Translations under genes and position numbers: made by a program
Notes under the pieces: generated by a model
Seen by the model: the letters and a program-made list of their open reading frames with translations, nothing else
What the model was told of the DNA's origin: nothing
Databases searched by the model: none
In this document: in pieces, positions 1 to 64,000 of the stretch
How positions within the stretch are numbered: the stretch's first letter is position 1
How the letters are laid out: every line of letters begins with the position of its first letter
DNA from: Myxococcaceae bacterium
Lineage (GTDB): Bacteria; Myxococcota; Myxococcia; Myxococcales; Myxococcaceae
Assembly (NCBI GenBank): GCA_016926755.1
Contig: JAFGNZ010000010.1
Location: 1 to 64,000 of the forward strand
Direction of reading: 5' to 3'
Length of the DNA: 64,000 bases

Positions 1-1487
<1,487 letters not shown>

Positions 1488-1509
1488 GGCGCCTCATCGT
1501 AGATGACCG

Positions 1510-1572
1510 GTGGGCCCATTCGAAGGGCCGTCCAAACGCGTGGTCCCTGGTTCGAATCCAGGAGGGCCCACT
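1510..1572 (+). other. tRNA 3'-end-like fragment, putative attachment-site remnant
   Basis: Bases 1546-1562 form a perfect T-arm: CCTGG, the seven-base loop TTCGAAT, CCAGG. Bases 1563-1570 follow as an acceptor-like strand, but CTG is present instead of CCA. GGGCCC at 1512-1517 could pair with GGGCCC at 1564-1569, yet there is room for neither a D-arm nor a normal anticodon arm. This is not a working tRNA. Integrases often insert into tRNA 3' ends and leave such a copy, so with the integrase fragment nearby I read it as an att scar. Confidence 0.5.
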
Positions 1573-1590
1573 GGCGGGAACCCCTCCCCT

Positions 1591-1615
1591 CGCCTCGGGA
1601 ATTTCCCCCGAGGCG
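1591..1615. terminator. Hairpin, possible bidirectional terminator
   Basis: A perfect 9-bp stem (CGCCTCGGG with CCCGAGGCG) around the loop AATTTCC. It follows the tRNA-like fragment on the + strand and the DUF808 stop codon on the - strand. No U-tract is evident, so termination is inferred from stem strength and position. Confidence 0.45.
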
Positions 1616-1676
1616 CTGGGGCGGGAGGCCACCTTCTCCAGGCTCCGCACCACCGGCGCACCCTGCGGCGAGGCCC

Positions 1677-2639
1677 CTACCCCGGCTTCGGGCTCACCAC
1701 CGCCCGGTAGACGCGCTTCACCGCCGTCACGCCCAGCAGGACGAGTCCTCCGGCGACTATCCCGGCCACCGCGGCCACCAGCGTCGGTGCCAGCGCCTGC
1801 AGGACTCCTCCAAGGGCCGGCACGGTGCCCACCCCGTGCGCGAGGCTCTCGCTGAGGTGATGCAGGGGGGGGATGCCGTGGGTGAGGATGCCGCCGCCCA
1901 CCATGAACATGGCGGCCGTGCCGGCGATGGAGAGCCCCTTCATCAGGTAGGGGGCGGCCGCCAACAGCCCCCGGCCGAGCCCGCGCTGGAGCTGCCTGGA
2001 GGTGCCCGTGCCCACCTTCTGGCTGAGGTAGAGCCCCGCGTCATCGAGCTTCACGATGCCGGCGACCAGGCCATAGACGCCGACGGTCATGATGATGGCG
2101 ATGCCGACCAGGACAGCGACTCGCTGGCCAAAGGTCGCGGCGGCCACCGTGCCGAGCGAGATGACGACGATCTCGGCCGAGAGGATGAAGTCGGTACGGA
2201 CCGCGCCTTTGATCTTCTCCTTCTCGAAGGCGACGAGATCGACCGCGGGATCGGCGACGGCTTGGACGAGCTCTCCATGGTGGGCCGCGTCCTCGGCCTT
2301 GCTGTGCAGGAACTTGTGGGCCAGCTTCTCGAAGCCTTCGAAGCAGAGGAAGGCACCGCCCAGCATCAACAGCGGGGTGATCACCCAGGGCGCCAGGGCG
2401 CTGATGGCCAGGGCGGCAGGCACCAGGATCGCCTTGTTGACCAGCGAGCCCTTCGCGACCGCCCAGACCACGGGCAGCTCGCGATCCACGGTGACGCCAG
2501 CGACCTGCTGGGCGTTCAGCGCGAGATCATCACCGAGGACGCCAGCGGTCTTCTGGGTCGCGACCTTGGTCATGGCCGCGACGTCATCCAAGAGGCTGGC
2601 GATGTCATCAATCAGGGTCAGGAGGTTGCTGCCGGCCAC
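1677..2639 (-). CDS. DUF808 family inner membrane protein (YedI-like)
   Basis: 320 residues. The protein is full length compared with E. coli YedI and shows the family hallmarks: [19 protein letters not shown] at the N-terminus, [17 protein letters not shown] near 30-45, [16 protein letters not shown] near 55-70, then [18 protein letters not shown] and [15 protein letters not shown]. About six hydrophobic segments are visible, ending in [20 protein letters not shown]. The molecular function of the family is unknown. I chose GTG at 2639 because AGGAAG lies six bases upstream and it matches the family's usual N-terminus; the open frame extends further but without family-like sequence. It is monocistronic, with a hairpin about 60 bases after its stop. 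Confidence 0.88.
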
Positions 2640-2645
2640 GATGGT

Positions 2646-2651
2646 CTTCCT
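2646..2651 (-). promoter_or_regulatory. Ribosome binding site that fixes the GTG start of the DUF808 gene
   Basis: AGGAAG on the - strand, six bases before GTG at 2639. No comparable site precedes the upstream in-frame ATG at 2762. Confidence 0.6.
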
Positions 2652-2838
2652 GTAACGACGAGTCTCTGAGACACACCCGACTGCTCGAACGGGACTCCCG
2701 CTTGAGTGAGTCCGGTCCCGACAAGCTAGTGGGTATACCTCAGCCCGTCGAGCAGAGGCCACGCGCCGGGCTCGCTCGGGTCTCGAGCCGCGGCGCCGTC
2801 CTGCGAGGCTCCTGCCTCACGCCTCCGCCGGGCCCCGC

Positions 2839-3204
2839 TCAGGCCTGCGCCGGGCCCTTCGGGGCATTCTCGTCGCGGCCATGCACGGAGGCTGGCGGGC
2901 TGGTGGCCTCCACCGCGGTAAAGGGCTCGAGGATCTTATAGGTGTGGCTGGCGCCGCGCGGCACGAGCCAGGAGTCCCCGGGGCCGAGCAGCAGGATCTG
3001 CCCCTCCAGGTGGAGCTCGGCCCGGCCCTTCACCACGTAGCCCACCGTCTCGTAGTCACGGGCTACAGGGGGGGGCGGCTCGGCCGGCTGCTCCTCTTCC
3101 CACAGCCGCATGGACACGCGGATGCCCGAGGCGAGGTACTTCTGCCCCATCTCCCCTCGGGGAGAGTGGCGTGCTTCGACCTTCTTGACGCTGGTGTCAC
3201 CCAT
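2839..3204 (-). CDS. Single-domain cupin protein
   Basis: 121 residues. A small beta-barrel cupin: the first motif region is YETVGYVVKGRAELHLEG (about 51-68) and the second is LLGPGDSWLVPRGASHTYKI (about 72-91), with the final His retained. The usual first-motif His pair is replaced by a YETVGYV stretch, so metal binding may be weak or differ from canonical dioxygenase cupins. No signal peptide or DNA-binding domain is visible. The substrate cannot be told. It lies alone between the DUF808 gene and a small basic protein gene. Confidence 0.82.
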   Translation of the reverse strand: MGDTSVKKVEARHSPRGEMGQKYLASGIRVSMRLWEEEQPAEPPPPVARDYETVGYVVKGRAELHLEGQILLLGPGDSWLVPRGASHTYKILEPFTAVEATSPPASVHGRDENAPKGPAQA

Positions 3205-3299
3205 GCCTCGTCTCCTTCCGGTTCACGGTGTCGTCCGCTGAACGTCACTGAGTGGAAGGTAAGGAAGGACTGAGGCGCGACACTTGCGAGGGAGCCCGA

Positions 3300-3327
3300 C
3301 TGCTCCCCCCTCGAGAGAAGGGAGCAG
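3300..3327 (-). terminator. Hairpin downstream of the small basic protein gene
   Basis: CTGCTCCC and GGGAGCAG form an 8-bp stem with a 12-base loop, ten bases past the stop of the leftward gene at 3337. There is no clear U-run, so termination is likely but not certain. Confidence 0.4.
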
Positions 3328-3336
3328 GGCTCGACC

Positions 3337-3531
3337 TCAGTACCCCTCGAGCGGCGGCTGCGGCCCGGGGATGATGCCGGCGATATCCGGATCCACCCCC
3401 TCCTGACCCGGCTGGCTGGCGCGCTCCGCCTTTTCCTTCTTGCGCTGGTCGCGGCGCGCGTCCTTCTCTTTGTTCTTCTCCTTGCGAGCCAGTTCCTTCT
3501 GGCGCTTCGACATTCCCGGGTGTTGAGGCAC
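3337..3531 (-). CDS. Small highly charged protein, function unknown
   Basis: 64 residues. The middle (about 7-42) is a run of Lys, Arg and Glu (SKRQKELARKEKNKEKD and on), predicted as a single charged helix; the end is DPDIAGIIPGPQPPLEGY. No known catalytic motif. The GTG at 3531 is preceded at five bases by AGGAGG inside AAGGAGGG, an almost ideal ribosome binding site, which decides this start over the internal ATG at 3513 and strongly supports that the gene is translated. I do not recognise a characterised family; nucleic-acid binding would fit the charge but is speculation. Confidence 0.66.
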   Translation of the reverse strand: MPQHPGMSKRQKELARKEKNKEKDARRDQRKKEKAERASQPGQEGVDPDIAGIIPGPQPPLEGY

Positions 3532-3569
3532 GGTGCCCTCCTTGAGCGGGGCGATGTAGACGGGGACGC

Positions 3570-3604
3570 AAACAAAAGGCCCAGCCCTTCATAAGGGCCA
3601 GGCC
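3570..3604 (-). terminator. Intrinsic terminator of the cold-shock gene
   Basis: On the - strand a 12-position stem (six perfect pairs GCCCTT/AAGGGC at the tip, a two-base mismatch, then four more pairs) is followed by TTTTGTTT. It lies 27 bases after the cold-shock stop, and it is one of the few classical U-tract terminators in this window. Confidence 0.7.
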
Positions 3605-3631
3605 TCGATCTGGCGAGAGTTCTGACGCGCG

Positions 3632-3835
3632 TCAACCGACGACGCGGACGTTCTCTGCCTGGAGCCCCTTCGGGCCGCGCTTCACGTCGAACTCCACGCG
3701 CTGCCCCTCGGCGAGCGTGCGGAACCCATCCGACTGGATGGCAGTGTGGTGGCAGAACACATCCTCCCCACCCTCCTGCGCGATGAAACCGAACCCCTTG
3801 GCATCATTGAACCACTTCACAGTACCAGTTGCCAT
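3632..3835 (-). CDS. cspA: Cold-shock domain protein (CspA family)
   Basis: 67 residues, the standard single-domain length. RNP1 is KGFGFIAQ (about 13-20) and RNP2 is DVFCHHTAI (about 29-37); the N-terminus [11 protein letters not shown] is typical. It binds single-stranded RNA and DNA, acting as an RNA chaperone and antiterminator in the cytoplasm. ATG at 3835 is set by family alignment; the open frame continues upstream only as read-through of the leader. Its leader contains a stable hairpin (3902-3931), and a U-tract terminator follows the gene. Whether it is cold-induced or constitutive cannot be seen. Confidence 0.95.
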
Positions 3836-3901
3836 TGCTGTTCTTCTTTCTGCTGAGTAGAGGCCAACCTCACCAGGCCGCCCGTGGTTGGAGCGAACAT
3901 C

Positions 3902-3931
3902 GCCCCGGTATTTCCCCTGTATCACCGGGGC
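3902..3931 (-). other. Hairpin in the cold-shock gene leader region
   Basis: GCCCCGGT and ACCGGGGC form a perfect 8-bp stem with a 14-base loop, about 70-95 bases before the cspA ATG. Long structured leaders that control mRNA stability or translation are known for cold-shock genes. The region 3836-4110 holds otherwise only the upstream sequences of the two divergent genes. Confidence 0.4.
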
Positions 3932-4110
3932 ATCGCAAATGTAACCCCTCGTGTGGGATCCCCATTCCTCTCTCCAGGGTAGGGGCCGAGCAGGCACTTC
4001 ACACTTCTTCACGCGCACCCAGGCACGCCCTTCACACCCGCTCTCTACCTTCTGCTCCACACAACGAGAACCCGGGCGCTCGGTCGCCCGGCCCCTCAAG
4101 GAGCAGGCAC

Positions 4111-4590
4111 ATGTTGGGATTCTTCGTGGGTACCGCTTGTCTGGCTGGCCTCATCTACACGCTGCGGGGAGGCCGCCGCTGGCACCATCACGGCCGCGGC
4201 GGGCGCTGGAGCTGGCGCGGGAGGATGCGCTGGCTCTTCGAGCGGCTGGACACCTCGCCTGGCCAGGAGAAGGTCTTCGTCAAGGCCGCGGACGAGCTGA
4301 CCGAGGCCTTCGAGAAGCTGCGCGACGAGCTCGGCGCCACCCGCACCGCCATCGCCCAGGCGCTGCGCGGTGAACAGCTCGACGCGGCCTCCCTGCGCGA
4401 GCTGCACGCGAAGCATGACGCGCTCATCGCCAACCTGCGCGAGGCGCTGCGCACCTCGCTGGCGCAGCTCCACGAGGCGATGGACCCGCGCCAGCGCCGG
4501 GAGCTGGCGGATCTCATCGAGCACGGCTGGGGCCACGGCTACCGCGGCCATGGGGGCTGCGGCTGGCGCGGCGGCTACCGGCACTGCTGA
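4111..4590 (+). CDS. CpxP/CnrX-like periplasmic sensor or chaperone with Gly/His tail
   Basis: 159 residues. Residues 1-17 form a hydrophobic anchor ([17 protein letters not shown]). A basic His/Arg/Gly stretch (20-38, [16 protein letters not shown]) follows, then a helical hairpin of about 95 residues ending in [17 protein letters not shown], the pattern of the CpxP/Spy/CnrX/ZraP group. The tail (about 142-159) is rich in Gly and His and ends YRHC. AAGGAG lies eight bases before ATG 4111. Members bind metals or unfolded proteins outside the inner membrane and restrain a sensor kinase. It heads a tight + strand group with a small membrane protein, a response regulator and a sensor kinase, which fits that role; the ligand is unknown. 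Confidence 0.75.
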
Positions 4591-4635
4591 ACGACTGAAG
4601 GCCCCTGCCTGACTGAACGGAAAGGAACCACCGCC

Positions 4636-4821
4636 ATGCGTCGTCGCATCCTCGTCGTCCTGCTCGCCCTGGGTACCGTCGGAGGCTATGCCTCCGGGAT
4701 CGCCAGCCTCCGCTACCGCTCGCACTGCCGCCGGGCCTGGACGGAGGCGCGCACGTCCCAGGCGTGCCCGCCCTGCGCCAGCACCACGGCCCAGGCCCCC
4801 ACTCCCTCCAGCCCGCGCTAG
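4636..4821 (+). CDS. Small membrane or secreted protein, unknown
   Basis: 61 residues. Residues 5-22 (ILVVLLALGTVGGYASGI) form one hydrophobic segment after MRRR, followed by a short Arg- and Cys-containing tail with TSQACPPCAS and a Pro-rich end. AAAGGAA sits eight bases before the ATG. It lies between the CpxP-like gene and the response regulator, 45 bases after the former and 14 before the latter, so it belongs to the same operon. It may be an accessory of the sensing system; it is too short for a family call. Confidence 0.5.
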   Translation: MRRRILVVLLALGTVGGYASGIASLRYRSHCRRAWTEARTSQACPPCASTTAQAPTPSSPR

Positions 4822-4835
4822 AGTCCGGGTCTCCC

Positions 4836-5519
4836 ATGCCCACCCGCGTCCTCCTCATCGACGACGACACCCGGATGTACGAGCTGCTCGCGCAGTACCT
4901 GGGGCAGAACGGCATCACGGTGGCCCACGCGCCGGATGGGGGGCGCGGGCTGGCCGCGCTGGAGGCCAACGCCTACGACGCGGTGCTGCTCGACGTGATG
5001 ATGCCGGGCATGGACGGCCTGGAGGTGTGCAAGCGCATCCGCGCCCGGAGCGGCCAGATCCCCATCCTCATGCTCACCGCCCGAGGCGACGAGACGGACC
5101 GGGTGGTGGGCCTGGAGCTGGGCGCGGATGACTACCTGGCCAAGCCCTTCAGCCCGCGCGAGCTGCTGGCGCGGCTGCGGGCCGTCCTCCGGCGCGCGCA
5201 GCCCACCGCGGTGGCCGATCGGCTGGAGTCCAGCGGCGTCTCCATCGACGTGGCCGGGCGCGAGGTGAAGGTGAATGGCCGGGCGGTGGAGCTCACCGGC
5301 CTCGAGTTCGATCTGCTCGTGGCGCTGATGCGGCGCGCGGGCCGCGTCATCCCCCGGGATGCCCTGCTGGGCGAGGCCGGCCGCAGCGACACCGTGGTGG
5401 GCGAGCGCACCGTGGACGTCCACATCTCCCACCTGCGGCAGAAGCTCGGTGATGAGGGAGGACGCCTCATCAAGACGGTGCGCGGCGTGGGCTACGTCTT
5501 CTCCAAAGAGGGCGTGTGA
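4836..5519 (+). CDS. OmpR/PhoB-family response regulator (CpxR-like)
   Basis: 227 residues. The receiver domain (1-118) has the acidic pair in LLIDDDTRM, phospho-acceptor Asp near 51 in AVLLDVMMPGMDG, Thr in MLTARG and Lys in LAKPFSPRE. The winged-helix DNA-binding domain (about 130-227) shows LTGLEFDLLVALMRRAG and VGERTVDVHISHLRQKLG, ending VRGVGYVF. ATG 4836 begins the receiver fold directly; an upstream in-frame ATG at 4764 lies inside the previous gene. Its stop overlaps the kinase ATG (TGATG), so the two are co-translated. By analogy with CpxR it should activate envelope or metal stress genes, probably including this operon. Confidence 0.94.
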   Translation: MPTRVLLIDDDTRMYELLAQYLGQNGITVAHAPDGGRGLAALEANAYDAVLLDVMMPGMDGLEVCKRIRARSGQIPILMLTARGDETDRVVGLELGADDYLAKPFSPRELLARLRAVLRRAQPTAVADRLESSGVSIDVAGREVKVNGRAVELTGLEFDLLVALMRRAGRVIPRDALLGEAGRSDTVVGERTVDVHISHLRQKLGDEGGRLIKTVRGVGYVFSKEGV

Positions 5520-6925
5520 TGCACGAGCCTCACGGCCACGGGCCTCACGGCCACGAGCCCCACTCCCACTGGCCCCCGGGCCACGGCCCCCATGCCTGGC
5601 GCCATGGCCACGGGCCTCATGGGCGCTGGCGCATGACGCGCCTGGGCCGCTACATCCGCGAGCACCTGCGCCGGAGGCTCTTCGTCTGGTTCGGGCTCTC
5701 CATCCTCGTCACCGGCTTGCTGGTGGCCACGGTGATGAACCTGGTGGGCGGCTCCACCTGGCGGCAGGAGATGGAGAAGGCCCGCACCTTCGCCAGCAAC
5801 CGCTTCGCCGAGGTGTGGGACATGCCCGAGCGGCGAGCGGCCCTCGTCCAGGGGATCTCCCGCGACCTGAACGTGGACGTGGAGCTCCGGGATGCCTCCG
5901 GGACGCTGCTGACACGGGCGGGCAAGGCCTGTGAGAAGCCGGACCTCACCATCCCGGTGGCGCGCAACGGCACCCGGCTGGGCTCGGCCCAGGCCTGCTA
6001 CTGGCACTTCCGCCCCCGCAACCCCTGGCGCAGCCTCCTGCCCCTGCTGCTCTCCGGGGCCATGCTGTGGATGATCTCGGGCGCCATCGCCCGGCGGCTG
6101 ACCCGGCCCATGGAGGAGCTGGTCCGCGCCGCCAGCGCGCTGGGCTCGGGGAAGTTGGAGACCCGCGCCAGGCTGGGCCGGGACGCCACGGGAGAGATGG
6201 GCGTGCTCGCCGCGTCCTTCAACGACATGGCCGCGCGCATCGAGCGCCAGGTGGCGGACCAGCGCGAGCTGCTCGCCGCCGTGTCCCATGAGCTGCGCAC
6301 CCCGCTGGCGCGCATGCGCGTGCTCACGGAGATCCTCCGTGGCGGCGGCGGGGATCCGAAGACGCTGGATCAGGTGGATCGCGAGGTGGTGGAGCTGGAC
6401 GCGCTGGTGGGCGAGCTGCTCGCCAGCTCCCGGCTGGACTTCGGCCAGGTGACCCCTCGCGCCCTCGATGCCAGGGAGCTGGCGGCCCGAGCGCTGGAGC
6501 GCAGCGGCCTGCCGGCCGAGCTGCTGTCGGTGGAGCTCTCTGACACCGCCCTGGTGGGCGACACGACGCTCCTGGCCCGCGCGCTCGCCAACCTCCTGGA
6601 GAACGCGCGGAGGCACGGCCAGGGCGCGGAGGCGCTGCGGATCATCGAGCGCGGCGGCAGCCTGGCCTTCTGCGTGGATGACCGCGGCCCGGGCCTGCTG
6701 CCCGGCGAGGAGACGCGCATCTTCGAGCCCTTCTACCGCAAGGACCGGGGCGGAGAGGCGCGTGAGGCGGGCTCGCTCGGCCTGGGGCTGGCGCTGGTGC
6801 AGCGGATTGCCCGGGCGCACGGCGGCGAGGCCTTCGCGGAGAACCGTCCCGGAGGCGGAGCCCGCGTGGGCTTCAGCGTCCAGCGGGCAGGGCCGCCCGC
6901 CGCGGGCGGCCTCCCTCGAGCGTGA
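5519..6925 (+). CDS. Sensor histidine kinase with a His-rich cytoplasmic N-terminus
   Basis: 468 residues. Residues 1-38 are unusual: 12 of the first 34 are His, in repeats such as HGHGPHGHEPHSH. Then come TM1 (about 54-77), a periplasmic domain of about 90 residues containing two Cys, TM2 (about 168-190), HAMP (190-245), the H-box VSHELRTPLARM near 255, N-box NLLENARRHG, G1 DDRGPGLL, F-box FEPFYRKD and G2 GLGLALVQRIARAHGG. All catalytic boxes are intact. Overall it resembles CpxA/RstB kinases. The His-rich tail would sit in the cytoplasm before TM1 and could bind Ni, Zn, Co or Cu; this is inference from composition. The start codon overlaps the response regulator stop. Confidence 0.93.
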   Translation: MHEPHGHGPHGHEPHSHWPPGHGPHAWRHGHGPHGRWRMTRLGRYIREHLRRRLFVWFGLSILVTGLLVATVMNLVGGSTWRQEMEKARTFASNRFAEVWDMPERRAALVQGISRDLNVDVELRDASGTLLTRAGKACEKPDLTIPVARNGTRLGSAQACYWHFRPRNPWRSLLPLLLSGAMLWMISGAIARRLTRPMEELVRAASALGSGKLETRARLGRDATGEMGVLAASFNDMAARIERQVADQRELLAAVSHELRTPLARMRVLTEILRGGGGDPKTLDQVDREVVELDALVGELLASSRLDFGQVTPRALDARELAARALERSGLPAELLSVELSDTALVGDTTLLARALANLLENARRHGQGAEALRIIERGGSLAFCVDDRGPGLLPGEETRIFEPFYRKDRGGEAREAGSLGLGLALVQRIARAHGGEAFAENRPGGGARVGFSVQRAGPPAAGGLPRA

Positions 6926-6960
6926 GCCGCGGGCAGTCCGGCCCCAGCGCGCGTCGCGTC

Positions 6961-7776
6961 CTAGCCCTTGTCCGTGGCGGCGAACTCGAACGAGGCCTCG
7001 GCGGTCTCGCCGTCCTTCACGGTGACTTCGGCCGTCTTCGTCCCGAGCGTCTCGTGCCACGCCTCGAGCGTGTACGTGCCGGCCGGCAGGCCCGTGATGG
7101 AGAAGGTGCCCTCCTCGCCCGTGGTGGAGAAGTACGGGTGCGGGCTCACGGCGATGAAGGCCCTCATCCACGGGTGCACGTCACACTTGAGCTGGAGCAG
7201 CTCGGTGTCCGCGGGCACGGGCTTCGTCACCGGCGGCATCGAGGGCGGCTGGGCCAGGTTGAACACGGGCCGGGTGCCCGCCACGGCGCGCACGTTGTGC
7301 AGCGTCCCGTCGCTGTTCTTCACCTGGATGGCCTGGCCGGACTGGGCGCCCACCACCCGAGGCAGATAGGTGCACTTCAGCTGGTCGATCACCACCGGCG
7401 CGCTGGAGGCCGCGGGAGCGCCGGCCACCGCGCCCTTCACGCGCACCAGCACGTTCTGCAGCTTGCCCTCCTTCACCAGCACCGCCTGCTCCTTGAGCGC
7501 CATGCCCTCGCAGGCCGGATCGGCGCTCGGGGCGATGTCGGCCATGGCGGGGGCCGCGCCGTTGAACTTCACCACACCGCGGATGGTGCTCTTCCCAGCG
7601 GGGGCCGGCGGGGTCGGCGCCGCGGCGGCGGGCTCGGGGGTTGCCGGCCTGGCCGGCTCGGCGGCCGCGGTGCTCGGCGAGGTGGGAGCCGCTGGCGGCG
7701 CCTCCTTGCTACAGGCCGGCAGGATCGCCAGTCCCGCCGTTCCGAACAGGGCGAGGCCGAACGTGCGCAGCTTCAT
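6961..7776 (-). CDS. Lipoprotein with cupredoxin-like copper motif and carboxypeptidase regulatory-like fold
   Basis: 271 residues. The lipobox is LAILPAC (Cys near 22). A Pro/Ala-rich linker (about 25-62) follows, then a beta-rich region. NSDGTLHNVRA and, later, KCDVHPWMRAF (about residues 195-206) give the His...Cys-x2-His-x2-Met order of a type 1 copper site. The C-terminal part (FSITGLPAGTYTLEAWHE) looks like a carboxypeptidase regulatory-like or transthyretin-like fold. Such proteins are anchored in the envelope and may carry electrons. It is followed 71 bases upstream on the same strand by ctaB, which suggests a link to respiration. Copper binding is inferred from residue order only. 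Confidence 0.72.
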   Translation of the reverse strand: MKLRTFGLALFGTAGLAILPACSKEAPPAAPTSPSTAAAEPARPATPEPAAAAPTPPAPAGKSTIRGVVKFNGAAPAMADIAPSADPACEGMALKEQAVLVKEGKLQNVLVRVKGAVAGAPAASSAPVVIDQLKCTYLPRVVGAQSGQAIQVKNSDGTLHNVRAVAGTRPVFNLAQPPSMPPVTKPVPADTELLQLKCDVHPWMRAFIAVSPHPYFSTTGEEGTFSITGLPAGTYTLEAWHETLGTKTAEVTVKDGETAEASFEFAATDKG

Positions 7777-7847
7777 GGGAGTTCTCCTTGTCAAAACCAG
7801 GGGTGTCAGCACGAAGGGACGGCGCGCGGGCCTCGACGGACGGACGG

Positions 7848-8732
7848 CTAGCCGTTGGCGCTGCTGTCGAGCATGAGCGCGATGAAGAGGCCCGTGAGGT
7901 ACAGCAGCGAGAAGAAGAACGTCCGCCGGGCCCAGGGTTTTCCCAGCTGCCGGAAGAAACCCACCGCCCCCAGCCCCAGGAAGGAGAGCCCGAGCACCAC
8001 CGCCACGGCCAGGTACCACCCTCCGGCGATGCGCAGCTGGTACGGCAGCAGCGTCATCGGCACCAGCGCCACCAGATAGAGGACGAGCTGCGCCCGGCTG
8101 GACTCGTCCCCGCGCTCGAGCGGCACGGACTTGAGGCCCGCCGCCGCGTACTCCTCCTTGCGGAACAGGGCGATGGCCAGGAAGTGGGGGATCTGCCAGA
8201 GGAAGAGAATGGAGAAGAGGACGAAGCCGCCGGTGTCCACCTGCCCCGTGACGGCCGTCCACCCCATCAGCGGCGGGAGCGCCCCAGGCACCGCGCCCAC
8301 CAGCATGGCCGCCGAGGTGCGGGACTTGAGGGGCGTGTAGACGAGCACGTAGCTGAGGAAGGCCAGCAGGCCCAGGCCGGCGGTGAGCAGGTTGGCGCCC
8401 AGCGCCAGGGCCGGCAGCGACACGGCCGCCAGGGACAGGCCGAACCACAGCGCCACGCCCGGCTCCATGCGCCCGGAGGGCAGCGGCCGGTTCTGGGTGC
8501 GCGCCATGAAGCGGTCGCTCTGCCGCTCGATGAAGCAGTTGAGGGCGTTGGCCGCGCCCACGGTGCCGGCGGTGGCCAGCAGCGTCACCAGCAGCCGAGG
8601 CCCGGACAGCTGTCCGGGCGCCAGCCACACGCCGCCCGCGGTGGTGGCGAGCACCAGGCTCGAGAGGCGCGGCTTGGTGAGGGACAGCAGATCAGACGCG
8701 GTGGTCGACAGGGACACGGCACGCGCGCTCAC
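7848..8732 (-). CDS. ctaB: Protoheme IX farnesyltransferase (heme O synthase)
   Basis: 294 residues, the normal length. A UbiA-type integral membrane prenyltransferase: LLSLTKPRLSSLVLATTAG near the start, the first Asp-rich-type motif NCFIERQSDRFMARTQNR (about 80-97), YTPLKSRTS, GAVPGALPPLMGW, and about eight hydrophobic segments. It adds farnesyl to heme b to make heme O for terminal oxidases. GTG 8732 has GGAG five bases upstream, and the protein then starts at the family's usual place; the longer open frame upstream is not family-like. No other oxidase gene is in view. The downstream cupredoxin-like lipoprotein gene is probably co-transcribed. Confidence 0.95.
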   Translation of the reverse strand: MSARAVSLSTTASDLLSLTKPRLSSLVLATTAGGVWLAPGQLSGPRLLVTLLATAGTVGAANALNCFIERQSDRFMARTQNRPLPSGRMEPGVALWFGLSLAAVSLPALALGANLLTAGLGLLAFLSYVLVYTPLKSRTSAAMLVGAVPGALPPLMGWTAVTGQVDTGGFVLFSILFLWQIPHFLAIALFRKEEYAAAGLKSVPLERGDESSRAQLVLYLVALVPMTLLPYQLRIAGGWYLAVAVVLGLSFLGLGAVGFFRQLGKPWARRTFFFSLLYLTGLFIALMLDSSANG

Positions 8733-8887
8733 GCAAACTCCGGGGTGGGGCTCGACAGGCTTGCTGCCGGCGCGGTGGAGGTCAGGTGGGAGAACCGCCC
8801 CTACCTGGGCGATCCCTCCCATACAGCCATCCCGGCCGGACGGCAAGCCGCCGCTATCAGGCCCGCTTGTCGAAGACAATGGGCGCA

Positions 8888-11320
8888 CTACCCTCCGGAG
8901 GCCAGGCGCTGCAGCTCCGGAGCGTGCTCACCCTTCGGCTCGAGCTTGAGGTACTCCTGGGCGAGCATGCGGACCTTGTCTGCCTGCTTGCGATCCTTGC
9001 TGAGCATCGTGGCGTAGAAGTAGTACGCCGGGCCGTGGCTGCCGTTGGCCTGGATGGCGCGCTGGAAGGCGTCCTCGGCCTTCGCCATGTCTCCCCGGGA
9101 CAGGTACACGCGGCCCAGCTCCGTCAGGGCGAGGGCGGAGCGATCCGCCTGGCCGATGAACTCCTCCACCGCCTTCTCGAGCTGCTGCTGGGCCTTCTCG
9201 AAGTCCGAGCGCTCCCGGTAGATGGCGCCCATGGCCAGCCGCGCCTCGGGGTTCTTCGCCTTCGGCTCCTTCACCGCGCGCTGGTACTGCGCCAGCGCCT
9301 CGTCGAGCTTGCCCTGGCGGCGGAGGGCGTTGCCGAGCATCACCACCAGCTTGGGGCTCTCGCCCATCGTCTTGAGGGCGGTGTTGAGCGCCTCGGCGGC
9401 CTCCTTCTCGCCGCCCTGCTTGTTCATGAGCGCCTTGGCCAGCTCCACGTGGAACTGGGCGCGGGAGGCGTCCATCTTGATGGCCTCGCGGATGGAGGCG
9501 ACCGCGGCGTCGGTCTGGCCTTCCGCCAGTAACCGGCGGCCCTTGATGAGCAGCAGCTCCGGGTTGGACTTGTCCAGCAGGAAGCCGTCCTGCTCGGCCT
9601 TGCTCATCTGCGCGCGCGCCTTCTCCTTGTCCACGGGGACACCCGTGGCCTCCGAGAGCTTGGTCTGCACCTCCGGCTTGAGGTCCGTCATGGCCGCGGA
9701 CACGCGGCTGATCAGCAGCGAGCGCGCCAGTTGCGCGGTGGCGAGCTGCCTCGGCGAGGGCGGCGGATCCACCTCCAGCAGCTTCTTGAGCATCTTCGCG
9801 GCCAGCTCGTAGAACTCCAGGCTCGGCGAGTCCTGATCCATCATCAGCAGCGACTTGCCCAGCAGCGCCTCCGGGTGGTCCTTCTCGTAGCGCAGCGCAT
9901 TGTCGTACTGCGTCCACGCCGTGTTGTCCTGGCCGAGCCGGCGGTAGACCGCGCCCAGGCTGGCGTAGATGCGCGGATCGGTCTGCGCCAGTTGCTGCGC
10001 CTTGTCCAGGCTGTCGCGCGCGCGCTCCAGATCGCCCGCGTTCATCAGCGCCAGGCCCAGCGTGAGGTTCAGCAGGGAGCTGGCCTTGCCCTGCGCCTCG
10101 AGGTCCTTTACGCGCTTCTCGAACTCGCCCAGCGCCTCCTTGCCCTTGCCGCCGTACGTCTTGACGAGGGCCTCGGCGGCGTACAGGTGCGAGCTCTCCT
10201 CGTCACCGCTCCGGGCCGCCTCCTGGGCCTCCTTCAGGTGCTCCTCGGCCTTGCGACGCGCGTCGTCACCGCCGCCGTGCTCGCCCCAGCGGATGGCCCA
10301 GGCATAGGCCAGGTAGCCGTGCGCGATGACGGAGTCCGGCTTCACCTCGAGCGCCTTGTCGGCCGCCTCGCACGCCTTCTTGTAGGAGTCGTACGAGTCG
10401 TGCTTGAGCTGCTCGGTGGCGACGTCGATGTGCTTCTTGAACTCGCGGTTGCGCTCCCGCGTCCAGCTCGAGAACCCGTAGAAGCCGCCGATGCCGAGGA
10501 TGATCGCCACGACGAGGCCGAGCGTGACGTACATGCTGTGGATGCCCTGCGCCTTCGCGGGGCGCTTCGGGCTGATCTCGTCGTCCTCGTCCTCGTCCAC
10601 CTCCTCCACGACGACGGGGCGGCGGGGCACGGGGCGGGGCTGAGCCGCCACGCCGGGCTGAGTGCCGGTGGGGATCGGGCGGGCTTGAACTCCCGGATTG
10701 GAGAGGCGCCCGGCCTGAACTCCCGGATTGGAGAGGCGCCCGGGCGGCGCGGCCGTCGGCTGGGCGACGGGCGCCAGCACCGGGGGCGCGGCCTGGGGCG
10801 CACCCGCCGCGGGCGCCTGCTGCACGGGCGCGGCGGTGGGCTGCGGGGCCGCCTGCACGGGGACAGGCGCTGGCGGCGGGGCCGCGGGCTTGGGCGGCTC
10901 CACCTTGTACTGCTGAAGCAGGGCGAGCGTCTCCGCGTCGTTCGGATCCGCCTCCCAGGCCTTCAGGAGGTTGGCCTTGCCGGGCTCGGCCTCCCCGGTC
11001 TTGAGCTGCAGCATGCCCACCATGCGCAGCGCCTGCTTGTCCGCGGGCTGGACCTGGAGGGCGCCGAGCGCCTCCTCGAGGGCCTTCTTGTCCTTGCCTT
11101 GCTGCAGGTACACCCGCGCGAGCAGGAGCCGGGGGTCGGCCGCGTTCGGGTGCGCCTTGACACCCTTCTTGCAGACGACCATCGCCTCCATGAAGCGGCC
11201 CATGCCCAGGTAGGCCTCGGCGAGCGGCTTGTATGCTTCAGATGACGGGTCGGCGGCGAACGCGTGCTCCAGCTTCGCGAGCTCGGCCGGGCTCAACGTC
11301 TTGATGGGAGAGGTAGACAT
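8888..11320 (-). CDS. Large membrane-anchored TPR protein
   Basis: 810 residues. TPR-like helices occupy 1-140 (for example [18 protein letters not shown]), a Pro/Ala/Gln-rich linker runs to about 250 and contains an exact tandem repeat of [10 protein letters not shown] near 194-213, one TM segment lies at about 261-283 ([20 protein letters not shown]), and the remaining 520 residues are a long array of TPR units (for example [20 protein letters not shown]). One TPR block is therefore cytoplasmic and one likely periplasmic, a layout suited to joining complexes across the inner membrane. No enzyme domain is seen. It has its own sigma70-like promoter at 11351-11379. It could belong to motility, secretion or division machinery; the partner is unknown. 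Confidence 0.85.
10684..10743. repeat. Tandem 30-bp repeat (two copies) inside the TPR gene
   Basis: Two adjacent 30-base units (10684-10713 and 10714-10743) differ at a single base and encode [10 protein letters not shown] twice, in frame. The unit is a multiple of three, so copy number can change without breaking the gene. Confidence 0.85.
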
Positions 11321-11350
11321 TTCCGGAAGATGCGCCTGGGAAGGAGGGTT

Positions 11351-11379
11351 TTTATGACACCCGCGCCGCTGGGCGTCAA
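11351..11379 (-). promoter_or_regulatory. Sigma70-type promoter of the TPR gene
   Basis: On the - strand TTGACG (11374-11379) and CATAAA (11351-11356) are separated by 17 bases. Transcription would start near 11344, about 24 bases before the ATG at 11320. Confidence 0.55.
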
Positions 11380-11407
11380 ATGCCAGGAGGGGGCTCCCTG
11401 CTCTTGC

Positions 11408-11436
11408 TTGACAGCCTCACAGGGGTCCGGTATCTG
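11408..11436 (+). promoter_or_regulatory. Sigma70-type promoter of tRNA-Ala
   Basis: A perfect TTGACA (11408-11413) and TATCTG (11431-11436) are separated by 17 bases. Transcription would begin near 11443, about 55 bases before the tRNA. It is back to back with the TPR gene promoter. Confidence 0.65.
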
Positions 11437-11497
11437 GCCGTCCACATTGATCAGCCCCAGACTGATCGTGGTTGTAGCAGGCAGGCAGGCACGTTGT

Positions 11498-11573
<76 letters not shown>

Positions 11574-11584
11574 CAAAGTGACAG

Positions 11585-11620
11585 AGGGCCTCACTGGAGA
11601 CAGTGAGGCCCTTTGCATTT
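11585..11620 (+). terminator. Intrinsic terminator of tRNA-Ala
   Basis: A perfect 12-bp stem (AGGGCCTCACTG with CAGTGAGGCCCT) around a GAGA loop, followed by TTGCATTT. It starts 11 bases after the tRNA. Confidence 0.85.
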
Positions 11621-11668
11621 GGGCCACAACCGAATTGCAAAGGCCGCCGGCTTTGTTATCCGGGGCCG

Positions 11669-12250
11669 ATGATCGAGCAGCCCTCGCTTTCGTTCTTCGC
11701 CCGCCTCTGGCTGGCGTTCCTGTGCTTCTGGCGCGTGCTGGCCTCCCGCCCGTTCGCCCAGGCCGTCCACCCGCTGAGCCAGGCCTATGACGCGGGCACG
11801 CTGGGCGCCGGCCCGGCCGCGCTGCCCAAGCCCGAGCCCACGCCGCCCCCCGCCCCGCCGCCCGAGCGCGAGCACGCCTCGGCGCTGATGCTGCTGTCCA
11901 TGCTCCAGCGGGAGGGGCGCCTGATCGACTTCCTCCAGGAGAACGTGGCCGGCTTCCCGGACGCGGACGTGGGCGCCGCCGCGCGCATCGTCCACGAGGG
12001 CTGCCGCAAGGTGGTCCAGCAGTACCTGGTGCTCAAGCCCATCCTGCCGGACTCGGAGGGGGCGAGCGTCACCGTCCCGGCCGGCTTCGACGCCAAGCGC
12101 ATCCGCCTCACCGGCAACGTGGCCGGCCAGCCGCCCTACTCCGGCTCGCTCAAGCACCACGGGTGGGTGACGGAGGAGGTGCTGCTGCCCACGCTCAGCC
12201 CGGCGATGGATCCCCGGGTGCTGGCCCCCGCTGAAGTCGAGCTCACCTGA
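11669..12250 (+). CDS. DUF2760 protein, first gene of an Hsp70 operon
   Basis: 193 residues. The N-terminus (SLSFFARLWLAFLCFWRVL) is hydrophobic or amphipathic, a Pro-rich linker (about 50-70) follows, and the conserved DUF2760 domain (about 73-193) contains LLSMLQREGRLIDFLQENV, DADVGAAARIVHEGCRK, FDAKRIRLTGNV and the terminal LAPAEVEL. The family's function is not known; it is found next to Hsp70-like genes in other proteobacteria, as here. It is 30 bases ahead of the first Hsp70 gene on the same strand. Membrane association of the N-terminus would place the chaperones near the inner membrane, but that is inference. ATG 11669 fits the family N-terminus better than the longer open frame that begins inside the tRNA terminator. 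Confidence 0.9.
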   Translation: MIEQPSLSFFARLWLAFLCFWRVLASRPFAQAVHPLSQAYDAGTLGAGPAALPKPEPTPPPAPPPEREHASALMLLSMLQREGRLIDFLQENVAGFPDADVGAAARIVHEGCRKVVQQYLVLKPILPDSEGASVTVPAGFDAKRIRLTGNVAGQPPYSGSLKHHGWVTEEVLLPTLSPAMDPRVLAPAEVELT

Positions 12251-12280
12251 CCCTCGCCGCCAAGGAGAACCCGTCCATCC

Positions 12281-14134
<1,854 letters not shown>

Positions 14135-14158
14135 GAAGCGCCGCGGCACCGGAGGCTT

Positions 14159-16936
14159 ATGCGCATCATCGGCATCGACCTGGGCACCACCCACTGCGCC
14201 GTCGCATCCATCGACCCCGCACGCGGGCCGAGCGCCCCCATCGAGGACTTCCTCATCCCGCAGCTCGTCCGGCAGGGCGAGGTGGCGGCGCGCCCGCTGC
14301 TGCCCTCGTGCATCTACGTGCCCGCGGGGCATGAGCTGGCCGGTGAGTCGCTGAAGCTGCCCTGGGGCGACGCCGGGCCCAACGTGGTGGGCGAGTTCGC
14401 GCGCTGGCAGGGCGCCCGCGTGCCCGGAAGGCTCGTCTCCTCCGCCAAGAGCTGGCTGTGCCACCCGGGCGTGGACCGCTCCGCCCCCATCCTCCCCTGG
14501 GGCTCGCCCGCGGACGTGGCCAGGCTCTCGCCGGTGGACGCCAGCGCCCTGCTGCTCTCGCACATGGCCCATGCGTGGGACCACGCGCACCCAGCGGCGC
14601 CGCTGGCCCAGCAGGAGGTCGTCATCACCGTCCCCGCCTCCTTCGACGAGGCGGCGCGCGCCCTCACCGTGAGCGCGGCGCGCAAGGCGGGCCTGGAGAA
14701 GTTCACCCTGCTCGAGGAGCCCCAGGCGGCCTTCTACGACTACACCGCGCGCCACCGCACGGACCTGGCGAAGGTGCTGGCCAACGTGCGCCTGGTGCTG
14801 GTGGTGGACGTGGGCGGCGGCACCACGGACTTCACGCTCGTCCACGCGGGTGTCTCTCCGGAGGGGCCCATGCTGCGGCGGCTCGCGGTGGGCGAGCACC
14901 TGATGCTGGGCGGCGACAACATGGACGCCGCCCTCGCCCGCCGGGTGGAGGAGAAGCTCTTCCCCGATGGCCGCCGCCTGTCCGCCACCCAGTGGACCCA
15001 GGCCATCCAGGCCGCGCGGACCGCCAAGGAGGCGCTGCTCGGCCCCAACCCGCCAGAGCGCTACGGCGTCTCGCTGGTGGCAGAGGGCAGCCGGCTGCTC
15101 GGCGGGGCGCTGTCCACGGAGCTGACGCGGGCGGAGGCCGAGAGCCTCATCCTCGACGGCTTCTTCCCCACGTCCACCCCGGGCGACAGGCCCCGGCGCG
15201 CGGCGCGCATGGCCTTGCAGGAGCTGGGGCTGCCGTACGCCCAGGATGCGGCGGTGACACGCCACCTGGCCGCCTTCCTCGGCCAGCACGCGGCGGCGGG
15301 CTTCTCGGCGCTCGGTGAGGCGCCTCCCTCCGAGGGCGCCCTGCCCCGCCCGGACGCCCTCCTCCTCAACGGGGGCGTCTTCAACTCGCCCCACATCTCC
15401 GAGCGGCTGGTGGAGGCGCTCTCCGCGTGGTGGCCGGGCGCCCCGCGCATCCCCCTGCTGCGCCACGAGTCGCTGGAGAAGGCGGTGGCGCGGGGCGCGG
15501 CGTACTACGGGCTGGTGCGGCGCGGCCACGGCCTGCGCATCGGCGGCGGCGCGGCGCGCGCGTACTACGTGGGCCTGGAGCGCCCCGCGGACAGCGGCGA
15601 GCAGCCCGTCCTCTGCCTCATCCCCCGCGGCTTCGAGGAGGGCCAGGCGGTGGACCTGGGCGAGCGCCCCTTCACCCTCACGCTCGGGCGGCCGGTGCAG
15701 TTCACCCTGTACTCCACCACGAGCGACCGCATCGACAAGCCGGGGGACATCCTCCCCCTGGCCGAGGACCTCAAGCCGCTGCCGCCCATCCACACGCTCC
15801 TCAAGGGCGCCTCGGGGAAGACGGCGGAGGTGCCGGTGCACCTGCGCGCCGCGCTCACGGAGATCGGCACGCTGGAGCTGTTCTGCGTCTCCAACGTGGC
15901 GGACGAGCGCTGGCGGCTCGAGTTCGAGCTGCGCGGCTCGGGCTCGGGCCAGGACATCACCATCACCGAGTCCATGCCCTCGCGCTTCGCCGAGGCGAAG
16001 GAGAACGTGGAGCGCGTCTACGGCAACAAGCCGCTGCCCATCGGCCCCAAGGACGTGAAGCAGCTCTCCAAGACGCTGGAGAAGGTGCTCGGCCCGCGGG
16101 AGACGTGGCGCGTGCCCGTGCTGCGCGAGCTGTGGAGCTCGCTCTTCGCGGGCGCCAGCAAGCGCCGCCGCTCGGCGGACCACGAGCGCGTCTTCTACAG
16201 CCTCGCCGGCTACACGCTGCGGCCCGGCTTCGGCTACCCGCTGGACCACTGGCGCGCGGAGCAGACCTTCGGGCTCTTCGATCAGCTCGTCCAGTTCCAC
16301 ACGGAGAAGGCGGTGTGGATCGAGTTCTGGGTGATGTGGCGGCGCATCTCCGGCGGGCTCACCGAGGCGCAGCAGGCGAAGCTCTGGGCCTACCTCGAGC
16401 CCCACCTGGCCCGCCGCGTGCCCCCGGAGGCGCCGCCCCCGGGCAAGCTCAAGGGCATCCAGCCGGAGGGGCTGGACGAGATGGTGCGCGCGGCCGCCTC
16501 GCTGGAGCACCTGCCCGCCGCGGAGAAGGCGACGCTGGGTGGCTGGGTGGCGGCCCGGCTCCGCGCCGAGGCGAAGTCCGGTGGCCCGTGGGCCTGGTCG
16601 CTCGGGCGGCTGGGGGCGCGCGTGCCGCTCTACGGCAGCAGCCACAAGGTGGTGGACGTGGACACCGCCGAGGCGTGGCTCACGCTGCTGCTGGATCTGG
16701 ATCTGCGCCGCATCGACGGAGCCCCCTTCGCGGCGGCCCAGCTCGCGCGGCTCACCGGGGACAGGACGCGGGACATCGATCCGGCCCTGCGCACCCGCAC
16801 GGCCCAGGCGCTCACCGCGGCCAAGGCCTCCGAGACATGGGTGGGGATGATGAATGAGGTGCTGGCGCTCGAGGCGGCCGACGAGGCCCGGGCCCTCGGA
16901 GATACGCTGCCCGCGGGCCTTCGGCTCTCGCCGTGA
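14159..16936 (+). CDS. Hsp70 family protein with a C-terminal DUF3731 domain
   Basis: 925 residues, about 300 longer than its neighbour. The Hsp70 ATPase covers about 1-450 (MRIIGIDLGTTHCAVAS, VVITVPASFDEAARALT, LLEEPQAAFYDY, VLVVDVGGGTTDFTL, GGDNMDAALAR). A beta-sandwich-like part extends to about 600, then comes a helical DUF3731 region (about 620-925) with LSKTLEKVLGPRETWRVPVL, YTLRPGFGYPLDHWR and WIEFWVMWRRISGGL. The pairing of this protein with a shorter Hsp70 and a DUF2760 protein is a recurring gene order outside myxobacteria too. DUF3731 has no assigned role; it may hold the client or the membrane partner. The two Hsp70s share motifs closely enough to suggest an old duplication. Confidence 0.92.
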   Translation: MRIIGIDLGTTHCAVASIDPARGPSAPIEDFLIPQLVRQGEVAARPLLPSCIYVPAGHELAGESLKLPWGDAGPNVVGEFARWQGARVPGRLVSSAKSWLCHPGVDRSAPILPWGSPADVARLSPVDASALLLSHMAHAWDHAHPAAPLAQQEVVITVPASFDEAARALTVSAARKAGLEKFTLLEEPQAAFYDYTARHRTDLAKVLANVRLVLVVDVGGGTTDFTLVHAGVSPEGPMLRRLAVGEHLMLGGDNMDAALARRVEEKLFPDGRRLSATQWTQAIQAARTAKEALLGPNPPERYGVSLVAEGSRLLGGALSTELTRAEAESLILDGFFPTSTPGDRPRRAARMALQELGLPYAQDAAVTRHLAAFLGQHAAAGFSALGEAPPSEGALPRPDALLLNGGVFNSPHISERLVEALSAWWPGAPRIPLLRHESLEKAVARGAAYYGLVRRGHGLRIGGGAARAYYVGLERPADSGEQPVLCLIPRGFEEGQAVDLGERPFTLTLGRPVQFTLYSTTSDRIDKPGDILPLAEDLKPLPPIHTLLKGASGKTAEVPVHLRAALTEIGTLELFCVSNVADERWRLEFELRGSGSGQDITITESMPSRFAEAKENVERVYGNKPLPIGPKDVKQLSKTLEKVLGPRETWRVPVLRELWSSLFAGASKRRRSADHERVFYSLAGYTLRPGFGYPLDHWRAEQTFGLFDQLVQFHTEKAVWIEFWVMWRRISGGLTEAQQAKLWAYLEPHLARRVPPEAPPPGKLKGIQPEGLDEMVRAAASLEHLPAAEKATLGGWVAARLRAEAKSGGPWAWSLGRLGARVPLYGSSHKVVDVDTAEAWLTLLLDLDLRRIDGAPFAAAQLARLTGDRTRDIDPALRTRTAQALTAAKASETWVGMMNEVLALEAADEARALGDTLPAGLRLSP

Positions 16937-16993
16937 GCGCCCCAGGGGGCCTGGGCACCCGCTCAGGCTCCCTCACGGCAGATCCCTCCCCGC

Positions 16994-17015
16994 AGGTGGG
17001 AGCCAACTCCCACCT
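16994..17015. terminator. Hairpin between convergent genes
   Basis: A perfect 9-bp stem (AGGTGGGAG with CTCCCACCT) and a CCAA loop, 58 bases after the Hsp70 operon and 27 bases after the zinc-ribbon gene on the opposite strand. There is no U-tract; a bidirectional terminator is the simplest reading. Confidence 0.5.
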
Positions 17016-17041
17016 CAGAGGGAAACGGGCCTGCCAGGCGC

Positions 17042-17473
17042 TCAGCCCTCGGACGGGACGGGAGCGAGCTCGGCCTTGGGCTCTTCCTCGCTCACGGCCT
17101 CGTCCGCCTCCGAGTCCGCGGCCTCGGCGGCGACGACCTGGAGCTCGGCCGTGGACTCCTCGACGGCGGAGGCCGCGGGCGTCTCGGCGCTGGCCTCACC
17201 CGCCTTGCCCTTGGGCTTCTTCGTCCCCGCCCCCGAGCGGCACGTGCGGCACCACGGCTGGTTGCGGATGGCTCCGTCCGCCATCTTGCGCAGCCCGAAC
17301 TGCGCCAGCGGCTTGAGCGTGCGGCACTTGAGGCACATCAGCGAGATGAGCACCTCATGCCCTTCCGCATCGTAGACCGCCGACTTGCGCTTCTTGCGCG
17401 GCTGCCCCGGCTCGCGCGGCTTGACCTTCTCAGACGCCGGCGGCGCCATCATCGGGGTCACCTTGTAAAGCAT
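17042..17473 (-). CDS. Small zinc-ribbon protein with acidic tail, unknown
   Basis: 143 residues. A basic stretch (PREPGQPRKKRKSAV, about 17-31) is followed by two Cys pairs, LMCLKCRTLKPLAQFG (about 44-59) and QPWCRTCRSG (about 73-82), forming a treble-clef or ribbon-like zinc site. The rest (about 85-143) is Ala/Glu/Ser-rich and acidic. The pattern of two CxxC knuckles around a conserved PLAQFG-type stretch resembles phage- and plant-type HNH-adjacent ribbons, but no nuclease His is visible. ATG 17473 has GGAGG upstream at about seven bases. It could be a DNA- or RNA-associated adaptor. Confidence 0.68.
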   Translation of the reverse strand: MLYKVTPMMAPPASEKVKPREPGQPRKKRKSAVYDAEGHEVLISLMCLKCRTLKPLAQFGLRKMADGAIRNQPWCRTCRSGAGTKKPKGKAGEASAETPAASAVEESTAELQVVAAEAADSEADEAVSEEEPKAELAPVPSEG

Positions 17474-17589
17474 GTCCGTCCCTCCCGAGCTTCCGGCACG
17501 CGCCCATATCTCCCAGGCTCGGACAGAGCCCTCCGACCAGGCACGGCAGGCCCTAGAGTAAGGAGGAAATCGGGTTTTGAAAACTGATC

Positions 17590-17614
17590 CCGGGCCGAAA
17601 AATCGGCCTCGGGT
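17590..17614 (-). terminator. Hairpin downstream of the first 5'-nucleotidase gene
   Basis: CCCGGGCCGA and TCGGCCTCGGG pair around AAAA with one mismatch or bulge. On the - strand it is followed by ATCAGTTTTC. It lies about 85 bases after the nucleotidase stop. Confidence 0.45.
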
Positions 17615-17699
17615 ATGATTCCACTGAAATCTCGCCAACTTGCGGGCGCCCCTGGATGTGGGCGGCCTGGGACCCTACCTCACAGGCAGTGCGGATCCC

Positions 17700-19520
17700 T
17701 CAGCGAGCCTGGCTTGGAGGGCAGTCCCCGCCCCCCTCCACGTACGAGATACGCCCCAGGTTGGGAGCGGTGAGCGGCGCCTTTCGGGCCTGCCAGTGCG
17801 CGATCAGCTCATCCCGCAGAGTCCCTGGCCGCGCGCTCCCCAGATCGATCCGACCTGGTGGGAGACCCTCGAGTGCTGGGGACAACCCGTCGCCGCCCCT
17901 CGCGAGGAAGTCGGGCATCACCACGCGGTAGAGCTTCTTCGGCGCCAGCGGCCGGCCGTTGGCCAGCGTGGCGCCCCGGAAGCGCTCCGACCCCGGGCAG
18001 CGGGCGAGCGACACCTTCAGCCCGGAGACCTGGAAGACGCCCTTCTTCGTCCCATAGACGATCTGGAGCAGGCGCCTCAGCTCCTCCCCGCTCAGGGTGA
18101 CGAGCGCCACGGTGTTGTCGAAGGGGAGCACCTCGTAGACATCACCGAAGGTGAGCGGGCCCGCGTCCAGGTCCGCGCGCAGCCCTCCCGGGTTCAACAG
18201 CGCCACATCCGCGCGAGCGGCCTCCCGGAGCGAGTCCGCGAGGAAGCTCCCGATCGCGCTCTCGGCCTGGTAGTCGCGCTTGAGCGCCACGGGGACGTTG
18301 ACCCCGAGTTCCCGGCGCTGCTCCTGCTCGACGCGCGCGAGCGCCGGGGCGATGAGCGCCTCCACGGAGGCATCCGGCACCACCGGCTGGCCGAGGAACG
18401 TCGCGGGCACGAGCCGCACCTCGGCCTGCTCCCGCAGCTTGCGCGCGTCGCAGGTGCCGCTCACCGCGTCCACCTGGGCACAGAGGGGAATGGCGGCGTG
18501 GATCTGGGTGCGCTCCGGCAGCACCTTGCGGCTCGCCGGATCCACGAAGAGCTCGAGGTAGCCGAAGGAGCGCCCCAACCCGGACGTCTCGATGACGGGC
18601 ACGCCATGGAGGAAGTGCCCCATGGACTGGTGGGTGTGCCCCGCGATCAGCGCGTCCAGGGTGCCGGGAGGCAGCGCGCCGAGGAATTCGAAGAGCTCAC
18701 CCTCCTTCGGATCACAGCTGGACGGATCTCTCGGGTCCTCCAGCCGCGAGCACTTGCTGCCCGCGTGCGCCACGCCCAGGATCACCTCGGCGCCACGCTC
18801 TCGCAGGTGACGGGCCGCCTCCACCGTGACGGGGGCGAGGGGCTCGAAGCGGAGGGAGGTGACGTTGGTCGGGTTGGTGGTCTCCGGCGTGGCCGGCGTC
18901 GTCAGCCCGACGATGCCCACCTTCACGCCCTGCACGGTGACGAGGTGCGTGCCGTCATTGCCAAGCCACGCCGGGCGCTGGCCGCTCTCGGCCTCGCGGG
19001 TGTTGGCGGAGAGGATGGGAAAGCGCGCCTGCTGGATGCGGGCCTTCAGCGTGCCCAGGGGATCATCTCCGGGCTTCACCGGCACGGGGGCCGGCCCCAC
19101 GGGGCCATAGTCGAACTCGTGGTTGCCGATGGCGGCGGCGGTGACGCCGAGGTGGTTGTACACGTCGATGACGATGGCGCCCTCGGTGAGGTTGGACGCG
19201 AGCGTGCCTTGGAAGAGATCCCCGGCGTCGAGGAGCAGCACACCTCCCGGATTGTCCGCGCGCAGCCTGGCGACGTGGCTGGCGAAGGTGGCGGCTCCCC
19301 CCTCCTTGATCTCCACGCCGCCCTTGAGGAAGGTGCGGTGGGGAGCGATCCAGCCGTGGAGATCATTGGTGCCCACCACGGTGAGCCGGAGAGGCTCGGC
19401 AGGGGCGGCAGGAGCGACCTGCGCGCGGGCGGCCACCGCCGGTTCCGAGGGCTGCGGAGCGCTGCGGCACGCGGCGGCCGCGAGGGCCACCAGACAGAGC
19501 GAGAGACGGAGTCGAAGCAT
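17700..19520 (-). CDS. 5'-nucleotidase/2',3'-cyclic phosphodiesterase-type lipoprotein
   Basis: 606 residues. A signal peptide with an Ala-rich lipobox-like end (LVALAAAAC, Cys near 18) anchors it in the envelope. The N-terminal calcineurin-like domain (about 45-310) shows GTNDLHGWIAPH, LLLDAGDLFQGT, AIGNHEFDYG, GVAHAG and AGHTHQSMGH, all metal ligands being present. The C-terminal substrate domain (about 350-600) has NPGGLRADLDAG, TFGDVYEVLPFDNTV and the adenine-stacking region YRVVMPDFLARGGDG. It should release phosphate and nucleosides from extracellular nucleotides. It lies 44 bases downstream of the phytase gene on the same strand, so the two form a phosphate-scavenging pair. Its paralogue is at 59491-61095. 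Confidence 0.92.
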   Translation of the reverse strand: MLRLRLSLCLVALAAAACRSAPQPSEPAVAARAQVAPAAPAEPLRLTVVGTNDLHGWIAPHRTFLKGGVEIKEGGAATFASHVARLRADNPGGVLLLDAGDLFQGTLASNLTEGAIVIDVYNHLGVTAAAIGNHEFDYGPVGPAPVPVKPGDDPLGTLKARIQQARFPILSANTREAESGQRPAWLGNDGTHLVTVQGVKVGIVGLTTPATPETTNPTNVTSLRFEPLAPVTVEAARHLRERGAEVILGVAHAGSKCSRLEDPRDPSSCDPKEGELFEFLGALPPGTLDALIAGHTHQSMGHFLHGVPVIETSGLGRSFGYLELFVDPASRKVLPERTQIHAAIPLCAQVDAVSGTCDARKLREQAEVRLVPATFLGQPVVPDASVEALIAPALARVEQEQRRELGVNVPVALKRDYQAESAIGSFLADSLREAARADVALLNPGGLRADLDAGPLTFGDVYEVLPFDNTVALVTLSGEELRRLLQIVYGTKKGVFQVSGLKVSLARCPGSERFRGATLANGRPLAPKKLYRVVMPDFLARGGDGLSPALEGLPPGRIDLGSARPGTLRDELIAHWQARKAPLTAPNLGRISYVEGGGDCPPSQAR

Positions 19521-19564
19521 GGGGCCGGCACTTCATCGCGGAGCCAGCCCGCTGGCAACAGGCA

Positions 19565-20818
19565 TCAGCCCTGCCTGCGGCGGCCACGCAGCGCGAGCCC
19601 CGCCAGCACGAGGAGCAGCGCTCCAGGCACGGACGCCGCGCCACAGCCGCACCCGTTGTCCTCGGTGGGAACCGAGGGACCCATCCCGGGGAGGTAGCCG
19701 GTACCGCCATCCCCCCCTGCGTCAGCCGTCGCCCCCGCGTCCGGCGCGCCACCATCGGGAGAGGCGCCTCCATCCACCCCCACCTGGAGCGGAGGAGAGA
19801 ACGCGCTGGCCACAGCGACCCAGGAGACGAGCTTGTGGTTCGAGACGGTCTCGTTGATTGCGTCCTGCACGGCCACGAGCCCGGCTGGGAAGTCCGGCCC
19901 CAGCGCGAGCGAGGAGGCCTCTATCGAGCTGGGGCCCGTCACGGCGTCGAGGCCGCCATCCTGGTCGACCCGGAAGGTGCCCATGCTCGAGTGGGGGGGC
20001 CTGCGTCCGTAGACGACGATCTGGTCCCCGCCAGCGCTGGCGGCGAGCAGGTAGCCCTGCCCGTCGGAGAAGGCTTGGAGCGCCAGCCCCCCCAGCGGAG
20101 CTGTCAGCGGTGCGGTGGCCGTGCCCACGCTGGTGCGCATCGTGCCGGCATCCGGCTCGGCCGAGTAGCGCCAGATGCCCTGGTTCTGCTCGGCGACGAA
20201 GAGGAAGCCCTGCTGGTCGTCCGCGACAGCGCCCGAGACGGCGCTCCCCACCTCGAAGCTGCGCACCGGCAGCCCGTCCACGCCCCCATCCTGGAGGGAG
20301 CGCAGCTCGAGCTGCTGCATGGTCCCGGTCGTATCGGACATGAAGGCATAGAGGGTGCCGCTCGCGGCGCTCCGGTACAGCGTCACCGTCCGCGGGGAGA
20401 AGTTCGCGACGTCCAGCGTCCCCACGTCCACCCGGCGCAGCCCCAGCGACAGCGGATCCACCACGTACGCGGTGAGCGCCTGGAGGGTCCCGTTCGCCAC
20501 CACCACGAGGGGCGTGTTGCCTCCGGGCAGGGCGAAGCCGGCACGCACATCCACGCCGTACGCCACCCCGTCCGACAGGAGGGCCTGCTGCTCGGTCCCA
20601 TCCAACCGGAAGACCGAGAGGCCGACAGCAGAGTCCGCCACGAAGAGGAGGCTCTGTCCCGCATCGGCGGAGTTGGGCCAGAGGGCGACATCCTGGGTGG
20701 CGTTGCCCCCGCGGACGACCGGCTGCGTCTCTCCCGCCGGCAGGACGCTGACGGGCTGGGCCCCGACGGGAAGGCCCGCGAGGAGCACGAGCAGGACGAG
20801 GGGAGTGTGGATCCGCAT
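19565..20818 (-). CDS. Beta-propeller phytase-like protein with MYXO-CTERM tag
   Basis: 417 residues. Signal peptide MRIHTPLVLLVLLAGLPVGA. The propeller (about 22-335) carries family features: DVALWPNSADAGQSLLFVAD, LSVFRLDGTEQ, DDQQGFLFVAEQNQGIWRYS, GGLALQAFSDGQGYLLAAS and LGPDFPAGLVAVQDAIN. Family enzymes hydrolyse phytate with Ca2+. A Gly/Asp/Ala-rich linker (about 345-385) leads to a MYXO-CTERM sorting tag: DNGCGCGAAS, a hydrophobic segment and a final RGRRR cluster, which directs proteins to the myxobacterial envelope. AGGAGG is five bases before ATG 20818. Some of the acidic Ca2+ ligands look changed, so activity should not be taken for granted. Confidence 0.85.
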   Translation of the reverse strand: MRIHTPLVLLVLLAGLPVGAQPVSVLPAGETQPVVRGGNATQDVALWPNSADAGQSLLFVADSAVGLSVFRLDGTEQQALLSDGVAYGVDVRAGFALPGGNTPLVVVANGTLQALTAYVVDPLSLGLRRVDVGTLDVANFSPRTVTLYRSAASGTLYAFMSDTTGTMQQLELRSLQDGGVDGLPVRSFEVGSAVSGAVADDQQGFLFVAEQNQGIWRYSAEPDAGTMRTSVGTATAPLTAPLGGLALQAFSDGQGYLLAASAGGDQIVVYGRRPPHSSMGTFRVDQDGGLDAVTGPSSIEASSLALGPDFPAGLVAVQDAINETVSNHKLVSWVAVASAFSPPLQVGVDGGASPDGGAPDAGATADAGGDGGTGYLPGMGPSVPTEDNGCGCGAASVPGALLLVLAGLALRGRRRQG

Positions 20819-20948
20819 GACGGCCTCCTGGGAGGGCACCTACGTAGCCACCCGGGGTGGGAGGCGCAAGCGAAGTGCTCCGTCAACGGTTGGCGCAAGG
20901 CAGAGCGTCGGGTACAAACACGCGGCTTTCGTCCAGGGAACACTCCGC

Positions 20949-21023
20949 ATGAACATCACAGGCGCGCGCATCATCGACAGCAGGGGACAGGACGGCGGTG
21001 GCACGGGAACGGGTGGGCGCTAG
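20949..21023 (+). CDS. Possible 24-residue leader peptide
   Basis: An ATG opens a frame MNITGARIIDSRGQDGGG that ends in TAG directly against the ATG of the reductase gene (TAGATG). It has no strong ribosome binding site. It could be a translational-coupling leader or chance; no other gene is evident in 20819-21023. Confidence 0.2.
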   Translation: MNITGARIIDSRGQDGGGTGTGGR

Positions 21024-21950
21024 ATGCGCATCCTCGTCACGGGAGCGGATGGGTTCGCCGGGCGCCACCTGTGCGCGCTGCTGCGTGAGGCGGGCGACGA
21101 GGTGGTGGAGGCGCATGGGCCGCGCGCCGAGGGCGTGAACAGCGACGCGCTGAACTTCGACATCTCGGACGAGGCGGCGGTGCGCGCGGCGGTGGAGAGG
21201 GCGCGGCCGGAGGGAGTCATCCACCTGGCCGGCTTCAGCTCCGTGGCGCGCAGCCACGGCAACCCGGCGCGCGTGTTCGCCGTCAATGCGCTCGGGGCGG
21301 TGAACCTGATGACCGCCATCCGGGGGAGCGCTCCCGAGGCGCGCGTGCTGCTGATCAGCTCCGGCGAGGTGTACGGCCCGGTCCTCGAGGGCACCCGCGC
21401 CACGGAGGAGCAGGCGCTGGTGGCGCTCAGCCCCTACGCGGCCTCGAAGATCGCGGCGGAGCTTGCGGGCCAGCAGTTCCATCGGAGCTATGGGCTCCAG
21501 GTGATGGTGGCGCGGTCCTTCAACCACCTGGGCGAGGGGCAGGCTCCCACCTTCGTGGTGCCCTCCTTCGCCGCGCAGCTGCGCGCGATCCGGCAGGGCA
21601 CGGTGCCTCCGGTGCTGCGCGCGGGCAACCTGGAGGCCATCCGCGACTTCTCGCACGTGCGGGACATGGCGGCCGCCTACCTGCTCCTGCTGACGGCGGG
21701 GGCGCCAGGGCAGACCTACAATGTCTGCAGCGGGGTGGGCCGGACGATCCGTTCGGTGCTGGAGGAGATGCTGGCGCTCTCCGGCGTCTCGGCGCGCATC
21801 GAGCTGGATCCAGCGCGGCTGCGGCCCTCGGACATCCCCAGCCTGGTGGGCTCGCCGGACAAGCTTCGAGCCCTGGGCTGGGAGCCGAAGCACACCGTGA
21901 CGGAGGCGCTGCGCGAGGTGCTCGATGAGGGCACGGCACGGGGGCCGTGA
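21024..21950 (+). CDS. NAD(P)-dependent sugar-nucleotide epimerase/reductase (GDP-4-keto-6-deoxy-mannose reductase-like)
   Basis: 308 residues. An extended short-chain dehydrogenase: nucleotide-binding GADGFAGRHL (7-16), VIHLAGFSSV, LISSGEVYGP with the catalytic Ser region, and YAASK (about 142-146) with the active Tyr and Lys. The pattern YGPVLEGTRATEEQALVALS and the later ARSFNHLGEGQ with VPSFAAQL are typical of reductases that make GDP-rhamnose or GDP-deoxytalose from the GDP-4-keto-6-deoxymannose intermediate. It sits at the edge of a glycosyltransferase region and may supply a deoxy sugar for it. The gene ends one base before the oppositely oriented gene starts its stop codon. The exact sugar is not determined. 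Confidence 0.85.
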   Translation: MRILVTGADGFAGRHLCALLREAGDEVVEAHGPRAEGVNSDALNFDISDEAAVRAAVERARPEGVIHLAGFSSVARSHGNPARVFAVNALGAVNLMTAIRGSAPEARVLLISSGEVYGPVLEGTRATEEQALVALSPYAASKIAAELAGQQFHRSYGLQVMVARSFNHLGEGQAPTFVVPSFAAQLRAIRQGTVPPVLRAGNLEAIRDFSHVRDMAAAYLLLLTAGAPGQTYNVCSGVGRTIRSVLEEMLALSGVSARIELDPARLRPSDIPSLVGSPDKLRALGWEPKHTVTEALREVLDEGTARGP

Positions 21951-22994
21951 CTACGGCTCAGGGGGCGTCACCCCCCACCTGCAGCCCAGCCACACGGCGT
22001 CAGCCACCTTCTCTCCCGCCGGGCCATCGAAAAACCCGAACCGCTCCTCATCGCTCCCCTGCGCCACGGGGCGGATCTCGATCCGAGGAGAGTACCAGTC
22101 CACGGGGATACCTCTGTCCCAGGGATCGCTGACCCTCGACATGAAGATCTCCCCGCAGCCCACTCCGGCGAGGTCGACGGCGGTGTAGATCACATCGTGA
22201 TGGCCCAAAGACTGCGTCGACACGACGAGCGTTGGTCTGCCGAGCCCGCCAAGCGTCGCGACAAAGCTCGGAGTCAGTGACATGCACTGGGTGAAGTTGT
22301 AGTCGAGTTCGCCCGAGCTGCCTTCATCCTCCTCGATCCTCCGCTGGATCTCCGCCCGCTGCGCCTCGCCCGCCTCCTTGGCTTCCGGCGTGCATTTCCC
22401 CTCGCAGCTGCCTTCGAGGGTTGTCTCGGCGAGCACATCCCGCCCGTGCACCAGGCGGATGAGCAGATCGCTCGTCTCGCACTCCATCTCCGAGCGTTGA
22501 CGCACGCGGTGGACCGTGAGCGCCAGCGCCTTCTCCTTCTCGAAGGGCACGGAGGCGAGCGGCTCGGCGCCCTTGGGCAGCTTCGACGCGAGGTTGATGG
22601 GCGCGGGGCAGGCCAGCGTGGCGGGGCCCGTGAGCTGTTTCACGTAGGCCTCCGGCACCATGGGCAGCACGCGGGCCCGCGCGGAGAGCGCCGCCTCCTT
22701 CGAGCCGCACACGCCCAGCACGAGGACGTGCAGCCCGGGCTTCAGACCGGGCAGTGAGTCGGACTCGACGACCTTCGGGAAGCCCTCGGCGGGCTTCAAC
22801 CACTCGAACGCGCGTGCCTCAACCATGGGCCCGAGCTGCGCCTCGGCCTCCGCGCGCTGCGGCTTGCTGGCCAGGATGACGACCCAGGGATTCCCAGCGG
22901 GCTTCGCTCGGGCCTTGGCAGGCGGAGCGGCCGCCTGGACCTGCCAGGGCATGAGGAGGACGACGAGCAAGATTGCCGGAAATCTCTGGTTCAT
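21951..22994 (-). CDS. Secreted protein, unknown
   Basis: 347 residues. Residues 1-21 form a signal peptide (MNQRFPAILLVVLLMPWQVQA). The region 35-110 (PWVVILASKPQRAEAEAQL and HVLVLGVCGSKEAALSARARV) resembles a SPOR-like alpha/beta repeat. A Cys-containing central part (ETTLEGSCEGKCTPEAKEAG) and a beta-rich end follow. It is not assigned to a known enzyme. I chose ATG 22994 over 23000 because the G-rich site (GGGGGG) is then six bases upstream instead of touching the start. It converges with the reductase gene without any gap. Confidence 0.7.
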   Translation of the reverse strand: MNQRFPAILLVVLLMPWQVQAAAPPAKARAKPAGNPWVVILASKPQRAEAEAQLGPMVEARAFEWLKPAEGFPKVVESDSLPGLKPGLHVLVLGVCGSKEAALSARARVLPMVPEAYVKQLTGPATLACPAPINLASKLPKGAEPLASVPFEKEKALALTVHRVRQRSEMECETSDLLIRLVHGRDVLAETTLEGSCEGKCTPEAKEAGEAQRAEIQRRIEEDEGSSGELDYNFTQCMSLTPSFVATLGGLGRPTLVVSTQSLGHHDVIYTAVDLAGVGCGEIFMSRVSDPWDRGIPVDWYSPRIEIRPVAQGSDEERFGFFDGPAGEKVADAVWLGCRWGVTPPEP

Positions 22995-23009
22995 CTGCAT
23001 CCCCCCAGG

Positions 23010-24140
23010 CTATTGCCAAACCCTCTCGGCTCCGACCAGTGAAGCCAATGCAGCCTCGTATACCGCGAGCGTCTGCGCGGCTGCGCGCTGCCAGGTGAAG
23101 TCCGCGGCTCGGCGCCGCCCCTTCTCCGCCCAGCTCCGCCGCTCTTCCGGAGAGCGCAGCAGCCGGTCGATGGCCTCCGCCAATCCCTCCGCATCATCCG
23201 GCCCCACCGCGGGCGCCGCATCCCCACAGACCTCGGGCAGCGAGCCCGCGTTGGAGACGAGGGTGGCCGTCCCCAGCCGCATGGCCTCCAGTGGCGGCAG
23301 GCCGAACCCCTCCCCTCGCGAGGGGAAGACGAAGACGGCCGCGCGCCGCATCAGCTCATAGAAGACGGGCGCGGACTGGTAGCCCAGCGGGCGGATGTCG
23401 AAGCCCTCCGCGCGCATCCGCCCCACGCGCGTCTCCACCGGTCCCGCGCCGAACCAGCTCTGACCCGCCAGCACGAGCGACGCCGGCCGCCCTCTGGCCC
23501 GGAGCCTCTCCAGCGCGTCCAGCACCAGGCCCACGTTCTTGCGAACGTCGAGCGAGCCCGCGTACAGCACGAAGTCCCTGGGCAGCGCCAGGGTCCGCAC
23601 GAAGTCCGCGCCCGTGGCGTCCAGGCGCTCGGCGTCCACGTGGTCCACGCCGTTGTGCACCACCTCCGTGCGCCCGGCCACCTCGGGGAAGCGCGCCAGC
23701 AGCTCGTCTCGCGTGTGCGCGCTCACGCAGATCACCCGGTCAGCGATCATCAAGCTCCGCGCCAGCCACAGGCGGAACTGCCACCGGAACGCCGTGGACA
23801 CCGTCTCCCGCATGGTCAACGGGATGAGATCATGCACGGTGAGGACATATGCCTTGCCGGGTAGGCGCGTGAGCGGGAGGTTGAAGTTGCCGAGCGCATG
23901 GAAGAGCCGTGCCTGCGAGCCCCTCAAGTCCCGCGGCAGGCGTGCCAGCGCATAGCCCGTGCGGCCCATTCGCCCGCGAGGGTGCTCGCCCGAGACGCGC
24001 GCGCCGAAGCGCTCCAGCGAGACGCCCTCCCCTTCCAGGGCCGAGGCCAGGCATCGGGTGTACAGGCCAATACCCGTGGTTGGCTCGTCCCAGAGGCTCG
24101 CGTCGAAAGCGATGGGGCCGATGGACACGGGGCGCCTCAT
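23010..24140 (-). CDS. Glycosyltransferase family 4
   Basis: 376 residues of GT-B fold. The N-terminal domain begins ISIGP-type and shows the acceptor loop TTGIGLYTRCLASALEG (about 17-33). The C-terminal nucleotide-sugar domain has FVLYAGSLDVRKNVGLVLDA, VLAGQSWFG, LGYQSAPVFYELMRRA, and the E-x7-E motif FPSRGEGFGLPPLEAMRLG (about 285-303). It transfers a hexose from an activated donor to a lipid-linked or polysaccharide acceptor at the cytoplasmic face of the inner membrane. It is transcribed leftward, divergent from the double glycosyltransferase. No strong ribosome binding site precedes ATG 24140; alignment of the fold favours it over the longer frame. Confidence 0.9.
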   Translation of the reverse strand: MRRPVSIGPIAFDASLWDEPTTGIGLYTRCLASALEGEGVSLERFGARVSGEHPRGRMGRTGYALARLPRDLRGSQARLFHALGNFNLPLTRLPGKAYVLTVHDLIPLTMRETVSTAFRWQFRLWLARSLMIADRVICVSAHTRDELLARFPEVAGRTEVVHNGVDHVDAERLDATGADFVRTLALPRDFVLYAGSLDVRKNVGLVLDALERLRARGRPASLVLAGQSWFGAGPVETRVGRMRAEGFDIRPLGYQSAPVFYELMRRAAVFVFPSRGEGFGLPPLEAMRLGTATLVSNAGSLPEVCGDAAPAVGPDDAEGLAEAIDRLLRSPEERRSWAEKGRRRAADFTWQRAAAQTLAVYEAALASLVGAERVWQ

Positions 24141-24253
24141 AGCACGGGGTGGGGGACAAGGCCGCGGAAGATGCCACGGTGGACGTGTTACATTCGGTGG
24201 TAGGTGGCCAGGAAGCACTCAGGACCATGGGCGTGTGATAGGCAGGGCGCCCC

Positions 24254-26497
24254 ATGGCGGTTCATCAGTTGATTCCCAGCTTCGTCGCGGGTGATGCCAC
24301 CGGACAGGCCGCGCTGCACCTGCAGCTCCTCCTGCGCAGGATGGGCCACTTCGCCGAGCTCTACGCGGGCGAGGTGGGCTCCGGGCTGGAGTCTCTCGCC
24401 CAGCCCGTCTCCGCCCTGCGCCCTGCCCCAGAGGATCTGGTCCTCTATCACCACGGCATCGCCTCGCCGCTCAGCGGCCACCTGATGCACCTGCCCTGCC
24501 GCCGCGGGCTCGTCTTCCACAACATCAGCCCCGCCCGCTTCTACGCGGGCACCCCGCTGGCCGAGGCGCTCACCTCCGGCCGGGCCCAGCTCGCCGCAAT
24601 GGCGCCCTTCGTGGAAGTGGCCATCGGTGTCTCGGACTTCAACTCCGCCGAGCTGCGCACCGCCGGCTACCACAACGTCCACACCGTCCCCCTCTTCATC
24701 GAGCCGGAGCGCTTCGCCGAGAGCCAGGCGGATCCGGCCATGCGCAGGCGCCTGGAAGGCCCTGGCCCCACCGTGCTGAGCGTGAGCCGGGTCGCCCCCC
24801 ACAAGCGCTTCGAGGACCTCCTCGCGCTCCATGCCCAGCTCGTGCGCCTGCGCCCCGAGGCGCGCCTGCTGCTGGTGGGCGGCTACGAACCCGGAAGCCG
24901 CTACTTCAAGTCCCTCCGGCGCACCGCGGACGGGCTTCCGGGCGTGCACTTCCTCGGGAGGTTGAACCACGCGGAGCTGGTGGCGGCGTACCGCTCCGCG
25001 CAGGTCTTCGTCTCCATGAGCGAGCACGAAGGCTTCGGAGTCCCCCTCATCGAGGCCATGGCCGCCGAGCTGCCCGTGCTCGCCTTCGGCGCCGCCGCTG
25101 TCCCGGAGACACTCGGGGGCGCGGGCATCGCCTTCGACGAGAAGCGCTTCGCCTTCCTCGCAGAGCTCGTCATGGAGATGAGCGAGAGCCCGGACCTGCG
25201 CCGGCGGCTGCTCAAAGGCCAGGCCCGACGCCTCGCGCACTTCTCCGCGGAGAACAGCCAGCAGGCCCTGGAGAAGGCGCTCGGGGAAGCACCGCCTCCC
25301 CGTGCTCGCCCCCATCGGTCTCCTCGAAAGCCGAAGCGCCCGCGCGTGGCCATCGTGGTACAGCGCTATGGCCAGGTGACCGGAGGCGCCGAGCGCCACG
25401 CGCAGCAGCTCGCCGAGCACCTCGCGCCCCACTGGGAGCTCACCCTCCTCACCACCTGCGCGAAGAACCACCTCAGCTGGGAGAATGTCTTTCCCCCAGG
25501 GCCCGACCGCGTGGACGGGCTGCAGGTGCTGCGCTTCCCCGTGACGCGCACGCGCAACATCCGCCCCTTCAACGCCCTGTCGAACACCGTGTTCAACCGC
25601 CCCAACGAGCGCCTGCGCGAGGAGCACTGGGTCGCCGAGCAGGGCCCGCTGAGCCCGGGGCTGCTCGCCCACCTCGAGAAGGCGCGCGACGCCTACGACG
25701 GCTTCCTCTTCTTCACCTATCTGTACGCGCCCACCGTGTGGGGCGTGCCCATGGTGGCGGACCGGGCGCTGCTGGTGCCCACCGCGCACGACGAGCCCCC
25801 CATCCGCTTCGGCGTCTACTCGGACGTCTTCGAGCGCCCCCGAGCGCTCATGTGCAACACCCCGGAGGAGATCTCCCTCATCCAGCGCCTCTACCCGAAC
25901 CACGCGCGCGCCCGGGTGGTCGGCGTGGGCGTGGACCGCCCCTCGGCGGCTCCCCAGCGCTTCCGCGAGAAGCACGGCGTCCACCGCCCCTACCTGCTCT
26001 ACGTGGGCCGGCTGGAGCCCGGAAAGGGCATCCCCGAGCTGCTCTCCCACTACCGGGTGCTGCGGCAGCGCTACGCGGACGCGCCGGACCTCGTCCTCGC
26101 GGGCGAGGCCCACATGGAGCTCTCCGGCGAGGGCGTGCGCTACGTGGGCCGCATCGACGAGCAGGACAAGCACGACGCCCTGGCGGGCGCGCTCGCGGTG
26201 GTGGTGCCCTCGCGCTTCGAGAGCCTCTCGCTGCTCACGCTGGAGGCCTTCGCCCAGTCCACGCCAGTGCTCGTCAACGGACACTCGGAGGTGCTGGTGG
26301 GCCAGGTGGAGCGCAGCGGCGCGGGCCAGGCGTACAAGGACCTGGACTCGTTCATCACCGGACTGAGAGAGGTGGGCAACCAGCGCGGCCCCATGGGCCG
26401 CAAGGGCCTGGCCTACGCGAAGAAGTATTCTTGGGCGAAGGTGGTCGCCGCCTACCAGGAAGAGATGGATCGCATCCTCGAGGAGAAGCGCCGATGA
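24254..26497 (+). CDS. Fusion of two family 4 glycosyltransferases
   Basis: 747 residues. The first GT-B unit is about 1-345 (TVLSVSRVAPHKRFEDLLAL; SEHEGFGVPLIEAMAAELPV with E-x7-E). After a basic linker (PPPRARPHRSPRKPKRP), the second unit is about 367-747 (RYGQVTGGAERHAQQLAEHL; LLYVGRLEPGKGIPELL; PSRFESLSLLTLEAFAQS with E-x7-E). Both carry the usual donor-binding motifs, so two consecutive sugars could be added by one chain. Its stop overlaps the next ATG (ATGA), which shows coupling to the small helical gene. Together with the following genes it forms a five-kilobase rightward glycan operon. Confidence 0.9.
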   Translation: MAVHQLIPSFVAGDATGQAALHLQLLLRRMGHFAELYAGEVGSGLESLAQPVSALRPAPEDLVLYHHGIASPLSGHLMHLPCRRGLVFHNISPARFYAGTPLAEALTSGRAQLAAMAPFVEVAIGVSDFNSAELRTAGYHNVHTVPLFIEPERFAESQADPAMRRRLEGPGPTVLSVSRVAPHKRFEDLLALHAQLVRLRPEARLLLVGGYEPGSRYFKSLRRTADGLPGVHFLGRLNHAELVAAYRSAQVFVSMSEHEGFGVPLIEAMAAELPVLAFGAAAVPETLGGAGIAFDEKRFAFLAELVMEMSESPDLRRRLLKGQARRLAHFSAENSQQALEKALGEAPPPRARPHRSPRKPKRPRVAIVVQRYGQVTGGAERHAQQLAEHLAPHWELTLLTTCAKNHLSWENVFPPGPDRVDGLQVLRFPVTRTRNIRPFNALSNTVFNRPNERLREEHWVAEQGPLSPGLLAHLEKARDAYDGFLFFTYLYAPTVWGVPMVADRALLVPTAHDEPPIRFGVYSDVFERPRALMCNTPEEISLIQRLYPNHARARVVGVGVDRPSAAPQRFREKHGVHRPYLLYVGRLEPGKGIPELLSHYRVLRQRYADAPDLVLAGEAHMELSGEGVRYVGRIDEQDKHDALAGALAVVVPSRFESLSLLTLEAFAQSTPVLVNGHSEVLVGQVERSGAGQAYKDLDSFITGLREVGNQRGPMGRKGLAYAKKYSWAKVVAAYQEEMDRILEEKRR

Positions 26498-26952
26498 AGC
26501 TGTTGGGACGGGACATCCCCGCGCGCGAGCTGATCGCCCGCATCGAGGAGCGCCTGCGCTTGCGCGGCCTCCCCACCTCCGAGCCCGCGGACGTCCCCGA
26601 GGAGGGTGTCGAGCCCCGGGTCGACCCGCTGTCCTTCAACCTCCAGGCCCTGGAGGAGCACACGGACCCGACCCGGCCGCTGCCGCTGCACACGCACCGG
26701 GGCGGGGCGGGACAGCTCGTGGTGGTGGCCAAGTGGGCGTTCCGCAAGACGTGCCAGGTGCTCATCAACGAGACCCTCTCCCGCCAGCGCGTCTTCAACG
26801 GGCACGTGCGCGACTCCTACGCCCAGCTCTCCGCCGAGCTCCTCCGCCTGCGGCGCGAGCTGGAGGAGCTGAAGGCCGCCAAGGCCCCCGCCGCCGCCCC
26901 TCCCGAGCCTCCCGTCGTGCCGGTCCGCCCGCGCCGGCCCAGGGCGAAGTAG
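26494..26952 (+). CDS. Small glycosyltransferase-associated protein with helical C-terminus, unknown
   Basis: 152 residues. The start (LIARIEERLRLRGLPTSE) is helical. A middle block reads DPLSFNLQALEEHTDPTRPL, then LVVVAKWAFRKTCQVLINET and QRVFNGHVRDSYAQLSAELL, ending in a charged coiled segment and a Pro/Arg tail. This block resembles the N-terminal regions found before glycosyltransferase or methyltransferase domains in other bacteria; here it stands alone. It overlaps the fused glycosyltransferase by ATGA and is 25 bases before the GT2-methyltransferase gene, so it may be a scaffold or adaptor for these enzymes. No catalytic motif is present. Confidence 0.72.
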   Translation: MKLLGRDIPARELIARIEERLRLRGLPTSEPADVPEEGVEPRVDPLSFNLQALEEHTDPTRPLPLHTHRGGAGQLVVVAKWAFRKTCQVLINETLSRQRVFNGHVRDSYAQLSAELLRLRRELEELKAAKAPAAAPPEPPVVPVRPRRPRAK

Positions 26953-26977
26953 GCTATAGACCCGCTCCGAGGCCTCC

Positions 26978-28549
26978 ATGACCGCGCCGTCGAAGCAGCC
27001 GAAGCTGCTCATCTTCGTCATCGCCTACTACGCCGAGTCCACGTTGCGCTGGGTGTTGGAGCGCATCCCCGCCTCGGTCTTCGAGACGTATGACTGCGAG
27101 GTGCTCGTCGTGGACGACGCCTCCCAGGATCGCACCTTCGACATCGGGCGCGAGTACCAGGAGAACCATCCGGACATCCGGATGACCGTGCTGCGCAACG
27201 AGCACAACCAGGGCTACGGGGGCAACCAGAAGGTGGGCTACGCGTACGCGCTGGCCGAGGGGTTCGACTTCGTCGCCATGGTGCACGGCGACGGGCAGTA
27301 CGCCCCCGAGGAGCTGCCGCGCCTGATGGAGCCCCTGCGCGAGGGCCGGGCGGACGCCGTCTTCGGCAGCCGGATGATGGACCGCTTCGGCGCGCTCAAG
27401 GGGGGCATGCCCCTCTACAAGTACGTGGGGAACAAGATCCTCACCACGGTCCAGAACGCGCTGCTGGGCACGCGCCTGTCCGAGTTCCACAGCGGCTACC
27501 GCATCTACTCGGTGGAGGCGCTGCGGCGCGTCTCCTTCCAGCTCAACTCGAACGACTTCCACTTCGACACCGAGATCATCATCCAGCTGCTCAACGCGGG
27601 CGCGCGCATCCTGGAGCTGTCCATCCCCACCTACTACGGAGACGAGATCTCCCGGGTGAACGGGATGAAGTACGCCAAGGACGTGATGCTGGCGACGCTG
27701 CGCAACGTGCTGCACCGCGCCGGCCTGCTCTACCAGCGCCGCTTCGATCCGATCAGCCACGGCAACCTGCACTACGATCTCAAGCTCGGCTACGCGAGCA
27801 GCCACTCCTGGGCGCTGGACGCGGTGCCCGCCGGGGCGAAGGTGCTGGACATCGGCGCCGGTCCCGGGGGGATGGCGCGCGAGCTGGTCAACAAGGGCTG
27901 CACGACGGCGGTGGTGGATCAGCACCCGCCCGCCGAGCCCGATCCGCGCATCCAGGTCCACGTCCAGAACCTGGACGAGCCGCTGCGCTTCAGCGTCCAG
28001 GACTATGATCACCTGCTCCTGCTGGACGTCATCGAGCACCTCCGGGATCCGGAGCGGTTCCTCGGCGAGCTGCGCCAGCAGTTCGACTACACGCCTCGGA
28101 AGCTGGTGCTGACCACGCCCAACGTGGCCTTCGTCGTCCAGCGGCTGATGCTGCTGGCCGGCCAGTTCAATTACGGCAAGGCGGGCATCCTGGACCGGAC
28201 GCACACCCGCCTCTTCACCTTCCGGAGCCTGCGCCACCTGCTGCGCGACAACGGCTTCCGCATCAAGGAGATCCGCGGCGTGCCCGCGCCCTTCCCCAAG
28301 GTGCTGGGCAATGGCGTGCTTGGCAAGGCGGCGCTCGGCGCCAACCTCGCCCTCATCCGGCTGAGCAAGACGCTCTTCTCGTACCAGATCTACGTGGAGG
28401 CGGAGACCACCCCCGACGTGAGCTTCGTCTTGAAGGACTCCAAGGAGAAGAGCGCCCTACGCGCCCAGCGCCTGCGCGAGGCCCAGGCCCCTCATGACAC
28501 GCCCAAGCCCTCCAAGCGAGGCCGGGCGCGGAGACGCAACGCCGGGTGA
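26978..28549 (+). CDS. Bifunctional GT2 glycosyltransferase and SAM methyltransferase
   Basis: 523 residues. The GT-A domain (about 5-240) shows VLVVDDASQDRT, NQGYGGNQKVGYAYALAEG, MVHGDGQYAPEELPRL with the DxD-type acid, SRMMDRFGALKGGMPLYK and SGYRIYSVEALRRV, as in polyprenyl-phosphate mannosyl or glucosyl transferases. The second half (about 260-470) is a class I methyltransferase with KVLDIGAGPGGMARELV, AVVDQHPP and LLLDVIEHLRDPERFLGEL, followed by the late strand VLTTPNVAF. The tail is basic. It likely makes a lipid-linked sugar and also methylates a sugar or lipid. The stop overlaps the GTG of the next gene. Confidence 0.9.
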   Translation: MTAPSKQPKLLIFVIAYYAESTLRWVLERIPASVFETYDCEVLVVDDASQDRTFDIGREYQENHPDIRMTVLRNEHNQGYGGNQKVGYAYALAEGFDFVAMVHGDGQYAPEELPRLMEPLREGRADAVFGSRMMDRFGALKGGMPLYKYVGNKILTTVQNALLGTRLSEFHSGYRIYSVEALRRVSFQLNSNDFHFDTEIIIQLLNAGARILELSIPTYYGDEISRVNGMKYAKDVMLATLRNVLHRAGLLYQRRFDPISHGNLHYDLKLGYASSHSWALDAVPAGAKVLDIGAGPGGMARELVNKGCTTAVVDQHPPAEPDPRIQVHVQNLDEPLRFSVQDYDHLLLLDVIEHLRDPERFLGELRQQFDYTPRKLVLTTPNVAFVVQRLMLLAGQFNYGKAGILDRTHTRLFTFRSLRHLLRDNGFRIKEIRGVPAPFPKVLGNGVLGKAALGANLALIRLSKTLFSYQIYVEAETTPDVSFVLKDSKEKSALRAQRLREAQAPHDTPKPSKRGRARRRNAG

Positions 28550-30036
28550 GCCCTCTGCTCGAGAGGCTCCAGGCCGTCCGCACCTCCCCGGCGGCGCTGC
28601 TGAAGGGGCTGGCGGTCCTCGCCGCGCTGGCGATGCTCGCCTACCGCTTCGCGAACTTCGATCTCGTCCCCTTCATCAGCGACGAGCCCCACTTCCTGGT
28701 AGGCGCCAACGAGCAGCTGCGCACGGGCCAGTGGCTCTCCGCCTCGCCGATCCGGGGAACCCAGGGCACCACCTACGGGCCCACCGTCCTGTGGTTCTAC
28801 GGCGTCATCCACCTGCTCTTCGGCGATGCCCCGCAGACGAGCATCCTCGCCATGTGCATCACCGTGACGCTCGCGCACGCGGCGCTCGCGCTGGCGCTGA
28901 CCCGGCTCTTCCGCGGTGATGCCCTGTTCCTGGCCGCGATGCTGGCGCTCGTGGCGGCCTCTCCCTACCAGTTCTTCTGGTCGCGCCTGGCGTGGGACCA
29001 GATGGTCAACGTCTGCGCATCCCTGGCCGTGGTGCTCCTGTGCCTCCCGGGCCCCCTCGGCTGGCTCCGGCGGGTCCTCCTCGGCGTGGTGCTGGGGTTC
29101 GCCGTCTCCTCGCACCTCATGGTGCTGCCGCTGGTGGCGCTCACCTTCGCCGTGCTGACGCTCGAGCAGCTCCGCGGCCCACGATCGCTGGCCCTCACGC
29201 TCGGCACCGTGCTCGCGGTCGCGCTGCTGATCAACCTGCCCTACCTCGGCTTCCTCCGGGCGAACCCTCCTGCCCCGCCGCCGCCCCCGGGGGCCTTCTC
29301 CTGGCCCCTGCTGGGCGAGAACCTGCTCCAGCCGGCTCGCGTGGCCACGCCCTGGGGGCTCGCCTACTTCTTCGATCACGCATGGCCCGACTTCCTGCAG
29401 TGGCTGGGCGGCACCGGCCGCTGGCTGCTGGAGCACGCGGACTGGAGCACGGGCGTCCTCATCACCGTGAGTGGGGCGGGGCTGCTCGTCACCCTCCGCG
29501 CGAAGGAGCCGGAGCAGCGCCGGGTGGCGTGGCTCGCGCTGGCGGTGTGGCTGGGCTACGCGGTCTTCTACACACACCGAGGCCTCGAACGGCACCCGCA
29601 CTACCAGTTCCCCACCTGGTGGGTGGTGGCTACGGGCGTGGCGGGCGCGCTGTATGCGCTGCTCGCCAGGAACCTCCGCCTGGGCACCGTGGCGACGCTC
29701 GTCGTGCTGCTGGGAGCGGGGCTGCAGTTCCTCGTGAACGTGGCCTGGATGGGCTACGCCCGCGAGCGCGGGGGCACCCAGGGCATCCACTACTCCAGCC
29801 CGCTCGCGGCGCAGCAGGCGGTCATCCGCCGGCTGTGCGAGGAGGCGAAGGGCACGGTCTTCCTGGAGAACCACACCTGGATCTTTCCGCCCCCCCTCGG
29901 CTACGTGGCGCGCACCACGCCCGCGTGCCAGGGGCTGAACATCCACCTCTGCGGCTCCAGGGGCTGCCCTCCCGGAGCGCCGATCCGGCGGCTGCGCTAC
30001 GCCGCGCCCGTCGGTGGCGCCCTCGTCCTCGAGTAG
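28546..30036 (+). CDS. Integral membrane glycosyltransferase, ArnT/PMT (GT39/83)-like
   Basis: 496 residues with about ten hydrophobic segments. The first extracytoplasmic loop contains FISDEPHFLVGANEQLRTG (about 42-60), with the Asp-Glu pair typical of GT-C enzymes that take sugar from a polyprenyl phosphate. GPTVLWFYGVIHLLFGDAP then follows. The end of the protein (about 410-496) is soluble. GTG 28546 overlaps the upstream stop by four bases (GTGA), so it is part of the operon. The preceding GT2 domain would supply the polyprenyl-phosphate sugar. The acceptor is unknown; lipid A, O-antigen or protein are possible. Confidence 0.82.
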   Translation: MSPLLERLQAVRTSPAALLKGLAVLAALAMLAYRFANFDLVPFISDEPHFLVGANEQLRTGQWLSASPIRGTQGTTYGPTVLWFYGVIHLLFGDAPQTSILAMCITVTLAHAALALALTRLFRGDALFLAAMLALVAASPYQFFWSRLAWDQMVNVCASLAVVLLCLPGPLGWLRRVLLGVVLGFAVSSHLMVLPLVALTFAVLTLEQLRGPRSLALTLGTVLAVALLINLPYLGFLRANPPAPPPPPGAFSWPLLGENLLQPARVATPWGLAYFFDHAWPDFLQWLGGTGRWLLEHADWSTGVLITVSGAGLLVTLRAKEPEQRRVAWLALAVWLGYAVFYTHRGLERHPHYQFPTWWVVATGVAGALYALLARNLRLGTVATLVVLLGAGLQFLVNVAWMGYARERGGTQGIHYSSPLAAQQAVIRRLCEEAKGTVFLENHTWIFPPPLGYVARTTPACQGLNIHLCGSRGCPPGAPIRRLRYAAPVGGALVLE

Positions 30037-30041
30037 CGTCG

Positions 30042-31454
30042 TCAGGCCCACCCACGCGCGGGGGGCGACTCCGCGGGCACACGCGCCGCCAGCGCGACAC
30101 AGAGCGCGCCCACCACGAAGTAGTAGTAGTTGGTGAAGGCCTGCTTGTTGAGGGCGAAGAACACGCAGTAGACGAACGCGAGCGCGGCGGCGAAGCCCGC
30201 GGGCGTCCGTGGTGCCCTCCAGAGGGCCAGCGCGGTGGCCAGGGCCACTCCGGCGAAGGCGATCCACACCGGTGGCTGCGCGTGCCCCTTCGACACCCAC
30301 CAGGACAGGTAGCTCAGCGCATCCATGCGGAAGGGCTGATGGAGCTGCAGCGTCACCACGCTCCGGATGAACGCCGGGACGTTGACGACGATGAGCGGCA
30401 GGCTCACCCCCAGCGCGGTGGCGCCCGCTCGCCAGAGCAGCCCCCAGAGCTGCCGCCCCCGTAAGGAGGTGAGCAGCGGGATCAGCGGAAGGATGAAGAC
30501 CGTGTACTGCTTCACCGCCACCAGCAGGCCGAGCGCATAGGGCAGCGCGCGGGGGAACCGACACGCGCAGAACACGGTGGCCGCCAGGAGCAGGAGGAGG
30601 AACGGCTCGGTCCAGGCCTGCTCGAGGACGAAGAGCCCGCGCGGCGTCAGCAGCAACAGCGCCGCGGCGCCCGCGCCCAGTCGCCCCCCGCGCGCGTAGG
30701 CCATGAGGCCCGCCGCCAGCGTGATCGCCACGAGCTGGGCATAGCGCGGATCCCCTCCCAGCACCTTGCCCAGCACGGAGAAGTAGAGGCTCAGCGGCGG
30801 GTACGGGAAGCCGAACATCAGGCGCCCGTCCTTCACCAGGCCCTCCCCGTAGAACAGGCCGTGCCCGTAGATGTTGGGGAAGGTCATCGCGTACGGGTTG
30901 CCGCCCCGCAGGAGCACGTCCGCCCCTTGCGTCTCGAAGACGAAGACGTCGATGTAGGGCGCAGGCGAGGTGCGCAGCACCCAGGCGCCCAGCGCGAAGT
31001 GCGCCGCCAGCAGCACGGGGAGGAGCCAGCGCCTCAGCCGCTCGGAGCCTGCCAGGAGGGCCCCCACCACCAGCGCCTCCACGGCCAGCCCCCAGTAGAG
31101 CGGCGCATAGGGCCAGGGCCCATGTGCCTGCAGGTACATGGCCGGGTGCTCCAGGCTGAAGGCTCGCAGCTGCAGCAGCAAGGCTCCCCCCAGCAACACC
31201 GCCAGGAGGGCCTCCACTCGGGGCGTCCACTGCCCCCAACACGAGGCGGCCACACCGCCCCCCGTCAGCACGAGAGCCAGGGTGAGGCCCTGGATGGCGT
31301 CCTGCCGCAGCGTGCCGTTGGTGAGCTGCAGCGTCAGCCCCAGCACCGCCGCCGCGACCAGACAGCAGGCCGCCAGGAGCCAGCCCTCGCCAGGCAGGGG
31401 AGCAACGGCCCCTGCAGCGGAGCGAGCGGCGGCGGGGGCGTTCTCGATGGACAC
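30042..31454 (-). CDS. Integral membrane GT87-like (mannosyl)transferase
   Basis: 470 residues with 10-12 hydrophobic segments. The large loop after the third or fourth segment has YIDVFVFETQGADVLLRGG and NPYAMTFPNIYG, followed by FPYPPLSLYFSVLGK, the signature layout of polyprenyl-phosphate-dependent GT87/DUF2029 transferases. Start choice: AGGAG is five bases before GTG 31454, whereas the in-frame GTG at 31460 touches that site and the far upstream ATG has none. It converges with the GT39-like gene, five bases away. Role in the same surface glycan is inferred from place and fold. Confidence 0.82.
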   Translation of the reverse strand: MSIENAPAAARSAAGAVAPLPGEGWLLAACCLVAAAVLGLTLQLTNGTLRQDAIQGLTLALVLTGGGVAASCWGQWTPRVEALLAVLLGGALLLQLRAFSLEHPAMYLQAHGPWPYAPLYWGLAVEALVVGALLAGSERLRRWLLPVLLAAHFALGAWVLRTSPAPYIDVFVFETQGADVLLRGGNPYAMTFPNIYGHGLFYGEGLVKDGRLMFGFPYPPLSLYFSVLGKVLGGDPRYAQLVAITLAAGLMAYARGGRLGAGAAALLLLTPRGLFVLEQAWTEPFLLLLLAATVFCACRFPRALPYALGLLVAVKQYTVFILPLIPLLTSLRGRQLWGLLWRAGATALGVSLPLIVVNVPAFIRSVVTLQLHQPFRMDALSYLSWWVSKGHAQPPVWIAFAGVALATALALWRAPRTPAGFAAALAFVYCVFFALNKQAFTNYYYFVVGALCVALAARVPAESPPARGWA

Positions 31455-31459
31455 ATTCA

Positions 31460-31464
31460 CTCCT
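31460..31464 (-). promoter_or_regulatory. Ribosome binding site that fixes the GTG start of the GT87-like gene
   Basis: AGGAG on the - strand, five bases before GTG at 31454. Confidence 0.55.
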
Positions 31465-31664
31465 GGCGATTCGCGAGGCAGGGCGCGCCTTTCTAGCACC
31501 CTCGCCCGAGCCGCTGGCCTCCCAGCACCGAAAGCCAGCGGAATCGCTCCCATCGCCCGCCGCGATGCAGGCAGTCAAGCCTGCTTGCTTTCCAGGCGAT
31601 GGCCCGCGAAATAGGTACTCTTCCGGGGCCGTTTCCACAGGTTGCCCCTTATACCCTCCGTGAT

Positions 31665-34600
31665 ATGCGCGCCTTGACTGCTCTCCCGACCGACTCCAGC
31701 CCCACGCTGACCCTGGGCCTCCCCGGGTTCACCTTCGAGGACCTCTACCGTCCCCGCGGGCTGCGCCGGCTCGCCGAGCGCTTCGACACCTGGCTCACCG
31801 AGCAGGAGCCCGAGCTCTTCCAGGCCTTTGACTCCTACCGGAAGTCCGGGGGCACCAGCCTCTCGGGGCCCGCCGAGTCGGAGCTGCTCATCCGCGTCTC
31901 CCGCCACGTGGCGCGCTTCATCGCCCGCCTCTTCAACATCGAGACCGAGCAGGAGGCCCTGGCGCGCAGGTTGACGGGCGAGCTGCCCCTGTTCGACTTC
32001 AAGCGCGACTTCATCACCCGCCGCGTCTTCAAGAAGGGCGCTCCGGATCGTCCGACGCTCGCCGAGTTCCCCTCGCTCGACGCCCGGATGCGCCTGCTGC
32101 TGCAGCTCGGCTTCCCGGAGGCCACGAAGGACGGGGACCTGGAGCGCGGGCTGGCCGAGGCCATCCTCACGCTGATGGACCTGGAGCGCCTCTTCTCCGG
32201 CGCCCTGCCCGCGGAGCAGCAGCCCCGCGCGGCGGCCCTGCGCGAGCACTGGGCGGCCCTGCGCAGCGCCCTCGTGGCCACCCCAGAAGGCCGCGACGCC
32301 TTCGGCTCCAGCCTCGTCACGAAGGGGGATGACGCCGCGGAGCTGCAGGCCGTCCGCGCCCTCCTCTCGCTGGCGGATCGCTGGACGTTCGCTCGCGCGC
32401 TGCACCCGCAGTTCAAGGAGCTGTTCCACACCTGGCCCACGCTCCGGCTGCCCAAGCCGCTCGTCTTCGACCAGCTCGTCCAGCTCCACCGTCCGGACCC
32501 GAACGTGCCGGAGATCGCCGAGGGCCCCGAGCACCACCTGCGCCACCGTGACGGCTTCAAGCTCACCGATCGCCGCGGCACCCCGCGCGACGTGATGAAC
32601 GAGGTGGACTACTGCGTCATCTGCCACGAGCGCGAGAAGGACTCCTGCTCCACGGGCTTCAAGGCGAAGGATCCCGCCGCCGAGGGCCACAGCTTCAAGA
32701 AGAACCCGCTGGGCATCCCCCTCACCGGCTGCCCGCTGGATGAGCGCATCTCCGAGGCCCACGCCCTCAAGCGCGAGGGCAACTCGGTGGCCGCGCTCGC
32801 CATGGTCGTGCTGGACAACCCCACGTGCCCGGGCACCGGCCACCGCATCTGCAATGACTGCATGAAGGCCTGCATCTTCCAGAAGCAGGAGCCGGTGAAC
32901 ATCCCCCTGGCGGAGACGGCCACCCTCACGGACGTGCTGGAGCTGCCCTGGGGCTTCGAGATCTACGGCCTGCTCGCCCGGTGGAACCCGCTCAACGTCC
33001 GCCGCCCGTTCGCCCTGCCGTACCGAGGCCGCAACGTGCTGGTGGTGGGCCTGGGGCCCGCGGGCTACACGCTGGCGCACTACCTGCTCAACGAGGGCTT
33101 CGGCGTCACCGGCGTGGACGGCCTGAAGATCGAGTCCTTCGATGACGAGCTGCTGGGCCGCAACGGCAAGGCGCTCAAGCCCATCCGCGACTGGAAGGCC
33201 CTCACCCGCGAGCTGGACGAGCGCGTGCTGGAGGGCTTCGGCGGCGTGTCCGAGTACGGCATCACCGTCCGCTGGGACAAGAACTTCCTCACCCTCATCC
33301 ACCTGACGCTGGCGCGCCGGGAGAACCTGCGCATCTTCGGCGGCGTGCGCTTCGGTGGCACCCTCACCATCGAGGACGCCTGGGCGCTGGGGTTCGATCA
33401 CCTCGCCATCGCCGCGGGCGCCGGCCGCCCGACGATCATCGGGATGAAGAACAACCTCATCCGCGGCATCCGCAAGGCGAGCGACTTCCTGATGGCGCTC
33501 CAGCTCACCGGGGCCTTCAAGCGGGACTCGCTGGCCAACCTCCAGGTGCAGCTGCCCGCCATCGTCATCGGCGGCGGCCTCACCGGCATCGACACGGCCA
33601 CCGAGCTGATGGCCTACTACCCGGTGCAGGTGGAGCGGGCGCTCGAGCGCCACGAGCGGCTCGCCGCGGACATCGGCGAGGAGGCCGTCCTGGCGAAGCT
33701 GGACGCCGAGGAGCGCGCCACCTACCAGACCTTCCTGGAGCACGGCCGCGCGGTGCGCGCCGAGCGCGAGCAGGCCCGGGCCGAGGGGCGCAACCCGGAC
33801 TTCATCCGCCTGGTGCGCAGCTGGGGCGGCGTGAGCCTCGTCTACCGCCGCAACCTCACCGAGTCCCCCGCCTACCGCCTCAACCACGAGGAGGTGGTGA
33901 AGGCGCTGGAAGAGGGCATCCGCTTCATCGAGCGGATGAGCCCGGTGGAGGCCCTGCCGGACGCCATCGGCTCGGTGCGCGCCATCCGCTTCGAGCGGAT
34001 GGTGACGAAGGACGGCAAGCTCAAGGGCAGCGGCGAGTTCTTCGAGCTGCCCGCGCGCACCGTGTGCGTGGCGGCGGGCACCTCGCCCAACGTCACCTAC
34101 GAGAAGGAGTACCCGGGCACCTTCCAGCTCGACGAGAACGGCGAGTACTTCCAGGGCTTCGAGCTGGTGGAGGCCGGCGAGAGCTTCGAGCTGAAGCCCG
34201 TGGCGCCCAGTGAGGATCTCGCGGCCCGGGTGGGCTTCTTCACCTCGTACCGGAAGGACGGGCGCTTCATCTCCTTCTACGGAGACAACCACCCCACCTA
34301 CGCCGGCAACGTGGTGAAGGCCATGGCCAGCGCCAAGGACGGGTACTCGGAGGTGTCCCACCTCTTCGCCCGCGAGCTGGCGGCGACGGACTTCTCGGAC
34401 GAGCTGTCCCAGCGCAAGCGCGAGGAGAAGCTGGCCGCCCACTTCGCGAAGCTGGACGAAGCGCTCAACGCCACCGTGGTGGCCGTCAACCGGCTCACCC
34501 CCACCATCGTCGAGGTGGTGGTGAAGGCGCCGTTCGCGGCCAGCCACTTCGCGCCGGGCCAGTTCTACCGGCTGCAGAACTTCGAGCGCCTGGCGCCCGA

Positions 34601-35444
34601 GGTGGACGGCACGCGGCTGACGATGGAGGGCCTGGCCCTCACCGGCGCGTGGGTGGACAAGGAGAAGGGGCTGATGGGGACCATCGTGCTGGAGATGGGC
34701 TCCTCCTCCCGCCTGTGCGCCGCCCTGCGGCCGGGCGAGCCCGTGGTGCTCATGGGCCCCACCGGCACGCCCACGGAGATCGGCCGCAACGAGACGGTGG
34801 TGCTCGTGGGCGGAGGCCTGGGCAACGCGGTGCTCTTCTCCATCGCGCGCTCGCTCAAGGCCGCCGGCTGCCGCGTCATCTACTTCGCCGGCTACCGGCA
34901 GAAGGCGGACTCCTTCAAGCAGGACGAGATCGAGGCCGGGACGGATCAGATCATCTGGTCCGTGGACGGCGGCGAGCTCATCCAGGCCCGGCGCCCGCAG
35001 GACGCCTCCTTCCGAGGCAACGTCGTGCAGGCCATGCTCGCGTACACGCAGGGCTCGCTCGGCCCCAAGCCCCTCATCGCCTTGAGCGAGGTGGATCGCA
35101 TCATCGCCATCGGCTCGGACCGGATGATGCGCGCGGTGCAGGAGGCCCGCCACGGCGTGCTGCAGCCACACCTCAAGCCCGGCCACGAGGCCATCGGCTC
35201 CATCAACTCGCCGATGCAGTGCATGATGAAGGAGATCTGCGCCCAGTGCCTCCAGAAGCACGTGGATCCGCGCACGGGCAAGGAGACGTGGGTCTTCTCG
35301 TGCTTCAACCAGGACCAGGCACTGGATCGGGTGGACTTCGTCAACCTGAACCAGCGCCTGCGCGGCAACACCGTGCTGGAGAAGATCTCGGACGTCTACC
35401 TGGCGCGGCTGCTCCAGCAGGCGCCGCAGCTCAAGCGCGTGTGA
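31665..35444 (+). CDS. Giant flavo-iron-sulfur oxidoreductase, NfnB-NfnA/GltD-PyrK-like fusion
   Basis: 1259 residues. Residues 1-300 are helical with no family I recognise. Cys-rich stretches follow: YCVICHEREKDSCSTGF (about 315-331), GCPLDERISE (about 354) and TCPGTGHRICNDCMKACIF (about 386-405), enough for two [4Fe-4S] clusters. A GltD-like flavin/NAD(P) unit comes next (VLVVGLGPAGYTLAHYLL near 460; VIGGGLTGIDTATELMAYY near 633). The last 330 residues resemble PyrK/NfnA: an FAD-binding barrel, VVLVGGGLGNAVLFSIARSL, and a final CMMKEICAQC plus FSCF likely holding [2Fe-2S]. Such halves together catalyse NAD(P)H:ferredoxin chemistry, possibly bifurcating. ATG 31665 is favoured; 31599 is an alternative. 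No close ribosome binding site is visible. Confidence 0.82.
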   Translation: MRALTALPTDSSPTLTLGLPGFTFEDLYRPRGLRRLAERFDTWLTEQEPELFQAFDSYRKSGGTSLSGPAESELLIRVSRHVARFIARLFNIETEQEALARRLTGELPLFDFKRDFITRRVFKKGAPDRPTLAEFPSLDARMRLLLQLGFPEATKDGDLERGLAEAILTLMDLERLFSGALPAEQQPRAAALREHWAALRSALVATPEGRDAFGSSLVTKGDDAAELQAVRALLSLADRWTFARALHPQFKELFHTWPTLRLPKPLVFDQLVQLHRPDPNVPEIAEGPEHHLRHRDGFKLTDRRGTPRDVMNEVDYCVICHEREKDSCSTGFKAKDPAAEGHSFKKNPLGIPLTGCPLDERISEAHALKREGNSVAALAMVVLDNPTCPGTGHRICNDCMKACIFQKQEPVNIPLAETATLTDVLELPWGFEIYGLLARWNPLNVRRPFALPYRGRNVLVVGLGPAGYTLAHYLLNEGFGVTGVDGLKIESFDDELLGRNGKALKPIRDWKALTRELDERVLEGFGGVSEYGITVRWDKNFLTLIHLTLARRENLRIFGGVRFGGTLTIEDAWALGFDHLAIAAGAGRPTIIGMKNNLIRGIRKASDFLMALQLTGAFKRDSLANLQVQLPAIVIGGGLTGIDTATELMAYYPVQVERALERHERLAADIGEEAVLAKLDAEERATYQTFLEHGRAVRAEREQARAEGRNPDFIRLVRSWGGVSLVYRRNLTESPAYRLNHEEVVKALEEGIRFIERMSPVEALPDAIGSVRAIRFERMVTKDGKLKGSGEFFELPARTVCVAAGTSPNVTYEKEYPGTFQLDENGEYFQGFELVEAGESFELKPVAPSEDLAARVGFFTSYRKDGRFISFYGDNHPTYAGNVVKAMASAKDGYSEVSHLFARELAATDFSDELSQRKREEKLAAHFAKLDEALNATVVAVNRLTPTIVEVVVKAPFAASHFAPGQFYRLQNFERLAPEVDGTRLTMEGLALTGAWVDKEKGLMGTIVLEMGSSSRLCAALRPGEPVVLMGPTGTPTEIGRNETVVLVGGGLGNAVLFSIARSLKAAGCRVIYFAGYRQKADSFKQDEIEAGTDQIIWSVDGGELIQARRPQDASFRGNVVQAMLAYTQGSLGPKPLIALSEVDRIIAIGSDRMMRAVQEARHGVLQPHLKPGHEAIGSINSPMQCMMKEICAQCLQKHVDPRTGKETWVFSCFNQDQALDRVDFVNLNQRLRGNTVLEKISDVYLARLLQQAPQLKRV

Positions 35445-35448
35445 GCCT

Positions 35449-36135
35449 TCAGCGCCGGCCGAAGGTGCTGAGCATGTCCTGGTAGTTCTTCGCCAGCTCC
35501 GCCTCGCGGGTGAGGACCATGTCCACGTTGGCGTCCCCGTACGTGGCGCGCACCTCGGTGAGCTTCTGGAGCTCCTCCACGCGCTCGCGCATGGCGGCCA
35601 CCTGGGGCGCCAGCTCCTCCCGCTGCGCCGGCGTCAGCTTCGCCTGCATCTCCTCCAGCTTCTTCAGCTCCTCATCCAGCTGGAGCGCCTGGCTGATCTG
35701 CCGCTGCCCGATGACGGCCGTCACCACCTCGGCGATGCCGTTGACGTCCTCCTCGCTCAGCCGCGCCTGCTTGCGCGCCGCCTCCTCCGCCTTCGCCTTG
35801 CCCTCGATGAGCCTCATCGTGGCGTTGGCCTCCGCCATCGGATCCCCCGAGCCGGCATCCAGCTTCACCCGGGCCAGATCCTTCAGGAGCGTCTCGTAGG
35901 CCTCCAGCAGCTTGCGCTGGTAGCCCACGTAGGCCTCCAGCTTCTCCTCCGTGAGCGTGTACGCGCCCGGCGAGGGCGCCTCTCCAGGCTCCGGCGCTGC
36001 CGCCGCCTGCTCACCCTTCGGCGGGGCAGTCAAGGGCTGGGCCGCCTCCGCAGGCGTGGCAGCGGGCTCAGCCTTCTCCCTCTTGCACGCTGAGAATCCC
36101 AGCACCACGCAGAGCACCCACAGCGACTGACGCAT
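35449..36135 (-). CDS. Lipoprotein with helical domain, unknown
   Basis: 228 residues. The signal ends in a lipobox (VVLGFSAC, Cys near 17). After a Pro/Ala/Glu linker (20-58), the rest is helical and charged, for example LEAYVGYQRKLLEAYETLLK and ELKKLEEMQAKLTPAQREEL, consistent with coiled coils. No enzyme motif. AGGAG lies five bases before ATG 36135; the ATG two codons earlier is less well placed. It converges with the large oxidoreductase (gap of four bases) and diverges from sixA. Likely an outer or inner membrane lipoprotein facing the periplasm. Confidence 0.78.
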   Translation of the reverse strand: MRQSLWVLCVVLGFSACKREKAEPAATPAEAAQPLTAPPKGEQAAAAPEPGEAPSPGAYTLTEEKLEAYVGYQRKLLEAYETLLKDLARVKLDAGSGDPMAEANATMRLIEGKAKAEEAARKQARLSEEDVNGIAEVVTAVIGQRQISQALQLDEELKKLEEMQAKLTPAQREELAPQVAAMRERVEELQKLTEVRATYGDANVDMVLTREAELAKNYQDMLSTFGRR

Positions 36136-36325
36136 GCACACTCCTCAGGGGAACGAAACCGCGGCGTGGAGTATATTCTCGGGCTCCGCGGGACAGGGTT
36201 CCGTGCCTCCTCGACAACCTACCGGGGGGGATCTGCACCACTGAACAATCCCCGCATTACCTTTGACCAACCCGGCCACGGTCGTGTACGAACCGCGGTT
36301 CGTTGTCGTGAGCAGTGGAGGGACT

Positions 36326-36820
36326 TTGAGGCTTTTCCTGGTAAGGCACGGCGATGCGGACGCGGAGATCCCCGAGGGACTCGGCGACGAGGCCCGCGCG
36401 CTGACCGCCAAGGCCCGCGCCAACACTGCACAGCACTTCGCGGCGCTGTCGGAGCGCATGGGCCCCATCTCGCTGATCCTGACGAGCCCCCTGGTGCGCA
36501 CCGTGCAGACGGCGCAGCTGCTCTCCTCCGTCGTCAAGCACGAGGGGCTGCTGCGCGCCCACCGCTGCCTCCTGCCGGACATGCCCGTGGGCGCCGTGGA
36601 GCCCGTCCTCAACGAGCACGCGGACCAGAACCTGGTGCTCGTGGGGCACCAGCCCTCCATGGGGGCGCTCGCCGCTCACCTGCTGGGCATGCAGTCCTTC
36701 CCCAAGCCGGTGAGCCCCGGCACGGTGATCGGCCTGGAGCGCACGGACGGAGAGTCGCCGTCGGTGAAGTTCCTGTTCTACGCCGCCCCCGGACAGCCGG
36801 TGCTCGACGTCATCCAGTGA
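36326..36820 (+). CDS. sixA: Phosphohistidine phosphatase SixA
   Basis: 164 residues, standard length. The histidine phosphatase fold starts directly with LRLFLVRHGDADAEIPEG (RHG motif, about 7-9). LILTSPLVRTVQTAQLL carries the second Arg, and LVLVGHQPSMGALAAHLLG the second catalytic His. SixA removes phosphate from HPt domains or the nitrogen-PTS phosphocarrier. The start is uncertain: TTG 36326 has GGAGG four bases ahead and gives the family N-terminus; GTG 36308 is an alternative without a site. The cyaY-like gene follows 34 bases later and could be co-transcribed. Confidence 0.88.
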   Translation: MRLFLVRHGDADAEIPEGLGDEARALTAKARANTAQHFAALSERMGPISLILTSPLVRTVQTAQLLSSVVKHEGLLRAHRCLLPDMPVGAVEPVLNEHADQNLVLVGHQPSMGALAAHLLGMQSFPKPVSPGTVIGLERTDGESPSVKFLFYAAPGQPVLDVIQ

Positions 36821-36854
36821 GCCCGCGCGCTCCTGCAACGGCTGGAGCCCGCCG

Positions 36855-37187
36855 ATGATGGACGAAGCCCGCTACAACCAGCTCGTCTCCGCCGCCTTCA
36901 AGCGGATGCTCGCCGCCGCGGACACCCTGGATCCGGACGTCCTCGAGGCGGAGAGCACGGGGGACATGCTCACGCTCACCACCCCCTCCCGCGAGAAGTG
37001 CGTCGTCAACACCCAGCGCGCCGTGCGGCAGATCTGGGTGGCCGGCAAGGGGCAGGGCATCCACTTCTCCTACGACGACGCCACCGGCACCTGGAAGGAC
37101 GACAAGGGCAAGGGGCTGGAGCTCTTCTCCTTCGTCGCGGACGTGGTGCGGGCGATGAGCGGCGCGGACTTCCCCTCCCCCGCCTGA
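36855..37187 (+). CDS. cyaY: Frataxin-like iron donor protein CyaY
   Basis: 110 residues, the usual bacterial frataxin length. The N-terminal helix (YNQLVSAAFKRMLAAADTLD) is followed by the acidic ridge DPDVLEAESTGDMLTL, then strands CVVNTQRAVRQIWVAGKGQG and IHFSYDDATGTWKDD, and the C-terminal helix. The RQIWVA-type strand with the conserved Trp is the family hallmark. It modulates iron-sulfur cluster assembly in the cytoplasm. No isc or suf genes are near, but the very large Fe-S enzyme lies 1.4 kb to the left. It converges with the degenerate regulator gene, three bases apart. Confidence 0.88.
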   Translation: MMDEARYNQLVSAAFKRMLAAADTLDPDVLEAESTGDMLTLTTPSREKCVVNTQRAVRQIWVAGKGQGIHFSYDDATGTWKDDKGKGLELFSFVADVVRAMSGADFPSPA

Positions 37188-37190
37188 GCC

Positions 37191-38150
37191 TCACTCCTCC
37201 GCGGGCGGCTCCTCTGGAGCTTCGCGCTCGGTGAGCTCCACCCGGTCTCCCCCAGCGGCCTGGGCCTTGCGCAGCGCCTCGCTCGCGTCCTTCATCAGGT
37301 TGCCGAAGCTCACTTGTGTCTGGCCGCGAACAGGCGAGGGCTCGAAGACGGACAGCCCCATGGACACCGTCATGTTCGGCAGGGGGGCCAGCGTCCTCAC
37401 CCGCTGCCGCAGCCGATCGGCCACCACCAGCGCCCCCACCTTCGGCGTGTGCGGCAGGAAGGCGACGAACTTCCCCTCGGTGGTGGGGACGATGACGTCG
37501 ATGTCGCGCACCCCACCGGAGAGCAGCCCCAGCATCTCCGCGAGCAGCGTGGTGCGCTGGGCCTGCCCCAGGTGCGCGGTGCGCTCGGCCAGCTGATCCA
37601 GCTCCAGCAGCAGCAGCGCGATGGGGTAGCGGTAGCGCCGGCTGCGCTTCACCTCCATCAGCAGCAGCCGCTTGAGGAAGGTGAAGTCCGGGGAGCCCGG
37701 CCCCTCCAGCCCGAGCCTGCGGGCCACCACATCATCGGACTCCGCTGGCTCTGGAGCAGGCGCCTGGACGGACCGGGCCGCGGCCCGCGCCGCGAAGAGC
37801 TGGAGCAGCAGCCCCACGCTCGTCACCACGGTGGTGCGCTTGAGGGGCCCCACCAGACAGGCGTCAGCGCCCGCCTGGGCGGCGCGCTCCTCGGGGTTCT
37901 CCTCCTCCGGCATGTAGAGCAGGAGCACCGGCAGCGTCGGCACCTCCTGCTTCACCTCCCGGCACAGCGCCTCCCCATCCATCAGCTCGGACACCGAGGC
38001 CACCAGCACCTCGGGCGGGCTGGTGCGGATCTCCCGGAGCGCCTCGCCCGCCGTGCCGACGACGATGACCGCATAGCCCGCGCTCTCCAGGAACCTGCGC
38101 AGGGCCGTGGCGACGGGGATGGCGGGCTCGGCGATGAGGGCGGAGCGCAT
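37191..38150 (-). CDS. Degenerate receiver-GGDEF protein (likely non-catalytic)
   Basis: 319 residues. The N-terminal 120 residues have a receiver shape (ALIAEPAIPVATALRRFLES; PEVLVASVSELMDGEALC), but the phospho-acceptor position carries Ser, not Asp, and the late Lys-Pro is missing. The C-terminal half (about 160-300) aligns with a diguanylate cyclase domain (YPIALLLLELDQLAERTAHL; VSMGLSVFEP), yet TEGKFVAFLP stands where GGDEF should be. Neither phosphorylation nor c-di-GMP synthesis is expected, so it is probably a binding or scaffold protein. It lies 22 bases after frr and is likely co-transcribed with the translation cluster. ATG 38150 has GGAG four bases upstream. Confidence 0.84.
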   Translation of the reverse strand: MRSALIAEPAIPVATALRRFLESAGYAVIVVGTAGEALREIRTSPPEVLVASVSELMDGEALCREVKQEVPTLPVLLLYMPEEENPEERAAQAGADACLVGPLKRTTVVTSVGLLLQLFAARAAARSVQAPAPEPAESDDVVARRLGLEGPGSPDFTFLKRLLLMEVKRSRRYRYPIALLLLELDQLAERTAHLGQAQRTTLLAEMLGLLSGGVRDIDVIVPTTEGKFVAFLPHTPKVGALVVADRLRQRVRTLAPLPNMTVSMGLSVFEPSPVRGQTQVSFGNLMKDASEALRKAQAAGGDRVELTEREAPEEPPAEE

Positions 38151-38172
38151 AGGGCTCCATTTAACCCCCAAA

Positions 38173-38733
38173 TCAGACCGACATGACCTCCTTTTCCTTG
38201 GCGGCCACGATCTTGTCCACCTCGGCCACGCCGCCGTCGGTCTCCTTCTGCACCTTCTCCTGGAGCCGCTTGTTGTCGTCCTCGGTGATCTTCTTGTCCT
38301 TGAGCTGCACCTTGAGCGCCTCGTTGGCGTCACGGCGGATGTTGCGGATGGCGACCTTGTGCTCCTCGCCCTTGGACTTCACCTGCTTGGCGATCTCCTT
38401 GCGGCGCTCCTCGGTGAGCGGCGGGAACGGCAGCCGGATCATCTCGCCGTCGTTCATCGGGTTGAGCCCCAGGTTGGCCTCGCGGATGGCCTTGTCGATC
38501 TCCTTGAGGACGCTCTTGTCCCACGGCTTGATGGTGATCAGCCGCGGCTCCGGGGCCTGCACGCTGGCCACGCCGTTGAGCGGGGTGGGCGTGCCGTAGA
38601 AGTCCACCCGGATGCCATCCAGGAGGCTCGTGTTGGCGCGCCCGGTGCGCACCTTGGTCAGATCCTTGCGCAGATCATCGAGCGTCTTGTCGATACGGCT
38701 CTTCAACTGCGTGACGACGTCGTCATTCGCCAT
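38173..38733 (-). CDS. frr: Ribosome recycling factor
   Basis: 186 residues, standard length. Domain I helices contain LRKDLTKVRTGRANTSLLDGI-type sequence (about 21-40); domain II has VDFYGTPTPLNGVASVQAPE (about 43-62); the C-terminal helices include RRDANEALKVQLKDKKITED. It releases ribosomes from mRNA after termination, together with EF-G. It sits 22 bases after pyrH in the conserved order rpsB-tsf-pyrH-frr. Confidence 0.98.
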   Translation of the reverse strand: MANDDVVTQLKSRIDKTLDDLRKDLTKVRTGRANTSLLDGIRVDFYGTPTPLNGVASVQAPEPRLITIKPWDKSVLKEIDKAIREANLGLNPMNDGEMIRLPFPPLTEERRKEIAKQVKSKGEEHKVAIRNIRRDANEALKVQLKDKKITEDDNKRLQEKVQKETDGGVAEVDKIVAAKEKEVMSV

Positions 38734-38755
38734 TGTGTGCTCCCAGGAAGGAAGT

Positions 38756-39505
38756 TCAGGCCCACACTGTCTCGGCCGCACCCACCACTGTACCGATCTC
38801 GCCGTTGCCAAGCACGGCCCGAGAGATGTTGCCGCGCACCGTCAAGTCAAACACCACGATGGGCAGCTTGTTGTCCATGCACAGCGAGATGGCCGTGGAG
38901 TCCATCACGTGCAGGTTCTGCTTGAGCACGTCCATGTACGTGAGCGTCTGGTAGCGGCGCGCCGTGGGATCCTTCTTCGGGTCCGCGTTGTAGACGCCGT
39001 CCACCTTGGTCGCCTTGAGGATGACCTGGGCGTTGATCTCCATGGCGCGCAGGGAGGCCGCGGTGTCCGTGGTGAAGTACGGGTTGCCCGTGCCCGCGGC
39101 GAAGATGACGACGCGCCCCTTCTCCAGGTGGCGCACCGCGCGCCGGCGGATGTACGGCTCGGCGATCTGCTCCATCTTGATGGCCGACAGCACCCGGGTG
39201 TGGACCCCCTGCTTCTCCAGCGCGTCCTGCATGGCCATGGAGTTGATGCAGGTGGCGAGCATGCCCATGTAGTCGGCGCTGGCGCGATCCATGCCCTCCG
39301 TGGAGCCGGCCACGCCGCGGAAGATGTTGCCACCGCCGATGACGACGGCCAGCTCGACTCCCGCCTCCACCACCTCCTTCATCTCGCTGGCGATGCGGGT
39401 GAGCGTGGGCGGATGGATGCCGTACTTCCCATCGCCCATCAGGGCCTCGCCAGAGAGCTTGAGGAGGATGCGCTTGTAACGAAGGGGGCGGGTCGGGTCG
39501 GGCAT
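38756..39505 (-). CDS. pyrH: UMP kinase (uridylate kinase)
   Basis: 249 residues. Amino acid kinase fold: [20 protein letters not shown] (8-27), [55 protein letters not shown] and [19 protein letters not shown]. It phosphorylates UMP to UDP; bacterial forms are hexameric and GTP-regulated. A hairpin terminator separates it from tsf upstream, so part of the transcription may start in 39506-39610 or be read through. Confidence 0.98.
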
Positions 39506-39611
39506 GCGGTTCCGCTCATATCCCCCACCCCGGCCTCGATCAACGTTCGAGTCAACGCGTCAGGTCGGGACCGTCCGCCATGAACCCCCCGCCCACCCGC
39601 CGGGCAGGCCC

Positions 39612-39667
39612 CGGAAAACGCGAAGGGCCGCGACCCCGAGCGTCCTCACGGACTCGGAGCGCGGCCC
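39612..39667 (-). terminator. Terminator between tsf and pyrH
   Basis: GGGCCGCG (39625-39632) pairs with CGCGGCCC (39660-39667), with CCGAG/CTCGG inside; on the - strand it is followed by TTCGCGTTTT. It lies 33 bases after the tsf stop and would end or reduce transcription before pyrH. Confidence 0.65.
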
Positions 39668-39699
39668 CCTGTCAGCCCCCGAGGGCCGACGGCGCGGGC

Positions 39700-40359
39700 T
39701 CAGGCCTTGGCGGTGCCCAGCGTCTTGGCGACCTCGGCGGCCAGGTCATCCTTCTTCTTCTCGATGCCCTCGCCCACCACGAAGCGCGCGAAGCGGCGCA
39801 CGGAGACCTTCTCGCCGATCTTCGCGGCCCGCTCGGTGACCATCTCGTGGATGCGCTTCTTGTCGTCCTTCACCCAGAACTGGTCCACCAGGCAGACCGT
39901 CTCGTAGAACTTCTCCATCTTGCCCACGAGGATCTTGTCCCACATGGCCTCGGGCTTGCCGGCCTCCTTGAGCTGGTGGCGCTGGATCTCCTTCTCCTTC
40001 TCCAGCACCTCGGCGGGGATCTCCTCGCGGCGCACGTACTGCGGGCTGACCGCCGCGATGTGCATGGCCAGATCCTTGCCCAGCGCCTGGAAGTCCTCGT
40101 TGCGAGCCACGAAGTCCGTCTCGCAGTTGAGCTCCACCATCACGCCGATGCGGCCGCCGTGGACGTAGGTGGCGATGATGCCCTCGGCCGCGACGCGGCC
40201 CTCCTTGCTGCCGGCCTTGGCGATGCCCTTCTTGCGCAGCCACTCCTCGGCCTTGACGAAGTCGCCGCCGCTCTCGGAGAGCGCCTTCTTGCAGTCCATC
40301 ATGCCCGCGCCGGTCTTCTCGCGGAGCTCCTTCACCATCGTGGCGCTCACTTCGGCCAT
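39700..40359 (-). CDS. tsf: Elongation factor Ts
   Basis: 219 residues, the short form of EF-Ts. The N-terminal UBA-like part is [20 protein letters not shown] (9-28); the core motif is [16 protein letters not shown] (about 75-90), with the Asp-Phe that inserts into EF-Tu. The second core subdomain is reduced, as in other deltaproteobacteria-type EF-Ts. It exchanges nucleotides on EF-Tu. It lies 144 bases after rpsB with an intervening hairpin. Confidence 0.98.
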
Positions 40360-40429
40360 GTTCGTCTCCAGGCCCCACGTGCCCGGCGCCATGCGCCGGC
40401 TGGGGGATTGAGGTTCAGTACTTCAGTGG

Positions 40430-40473
40430 GGGAAATGGAAAGGCCGGGCGATGAGAGCCCCCACCACCCGGCC
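40430..40473 (-). terminator. Attenuator-like hairpin between rpsB and tsf
   Basis: GGCCGGG (40442-40448) pairs with CCCGGCC (40467-40473); on the - strand the stem is followed by TTTCCATTTCC. It lies about 30 bases past the rpsB stop and could lower tsf expression relative to rpsB. Confidence 0.5.
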
Positions 40474-40503
40474 GGACTTCAGTGCTGGCGCGACGGCGCG
40501 GGC

Positions 40504-41466
40504 CTACTCGGCCGGCGCCTCCTCGCCTCCACCCTCGGCGGCGGCCTCGGGGGCGGCCTCGGCGGCGACCGGCGTGCCCTTCATCTCCACGAGGGGCCCC
40601 CGGCGCTCGCCACCACCCCGGCGATCACCGCGGTCGCCACGGTCGCCGCGGCGCGGGCCCCGGCGGTCGTCACGCTCCCGGCGCTCGTCACGGCCCTCAC
40701 GCTCCTCCTGCTCGTCGCGCTCGGCGGCGCCCGAGGCGCGGTAGCGCGCGGCACCCTCGAGGCACGCGTCGGCGATCTTGGAGGTGAACAGCTTGATGGA
40801 GCGGATGGCGTCATCATTGCCCGGGATGACGAAGTCGATGCCGTCCGGGTCGCAGTTGGTGTCCACCACGCCGATGACGGGGATGCCCAGGCGGGTGGCC
40901 TCGTGAATGGCGATGTGCTCCTTCTTCGGGTCGATGACGAACACGCAGCGCGGCAGCTTCGTCATCTCCTTCACGCCGCCCAGGTTCTTCTCCAGCTTCT
41001 CGCGCTCGCGCTCCAGCGAGGCGACTTCCTTCTTCGGCAGGCGCTCGAAGGTGCCGTCCTCGGCCATCTTCTCCAGCGTCTTCAGCCGGTCAATGCCCTG
41101 CTTGATGGTCTTGAAGTTGGTCAGCGTGCCACCGAGCCAGCGGCTGGTGACGAAGAACTGACCGGCGCGGGCAGCCTCCTCGCGGATGACGTCCTGGGCC
41201 TGCTTCTTGGTGCCCACGAAGAGCACGTGGCCGCCGCGCGAGGTGATGTCCGCCACGAAGCGGAAGGCCGCGCGGGCCATCACCACCGTCTTCTGCAGGT
41301 CGATGATGTAGATGCCGTTCCGGGCGCCGAAGATGTACGGCTTCATCTTCGGGTTCCAGCGCTTGGTCTGGTGGCCGAAGTGAACGCCAGCCTCCAGCAG
41401 CTGCTTCATCGTGATGCCGCTCGCGGCGGCCATTGCCTGCGCCTGAGTCTCCTGCTGCTCTGACAT
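40504..41466 (-). CDS. rpsB: Ribosomal protein S2 with long charged C-terminal tail
   Basis: 320 residues; typical S2 is about 240. The core (about 18-235) is normal: [78 protein letters not shown] and [17 protein letters not shown]. The final 75 residues are an added tail: Arg/Asp/Glu repeats ([19 protein letters not shown]) and then an Ala/Glu-rich end. The tail is in frame with the core and has the same high-GC codon use, so it is not an assembly artefact by eye. It may contact mRNA or partner proteins at the small-subunit surface. It heads rpsB-tsf. Confidence 0.98.
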
Positions 41467-41791
41467 GTTTGCTTCTCCGGTTGTTCCGCCACGCCCGATG
41501 GAAACTCCGGCCATATGCCCCGCGACAGCGGAGCACCGGGTGCCGGCACGGGCGTGTGAGTAGTGGTTGCTGCGTCCTGCCTCCCCCGGCCGAGGCCAGG
41601 GGCGGGCGTACCTAACAAAACCCCTCGGGAGAGCGCAAGCTTTCGCTACCGCTGGATGCCCACATCCCCACACCTCTGGGCGCTAGGAAGGCAGGCAGGC
41701 GGCGGTTCAGGGCCTGAAGAGCAGCCGGCGCGGCCCTCGCTCCCTGGGGAGGAGAGACCGCGCCGGTCGCTGAACCCGAGAGGGGGCTCGC
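41467..41791 (-). other. Intergenic region between secA and rpsB: long nested hairpin and rpsB leader
   Basis: No gene is seen. Bases 41704-41776 form a nested stem: GGTTCAG/CTGAACC outside (7 bp), CCGGCGCGG/CCGCGCCGG inside (9 bp), and CTCC/GGAG at the tip. It starts 16 bases after the secA stop and lacks a U-tract, so it may end secA mRNA or protect it. The remaining 240 bases are the rpsB upstream region; S2 genes often have autoregulatory leaders, but I cannot fold one with confidence here. Only a poor -35/-10 candidate (TTGCGC, 17 bases, TTAGGT) was found around 41609-41637. Confidence 0.5.
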
Positions 41792-44614
<2,823 letters not shown>

Positions 44615-44931
44615 TCGTTGGCTCTCTCGCGCCCGGAGAATCCCCGAAGGGGGGCAGCGAGTGAAGGGAAATCCCAGGAGATGTAAGAGGGAACCTCGGA
44701 AAAACCACGCGCGCTCCCGAGGCATTCCTCTTGCCTGTCTGCCCTGCGCGCGGGCAGGACAGAGTAAAGCGGAACCGAGCCCACGCAATGCCCCGACGCC
44801 GAAATCCCCAGAACCGTCGCCCCTCTCGCCCTTCGGGGCAGCGCCCGCCTCGCGCCCCCGGCCGGCCTGCCGAGCGGCCTGTTCCCTCCTCTGCCGGCCC
44901 GCGCATCCCACCCCGTGTACGCGCGCCCGCC
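44615..44931. other. Divergent upstream region of secA and the methyltransferase gene
   Basis: 317 bases without a convincing gene. An open + frame from ATG 44788 runs into the methyltransferase but has clearly more A/T at third positions than real genes here, so I treat it as untranslated. A dyad at 44735-44762 (CTGTCTGCCC against GGGCAGGACAG, one bulge) and a short CCCC-TTCG-type hairpin near 44650 are visible; no clear -35/-10 pair was found. Confidence 0.4.
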
Positions 44932-45948
44932 ATGCCCCCACAGACCCTGCCGGCCCGTCCCGGGAAGTGGCTCTGGACGTGCCGTGCGGGCTTCGAGCCC
45001 CACCTCTACGAAGAGCTGGCCTGGGCCGGAGCGGACCCGCGCCTGCTGGGCGAGGCCCTGGTGGAGAGCGAAGGCCGGCAGGGGCTCGCTCCGGCGTTTG
45101 CCCGCCAGGGCTTCCGGGTGTTGGCCAGCCTTCGGCAGGGAGCCCTGGAGCCGCTCGCCACCGCCGTGGGAGAGGCGGTGGCGGCCCTACCTCCTGCCGC
45201 GCCCCTGGTGCTCCAGGCCTTCACGCCGGATACCCCTCAGGGCAACGCGCTCACCGCCGAGGCGGAAGCCCTCCGTGAGGCGGTGCGCGCGCGCCTGCCC
45301 GCCAGCCGCCTGCTCGCGGAGGAGGAGCGCGCCCGAGAGGCCGGAGCCCTGCTGGTGTCGCTGTGCATGGCGCCAGGCATCACCGTGGTGGGCGCGGTGC
45401 CTGCCCGCGAGGCCCTGTCGCTCGCGGCCGGCGGCCGACGGCGCATGCGGCGCGCGGGGGAGTCCCCCTCCCGAGCGGCCATGAAGCTCGAGGAGGCGCT
45501 CGATGCCCTGCCCTTCGAGCCGGGCCGCGGCGAGGTGTGCGTGGACCTCGGGGCCGCCCCGGGAGGGTGGACCCAGCGGCTGGTGGCGCGCGGCGCGAAG
45601 GTGATCGCCGTGGACCCGGCGCGGCTCATGCCGGAGCTGGCCTCCCACCCGCGGGTGCAGCACGTGCGGGAGAGCGCCTTCGCCTTCGCGCCGGACGAGC
45701 CGGTGGACTGGCTCTTCTGCGACATGGCCTGGCGCCCGCTGGAGGTGGCCCAGCTCCTGGCCAAGTGGGGGCGGCGCGGCTGGGCCTCTCACCTGGTAGC
45801 CAACATCAAGCTGCCCATGAAGGACAAGAACCCCATCCTCCTGCGCGTGCGCCACACCCTCACCGAGGACGGCGGCTGGAAGGGCCTGACCGTGCGCCAG
45901 CTCTACCATGATCGCGACGAGGTCACCGTGATGGCGCACCGCCGCTGA
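44932..45948 (+). CDS. FtsJ/RlmM-like rRNA 2'-O-methyltransferase
   Basis: 338 residues. An N-terminal THUMP-like region (about 1-150, starting [21 protein letters not shown]) is followed by a Rossmann SAM domain: [20 protein letters not shown] (about 200-219), [26 protein letters not shown] and [17 protein letters not shown]. The catalytic K-D-K-type residues of FtsJ-family enzymes fit these motifs. RlmM methylates a C residue of 23S rRNA; the exact target here is inferred. ATG 44932 is chosen because codons upstream of it lose the G/C third-position bias. Confidence 0.85.
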
Positions 45949-45994
45949 GACACGGCCCCTGCGTTCGCGCGGCCGCCGCGCTACAAGAGCGGGG

Positions 45995-46699
45995 ATGCCC
46001 TACTCCCTCGACGACACCACCGCCACCGCCCTCATCGCCCTCCACCCCTGGGCCCTCGCCCGGAGCTCCCAACCCGTGCAGCTCGCCGTGGAGACGCTGC
46101 TCGAGGCCGAGCGCGCGCGGCGCGGCCAGCCGGACAAGCTGGGCGCGCTCCAGGCGCTCGCGCTCACCCAGGGCAGCCTGCTCAAGGAGGAGTTCGATCT
46201 GTCCACCCATGCCCACCACGACGGCTGGCGGGTGGGCGCCGTCATCACGGACGTGCAGGGCATGATCAACGTCAACGCGCGCTTCGGCTTCGGCGTGGGA
46301 GACGCCGTGCTCGGAGCCACCGTGAGCTCTCTGGCCGCGCAGTACCCGGGCGCCAAGGTGGTCCGCATCCACCCGGATGCCTTCGCCGCGCTGCTCACGC
46401 CCTCCTCGCAGCTCGCGGTGCGCGAGGAGCAGCGGGAGGCCACGCGCGCGCGGCTCTTCCAGGATGTGGCGAAGGTGCTGCCCGCGGGCACCGCCGAGCA
46501 GGACGTGCCCCGGCACACGGTGACGCTGCTGGAGCTCACCGTGGACCAGCCTTCCCACTGGCAGGTGCTGGGAGCACTCGTGTGGGCCGAGCTGGAGCGG
46601 GCCCACGTCCTGGAGCGGCTGGGACGGACCTCGGGAGCCGTGCAGCGCAGGCGCCTGCGGCTCGACGGCTTCGTGCCCGGGCCTACTCCTCGAGGATGA
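45995..46699 (+). CDS. Degenerate GGDEF-like protein, unknown
   Basis: 234 residues, soluble. The region about 75-190 follows a GGDEF-domain outline: GAVITDVQGMINVNARFGFG (where active enzymes have metal-binding Asp and the nucleotide loop), GVGDAVLGATVSSLAAQYPG, and KVVRIHPDAFAALLTPS, in which IHPDAF occupies the place of GGDEF. Synthesis of c-di-GMP is not expected. The last 17 bases overlap the 3' end of the M23 peptidase gene on the other strand. It follows the methyltransferase gene after 46 bases and may be co-transcribed with it. Assignment rests on motif spacing only. Confidence 0.68.
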   Translation: MPYSLDDTTATALIALHPWALARSSQPVQLAVETLLEAERARRGQPDKLGALQALALTQGSLLKEEFDLSTHAHHDGWRVGAVITDVQGMINVNARFGFGVGDAVLGATVSSLAAQYPGAKVVRIHPDAFAALLTPSSQLAVREEQREATRARLFQDVAKVLPAGTAEQDVPRHTVTLLELTVDQPSHWQVLGALVWAELERAHVLERLGRTSGAVQRRRLRLDGFVPGPTPRG

Positions 46700-47600
46700 A
46701 CTTGCGCGGGTTCTGCGGGATGCCGTTCACCCGCACCTCATAGTGCAGGTGCGGGCCCGTGGAGCGGCCCGTGTTGCCCACCGCCGCGATCCGCGCCCCG
46801 CGCTTCACCTTGTCACCGGCCTTCACCAGCATCTTCGACAGGTGGCCGTAGCGCGTCTTGATGCCATAGCCGTGATCGATGACGATCACGTTGCCGTAGC
46901 CACCCTCGAGCCCCGCGAACAGCACCGTGCCGTCCGAGGGCGCGTACACTTCCTTGCCGTGCGGCGCCGCGATGTCCAGGCCCGCATGCGTCACGCGGTC
47001 GGCCGTGTACGGATCCAGCCGCTGCCCGAAGTCGCTCGTCACCCAGCCGCGCGCCGGCCAGAGGGACGGCGTAGACGCCAGCAGCGACTTCTGATCCTGG
47101 AAGTACGCCTGCAGCTCCTGGAGGCTCTGCTCCTGCCGCGTCGCCTCCGCCGACAGCCGGTCCAGCCGGCCCATCAGCGCGGTGGGCGCCTCCGAGGCGT
47201 GCAGCTGCGTGAACTGCGTGTCCGTCGCCGGCGCCGTGGTGCCCGGCTCCGTCTCCGTGGGCCCCATCGCCAGGTTGCGCTGCGGATCCGACAGCAGCGT
47301 GACGGCCCGAAGCTTCTGATCGAAGCGCTCCACCCGATCCAGCGTGGTGCCAATGTGCTCGATGCGCTCACGCACCGACTTGAGCTGGCCCCGCAGCGTG
47401 AGGTTCTCCTCTCTCAGGATGCGGTTCTCCGCGGCGTCCTGCGCCACGTGGAAGTAGTGGATCGTGGCCCCCAGGGCCAGCCCCGCCAGCAGCGCCACCC
47501 CCACCCCGAGCTGCACGAGGAAGGACTTCTGGATGTGGTAGCGCTTGACCGGAGCGTTGTGGTCAGAGACCACCATGAGGGTGTAGGTCTTATTCGCCAC
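46683..47600 (-). CDS. M23 family metallopeptidase (LytM-type, membrane-anchored)
   Basis: 305 residues. A short cytoplasmic start (TYTLMVVSDHNAPVKRYHIQ) precedes one TM segment (about 27-48, LVQLGVGVALLAGLALGATI), then a coiled coil (about 55-100) and a linker. The LytM domain (about 185-300) has VTHAGLDIAAPHG (first His and Asp ligands), YGIKTRYGHLSKM and GPHLHYEVRVNG (the HxH). All zinc ligands are present, so it should cut peptidoglycan cross-bridges or activate amidases in the periplasm. Related proteins in myxobacteria and other bacteria act in cell division or shape. The 3' end overlaps the neighbouring gene on the opposite strand by 17 bases. Confidence 0.93.
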   Translation of the reverse strand: MANKTYTLMVVSDHNAPVKRYHIQKSFLVQLGVGVALLAGLALGATIHYFHVAQDAAENRILREENLTLRGQLKSVRERIEHIGTTLDRVERFDQKLRAVTLLSDPQRNLAMGPTETEPGTTAPATDTQFTQLHASEAPTALMGRLDRLSAEATRQEQSLQELQAYFQDQKSLLASTPSLWPARGWVTSDFGQRLDPYTADRVTHAGLDIAAPHGKEVYAPSDGTVLFAGLEGGYGNVIVIDHGYGIKTRYGHLSKMLVKAGDKVKRGARIAAVGNTGRSTGPHLHYEVRVNGIPQNPRKFILEE

Positions 47601-47826
47601 GAAACAGCTCCCCTATCTGCTCTCTACGTGGGCTCCACGAGGCGGAAACCTAAGTCCTCTGCTTCCGCGCCACACCTCCCCCACCCTACAGCCCCGCGGA
47701 GTCCGTCACTCAGCGGCATTTCGCCCGACCGAGAACGGTTTGTGCAGCTATCATCCACATTTCCAAAGTGTCAAGGCGAACAGACGACGCCCCACCCTGG
47801 AAGGTTCCGTCGGCCGAGCCAATCCA

Positions 47827-48624
47827 TCAGGCCTGAACTTGTACAACGATGACGGTGATGTTGTCGTCACCGCCTCGCTCGTTGGCCATGTCGACCAGGC
47901 GCTTGGGCATCTCCTGGAGGCTGGGGGCGGCGCGCACCAGCTCATGGATCTCCCGATCCTCGAGCATGTTGGCCAGGCCGTCCGAGCACAGCAGGAAGAT
48001 GTCGTCGGGCTCGGTGATGACGCCCATGACATCCACCTGGACCTCCTCCTCGAAGCCCACCGAGCGGGTGATGATGTTCTTGTAGCGGGAGTGCTTGGCC
48101 TCCTCGGGCGTGATCATCCCCGCCTTGATCTGCTCGTTGACCAGCGAATGGTCCTCGCTGATCTGCTGGATGAGCTCGCCGCGGATGAGGTACGCGCGGC
48201 TGTCACCCACGTGCGCGAAGAAGGCCTGATCATCCTTCACCACGAGCGAGATGACGGTGGTGCCCATGCCGGAGAGGCGTGGGTCCTCCTGGGCCGCGGT
48301 GTAGATGGCCATGCAGGCCCTCTCCACTGCGCTGCGGAGCGCCTCGGGGATCAAGGCGTCCTGGAGGTTGGGCATGGAGACGAACGGGTTGTCCCGTCCA
48401 TCCCTCGCGCGGCGCAGTTCCTTGTCGATGGTCTCGACGGCGATACGGGAGGCGGTGCCACCACCAGCGTGGCCGCCCATGCCATCCGCCACGACGTAGA
48501 GCTGCAGCTCGTCGTCGATGAGGAAGCTGTCTTCGTTGTGATTGCGCTTGCGCCCGACGTCGGTGAGACCAGCCGAGACGACCTTCAGCCGCGGTGCAGC
48601 GCTCTGTCCTGCGGTTTTGGACAC
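47827..48624 (-). CDS. PP2C-type serine/threonine protein phosphatase
   Basis: 265 residues, soluble. All PP2C motifs are visible: GRKRNHNEDSFLID (about 28-41, metal ligands), YVVADGMGGHAGGGTASR (about 49-66), DQAFFAHVGDSRAYLIRG, DIFLLCSDGLANML and GGDDNITVIVVQ at the end. It removes phosphate from Ser/Thr and counters eukaryotic-like kinases, of which one is encoded at 61939-63843. It lies 58 bases upstream-side of recN's end on the same strand, but no operon with the peptidase gene is evident because 226 bases separate them. Confidence 0.95.
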   Translation of the reverse strand: MSKTAGQSAAPRLKVVSAGLTDVGRKRNHNEDSFLIDDELQLYVVADGMGGHAGGGTASRIAVETIDKELRRARDGRDNPFVSMPNLQDALIPEALRSAVERACMAIYTAAQEDPRLSGMGTTVISLVVKDDQAFFAHVGDSRAYLIRGELIQQISEDHSLVNEQIKAGMITPEEAKHSRYKNIITRSVGFEEEVQVDVMGVITEPDDIFLLCSDGLANMLEDREIHELVRAAPSLQEMPKRLVDMANERGGDDNITVIVVQVQA

Positions 48625-48682
48625 GGCCAGATGCTATGTGACGACTTGGAGCGGGGCAAGGACGCGGATCTGTCGTTCGTCT

Positions 48683-50425
48683 TCAGGCGCTCTGCCGAAG
48701 CCTCCCCCGAGCCCCTCCCCCGGGCGCCGGCTCGCGCCTCGGCCGGGGGATCGTCCCCAGGGCACGGTGCGCCGAGCGGACCAGGGCCTCGGCCGCCCCC
48801 AGCGCCTCGCGCGTCACCTCCATGCCGGACAGCATCCGCGCAAGCTCTTGGGTCCGCTCGACCCCAGGTGCCAGGGGGACCACCTGGGAGACGGTGCGCT
48901 CCCCCTTGATTCCCTTGCGGATGAGCAGGTGGGCGTCCGCATAGGCGGCCACCTGCGGCAGGTGGGTGATGCAGAGCACCTGCCGGTGGCCGCTGACCTC
49001 CTTGATCATGCGCCCCACCACGTCCGCGATGGCCCCGCTCACCCCCGAGTCCGCTTCGTCCAGCACGTAACAGCCGCACCCGTCACTGTCGGCCAGGGCG
49101 CGCTTGAGGGCCAGCAGCAGCCGGCTGGCCTCGCCGCCCGAGGCCACCTTGGCCAGCGAGCGCGGCGGCTCTCCCGGGTTGGCGCTGAAGAAGAACTCCA
49201 CCTCGTCCGTGCCCTCGGGCCGGAGCGCGCCGCCGGGCGTCACCCGCACCTCGAAGGCCGCCTTGCCCAGCGCCAGCCCCTTGAGGCCCTCTCGCACCTG
49301 GAGAGAAAACTCCCCCGCACACGCCGCGCGAGCCCGCGACAGGGCTGTAGCACTCTCTCTGGCCCGAGCCTCGGCGGCCTGCCGCTCCCGCGCGAGCCCC
49401 TCCAGGATCTCCTGGCGGTTCTCCAGCGTGGACAGCTGCGCCTCCAGCTCCCCGCGCTTGTGGAGCACCCCCTCCAGCGAGGTGCCGTGCTTGCGGCACA
49501 GCCGCTTGATGGCGTCCAGGCGCTCCTCCACCTCGCCGAGCCGGGCCGGGTCGGACTCGAGCCCCTCCGCGTAGCGGCTCAGCCGGCGCTGCGCCTCCTC
49601 GAGCTCCGCCATCGCCGTGCCCAGCGCCTGGACGATGGGCTCCAGCGTCGAGTCACACCGCGCCGCATCGTTGAGGAGCCCCAGCGCCCGCCCCACCGTC
49701 TCCAGGGCGGAGCTCTCGTCGCCGGAGACGAGCAGCTCTGCCTCGGAGGCCTGGCGCTTGAGCTTCTCCGCCCCCGCCAGCCGGCGCCGATCCAGGTCCA
49801 GCTTCACGTCCTCGCCCGGCTCCGGATCCAGGCGGTTGAGCTCGTCGAGCTGGAAGCGCAGGAACTCGGCGCGCTCCCGCACCCGGGCCTCATCCCCGCC
49901 CAGCGCCTCCATCCGCGCCTCCACCTCTCGCAGCGCGGCGTAGTGCCGGCCGTACTCCTCGAGCGCCTCGCCCAGGTTGCCGTACCGATCCAGCAGCGTG
50001 CGGTGCAGGCTGGAGTCGAAGAGGCTCACGTGCTCGTGCTGGCCGGCGATGTCCACCAGCCCCCGGGTGAGCCGGCCCAGGACGCCCACCGTCACCAGCG
50101 AGCCGTTGACGTACGCCTTGCCGCGCCCGTTGCGCCCCACCACGCGGCGCACCAGCATCTCCTCGCCCAGGTCCGGCAGCCCCAGCTCCTCCAGGCGCGC
50201 GGCCACCGCGGGGGTGCACGCGAAGACCCCCTCCACGGAGGCCTCCTCCCGCCCCGCCCGGATGACGTCCGCGTCCGCCCGGCCGCCCAGCAGCAGCCCC
50301 AGCGCATCCACGAGGATGGACTTGCCCGCCCCGGTCTCCCCCGTGAGCACGGTCAACCCGGCCCCGAACCCCACCTCCACCTCTTCAATCACCGCCACGT
50401 TCGAAATCCGAAGTCCCAGAAGCAC
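48683..50425 (-). CDS. recN: DNA repair protein RecN
   Basis: 580 residues. An SMC-like ATPase: the N-terminal head has LTGETGAGKSILVDALGLLL (Walker A, about 30-49), two coiled-coil arms surround the hinge (about 160-370), and the C-terminal head has VASGGEASRLLLALKRALAD (signature) and GCYVLDEADSGVSGAIADVV (Walker B). It acts in double-strand break repair. GTG 50425 starts the family N-terminus (LLGLRISNVAVIEEVE). An SOS-type operator was looked for upstream and not found with confidence. The last 20 residues are Arg/Pro-rich, an addition to the usual end. Confidence 0.97.
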   Translation of the reverse strand: MLLGLRISNVAVIEEVEVGFGAGLTVLTGETGAGKSILVDALGLLLGGRADADVIRAGREEASVEGVFACTPAVAARLEELGLPDLGEEMLVRRVVGRNGRGKAYVNGSLVTVGVLGRLTRGLVDIAGQHEHVSLFDSSLHRTLLDRYGNLGEALEEYGRHYAALREVEARMEALGGDEARVRERAEFLRFQLDELNRLDPEPGEDVKLDLDRRRLAGAEKLKRQASEAELLVSGDESSALETVGRALGLLNDAARCDSTLEPIVQALGTAMAELEEAQRRLSRYAEGLESDPARLGEVEERLDAIKRLCRKHGTSLEGVLHKRGELEAQLSTLENRQEILEGLARERQAAEARARESATALSRARAACAGEFSLQVREGLKGLALGKAAFEVRVTPGGALRPEGTDEVEFFFSANPGEPPRSLAKVASGGEASRLLLALKRALADSDGCGCYVLDEADSGVSGAIADVVGRMIKEVSGHRQVLCITHLPQVAAYADAHLLIRKGIKGERTVSQVVPLAPGVERTQELARMLSGMEVTREALGAAEALVRSAHRALGTIPRPRREPAPGGGARGRLRQSA

Positions 50426-50551
50426 ACGCCCTCCGATATCCGCTTGGGAGTCCTGACACTGAACACCCTAGCAGGTAACGCGGATACTGCACAGACGTTC
50501 CGTACGAGCGCAAGCCCGAAGGACGGCTGAGAGAGGGGGCGATGTGGGAGG

Positions 50552-53500
50552 TCAGCCTTCGTTGAACAGGTCCTGGATGTCCTGTTCGGTCAACAACCTG
50601 CCGAAGTCCCCCTCCGTCCCGAGCACCCCGGCGGCCAGATCCTTCTTGCGCTTCTGGAGCGAGAGGATCTTCTCCTCCACGGTGCCGCGGGTGATGAGCT
50701 TGTAGCTGATCACCGCTCGTGTCTGGCCGATGCGGTGGGTTCGATCCGTGGCCTGGTCCTCCACGGCCGGGTTCCACCATGGATCGTAGTGGATGACGTA
50801 GTCGGCGGCCGTGAGGTTGAGGCCCGTGCCGCCCGCCTTGAGGCTGATGAAGAACAGCGGGGGCCCGTCCGGGCGGTTGAAGTCATCCACCTTGGCCATG
50901 CGGTCCTTGGTGCGGCCATCCAGGTAGAGGTAGCTCAGGCCGCGCTTGTCGGCCTCGGCCTTGAGCAGCTCCAGCATCTCGGTGAACTGGCTGAAGACGA
51001 GCGCGCGGTGCCCCTCGGCCACCAGATCGTCCACCAGCTGCCCGAAGCGCTCCAGCTTGGCGCTGGGGGGCAAAAGCGTGTTGGGCGGCAGCTTGAGCAG
51101 GCGCGGATCGCAGCACACCTGCCGCAGCCGCATCAGCGCGGCCAGGATGGACACGCGGCTGCGCTTGAAGCCCACCTTCTCGATGCTCTCGCTCACCTTG
51201 CGGCGGCTCTCGTCGAGCACCTCGCGGTAGAGCGCGGCCTGCCCCGGCTCCATCTCGCACCAGGCGACGCTCTCCGTCTTGGGCGGCAGATCGCTGGCCA
51301 CCTCCGTCTTCAGGCGCCTCATGATGAAGGGCTGGATGCGGCGGCGCAGCCTGTCCCTCACGCCGGCGTCGTTGGCCACCTGGATGGGCTGCTCGTAGCG
51401 ATCGCTGAACCCCTCGGCGCTGCCGAGGAAGCCCGGCATGAGGAAGTCGAAGAGGCTCCACAGCTCGCTGAGGCGGTTCTCCAGCGGCGTGCCGGTGAGG
51501 GCCAGGCGCGTGTCGCTGGGCAGCGACTTGCAGGCCTGCGCGGTGGCGCTGTCCGCGTTCTTGATGTTCTGCGCCTCGTCGAGGATGACGTAGCGGAAGC
51601 CCACCTGCGAGAGCTGGTCCAGATCCCTGCGCACCAGGGCGTAGGACGTCAACACCAGGTCCACGCCCTTGAGGTCCTCGGCGCGCTCCTTGCGGTCCTG
51701 GCCGTGCCACACCATCGTCTTCAGGCTCGGGGTGAAGCGCTCGGCCTCGCGCTCCCAGTTGGCGAGCACGCTGGTGGGGGCCACCACGAGCGAAGGCTTG
51801 CGGCCCTCCTCGTTGTTCACCTTCTGCAGCAGGCTCAGGGACTGGATCGTCTTCCCCAGGCCCATGTCGTCCGCGAGGATGCCGGACAGGCCGTGCCGGT
51901 GCAGGAACCAGAGCCAGGACAGCCCCGTCTCCTGGTAGTGGCGCAGCGTGGCGTTGAGCCCCTCGGGGATGGCCACCTTGGGCACGCCGACGGTGTCCCG
52001 CAGCTCCATCATCGCCTGGCGCGCCTTGGCCTCCACCTCGGAGAACTCGCCCAGGTCCGCGAGCAGATCCAGCGCCACGGCCTGGTGCAGGGGCAGCCGC
52101 GTGCGCGTGCGGCCCGGCATCGCGCCCGCCTCCTCCAGGATGTCCGCCACGCGCTTGAGCTCGGCGGGGTCCGCCTCCGCGAAGCTGCCGTCCTTGAGGG
52201 GCACGAAGCGCCGGCCCGAGTCCAGCCACATCCGCACCGCGCCCAGGTCCACCGCCTGGTCGTCCGTGATGAACTCGGAGTCCAGCTCGAACCAGTTCAC
52301 CCCGCTCATGCCCACGCGGATGCGCGGCTTGAGCTTGGGCCGCAGGCGCACCTTGGGGGCCTGCACGCCGAAGCGCTCCCAGCTCTCCGGCATCGAGGCC
52401 AGGCCGCGCGCCCAGAACTCCAGCGCCACGTCTCCGCTGGCCTCGTAGGAGTGGGACTGGCCCTCATAGCGCAGGCCCAGCTCCGTGAGCTGCTTGCCCG
52501 CGGCGCGCTCCAGCTCCTCGCGGCGCCGGTAGAGCTTGCGGCTCTCGCTGCCCACCCCGCTCGCATAGCCCAGGTGGCTCGCCGTGGGGGACACCGGCAC
52601 CGTCGTCTGCCCGTAGCGCGCGGCGAGCTGGACCCTCACGCGCTCCGGCGTGCCCTCCAGCGTCAGCACGAAGCGCGGCTCCACCGACTCGTCCACGTCG
52701 AGGTTGTCCGCCTTGAGCACCATGCGGAAGCGCGGCAGGTGCGCGGCGAAGAAGGTCAGCACGCGATCGAGCTGCGCCGCCGGGAAGGCCATGGTCGGCT
52801 CCAGCAACCACTTGCGCAGCAGCCGGGGCGGGAAGTCCGGCTCCACCGGGTACAGGTTCTGGCCCTGGATGGCCCAGGTGCGCCGCCCCGCCAGGAGGAT
52901 GACGTCCTTGAGCGGCAGGCCCACCCCATCGGGGAAGAGCAGCTCGATGCGCGCGGTGGCCCCGTCCGGCCGGGACTCCAGGTGGATCTGCGGGCGCACC
53001 GGCGCCTCCGCGTAGATCAGCTGCGTGCCCCGGTAGATGACGCGGCGGTGGCGCAGCAGCTCGAGCAGATCGCTGAGATCCTCGTCGGAGACGACGATGC
53101 GCGAGTCGTACCGGTGCTCATGCTTGGAGAGCACGAGGAAGACGCGCTCGTCGGCCGGCGAGACGTGCGCGCCCGCCTGGAGCAGGCGCTTGACGTTGAC
53201 GGGGCCCTTCATCTGGGCATCCTGCCGGCGCACGTCCAGCACCCAGTGGCGCCCCCCCGGACCGGTGGTGGAGGACGTCAGCCGATAGAAGAACTCGTAG
53301 TCCGGCTGAGAGGAGAGCCCCAGCCAGCTCTCGACCTTGGCCAGCGCCGGCAGGCTCACCGGCTCCGCCGCGGGCGGCAGCACCGGGACGGCGATCTCCT
53401 CCTCGGGCTCGGCGGGCGCGGCGCTGGCGTCCTCGCGCGGCGGGGCGGGCTGCAGGGGCTTCTCGGGCCGCGGGGGCGGACGGAAGCGCGTGGCATAGAC

Positions 53501-53800
53501 GAGCGCGGCGGCCACCACATGCTTGCAGTGGGGGCCATAGGCGTTCCAGGACGGGCAGGAGCACGTCGAGGCGACCTTGCCATCCTTCGGCTCCAGCGCC
53601 ACCTCGTAGCGCTCGCCGGACGAGCCGGCGACCTGGGCGCTGATGCGATCTCCCTGGCGTTGCAGTCCGAAGACGCGGCGGTTCTCCGCGTACTCGCGAC
53701 CCTTCTTGAAGGTGGTGGGTTGAACCTCGGCCTTGAGGGCGCGCAGCCACTGGCCGTCCTGCGGTGGAAGAGACTCTCGGGTGTCGACGGTCGATTGCAC
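50552..53800 (-). CDS. SWIM-domain Snf2/Rad54-family helicase
   Basis: 1082 residues. The N-terminal SWIM zinc finger is [21 protein letters not shown] (about 79-98). A large middle region (about 150-600) is typical of bacterial SNF2 helicase-associated domains. The ATPase core shows [20 protein letters not shown] (Walker A, about 645), [14 protein letters not shown] (DEAQ), [20 protein letters not shown], then the second lobe with [39 protein letters not shown] and [20 protein letters not shown]. These proteins move along duplex DNA and act in repair or transcription. It is next to recN on the same strand, 126 bases upstream, a suggestive but not unusual pairing. Confidence 0.95.
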
Positions 53801-53940
53801 GGGTCGCTAATGCCCCAGACGAGGGGAACCTCCTCGCATACCACAGAGATGGCTCGCCGCGTGGACGGGAATACGAGACCCGTTCAGCCCGGAGCAGACC
53901 GCGCCCCCCGCGGACTCGCGGCTGTGAGAGGATCAACGCC

Positions 53941-54927
53941 ATGGCGCCCCCGGTCCGTCCCCGCGTCTTCGTCACCCGCAAGCTCCCTGGAGAGGCCCTC
54001 GGCCGACTGGGCAGGCAGGTGGAGCTGCGCGTGTGGGAGGACGAGCTGCCTCCGCCTCGGGAGGTGCTCCTCGAAGAGGCGCGCGGCGTGGACGGCCTCA
54101 TCACCCTGCTCACCGACCGGGTGGACGAACCCCTGCTGGCCGCCGCGCCCTCCCTGCGAGCGGTCAGCAATGTCGCGGTGGGGTACGACAATATTGATGT
54201 AGGGGCATGTAGCGCCCGGGGGATCGCCGTGGGAAACACGCCGGGCGTGCTCACGGAGACGACCGCCGACTTCGCCTTCGCGCTGCTGATGGGCCTGGCG
54301 CGCCGGGTGGTGGAGGCGGATGCGTACGTCCGGGCCGGCAGGTGGCGCACCTGGTCCCCCACCCTGCTGCTGGGCGCGGAGCTGCACGGCGCCACGCTCG
54401 GGCTCGTGGGCCTGGGGAAGATTGGCGCCGCGATGGCCCGCCGCGCGCACGGCTTCGGGATGCGCGTGCTGTACTTCAGCCGCCACGCGCGCCCGGCGCT
54501 GGAGGCCGAGCTGGGGCTGCGGCGCGTGGACAAGGCCACCCTGCTCGCCGAGTCGGACTTCCTCAGCCTCCACGTGCCGCTGACGCCGGAGACGCGGCAC
54601 TGGCTCGGGCGCGCGGAGCTGGCCGCGATGAAGCCCGGCGCCATGCTCGTCAATACCGCTCGCGGCACGGTGGTCGATCAGGACGCGCTCGTCGAGGCGC
54701 TCTCCCGGGGGCACCTGGGCGGCGCGGCGCTCGACGTGACCGAGCCCGAGCCCCTGCCCATGGACAGCCCGCTGCTGAAGCTGCCCAACGTCCTCCTCGC
54801 CCCGCACATCGCGAGCGCGAGCCATGTCACCCGCGGCCGCATGGCGTCCATGGCCGTGGACAACCTGCTGGCAGCGCTGGAAGGACGCCGCCCTCCCCAC
54901 TGTGTCAACCCGGAGCTCTTCAAATGA
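53941..54927 (+). CDS. D-2-hydroxyacid dehydrogenase, glyoxylate/hydroxypyruvate reductase-like
   Basis: 328 residues. The NAD(P)-binding motif is [21 protein letters not shown] (GxGxxG, about 153-172). Catalytic residues are the Arg in [17 protein letters not shown], Glu in [14 protein letters not shown] and His in [13 protein letters not shown]. The substrate loop [19 protein letters not shown] is characteristic of glyoxylate/hydroxypyruvate reductases. It reduces 2-keto acids to D-2-hydroxy acids. Its stop overlaps the apt start (ATGATGA), so the two are co-translated although the pathways have no obvious link. Confidence 0.92.
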
Positions 54928-55472
54928 TGAACCCTGAAAACACCGACATCACCCTCGTCGATGAAGTCAAAGCCCGCATGCGCGACGTGCCGGACTTCCC
55001 CCGTCCTGGCATCGTCTTCAAGGACATCACCCCGATGCTCGCCGATCCGGCCCTCTTCGGCCGGGTCGTCAACGCGCTCGCGGCCCCGTTCCGAGGCCAG
55101 CACATCACCAAGGTGGTGGGCGTAGAGGCCCGCGGCTTCATCCTCGGCGCGCCGGTGGCGCTCGCGCTCAACGCGGGCTTCGTCCCCGCCCGCAAGCCCG
55201 GGAAGCTGCCCCACCGCACCGTCGTCGAGCGCTACTCCCTGGAGTACGGCGCGGACGGCCTGGAGATGCACCAGGACGCCGTGCTCAAGGGCGAGCGGGT
55301 CATCATCGTGGACGACGTGCTGGCCACCGGAGGCACCGCCGAGGCCACCGCGAAGCTCACCACCCAGCTGGGCGGCGAGCTGGTGGGCTTCAGCTTCCTC
55401 ATGGTGCTGGGCTTCCTGGACGGCGCGAAGCGGCTGGGCACCGACCGCGTGCGCAGCCTCATCACCCTGTAG
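54924..55472 (+). CDS. apt: Adenine phosphoribosyltransferase
   Basis: 182 residues. [20 protein letters not shown] (about 18-37), [35 protein letters not shown] and the PRPP-binding motif [17 protein letters not shown] (about 124-140) match apt closely. It converts adenine and PRPP to AMP for purine salvage. ATG 54924 or 54927 are both possible, both overlapping the previous stop. Confidence 0.97.
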
Positions 55473-55495
55473 TCCCCGCTGCTCCCAAAGGGACG

Positions 55496-55524
55496 TTGAC
55501 ACCCGCCCCCGGCCTGTTTATAAA
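55496..55524 (+). promoter_or_regulatory. Sigma70 promoter of the tetR-coaD operon
   Basis: A perfect TTGACA (55496-55501), a 17-base spacer and TATAAA (55519-55524). Transcription would begin near 55531, about 26 bases before the GTG at 55557. It is the clearest promoter in the window, and its -10 lies inside the palindrome described next. Confidence 0.8.
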
Positions 55525-55548
55525 TTGGTCAACCAAACAATAAACAGG
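55513..55548. promoter_or_regulatory. 36-bp palindromic operator, probable TetR autoregulatory site
   Basis: Outer arms CCTGTTTAT and ATAAACAGG match perfectly; inner arms TTGGT and ACCAA flank a two-base centre. In total 14 of 18 positions are symmetrical. It covers the -10 and the start site, so bound repressor would block RNA polymerase. The unusually A/T-rich arms stand out in this GC-rich DNA. Confidence 0.75.
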
Positions 55549-55556
55549 ATGCCACC

Positions 55557-56165
55557 GTGGGCCGTCCATCCAACAGCGAGGAGCGCCGCCAGCAGATCGT
55601 CGCCGGGCTGCTGCGGATCATGGCCGAGCGTGGCTACGAGCGAGCCTCGGTCGCGGAGATCGCCAGGGCCGCGGGCCTGAGCCCGGGGCTGGTGCACTAC
55701 CACTTCAAGGACAAGCAGGAGATCCTCCTGACGCTGGTGGAGCAGCTCTCGGCGCGCGTGCGCGAGCGGGTGGCGGCGCGGCTGGCGCGGGTGAAGGCAG
55801 AGGACGCGCGGGCCCGGGTGGACGCGTTCCTGGAGGCCTTCCTGGCCACCGGAGCGGACGCGGATCCCGCCGCGGTGGCCAGCTGGGTCACCATCAGCGC
55901 GGAGGCCATCCAGCAGCCCGAGGTGCGCGCCATCTACGAGAAGGTCGTCCGGGAGGATCTCGAGCACCTGGAGGAGCTGGTGGGCGCGGTGACGGGGAAG
56001 CGGCGGGCCCGGACCGTGGCCGCCGGCCTCTTCGCCGCGATCCAGGGCTACTTCGTCCTCGCCGCCTCCGTCCCCGGGCTGGTGCCGCCGGGCTCCGCGG
56101 TGGGCACCGTGAAGCGCATGGCCGCGGGCCTGCTCGACGCGGCGCAGCCGCCGGAGGAGGCATGA
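55557..56165 (+). CDS. TetR/AcrR-family transcriptional regulator
   Basis: 202 residues. The N-terminal HTH runs RQQIVAGLLRIMAERGYERA and then SVAEIARAAGLSPGLVHYHF (about 8-50), classic for the family. The C-terminal ligand domain resembles the BetI-type (WVTISAEAIQQPEVRAIYEK; LFAAIQGYFVLAASVPGLVP). GTG 55557 follows an AGGA and lies nine bases beyond the palindrome at 55513-55548, which is most likely its own operator. It overlaps coaD by ATGA, so it controls at least itself, coaD and the metallo-hydrolase. The ligand is unknown; CoA thioesters would be a reasonable guess only because of the downstream gene. Confidence 0.93.
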   Translation: MGRPSNSEERRQQIVAGLLRIMAERGYERASVAEIARAAGLSPGLVHYHFKDKQEILLTLVEQLSARVRERVAARLARVKAEDARARVDAFLEAFLATGADADPAAVASWVTISAEAIQQPEVRAIYEKVVREDLEHLEELVGAVTGKRRARTVAAGLFAAIQGYFVLAASVPGLVPPGSAVGTVKRMAAGLLDAAQPPEEA

Positions 56166-56656
56166 GCATCGCCGTCTACGCCGGCAGCTTCGATCCGGTC
56201 ACCGCGGGCCACCTCTCCGTCATCCGCCAGGCCGCGCGCCTCTTCGGCCACGTGGTGGTGGTGGTCGCCGTCAACCCGAACAAGCGCACGCTCCTGAGCC
56301 TGGCCGACCGGCAGGAGCTGCTGCGTGAGGCGGTGGCCCTCCACCCCAACGTCAGCGTGGGCAGCACGGAGGGGCTGGTGGTGGACTACGCGCGAGCCAT
56401 CGGCGCCAGCGTCCTGCTGCGCGGGGTGCGCGGCGCCACCGATGCCCAGTTCGAGACGGAGCTGGCACAGACCAACCGCGCCCTGGCGCCGGACCTCTCC
56501 ACCCTCTTCCTGCCCGCCGAGGCCCACCTGGCCGAGGTGAGCAGCAGCGCCCTCAAGGAGCGGCTGGCGCGCGGCGAGGACATCTCGGCCTTCTGCCCGG
56601 CCGCCGTGGCTGACAAGCTTCGCCAACGCCTGCTCGAACCCCGGAGCCAGCCATGA
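56162..56656 (+). CDS. coaD: Phosphopantetheine adenylyltransferase
   Basis: 164 residues. Nucleotidyltransferase fold with VYAGSFDPVTAGHLSVIRQA (5-24, the T/HxGH site), VVVVVAVNPNKRTLLSLADR and LLRGVRGATDAQFETELAQT (about 86-105). The end reads VSSSALKERLARGEDISAFCP, where most CoaD proteins have ISSS-x-VRE, so the region is somewhat diverged. It makes dephospho-CoA from phosphopantetheine and ATP. Overlaps with both neighbours are ATGA, unusual for coaD, which is normally paired with rsmD. It could be a moonlighting or second copy; whether another coaD exists cannot be seen here. Confidence 0.9.
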   Translation: MSIAVYAGSFDPVTAGHLSVIRQAARLFGHVVVVVAVNPNKRTLLSLADRQELLREAVALHPNVSVGSTEGLVVDYARAIGASVLLRGVRGATDAQFETELAQTNRALAPDLSTLFLPAEAHLAEVSSSALKERLARGEDISAFCPAAVADKLRQRLLEPRSQP

Positions 56657-57399
56657 GCCTCTCCTTCATCCCCCTCGGCGTCGGCGATGCCTTCTCCGCG
56701 CTGCGCTACTCCTCCTGCCTCGCCGTGGAGGCCGAGGGCCAGGTGCTGCTCATCGACTGCCCTCACCCCATCCGCAAGATGATGCGCGAGGCCTCCGAGT
56801 CCTCCGGCGTGCCGCTCGACGCGGACCGCGTGGCGGGGGTCGCCCTCACCCACCTGCACGCCGATCACAGCTCGGGCCTGGAGGGCCTGGGCTACTTCTC
56901 CTTCTTCCTGCTGCACCGGAAGCTGCCCCTGCTCACCCACCCGGACGTGGCCCGGCGGCTGTGGGACGGGCACCTCGCGGCAGGCATGGAGGGCCTCATC
57001 GAGGAGCACGGCGAGTCCCCCCGGCCCAAGCGCTTCGAGGACTACTTCGCCCACACGCCGCTCTCCACCGAGGCGCCCGTCCGCTTCGGCCCCTTCTCCA
57101 TCGAGTGCCGCTTCACCTACCACCACCTGCCCACCACGGCCCTGCGCATCCGCGCCGGCGGCAGGTGCCTGGGCTACAGCGCGGACACGGCCTTCGACGA
57201 GGGGCTGATCGCCTGGCTGGCCGAGGCGGACCTCGTGGTGCACGAGACGAACTACGGCGTCCACACGCCCTACGCGAAGCTGGCCGCGCTCCCCGCCGAG
57301 CTGCGCGCCCGGATGCGGCTCATCCACTACCCGGACGACTTCGAGCTCCAGGCGAGCGTCATCGAGCCACTCGCGCAGGGGCGCCGCTACACGGTATGA
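56653..57399 (+). CDS. Metallo-beta-lactamase-fold hydrolase
   Basis: 248 residues. The metal motif is VALTHLHADHSSGLEGLGYF (HxHxDH, about 67-72); a downstream His is in FTYHHLPTT, an Asp in LGYSADTAFDEG and a last His in RLIHYPDDF, so both zinc sites are complete. It resembles the RNase Z/phosphodiesterase-like branch with short length. The substrate is not known. It overlaps coaD by four bases. The hairpin at 57408-57431 begins nine bases after its stop. Confidence 0.9.
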   Translation: MSLSFIPLGVGDAFSALRYSSCLAVEAEGQVLLIDCPHPIRKMMREASESSGVPLDADRVAGVALTHLHADHSSGLEGLGYFSFFLLHRKLPLLTHPDVARRLWDGHLAAGMEGLIEEHGESPRPKRFEDYFAHTPLSTEAPVRFGPFSIECRFTYHHLPTTALRIRAGGRCLGYSADTAFDEGLIAWLAEADLVVHETNYGVHTPYAKLAALPAELRARMRLIHYPDDFELQASVIEPLAQGRRYTV

Positions 57400-57407
57400 G
57401 GGGGCGC

Positions 57408-57427
57408 CCACTCCACACCCCCGTGGA

Positions 57428-57431
<4 letters not shown>
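57408..57431 (+). terminator. Hairpin between the metallo-hydrolase and ABC transporter genes, covering a possible start codon
   Basis: A perfect 9-bp stem, CCACTCCAC with GTGGAGTGG, and a six-base loop. The right arm contains the GTG (57428) that is the likely start of the ATPase gene. It has no U-tract and may act as a translation block as well as, or instead of, a terminator. Confidence 0.45.
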
Positions 57432-58404
<973 letters not shown>

Positions 58405-58408
<4 letters not shown>

Positions 58409-59442
58409 AGAACTCCCCCCATGCGCTGGCCCAGCTCCTGCTGTTCCGGATGCGCGGGTTCCTGCGCGAGCCCGCGGCGCTCTTCTGGGTCTTCATCTTC
58501 CCCATGCTCACCGCCCTGGCGCTCGGGCTCGCCTTCCGCGACCGCCCGCTGCCCGAGCTGAAGGTGGCCGTCGTGGACGGGCCCGAAGCAGCTCGGCTCG
58601 TCCCCGCGCTGGAGGCGGTGGAGGGGCTGTCGGCGACGCGGATGTCCGAGGCGGAGGGTCGCGACGCGCTGCGCCGTGGCAAGGCGGCCCTGGTGCTGCT
58701 CCCGGGCCCCCAGCCCAAGCTGATCGTGGATCCCATGCAGGAGGAGGGGCGCACCGCGCGGCTGATGGTGGTGGACGCGCTGGAGCGGCTGGAGGGCCGC
58801 CAGGATCGCCTGAGCGTGCAGACCCGCAAGGTGACGGCCCCCGGCTCGCGCTACATCGACTTCCTCATCCCAGGCCTGCTCGGCTTCGGGCTGATGTCCT
58901 CCAGCCTGTGGGGCCTGGGGTGGGCGCTGGTGCAGATGCGCACCGGCAAGCTGCTCAAGCGGCTGGTCGCCACGCCCATGAAGCGCAGCCAGTTCCTGCT
59001 CTCCTTCATGCTCGGCCGCAGCGTGCTCGCCCTGGCGGAGATCCTCTTCTTCGTCGTCTTCGCGCGGCTGCTCTTCGACGTCCGGCTGGCCGGCAGCCTC
59101 CTGTCCTTCGTCGCCCTCGGGCTCTGGGGCTCGCTGTCCTTTGGAGGGCTCGCCGCCTTCGTCACCAGCCGGGCCGCCAACTCCGAGACGGCCAGCGGGC
59201 TGATGAACCTGGTCAGCATGCCGATGATGGTGCTCTCCGGGGTGTTCTTCTCCGCGAGCAACTTCCCCGACTGGCTCCAGCCCTTCATCAAGGCCCTGCC
59301 GCTCACCGCCCTGAATGATGGGCTGCGCGGCATCATGCTGGACGGCATGCCCTTGCTCGCCCTCTGGCCCCAGGGGCTGATACTCGGCGTGTGGGGGCTC
59401 ATTCCCTTCCTGATCGCGGTACGCTACTTCAAGTGGATGTAG
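58405..59442 (+). CDS. ABC-2 type transporter permease
   Basis: 345 residues. The first TM (about 24-45, ALFWVFIFPMLTALALGLAF) is followed by an extracytoplasmic domain (about 50-150), then five TM segments, among them DFLIPGLLGFGLMSSSLWGL, ILFFVVFARLLF and LILGVWGLIPFLIAVRYF. This is the standard DrrB/YhhJ-like layout. GTG 58405 overlaps the ATPase stop. Cargo could be a lipid, glycan or drug; nothing in the sequence tells. Confidence 0.92.
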
Positions 59443-59477
59443 CGCGGCCCCAGGGAGGGTAAGGTTCGCGCCCCCCT

Positions 59478-59482
59478 GGAGG
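59478..59482 (+). promoter_or_regulatory. Ribosome binding site that points to a TTG start
   Basis: GGAGG lies eight bases before TTG 59491 and overlaps the alternative GTG at 59482, which therefore cannot use it. Confidence 0.5.
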
Positions 59483-59490
59483 TGACGTCC

Positions 59491-61095
59491 TTGAACGCCG
59501 TGCGCCGCCCTCTCGCCCGCTGGCCGTCATGGGTGCTGGCCCTGCTGCTCGGGTCGGGCTGCACCCTGAAGCTGAAGCCCTCGGAGCCCGCGGAGACCGT
59601 CCGTATTGATCTGCTCCACCTCAACGACGTGTACCAGTTCACGCCCCTGGAGCAGGGCCGCGTCGGCGGGCTCGCCCGGGTCTCCACGCTGCGCAAGCGG
59701 CTCCTCGCGAAGTCCGAGCACACGCTGACGCTCTTCGCCGGAGACACCCTGGCGCCCTCCGTGGAGTCGATCATCGAGGTGGACGGAAAGCCGCTCCAGG
59801 GCCAGCAGATGATCGACGCCTGGAACGCCCTGGGCGTGGACTACGCCGTGCCCGGCAACCATGACTTCGACTTCGGGGACACCGTGCTGCGCGAGCGCAT
59901 CAAGGCCTCGCGCTTCCCCTGGCTGGCCTCGAACATCTTCGACAACCACACGGGGCGGCCGTTCGAAGGGCTGCATGATTACCTGCTCTTGCAGCTGGGC
60001 GGCGTGAAGGTGGGCCTCTTCGGCCTGCTGCTCCCGGACACGGAGGTCTCCTCCAGCGTCTCCCAGGACACGAACATCCGGGACATCTGCTCGACGGCCA
60101 GGCCCATCGTCTCGCGGCTGCGCGCGCAGGGCGCCACCGTCATCATCGCGCTCACCCACCTGGACCTGGAGCAGGACCGGGAGCTGGCCCGCTGCGCCCC
60201 CGTGGACGTCATCATCGGAGGGCATGAACATGAGCGCATCGAGGATCGCTCCACCGGCGTCCCCATCTTCAAGGTGGCCGCGGATGGCGTGGAGTTGGGC
60301 CACGTCACGCTGGAGGTGAATGGCCGGAGCGGCGCGCTGCGGAAGCTCGACTGGGAGGTGCTGCCGGTGACGAGCGCCGTCCCCGAGGATCCCGCCTTCC
60401 TCGAGGCCATGAAGCGCTACGCCCCGCTCATCGCCGAGCTGTCCGAGCCGGTGGGGCACCCCCCCGTGCCGCTGGAGGCGCGCAAGGCGGCGGTCCGCAG
60501 CCAGGAGACCAACCTGGGCTCGCTCGTCGCGGATGCCCTCCGCGCGGCCGCCGGCACCGACGTGGCCCTGGTCAACGGCGGCGCCATCCGCGGAGACACC
60601 GTCTTCCCCGCCGGAGAGCTCACCCGCCGCGAGATGCTCTCCATCTTCCCGTACCGGGATCAGCTCGTGCGGCTGCAGGTGAGCGGGGCCACGCTGCTCG
60701 CCGCGCTGGAGAACGCCGTCAGCAAGAGCGCCGAGGACGCCGAGCCCGGGCGCTTCCTCCAGGTCTCCGGCCTGCGCTTCGCCTTCGATCCGAGCCGGCC
60801 TCGCGGCCAACGGGTGCTCTGCGCGACGGTGGCCGGCAAGCCCCTGTCCCCGGCGGCGACGTACAGCCTGGCCACCCTCAGCTTCCTGGCCGGAGGCAAG
60901 GACGGCTACGAGATGTTCCGCGGCCTCCCCTCCTCCGCCGCGCTCCAGGAAGGCCGCACCCCGCGTGATGTCCTGAGCGACGCCCTCCGCAGCGGCGTGC
61001 CGCCGCCGATGCAGCAGGGGGACGGGCGCATCCAGCGCCTCCAGGGCGCAGGGCCTCAGGGCGCGGAGTGTGCGCCGGCCGCCGCCACGCGGTGA
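59491..61095 (+). CDS. 5'-nucleotidase-type metallophosphatase lipoprotein (second copy)
   Basis: 534 residues. The signal ends VLALLLGSGC (Cys near 24), a probable lipobox. Calcineurin-like domain (about 35-290): LLHLNDVYQFTPLEQG, LTLFAGDTLAPS, YAVPGNHDFDFG, IIALTHLDLEQDRELAR and VIIGGHEHERIEDR, all metal ligands retained. The substrate domain (about 320-530) carries TNLGSLVADALRAAAGTDVA, LVNGGAIRGDTVFPAG and IFPYRDQLVRLQVSG. The sequence at GGHEHE and the NDVYQF opening differ from the copy at 17700-19520, so it belongs to another sub-branch. It follows the ABC exporter genes after 48 bases and ends 36 bases before a convergent gene. Confidence 0.92.
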   Translation: MNAVRRPLARWPSWVLALLLGSGCTLKLKPSEPAETVRIDLLHLNDVYQFTPLEQGRVGGLARVSTLRKRLLAKSEHTLTLFAGDTLAPSVESIIEVDGKPLQGQQMIDAWNALGVDYAVPGNHDFDFGDTVLRERIKASRFPWLASNIFDNHTGRPFEGLHDYLLLQLGGVKVGLFGLLLPDTEVSSSVSQDTNIRDICSTARPIVSRLRAQGATVIIALTHLDLEQDRELARCAPVDVIIGGHEHERIEDRSTGVPIFKVAADGVELGHVTLEVNGRSGALRKLDWEVLPVTSAVPEDPAFLEAMKRYAPLIAELSEPVGHPPVPLEARKAAVRSQETNLGSLVADALRAAAGTDVALVNGGAIRGDTVFPAGELTRREMLSIFPYRDQLVRLQVSGATLLAALENAVSKSAEDAEPGRFLQVSGLRFAFDPSRPRGQRVLCATVAGKPLSPAATYSLATLSFLAGGKDGYEMFRGLPSSAALQEGRTPRDVLSDALRSGVPPPMQQGDGRIQRLQGAGPQGAECAPAAATR

Positions 61096-61131
61096 GCAGC
61101 GCCTCCCGTCCGTCAGGGCTGGCTCGCCGCG

Positions 61132-61902
61132 CTACGCGGTCGTCCAGCCCCGCAGCCGGTACACCCAGCGCCCGGCCAGCTCCCGCAGCGCCTCCGTGCT
61201 GGCGTTCAGGTGGCTCGCCCTCGGGAGCCACGTCGGCGTGCGCTTGCCCGGCGGAGCCCGCACGTCCGCCACGAAGACGTCCGGCCGGATCCCCACCGCC
61301 GCGAAGCACCCATGGGCGCGCGGCATGTGCGCCGCGCTCGTCACCAGCAGCAGCGTCTTCCACCCCTGCTGCCGGATGATCTTCTCCGACTCCACCGCGT
61401 TCTCCCGCGTGTTCCGGCTCTTGCCCTCCGTGATGATGCGCTCGGGCTCCACCCCCCACAGCCGGAGCTGCCGCGCGAGCACGTCCGCCTCGATGACGGC
61501 CTCCGGGCGCGCGTCCAGCGAGCCCCCGGAGATGAGGATGCTGCGCGCACGCCCCTCCCGCAGCAGCTCATAGCCGCGCAGGATGCGATCGCCCGCCGCG
61601 TTGTACTCGGGCCGACCTGAGCGCTCGGTGGCGTCCGGATCCAGCCCTCCGCCCAGCACGATCACCGCGTCGTACACCACGTCTGTCCGGTACGTGGAGA
61701 CCACCCCCGCCTCCGTCCACCGCATGAGAGCCCCGGCCGTCGGCTCGATGGAGAAGGCGTAGATCACCGCCAGCCCCAGCGCCTGCAGCCCGATCGCCAG
61801 CCGGGCTCGCCGACGCAGGAGGATCCCCGCCACGATGAACAGCACCGCCCACGTGAGCGGGCCGAGGAACAGGTCCAGGATCTTGGACAGGATGATGAAC
61901 AT
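61132..61902 (-). CDS. YdcF/SanA family membrane protein (DUF218)
   Basis: 256 residues. Two N-terminal TM segments (about 10-28 and 36-54) precede the DUF218 domain: YDAVIVLGGGLDPDATERSG, RILRGYELLREGRARSILIS, LRLWGVEPERIITEGKSRNT and LLVTSAAHMPRAHGCFAAVG. The motif order is typical of the family linked to envelope barrier function and SAM binding in some members; the exact role is not known. ATG 61902 has GAGAGGA-like purines at a poor distance. It lies 36 bases after the protein kinase gene on the same strand. Confidence 0.9.
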   Translation of the reverse strand: MFIILSKILDLFLGPLTWAVLFIVAGILLRRRARLAIGLQALGLAVIYAFSIEPTAGALMRWTEAGVVSTYRTDVVYDAVIVLGGGLDPDATERSGRPEYNAAGDRILRGYELLREGRARSILISGGSLDARPEAVIEADVLARQLRLWGVEPERIITEGKSRNTRENAVESEKIIRQQGWKTLLLVTSAAHMPRAHGCFAAVGIRPDVFVADVRAPPGKRTPTWLPRASHLNASTEALRELAGRWVYRLRGWTTA

Positions 61903-61938
61903 GGAGAGGACGGGGCACGCCGCGCGGTGACGCGGGGC

Positions 61939-63843
61939 CTACCTGTTCTCCTTGCCGCGATGTTGCCGGACGAAGGCCCGCGCCTCCTCGGCGCCCTCAC
62001 CGCGTGGATCGAGCTCCAGGAAGCGCGTGTAGTACTCCAGCGCCTCGGCCTTGCTCCCCAGCCGCGCGGCGATCTCGCCCAGCCCGCGGAAGCAGCGGCC
62101 CGCCTTCGGATCCTGCGCGAGACACTCCCAGAACAGCTCCTTGGCCTCGGCGAGCTCTCCCCGGGAGAAGGCCTTCATCCCCAGCCGGTACTTCGCCAGC
62201 GCCGGCTGGGAGAGCGCGGGCGAGGAGCCGCCGGGAGGCCTGGTGCGCGCGGGCCCCTTCTTCTCCTCCTCGGGGCGCGCCTCCTCCGAGCCGGCGGTCG
62301 GCTCCCGCGAAGGCCCCTCCCCTCCGCTCAGGTTCGCCTCCAGCGACTCGCCGAGGGCCCCGGCCTCGAAGGATTGCGTCCACGGCTCCCGGCCCAGCAG
62401 GACCAGCTCCAACGTGTGCGGCACATCCCGCGCGACACCCTCCACCACCAGCGGCGTCATCCCCAGGAACTCGCCATCGAGGCGCACCTGGGCCCCCGGC
62501 GGCGCGGAGCGGATCTCCAGGGACGGCGGCCCACGCAGCGCCAGGAACGCCGCCGCCAGCACGAGGAGCACGAGCCCCACGAGGCCTGACACCCACCTCC
62601 TGGAGCCTCTCAGGGCCTCGAGCGACGGCCAGGTCATCACCGCCGAGGAGCGCTCCTGCTCCGCGGGCTCCTCCACGGCGGCCATCTCCGGCACGGTCAC
62701 CCGCACCGAGGGGTCCGCGTCCTCGCCCATGGGAGACTCCGCCGTCTTCACCGAAGGCTCGGTGAGCCGCCCGGGCTCCTCCAGGGAAGGCTCCCGCGTC
62801 TCCACCATGGGCCGGGTGAGCCGCGCCGCCTCCTCCGGGGCCTGGTGCCACTGCCGGGCCTCGCTCAGGAACTCCTGGGGCAGGACGGGCTGCCTCCCCA
62901 GCTCCTTCAGCTCCGGCGCGTAGAGCCACCCCATCAGCTGCTTCAGGGCGTTGACGGAGAAGAAGGGGACGCGCATGGCCAGCCAGCGCGAGAGCGCCTG
63001 CTGGAACTCCTCCGCGCTCTGGAAGCGCCGGCTGCGCGAGGTGGCCAGCGCGCGCATGACAATCTGGGAGAGCTGGACATCCAGCTCCGGGTTGAGCTCG
63101 AGCGGCGGGGCGATCCTCCCATTGACGATGCGCTCCATCACCTCGTAGTCCGCCCCTTCGATGGGCAGCCGGCCGCAGAGCATGCGGTAGAGCAACACCC
63201 CCGCCGTGTACACATCCGAGCGCGCGTCCAGCTCCAGCCCCTCCGCCTGCTCCGGCGAGAGGTAGTGGAACTTGCCCTTCACCAGCCCCGCATTCGTCAC
63301 CGGCCGCCCCGCCAGCTCGGCCTTGGCGATCCCGAAGTCGGTGATCTTCACCTCGCCGTCGTAGCTGAGCAGGACGTTGTCCGGGGAGACGTCTCGGTGG
63401 ACGACGCCCAGCGGCCGCCCCCGCTCGTCCATGCGCGTGTGGGCGTGGTGCAGCCCCTTGCACAGCTCGATGGCGATGCTCACCGCGACCGGCGGCGGCA
63501 GCTGCGTCAGCCCCTGGCCCATGGCGCGCTTGAGCACCCGCGACAGGGGCTGGCCCTCCACCAGCTCCATGGCCAGGAAGTACTCGCCCTCCACCTGCCC
63601 GAAGTCGAACACCTGGACGATGTTGCCGTGGCTCAGCCCCACGGAGATGCGCGCCTCGTGGATGAACATCTCCACGAAGGCCGGGATCTCCGCGAACTCG
63701 CTCAGCACCCGCTTGATGACCACCGGCTTGCTGATGCCCGGCGCGGCCGTGTAGCGCGCTCGGTAGACGATGGCCATTCCCCCGACGCCCAGGCGATCGA
63801 GCAGCTCATACTTCCCAAAGCGGGTGGACCTGTCCTCACGCAC
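61939..63843 (-). CDS. Serine/threonine protein kinase with PEGA and TPR domains
   Basis: 634 residues. Kinase domain (about 8-275): LGVGGMAIVYRARYTA (Gly loop), VVIKRVLSEF (Lys), GVVHRDVSPDNVLLSYDGEV (catalytic loop; VSPDN instead of LKP-x-N, common in myxobacteria), ITDFGIAKA (DFG) and FHYLSPEQAEG. A linker region precedes a TM at about 428-447 (WVSGLVGLVLLVLAAAFLAL), then an extracytoplasmic PEGA domain (about 450-515; LEIRSAPPGAQVRLDGEFLG) and terminal TPR-like helices (about 555-630). It could sense cell wall state and signal inward. GTG start at 63843. The PP2C phosphatase at 47827 may reverse it. Confidence 0.93.
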   Translation of the reverse strand: MREDRSTRFGKYELLDRLGVGGMAIVYRARYTAAPGISKPVVIKRVLSEFAEIPAFVEMFIHEARISVGLSHGNIVQVFDFGQVEGEYFLAMELVEGQPLSRVLKRAMGQGLTQLPPPVAVSIAIELCKGLHHAHTRMDERGRPLGVVHRDVSPDNVLLSYDGEVKITDFGIAKAELAGRPVTNAGLVKGKFHYLSPEQAEGLELDARSDVYTAGVLLYRMLCGRLPIEGADYEVMERIVNGRIAPPLELNPELDVQLSQIVMRALATSRSRRFQSAEEFQQALSRWLAMRVPFFSVNALKQLMGWLYAPELKELGRQPVLPQEFLSEARQWHQAPEEAARLTRPMVETREPSLEEPGRLTEPSVKTAESPMGEDADPSVRVTVPEMAAVEEPAEQERSSAVMTWPSLEALRGSRRWVSGLVGLVLLVLAAAFLALRGPPSLEIRSAPPGAQVRLDGEFLGMTPLVVEGVARDVPHTLELVLLGREPWTQSFEAGALGESLEANLSGGEGPSREPTAGSEEARPEEEKKGPARTRPPGGSSPALSQPALAKYRLGMKAFSRGELAEAKELFWECLAQDPKAGRCFRGLGEIAARLGSKAEALEYYTRFLELDPRGEGAEEARAFVRQHRGKENR

Positions 63844-63889
63844 GGCGCGTGAACCCTATCACCTCGGGCGCCGCCCTCCACACCGCCGC

Positions 63890-64000
63890 TCAGCGCTCGC
63901 CCCAGTGGAGCTTCTGCCGGAGGATGGTGAAGTAGGCCATATGGGGGTTGCGCACCAGGCTCACCCGGTTGGGCGAGCGCACCACCTCGATGCAGTCGCC
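63890..64000 (-). CDS. nadK: NAD kinase, C-terminal fragment at the window edge
   Basis: 36 residues are in view, running left from the right edge to TGA at 63890. GDCIEVVRSPNRVSLVRN and AYFTILRQKLHWGE match the C-terminus of bacterial NAD kinases, which end in a YF-x-TLR-x-KLHWG type motif. The rest is outside the window. It is 47 bases upstream of the protein kinase start. Confidence 0.75.
   Translation of the reverse strand, partial: GDCIEVVRSPNRVSLVRNPHMAYFTILRQKLHWGER

Follow-up and report, generated by a model that had tools for sequence, protein, structure and literature searches.

In the Cpx system of Escherichia coli (CpxA-CpxR-CpxP), a two-TM HAMP/HisKA kinase and an OmpR-family regulator are operon-linked to an LTXXQ-fold partner, a spaced direct-repeat box lies upstream, and a second LTXXQ chaperone of the regulon, Spy, stands behind the same box. 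CpxP inhibits the kinase until misfolded protein releases it. CnrX of Cupriavidus metallidurans (CnrYXH), a membrane-anchored periplasmic metal sensor with a helical fold, works with an anti-sigma factor and the ECF sigma factor CnrH. A further LTXXQ/Metal_resist periplasmic protein tied to a two-component system is found in ZraP-ZraSR, where ZraR is an NtrC-type sigma54 regulator. Histidines also take part in metal sensing by the envelope-sensing copper kinases CusS and CorS (PMC10100754, PMC3707914), in which the functional residues sit in the periplasmic part (PMC10100754).

The Cpx features listed above recur in a four-gene operon of a Myxococcaceae bacterium, located within the 64,000-nucleotide stretch of DNA analysed here (the window), and CpxA is the best match of its kinase. 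The operon differs from E. coli Cpx in that kinase and regulator score below the CpxA and CpxR equivalog cut-offs, the box reads GTGAA instead of GTAAA, and the partner is membrane-anchored, His/Cys-rich and closer to CnrX, whereas CpxP is soluble. An extra small membrane protein, a long disordered kinase leader and a different gene order are present only here. Compared to CnrYXH, the partner has a CnrX-like predicted fold, supported by a weak E-value, and is coupled to a two-component system; the operon encodes neither an anti-sigma factor CnrY nor an ECF sigma factor CnrH, and no efflux genes stand behind the box in our sample. ZraP (3lay) and ZraS (9jfj) both occur among the fold matches, but the regulator is of the OmpR/PhoB type (Response_reg and Trans_reg_C) and not, as in ZraPSR, an NtrC-type activator of sigma54, while the kinase is not orthologous to CusS or CorS and carries its histidines in a cytoplasmic leader. 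Because the architecture is Cpx-like, LTXXQ partner included, but the scores stay below the cut-offs and the box sequence deviates, we file the system as a variant of Cpx. We searched the open-access literature for a Myxococcus Cpx system and found nothing relevant.

Anatomy and distribution of the operon

Gene finding by translation and Pfam yielded the order partner, small membrane protein, response regulator and kinase. Taken together, we consider it likely that the four genes form a single operon of a Cpx-like envelope-stress two-component system that is conserved across the Myxococcota. The kinase's sensor half has matches in 106 of the 145 genomes of the order, nearly always in single copy; among named relatives, orthologues are found in Myxococcus, Corallococcus, Archangium, Pyxidicoccus and Sorangium. 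Where a locus has sufficient flank, the partner gene nearly always lies upstream of the kinase (Myxococcaceae, Sorangium and Polyangia MAGs), and sequence comparison shows the operon to be orthologous throughout the phylum.

The first gene (4111-4590, forward strand) encodes a membrane-anchored periplasmic partner of 159 aa from the Metal_resist/LTXXQ family, with a CnrX/Spy/CpxP-like fold according to Pfam, an AF2 model and alignment. Pfam assigned Metal_resist (PF13801) with an E-value of 1.3e-10, and this domain was present in 52/55 homologues, as was LTXXQ (PF07813) in 45/55. Searching PDB sequences with a profile of the partner returned marginal matches only (Spy, Spheroplast protein Y; E 0.083), so a fold search was used. 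The top folds for the AF2 model (mean pLDDT 73) include CnrX (3epv), Spy, CpxP (3itf) and ZraP (3lay), with weak E-values; the top Foldseek match was 3epv_A (CnrX; prob 0.99, TMt 0.63, and again a weak E of 0.19). Translation confirmed the HHH stretch and the Gly/His tail that the original prediction had noticed in this gene, the former within a His-rich linker after the N-terminal TM helix and the latter as a C-terminal Gly/His/Cys tail of 19 residues. His121 is invariant in the alignment of homologues.

The second gene (4636-4821, forward strand), absent from the operon as originally described, encodes by translation a small membrane protein of 61 aa with a single TM helix (MRRRILVVLLALGTVGGYASG... 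/ MRRRLLIVLLALGTVGGYASGFAS...). A recognisable counterpart occupies this position in about 96 of 104 operons, and six operons leave no room for the gene. Its juxtamembrane part is Cys/His-rich in many relatives (RHRHHLRHCHH), and an extended form of 100-175 aa occurs in Citreicoccus and some further lineages.

An OmpR/PhoB-family response regulator of 227 aa (Response_reg, 2.7e-33; Trans_reg_C, 2.6e-23) is encoded by the third gene (4836-5519, forward strand). All its NCBIfam matches fall below the curated cut-offs, including the best one, PhoB (218.8 bits), and CpxR (NF008199; 174.4 against a cut-off of 341). The regulator stop codon overlaps by one base with the start codon of the fourth gene (5519-6925, forward strand), a CpxA-like sensor histidine kinase of 468 aa with the Pfam domains HAMP, HisKA and HATPase_c. 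The best NCBIfam match of the kinase, CpxA (NF007007), reaches 157.9 bits and likewise remains below its cut-off of 486; the CpxA cytoplasmic domain is the dominant PDB fold match of the kinase model. Alignment and structure model place a periplasmic sensor domain at about residues 77-169 (5747-6025, forward strand), of which residues 91-160 are modelled as helices and four strands with a pLDDT above 90. Within this domain, Cys138 and Cys160 are kept in 97% of 101 sequences and without exception in a set of 37, and they may form a disulphide or a metal/redox site. The conserved sensor features are periplasmic, namely this pair and the CnrX/CpxP-fold partner, and with the two cysteines near-invariant, sensing is probably periplasmic.

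Regarding the neighbourhood, a cold-shock-type protein gene (3632-3840, reverse strand) diverges from the operon; this arrangement is common to the nearest relatives and was not seen in the aligned upstream regions of the Myxococcus and Corallococcus type. Downstream, inspection by eye of 6961-8888 (reverse strand) revealed a secreted protein rich in Pro and Ala (features carboxypeptidase-regulatory-like and plastocyanin-like) as well as a protoheme IX farnesyltransferase-like gene.

Operator and predicted regulon

Aligning the upstream regions of the operons revealed the block CTTCACACTTCTTCAC (3997-4012, forward strand), a putative response-regulator box that lies some 100 bp before the first gene and reads GTGAA-N5-GTGAA on the reverse strand; a third half-site, CTTCACACC, is located at 4030-4038. 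All operons with a kinase identity of at least 60% (54/54) carry the box with at most two mismatches, and 33/35 more distant ones, most of Sorangium included, carry it with at most four, while shuffled upstream regions, a control that ignores kinship, never fell below four mismatches. From the CpxR consensus GTAAA-(N)4-8-GTAAA (PMC5063474), the box differs by one base per half-site. Because it is placed autoregulatorily and is co-conserved with the operon, we infer that the regulator of this operon binds GTGAA-N5-GTGAA boxes.

The exact 16-bp sequence CTTCAYACTTCTTCAY occurs in 62/91 family genomes with one to three copies per genome, and the reversed control pattern showed zero occurrences in the same 91 genomes. 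The second exact site in the window's own genome (contig C275) lies 122 nt before a gene for a secreted 145-aa Metal_resist/LTXXQ protein of the Spy/CpxP-like kind (L214:4730-5167, reverse strand). Besides this genome, the sample of second sites comprised 20 loci from other genomes. A homologue of the 145-aa protein follows the site in 13/20 of them, and a secreted protein of 408-439 aa, for which the one member scanned gave no Pfam match, in 3/20 (L249, L246 and L256, from three genera). A siderophore-interacting-type FAD-binding reductase was found in a further 3/20 (L252, L261 and L264, all from one group of the Myxococcus-containing genus g19), and a DUF4440 protein in 1/20. Separately, contig C273 holds a 1-mismatch operator site near an ORF that by eye resembles a membrane metallophosphoesterase.

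These data bear on whether the system might be a dedicated heavy-metal resistance regulator of the CnrX/Czc/Cus kind rather than an envelope-stress system. The Pfam name Metal_resist, CnrX as the top fold, the His/Cys-rich segments of the partner and the invariant His121 would fit such a role, but no metal-efflux gene (RND, CDF or P-type exporter) was found among the second-site loci examined, and the sampled targets are instead Spy-like chaperones, the 408-aa secreted protein, the reductases and the DUF4440 protein. The kinase also scores only 114.5 bits against the heavy-metal sensor kinase family TIGR01386 (CzcS/SilS/CopS), whose cut-off is 292.55. We therefore regard a dedicated metal-resistance regulator as rather unlikely, and the predicted regulon would represent a Cpx-like envelope-stress set rather than one for metal efflux. 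The Cpx-like envelope-stress reading is preferred because it accounts for the CpxA-like kinase, the partner with its CnrX/CpxP/Spy fold, the spaced-repeat box and the second Spy-like chaperone. Since the partner is membrane-anchored, decorated with His and Cys and CnrX-like, metal may be the primary signal.

It can be proposed that the membrane-anchored partner monitors periplasmic misfolded protein or metal/redox stress, probably acting with the small co-encoded membrane protein, and modulates the CpxA-like kinase, whose small periplasmic domain bears the Cys pair. The kinase would then phosphorylate the OmpR-type regulator, which would bind the GTGAA-N5-GTGAA boxes, autoregulate the operon and switch on the secreted Spy/CpxP-like chaperone elsewhere together with one or two lineage-specific genes. 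For the Myxococcota, models such as Myxococcus included, this predicts an envelope-stress regulon of the Cpx kind whose operator can be tested and whose targets include a Spy-like protein.

The His-rich leader of the kinase

According to the original prediction, the kinase begins with a 38-residue segment holding 12 His and built from short repeats. Translation from ATG 5519 indeed reads MHEPHGHGPHGHEPHSHWPPGHGPHAWRHGHGPHGRWR-M39... with 12 His preceding Met39, and TRF identified a 15-bp tandem array (5522-5592) with 4.7 copies of CACGGGCCCCACGGC, encoding HGPHG units. This N-terminal cytoplasmic leader (residues 1-39; 5519-5635, forward strand) is predicted to be disordered, with a pLDDT of about 40 in the kinase model. 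Among the window's six-frame ORFs with 100 codons or more (308), no other run of 39 residues is as dense in His; this background is a poor null, as non-coding antisense frames elsewhere reach 12-13 His per 39 residues.

If translation truly began at Met39, the His-rich segment would be an annotation artefact. An ATG is found at or beside that position in many lineages, but the codon there is CTG in Corallococcus and AAG in Sorangium, neither of which provides a Met, and the SD-like sequence AAAGAGG lies about 7 nt before ATG 5519, whereas no purine-rich site precedes Met39. Furthermore, the leader has coding signatures. Across 99 non-redundant orthologues, His accounts for 13.2% in the reading frame and for 0.6% and 2.0% in the other frames, in-frame stops occur in 0/99 leaders (frame +1, 51; frame +2, 14), and codon-position GC resembles that of coding DNA; pN/pS below 1 points the same way. 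A start at Met39 is thus highly improbable. Almost all orthologous kinases begin at the regulator stop or close to it, most Myxococcaceae having an overlap of 0 or -3, although the starts of relatives were picked by proximity to that stop, which may inflate the constancy of the junction. SD-like sequences support the overlapping start in many relatives. The leader, which ranges from 7 to 197 aa across orthologues, is hence a translated extension whose start appears to be fixed at the regulator stop codon.

When compared across relatives, the tail proved neither absent nor devoid of His throughout: nearly all orthologues have a leader, and it contains at least 10% His in 71/99. Altogether, the 99 leaders hold 553 His against 325 ± 14 expected with bases shuffled within codon positions, an expectation that ignores kinship, and in a second count the leaders reach 13.5% His, with a His/Gln ratio of 5.64 compared to 0.67 in the kinase core. 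At the same time, the counts within the window's own clade are 12, 5, 8, 5, 2, 2, 1 and 0, with 0-2 His in the leaders (28-43 aa) of four same-genus relatives, and Sorangium leaders have 0-1. The pN/pS ratio is 0.39-0.74 in the leader and 0.23-0.34 in the core (five groups). These patterns suggest that sequence and length of the leader turn over rapidly by repeat expansion under weak purifying selection, with a His bias that is real but is a tendency and not an invariant. We retain the proposal of a His-rich two-component system whose partner is of the CnrX/CpxP type, while the same-genus relatives with 0-2 His speak against the tail as a conserved metal motif.

Two explanations of the leader were weighed. 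It could be near-neutral filler, with the start pinned to the regulator stop by translational coupling and the spacer growing by GC-rich repeat slippage; the constant overlap in most Myxococcaceae lineages despite the wide length range, the 15-bp repeat and the raised pN/pS would agree with this, but pN/pS is still below 1 and base composition does not explain the preference of His over Gln. Filler is a possibility that we take seriously without favouring it. Conversely, the leader could act in the cytoplasm to sense or buffer metal (Ni, Co, Zn or Cu), altering kinase activity and complementing the periplasmic partner, so that metal would be read on both sides of the membrane as first suggested. 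The strong frame-specific His bias recurs in leaders of little sequence similarity, Cys is added in some of them, and both the partner and the small protein have His/Cys clusters beside their TM helices. Against this, the kinase is still orthologous where His is nearly lost, and the operator loci examined are without a metal-efflux gene. His content also shows no covariation between leader and partner (Spearman -0.04, p 0.71, n=78; kinship ignored). As His is lost in close relatives, an essential metal sensor is disfavoured, and two-sided metal sensing is possible but unlikely.

Our best reading is that the leader is a variable accessory rather than a conserved sensor. Since the compositional His bias argues for function, it presumably does something, perhaps binding metal or adjusting stability or clustering. 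More specifically, convergent evolution could have maintained a disordered, His-biased segment in the cytoplasm through which transition-metal binding or metal-dependent self-association tunes the Cpx-like kinase. We hold this version to be doubtful; if true, the envelope-stress system would gain a second, cytosolic metal input. In the open-access literature, nothing relevant came up on sensor kinases that carry a His-rich cytoplasmic leader. The leader documents a case of compositional rather than sequence constraint on a kinase segment, and the tails of the relatives vary naturally from rich to poor in His, which offers a way of asking whether low-complexity His tails do anything. Finally, the leaders of 130-197 aa in some members of genus g19 (L149, L155, L030 and L147) are rich in Glu, Asp, Arg, Trp and Gly rather than His and contain internal repeats.
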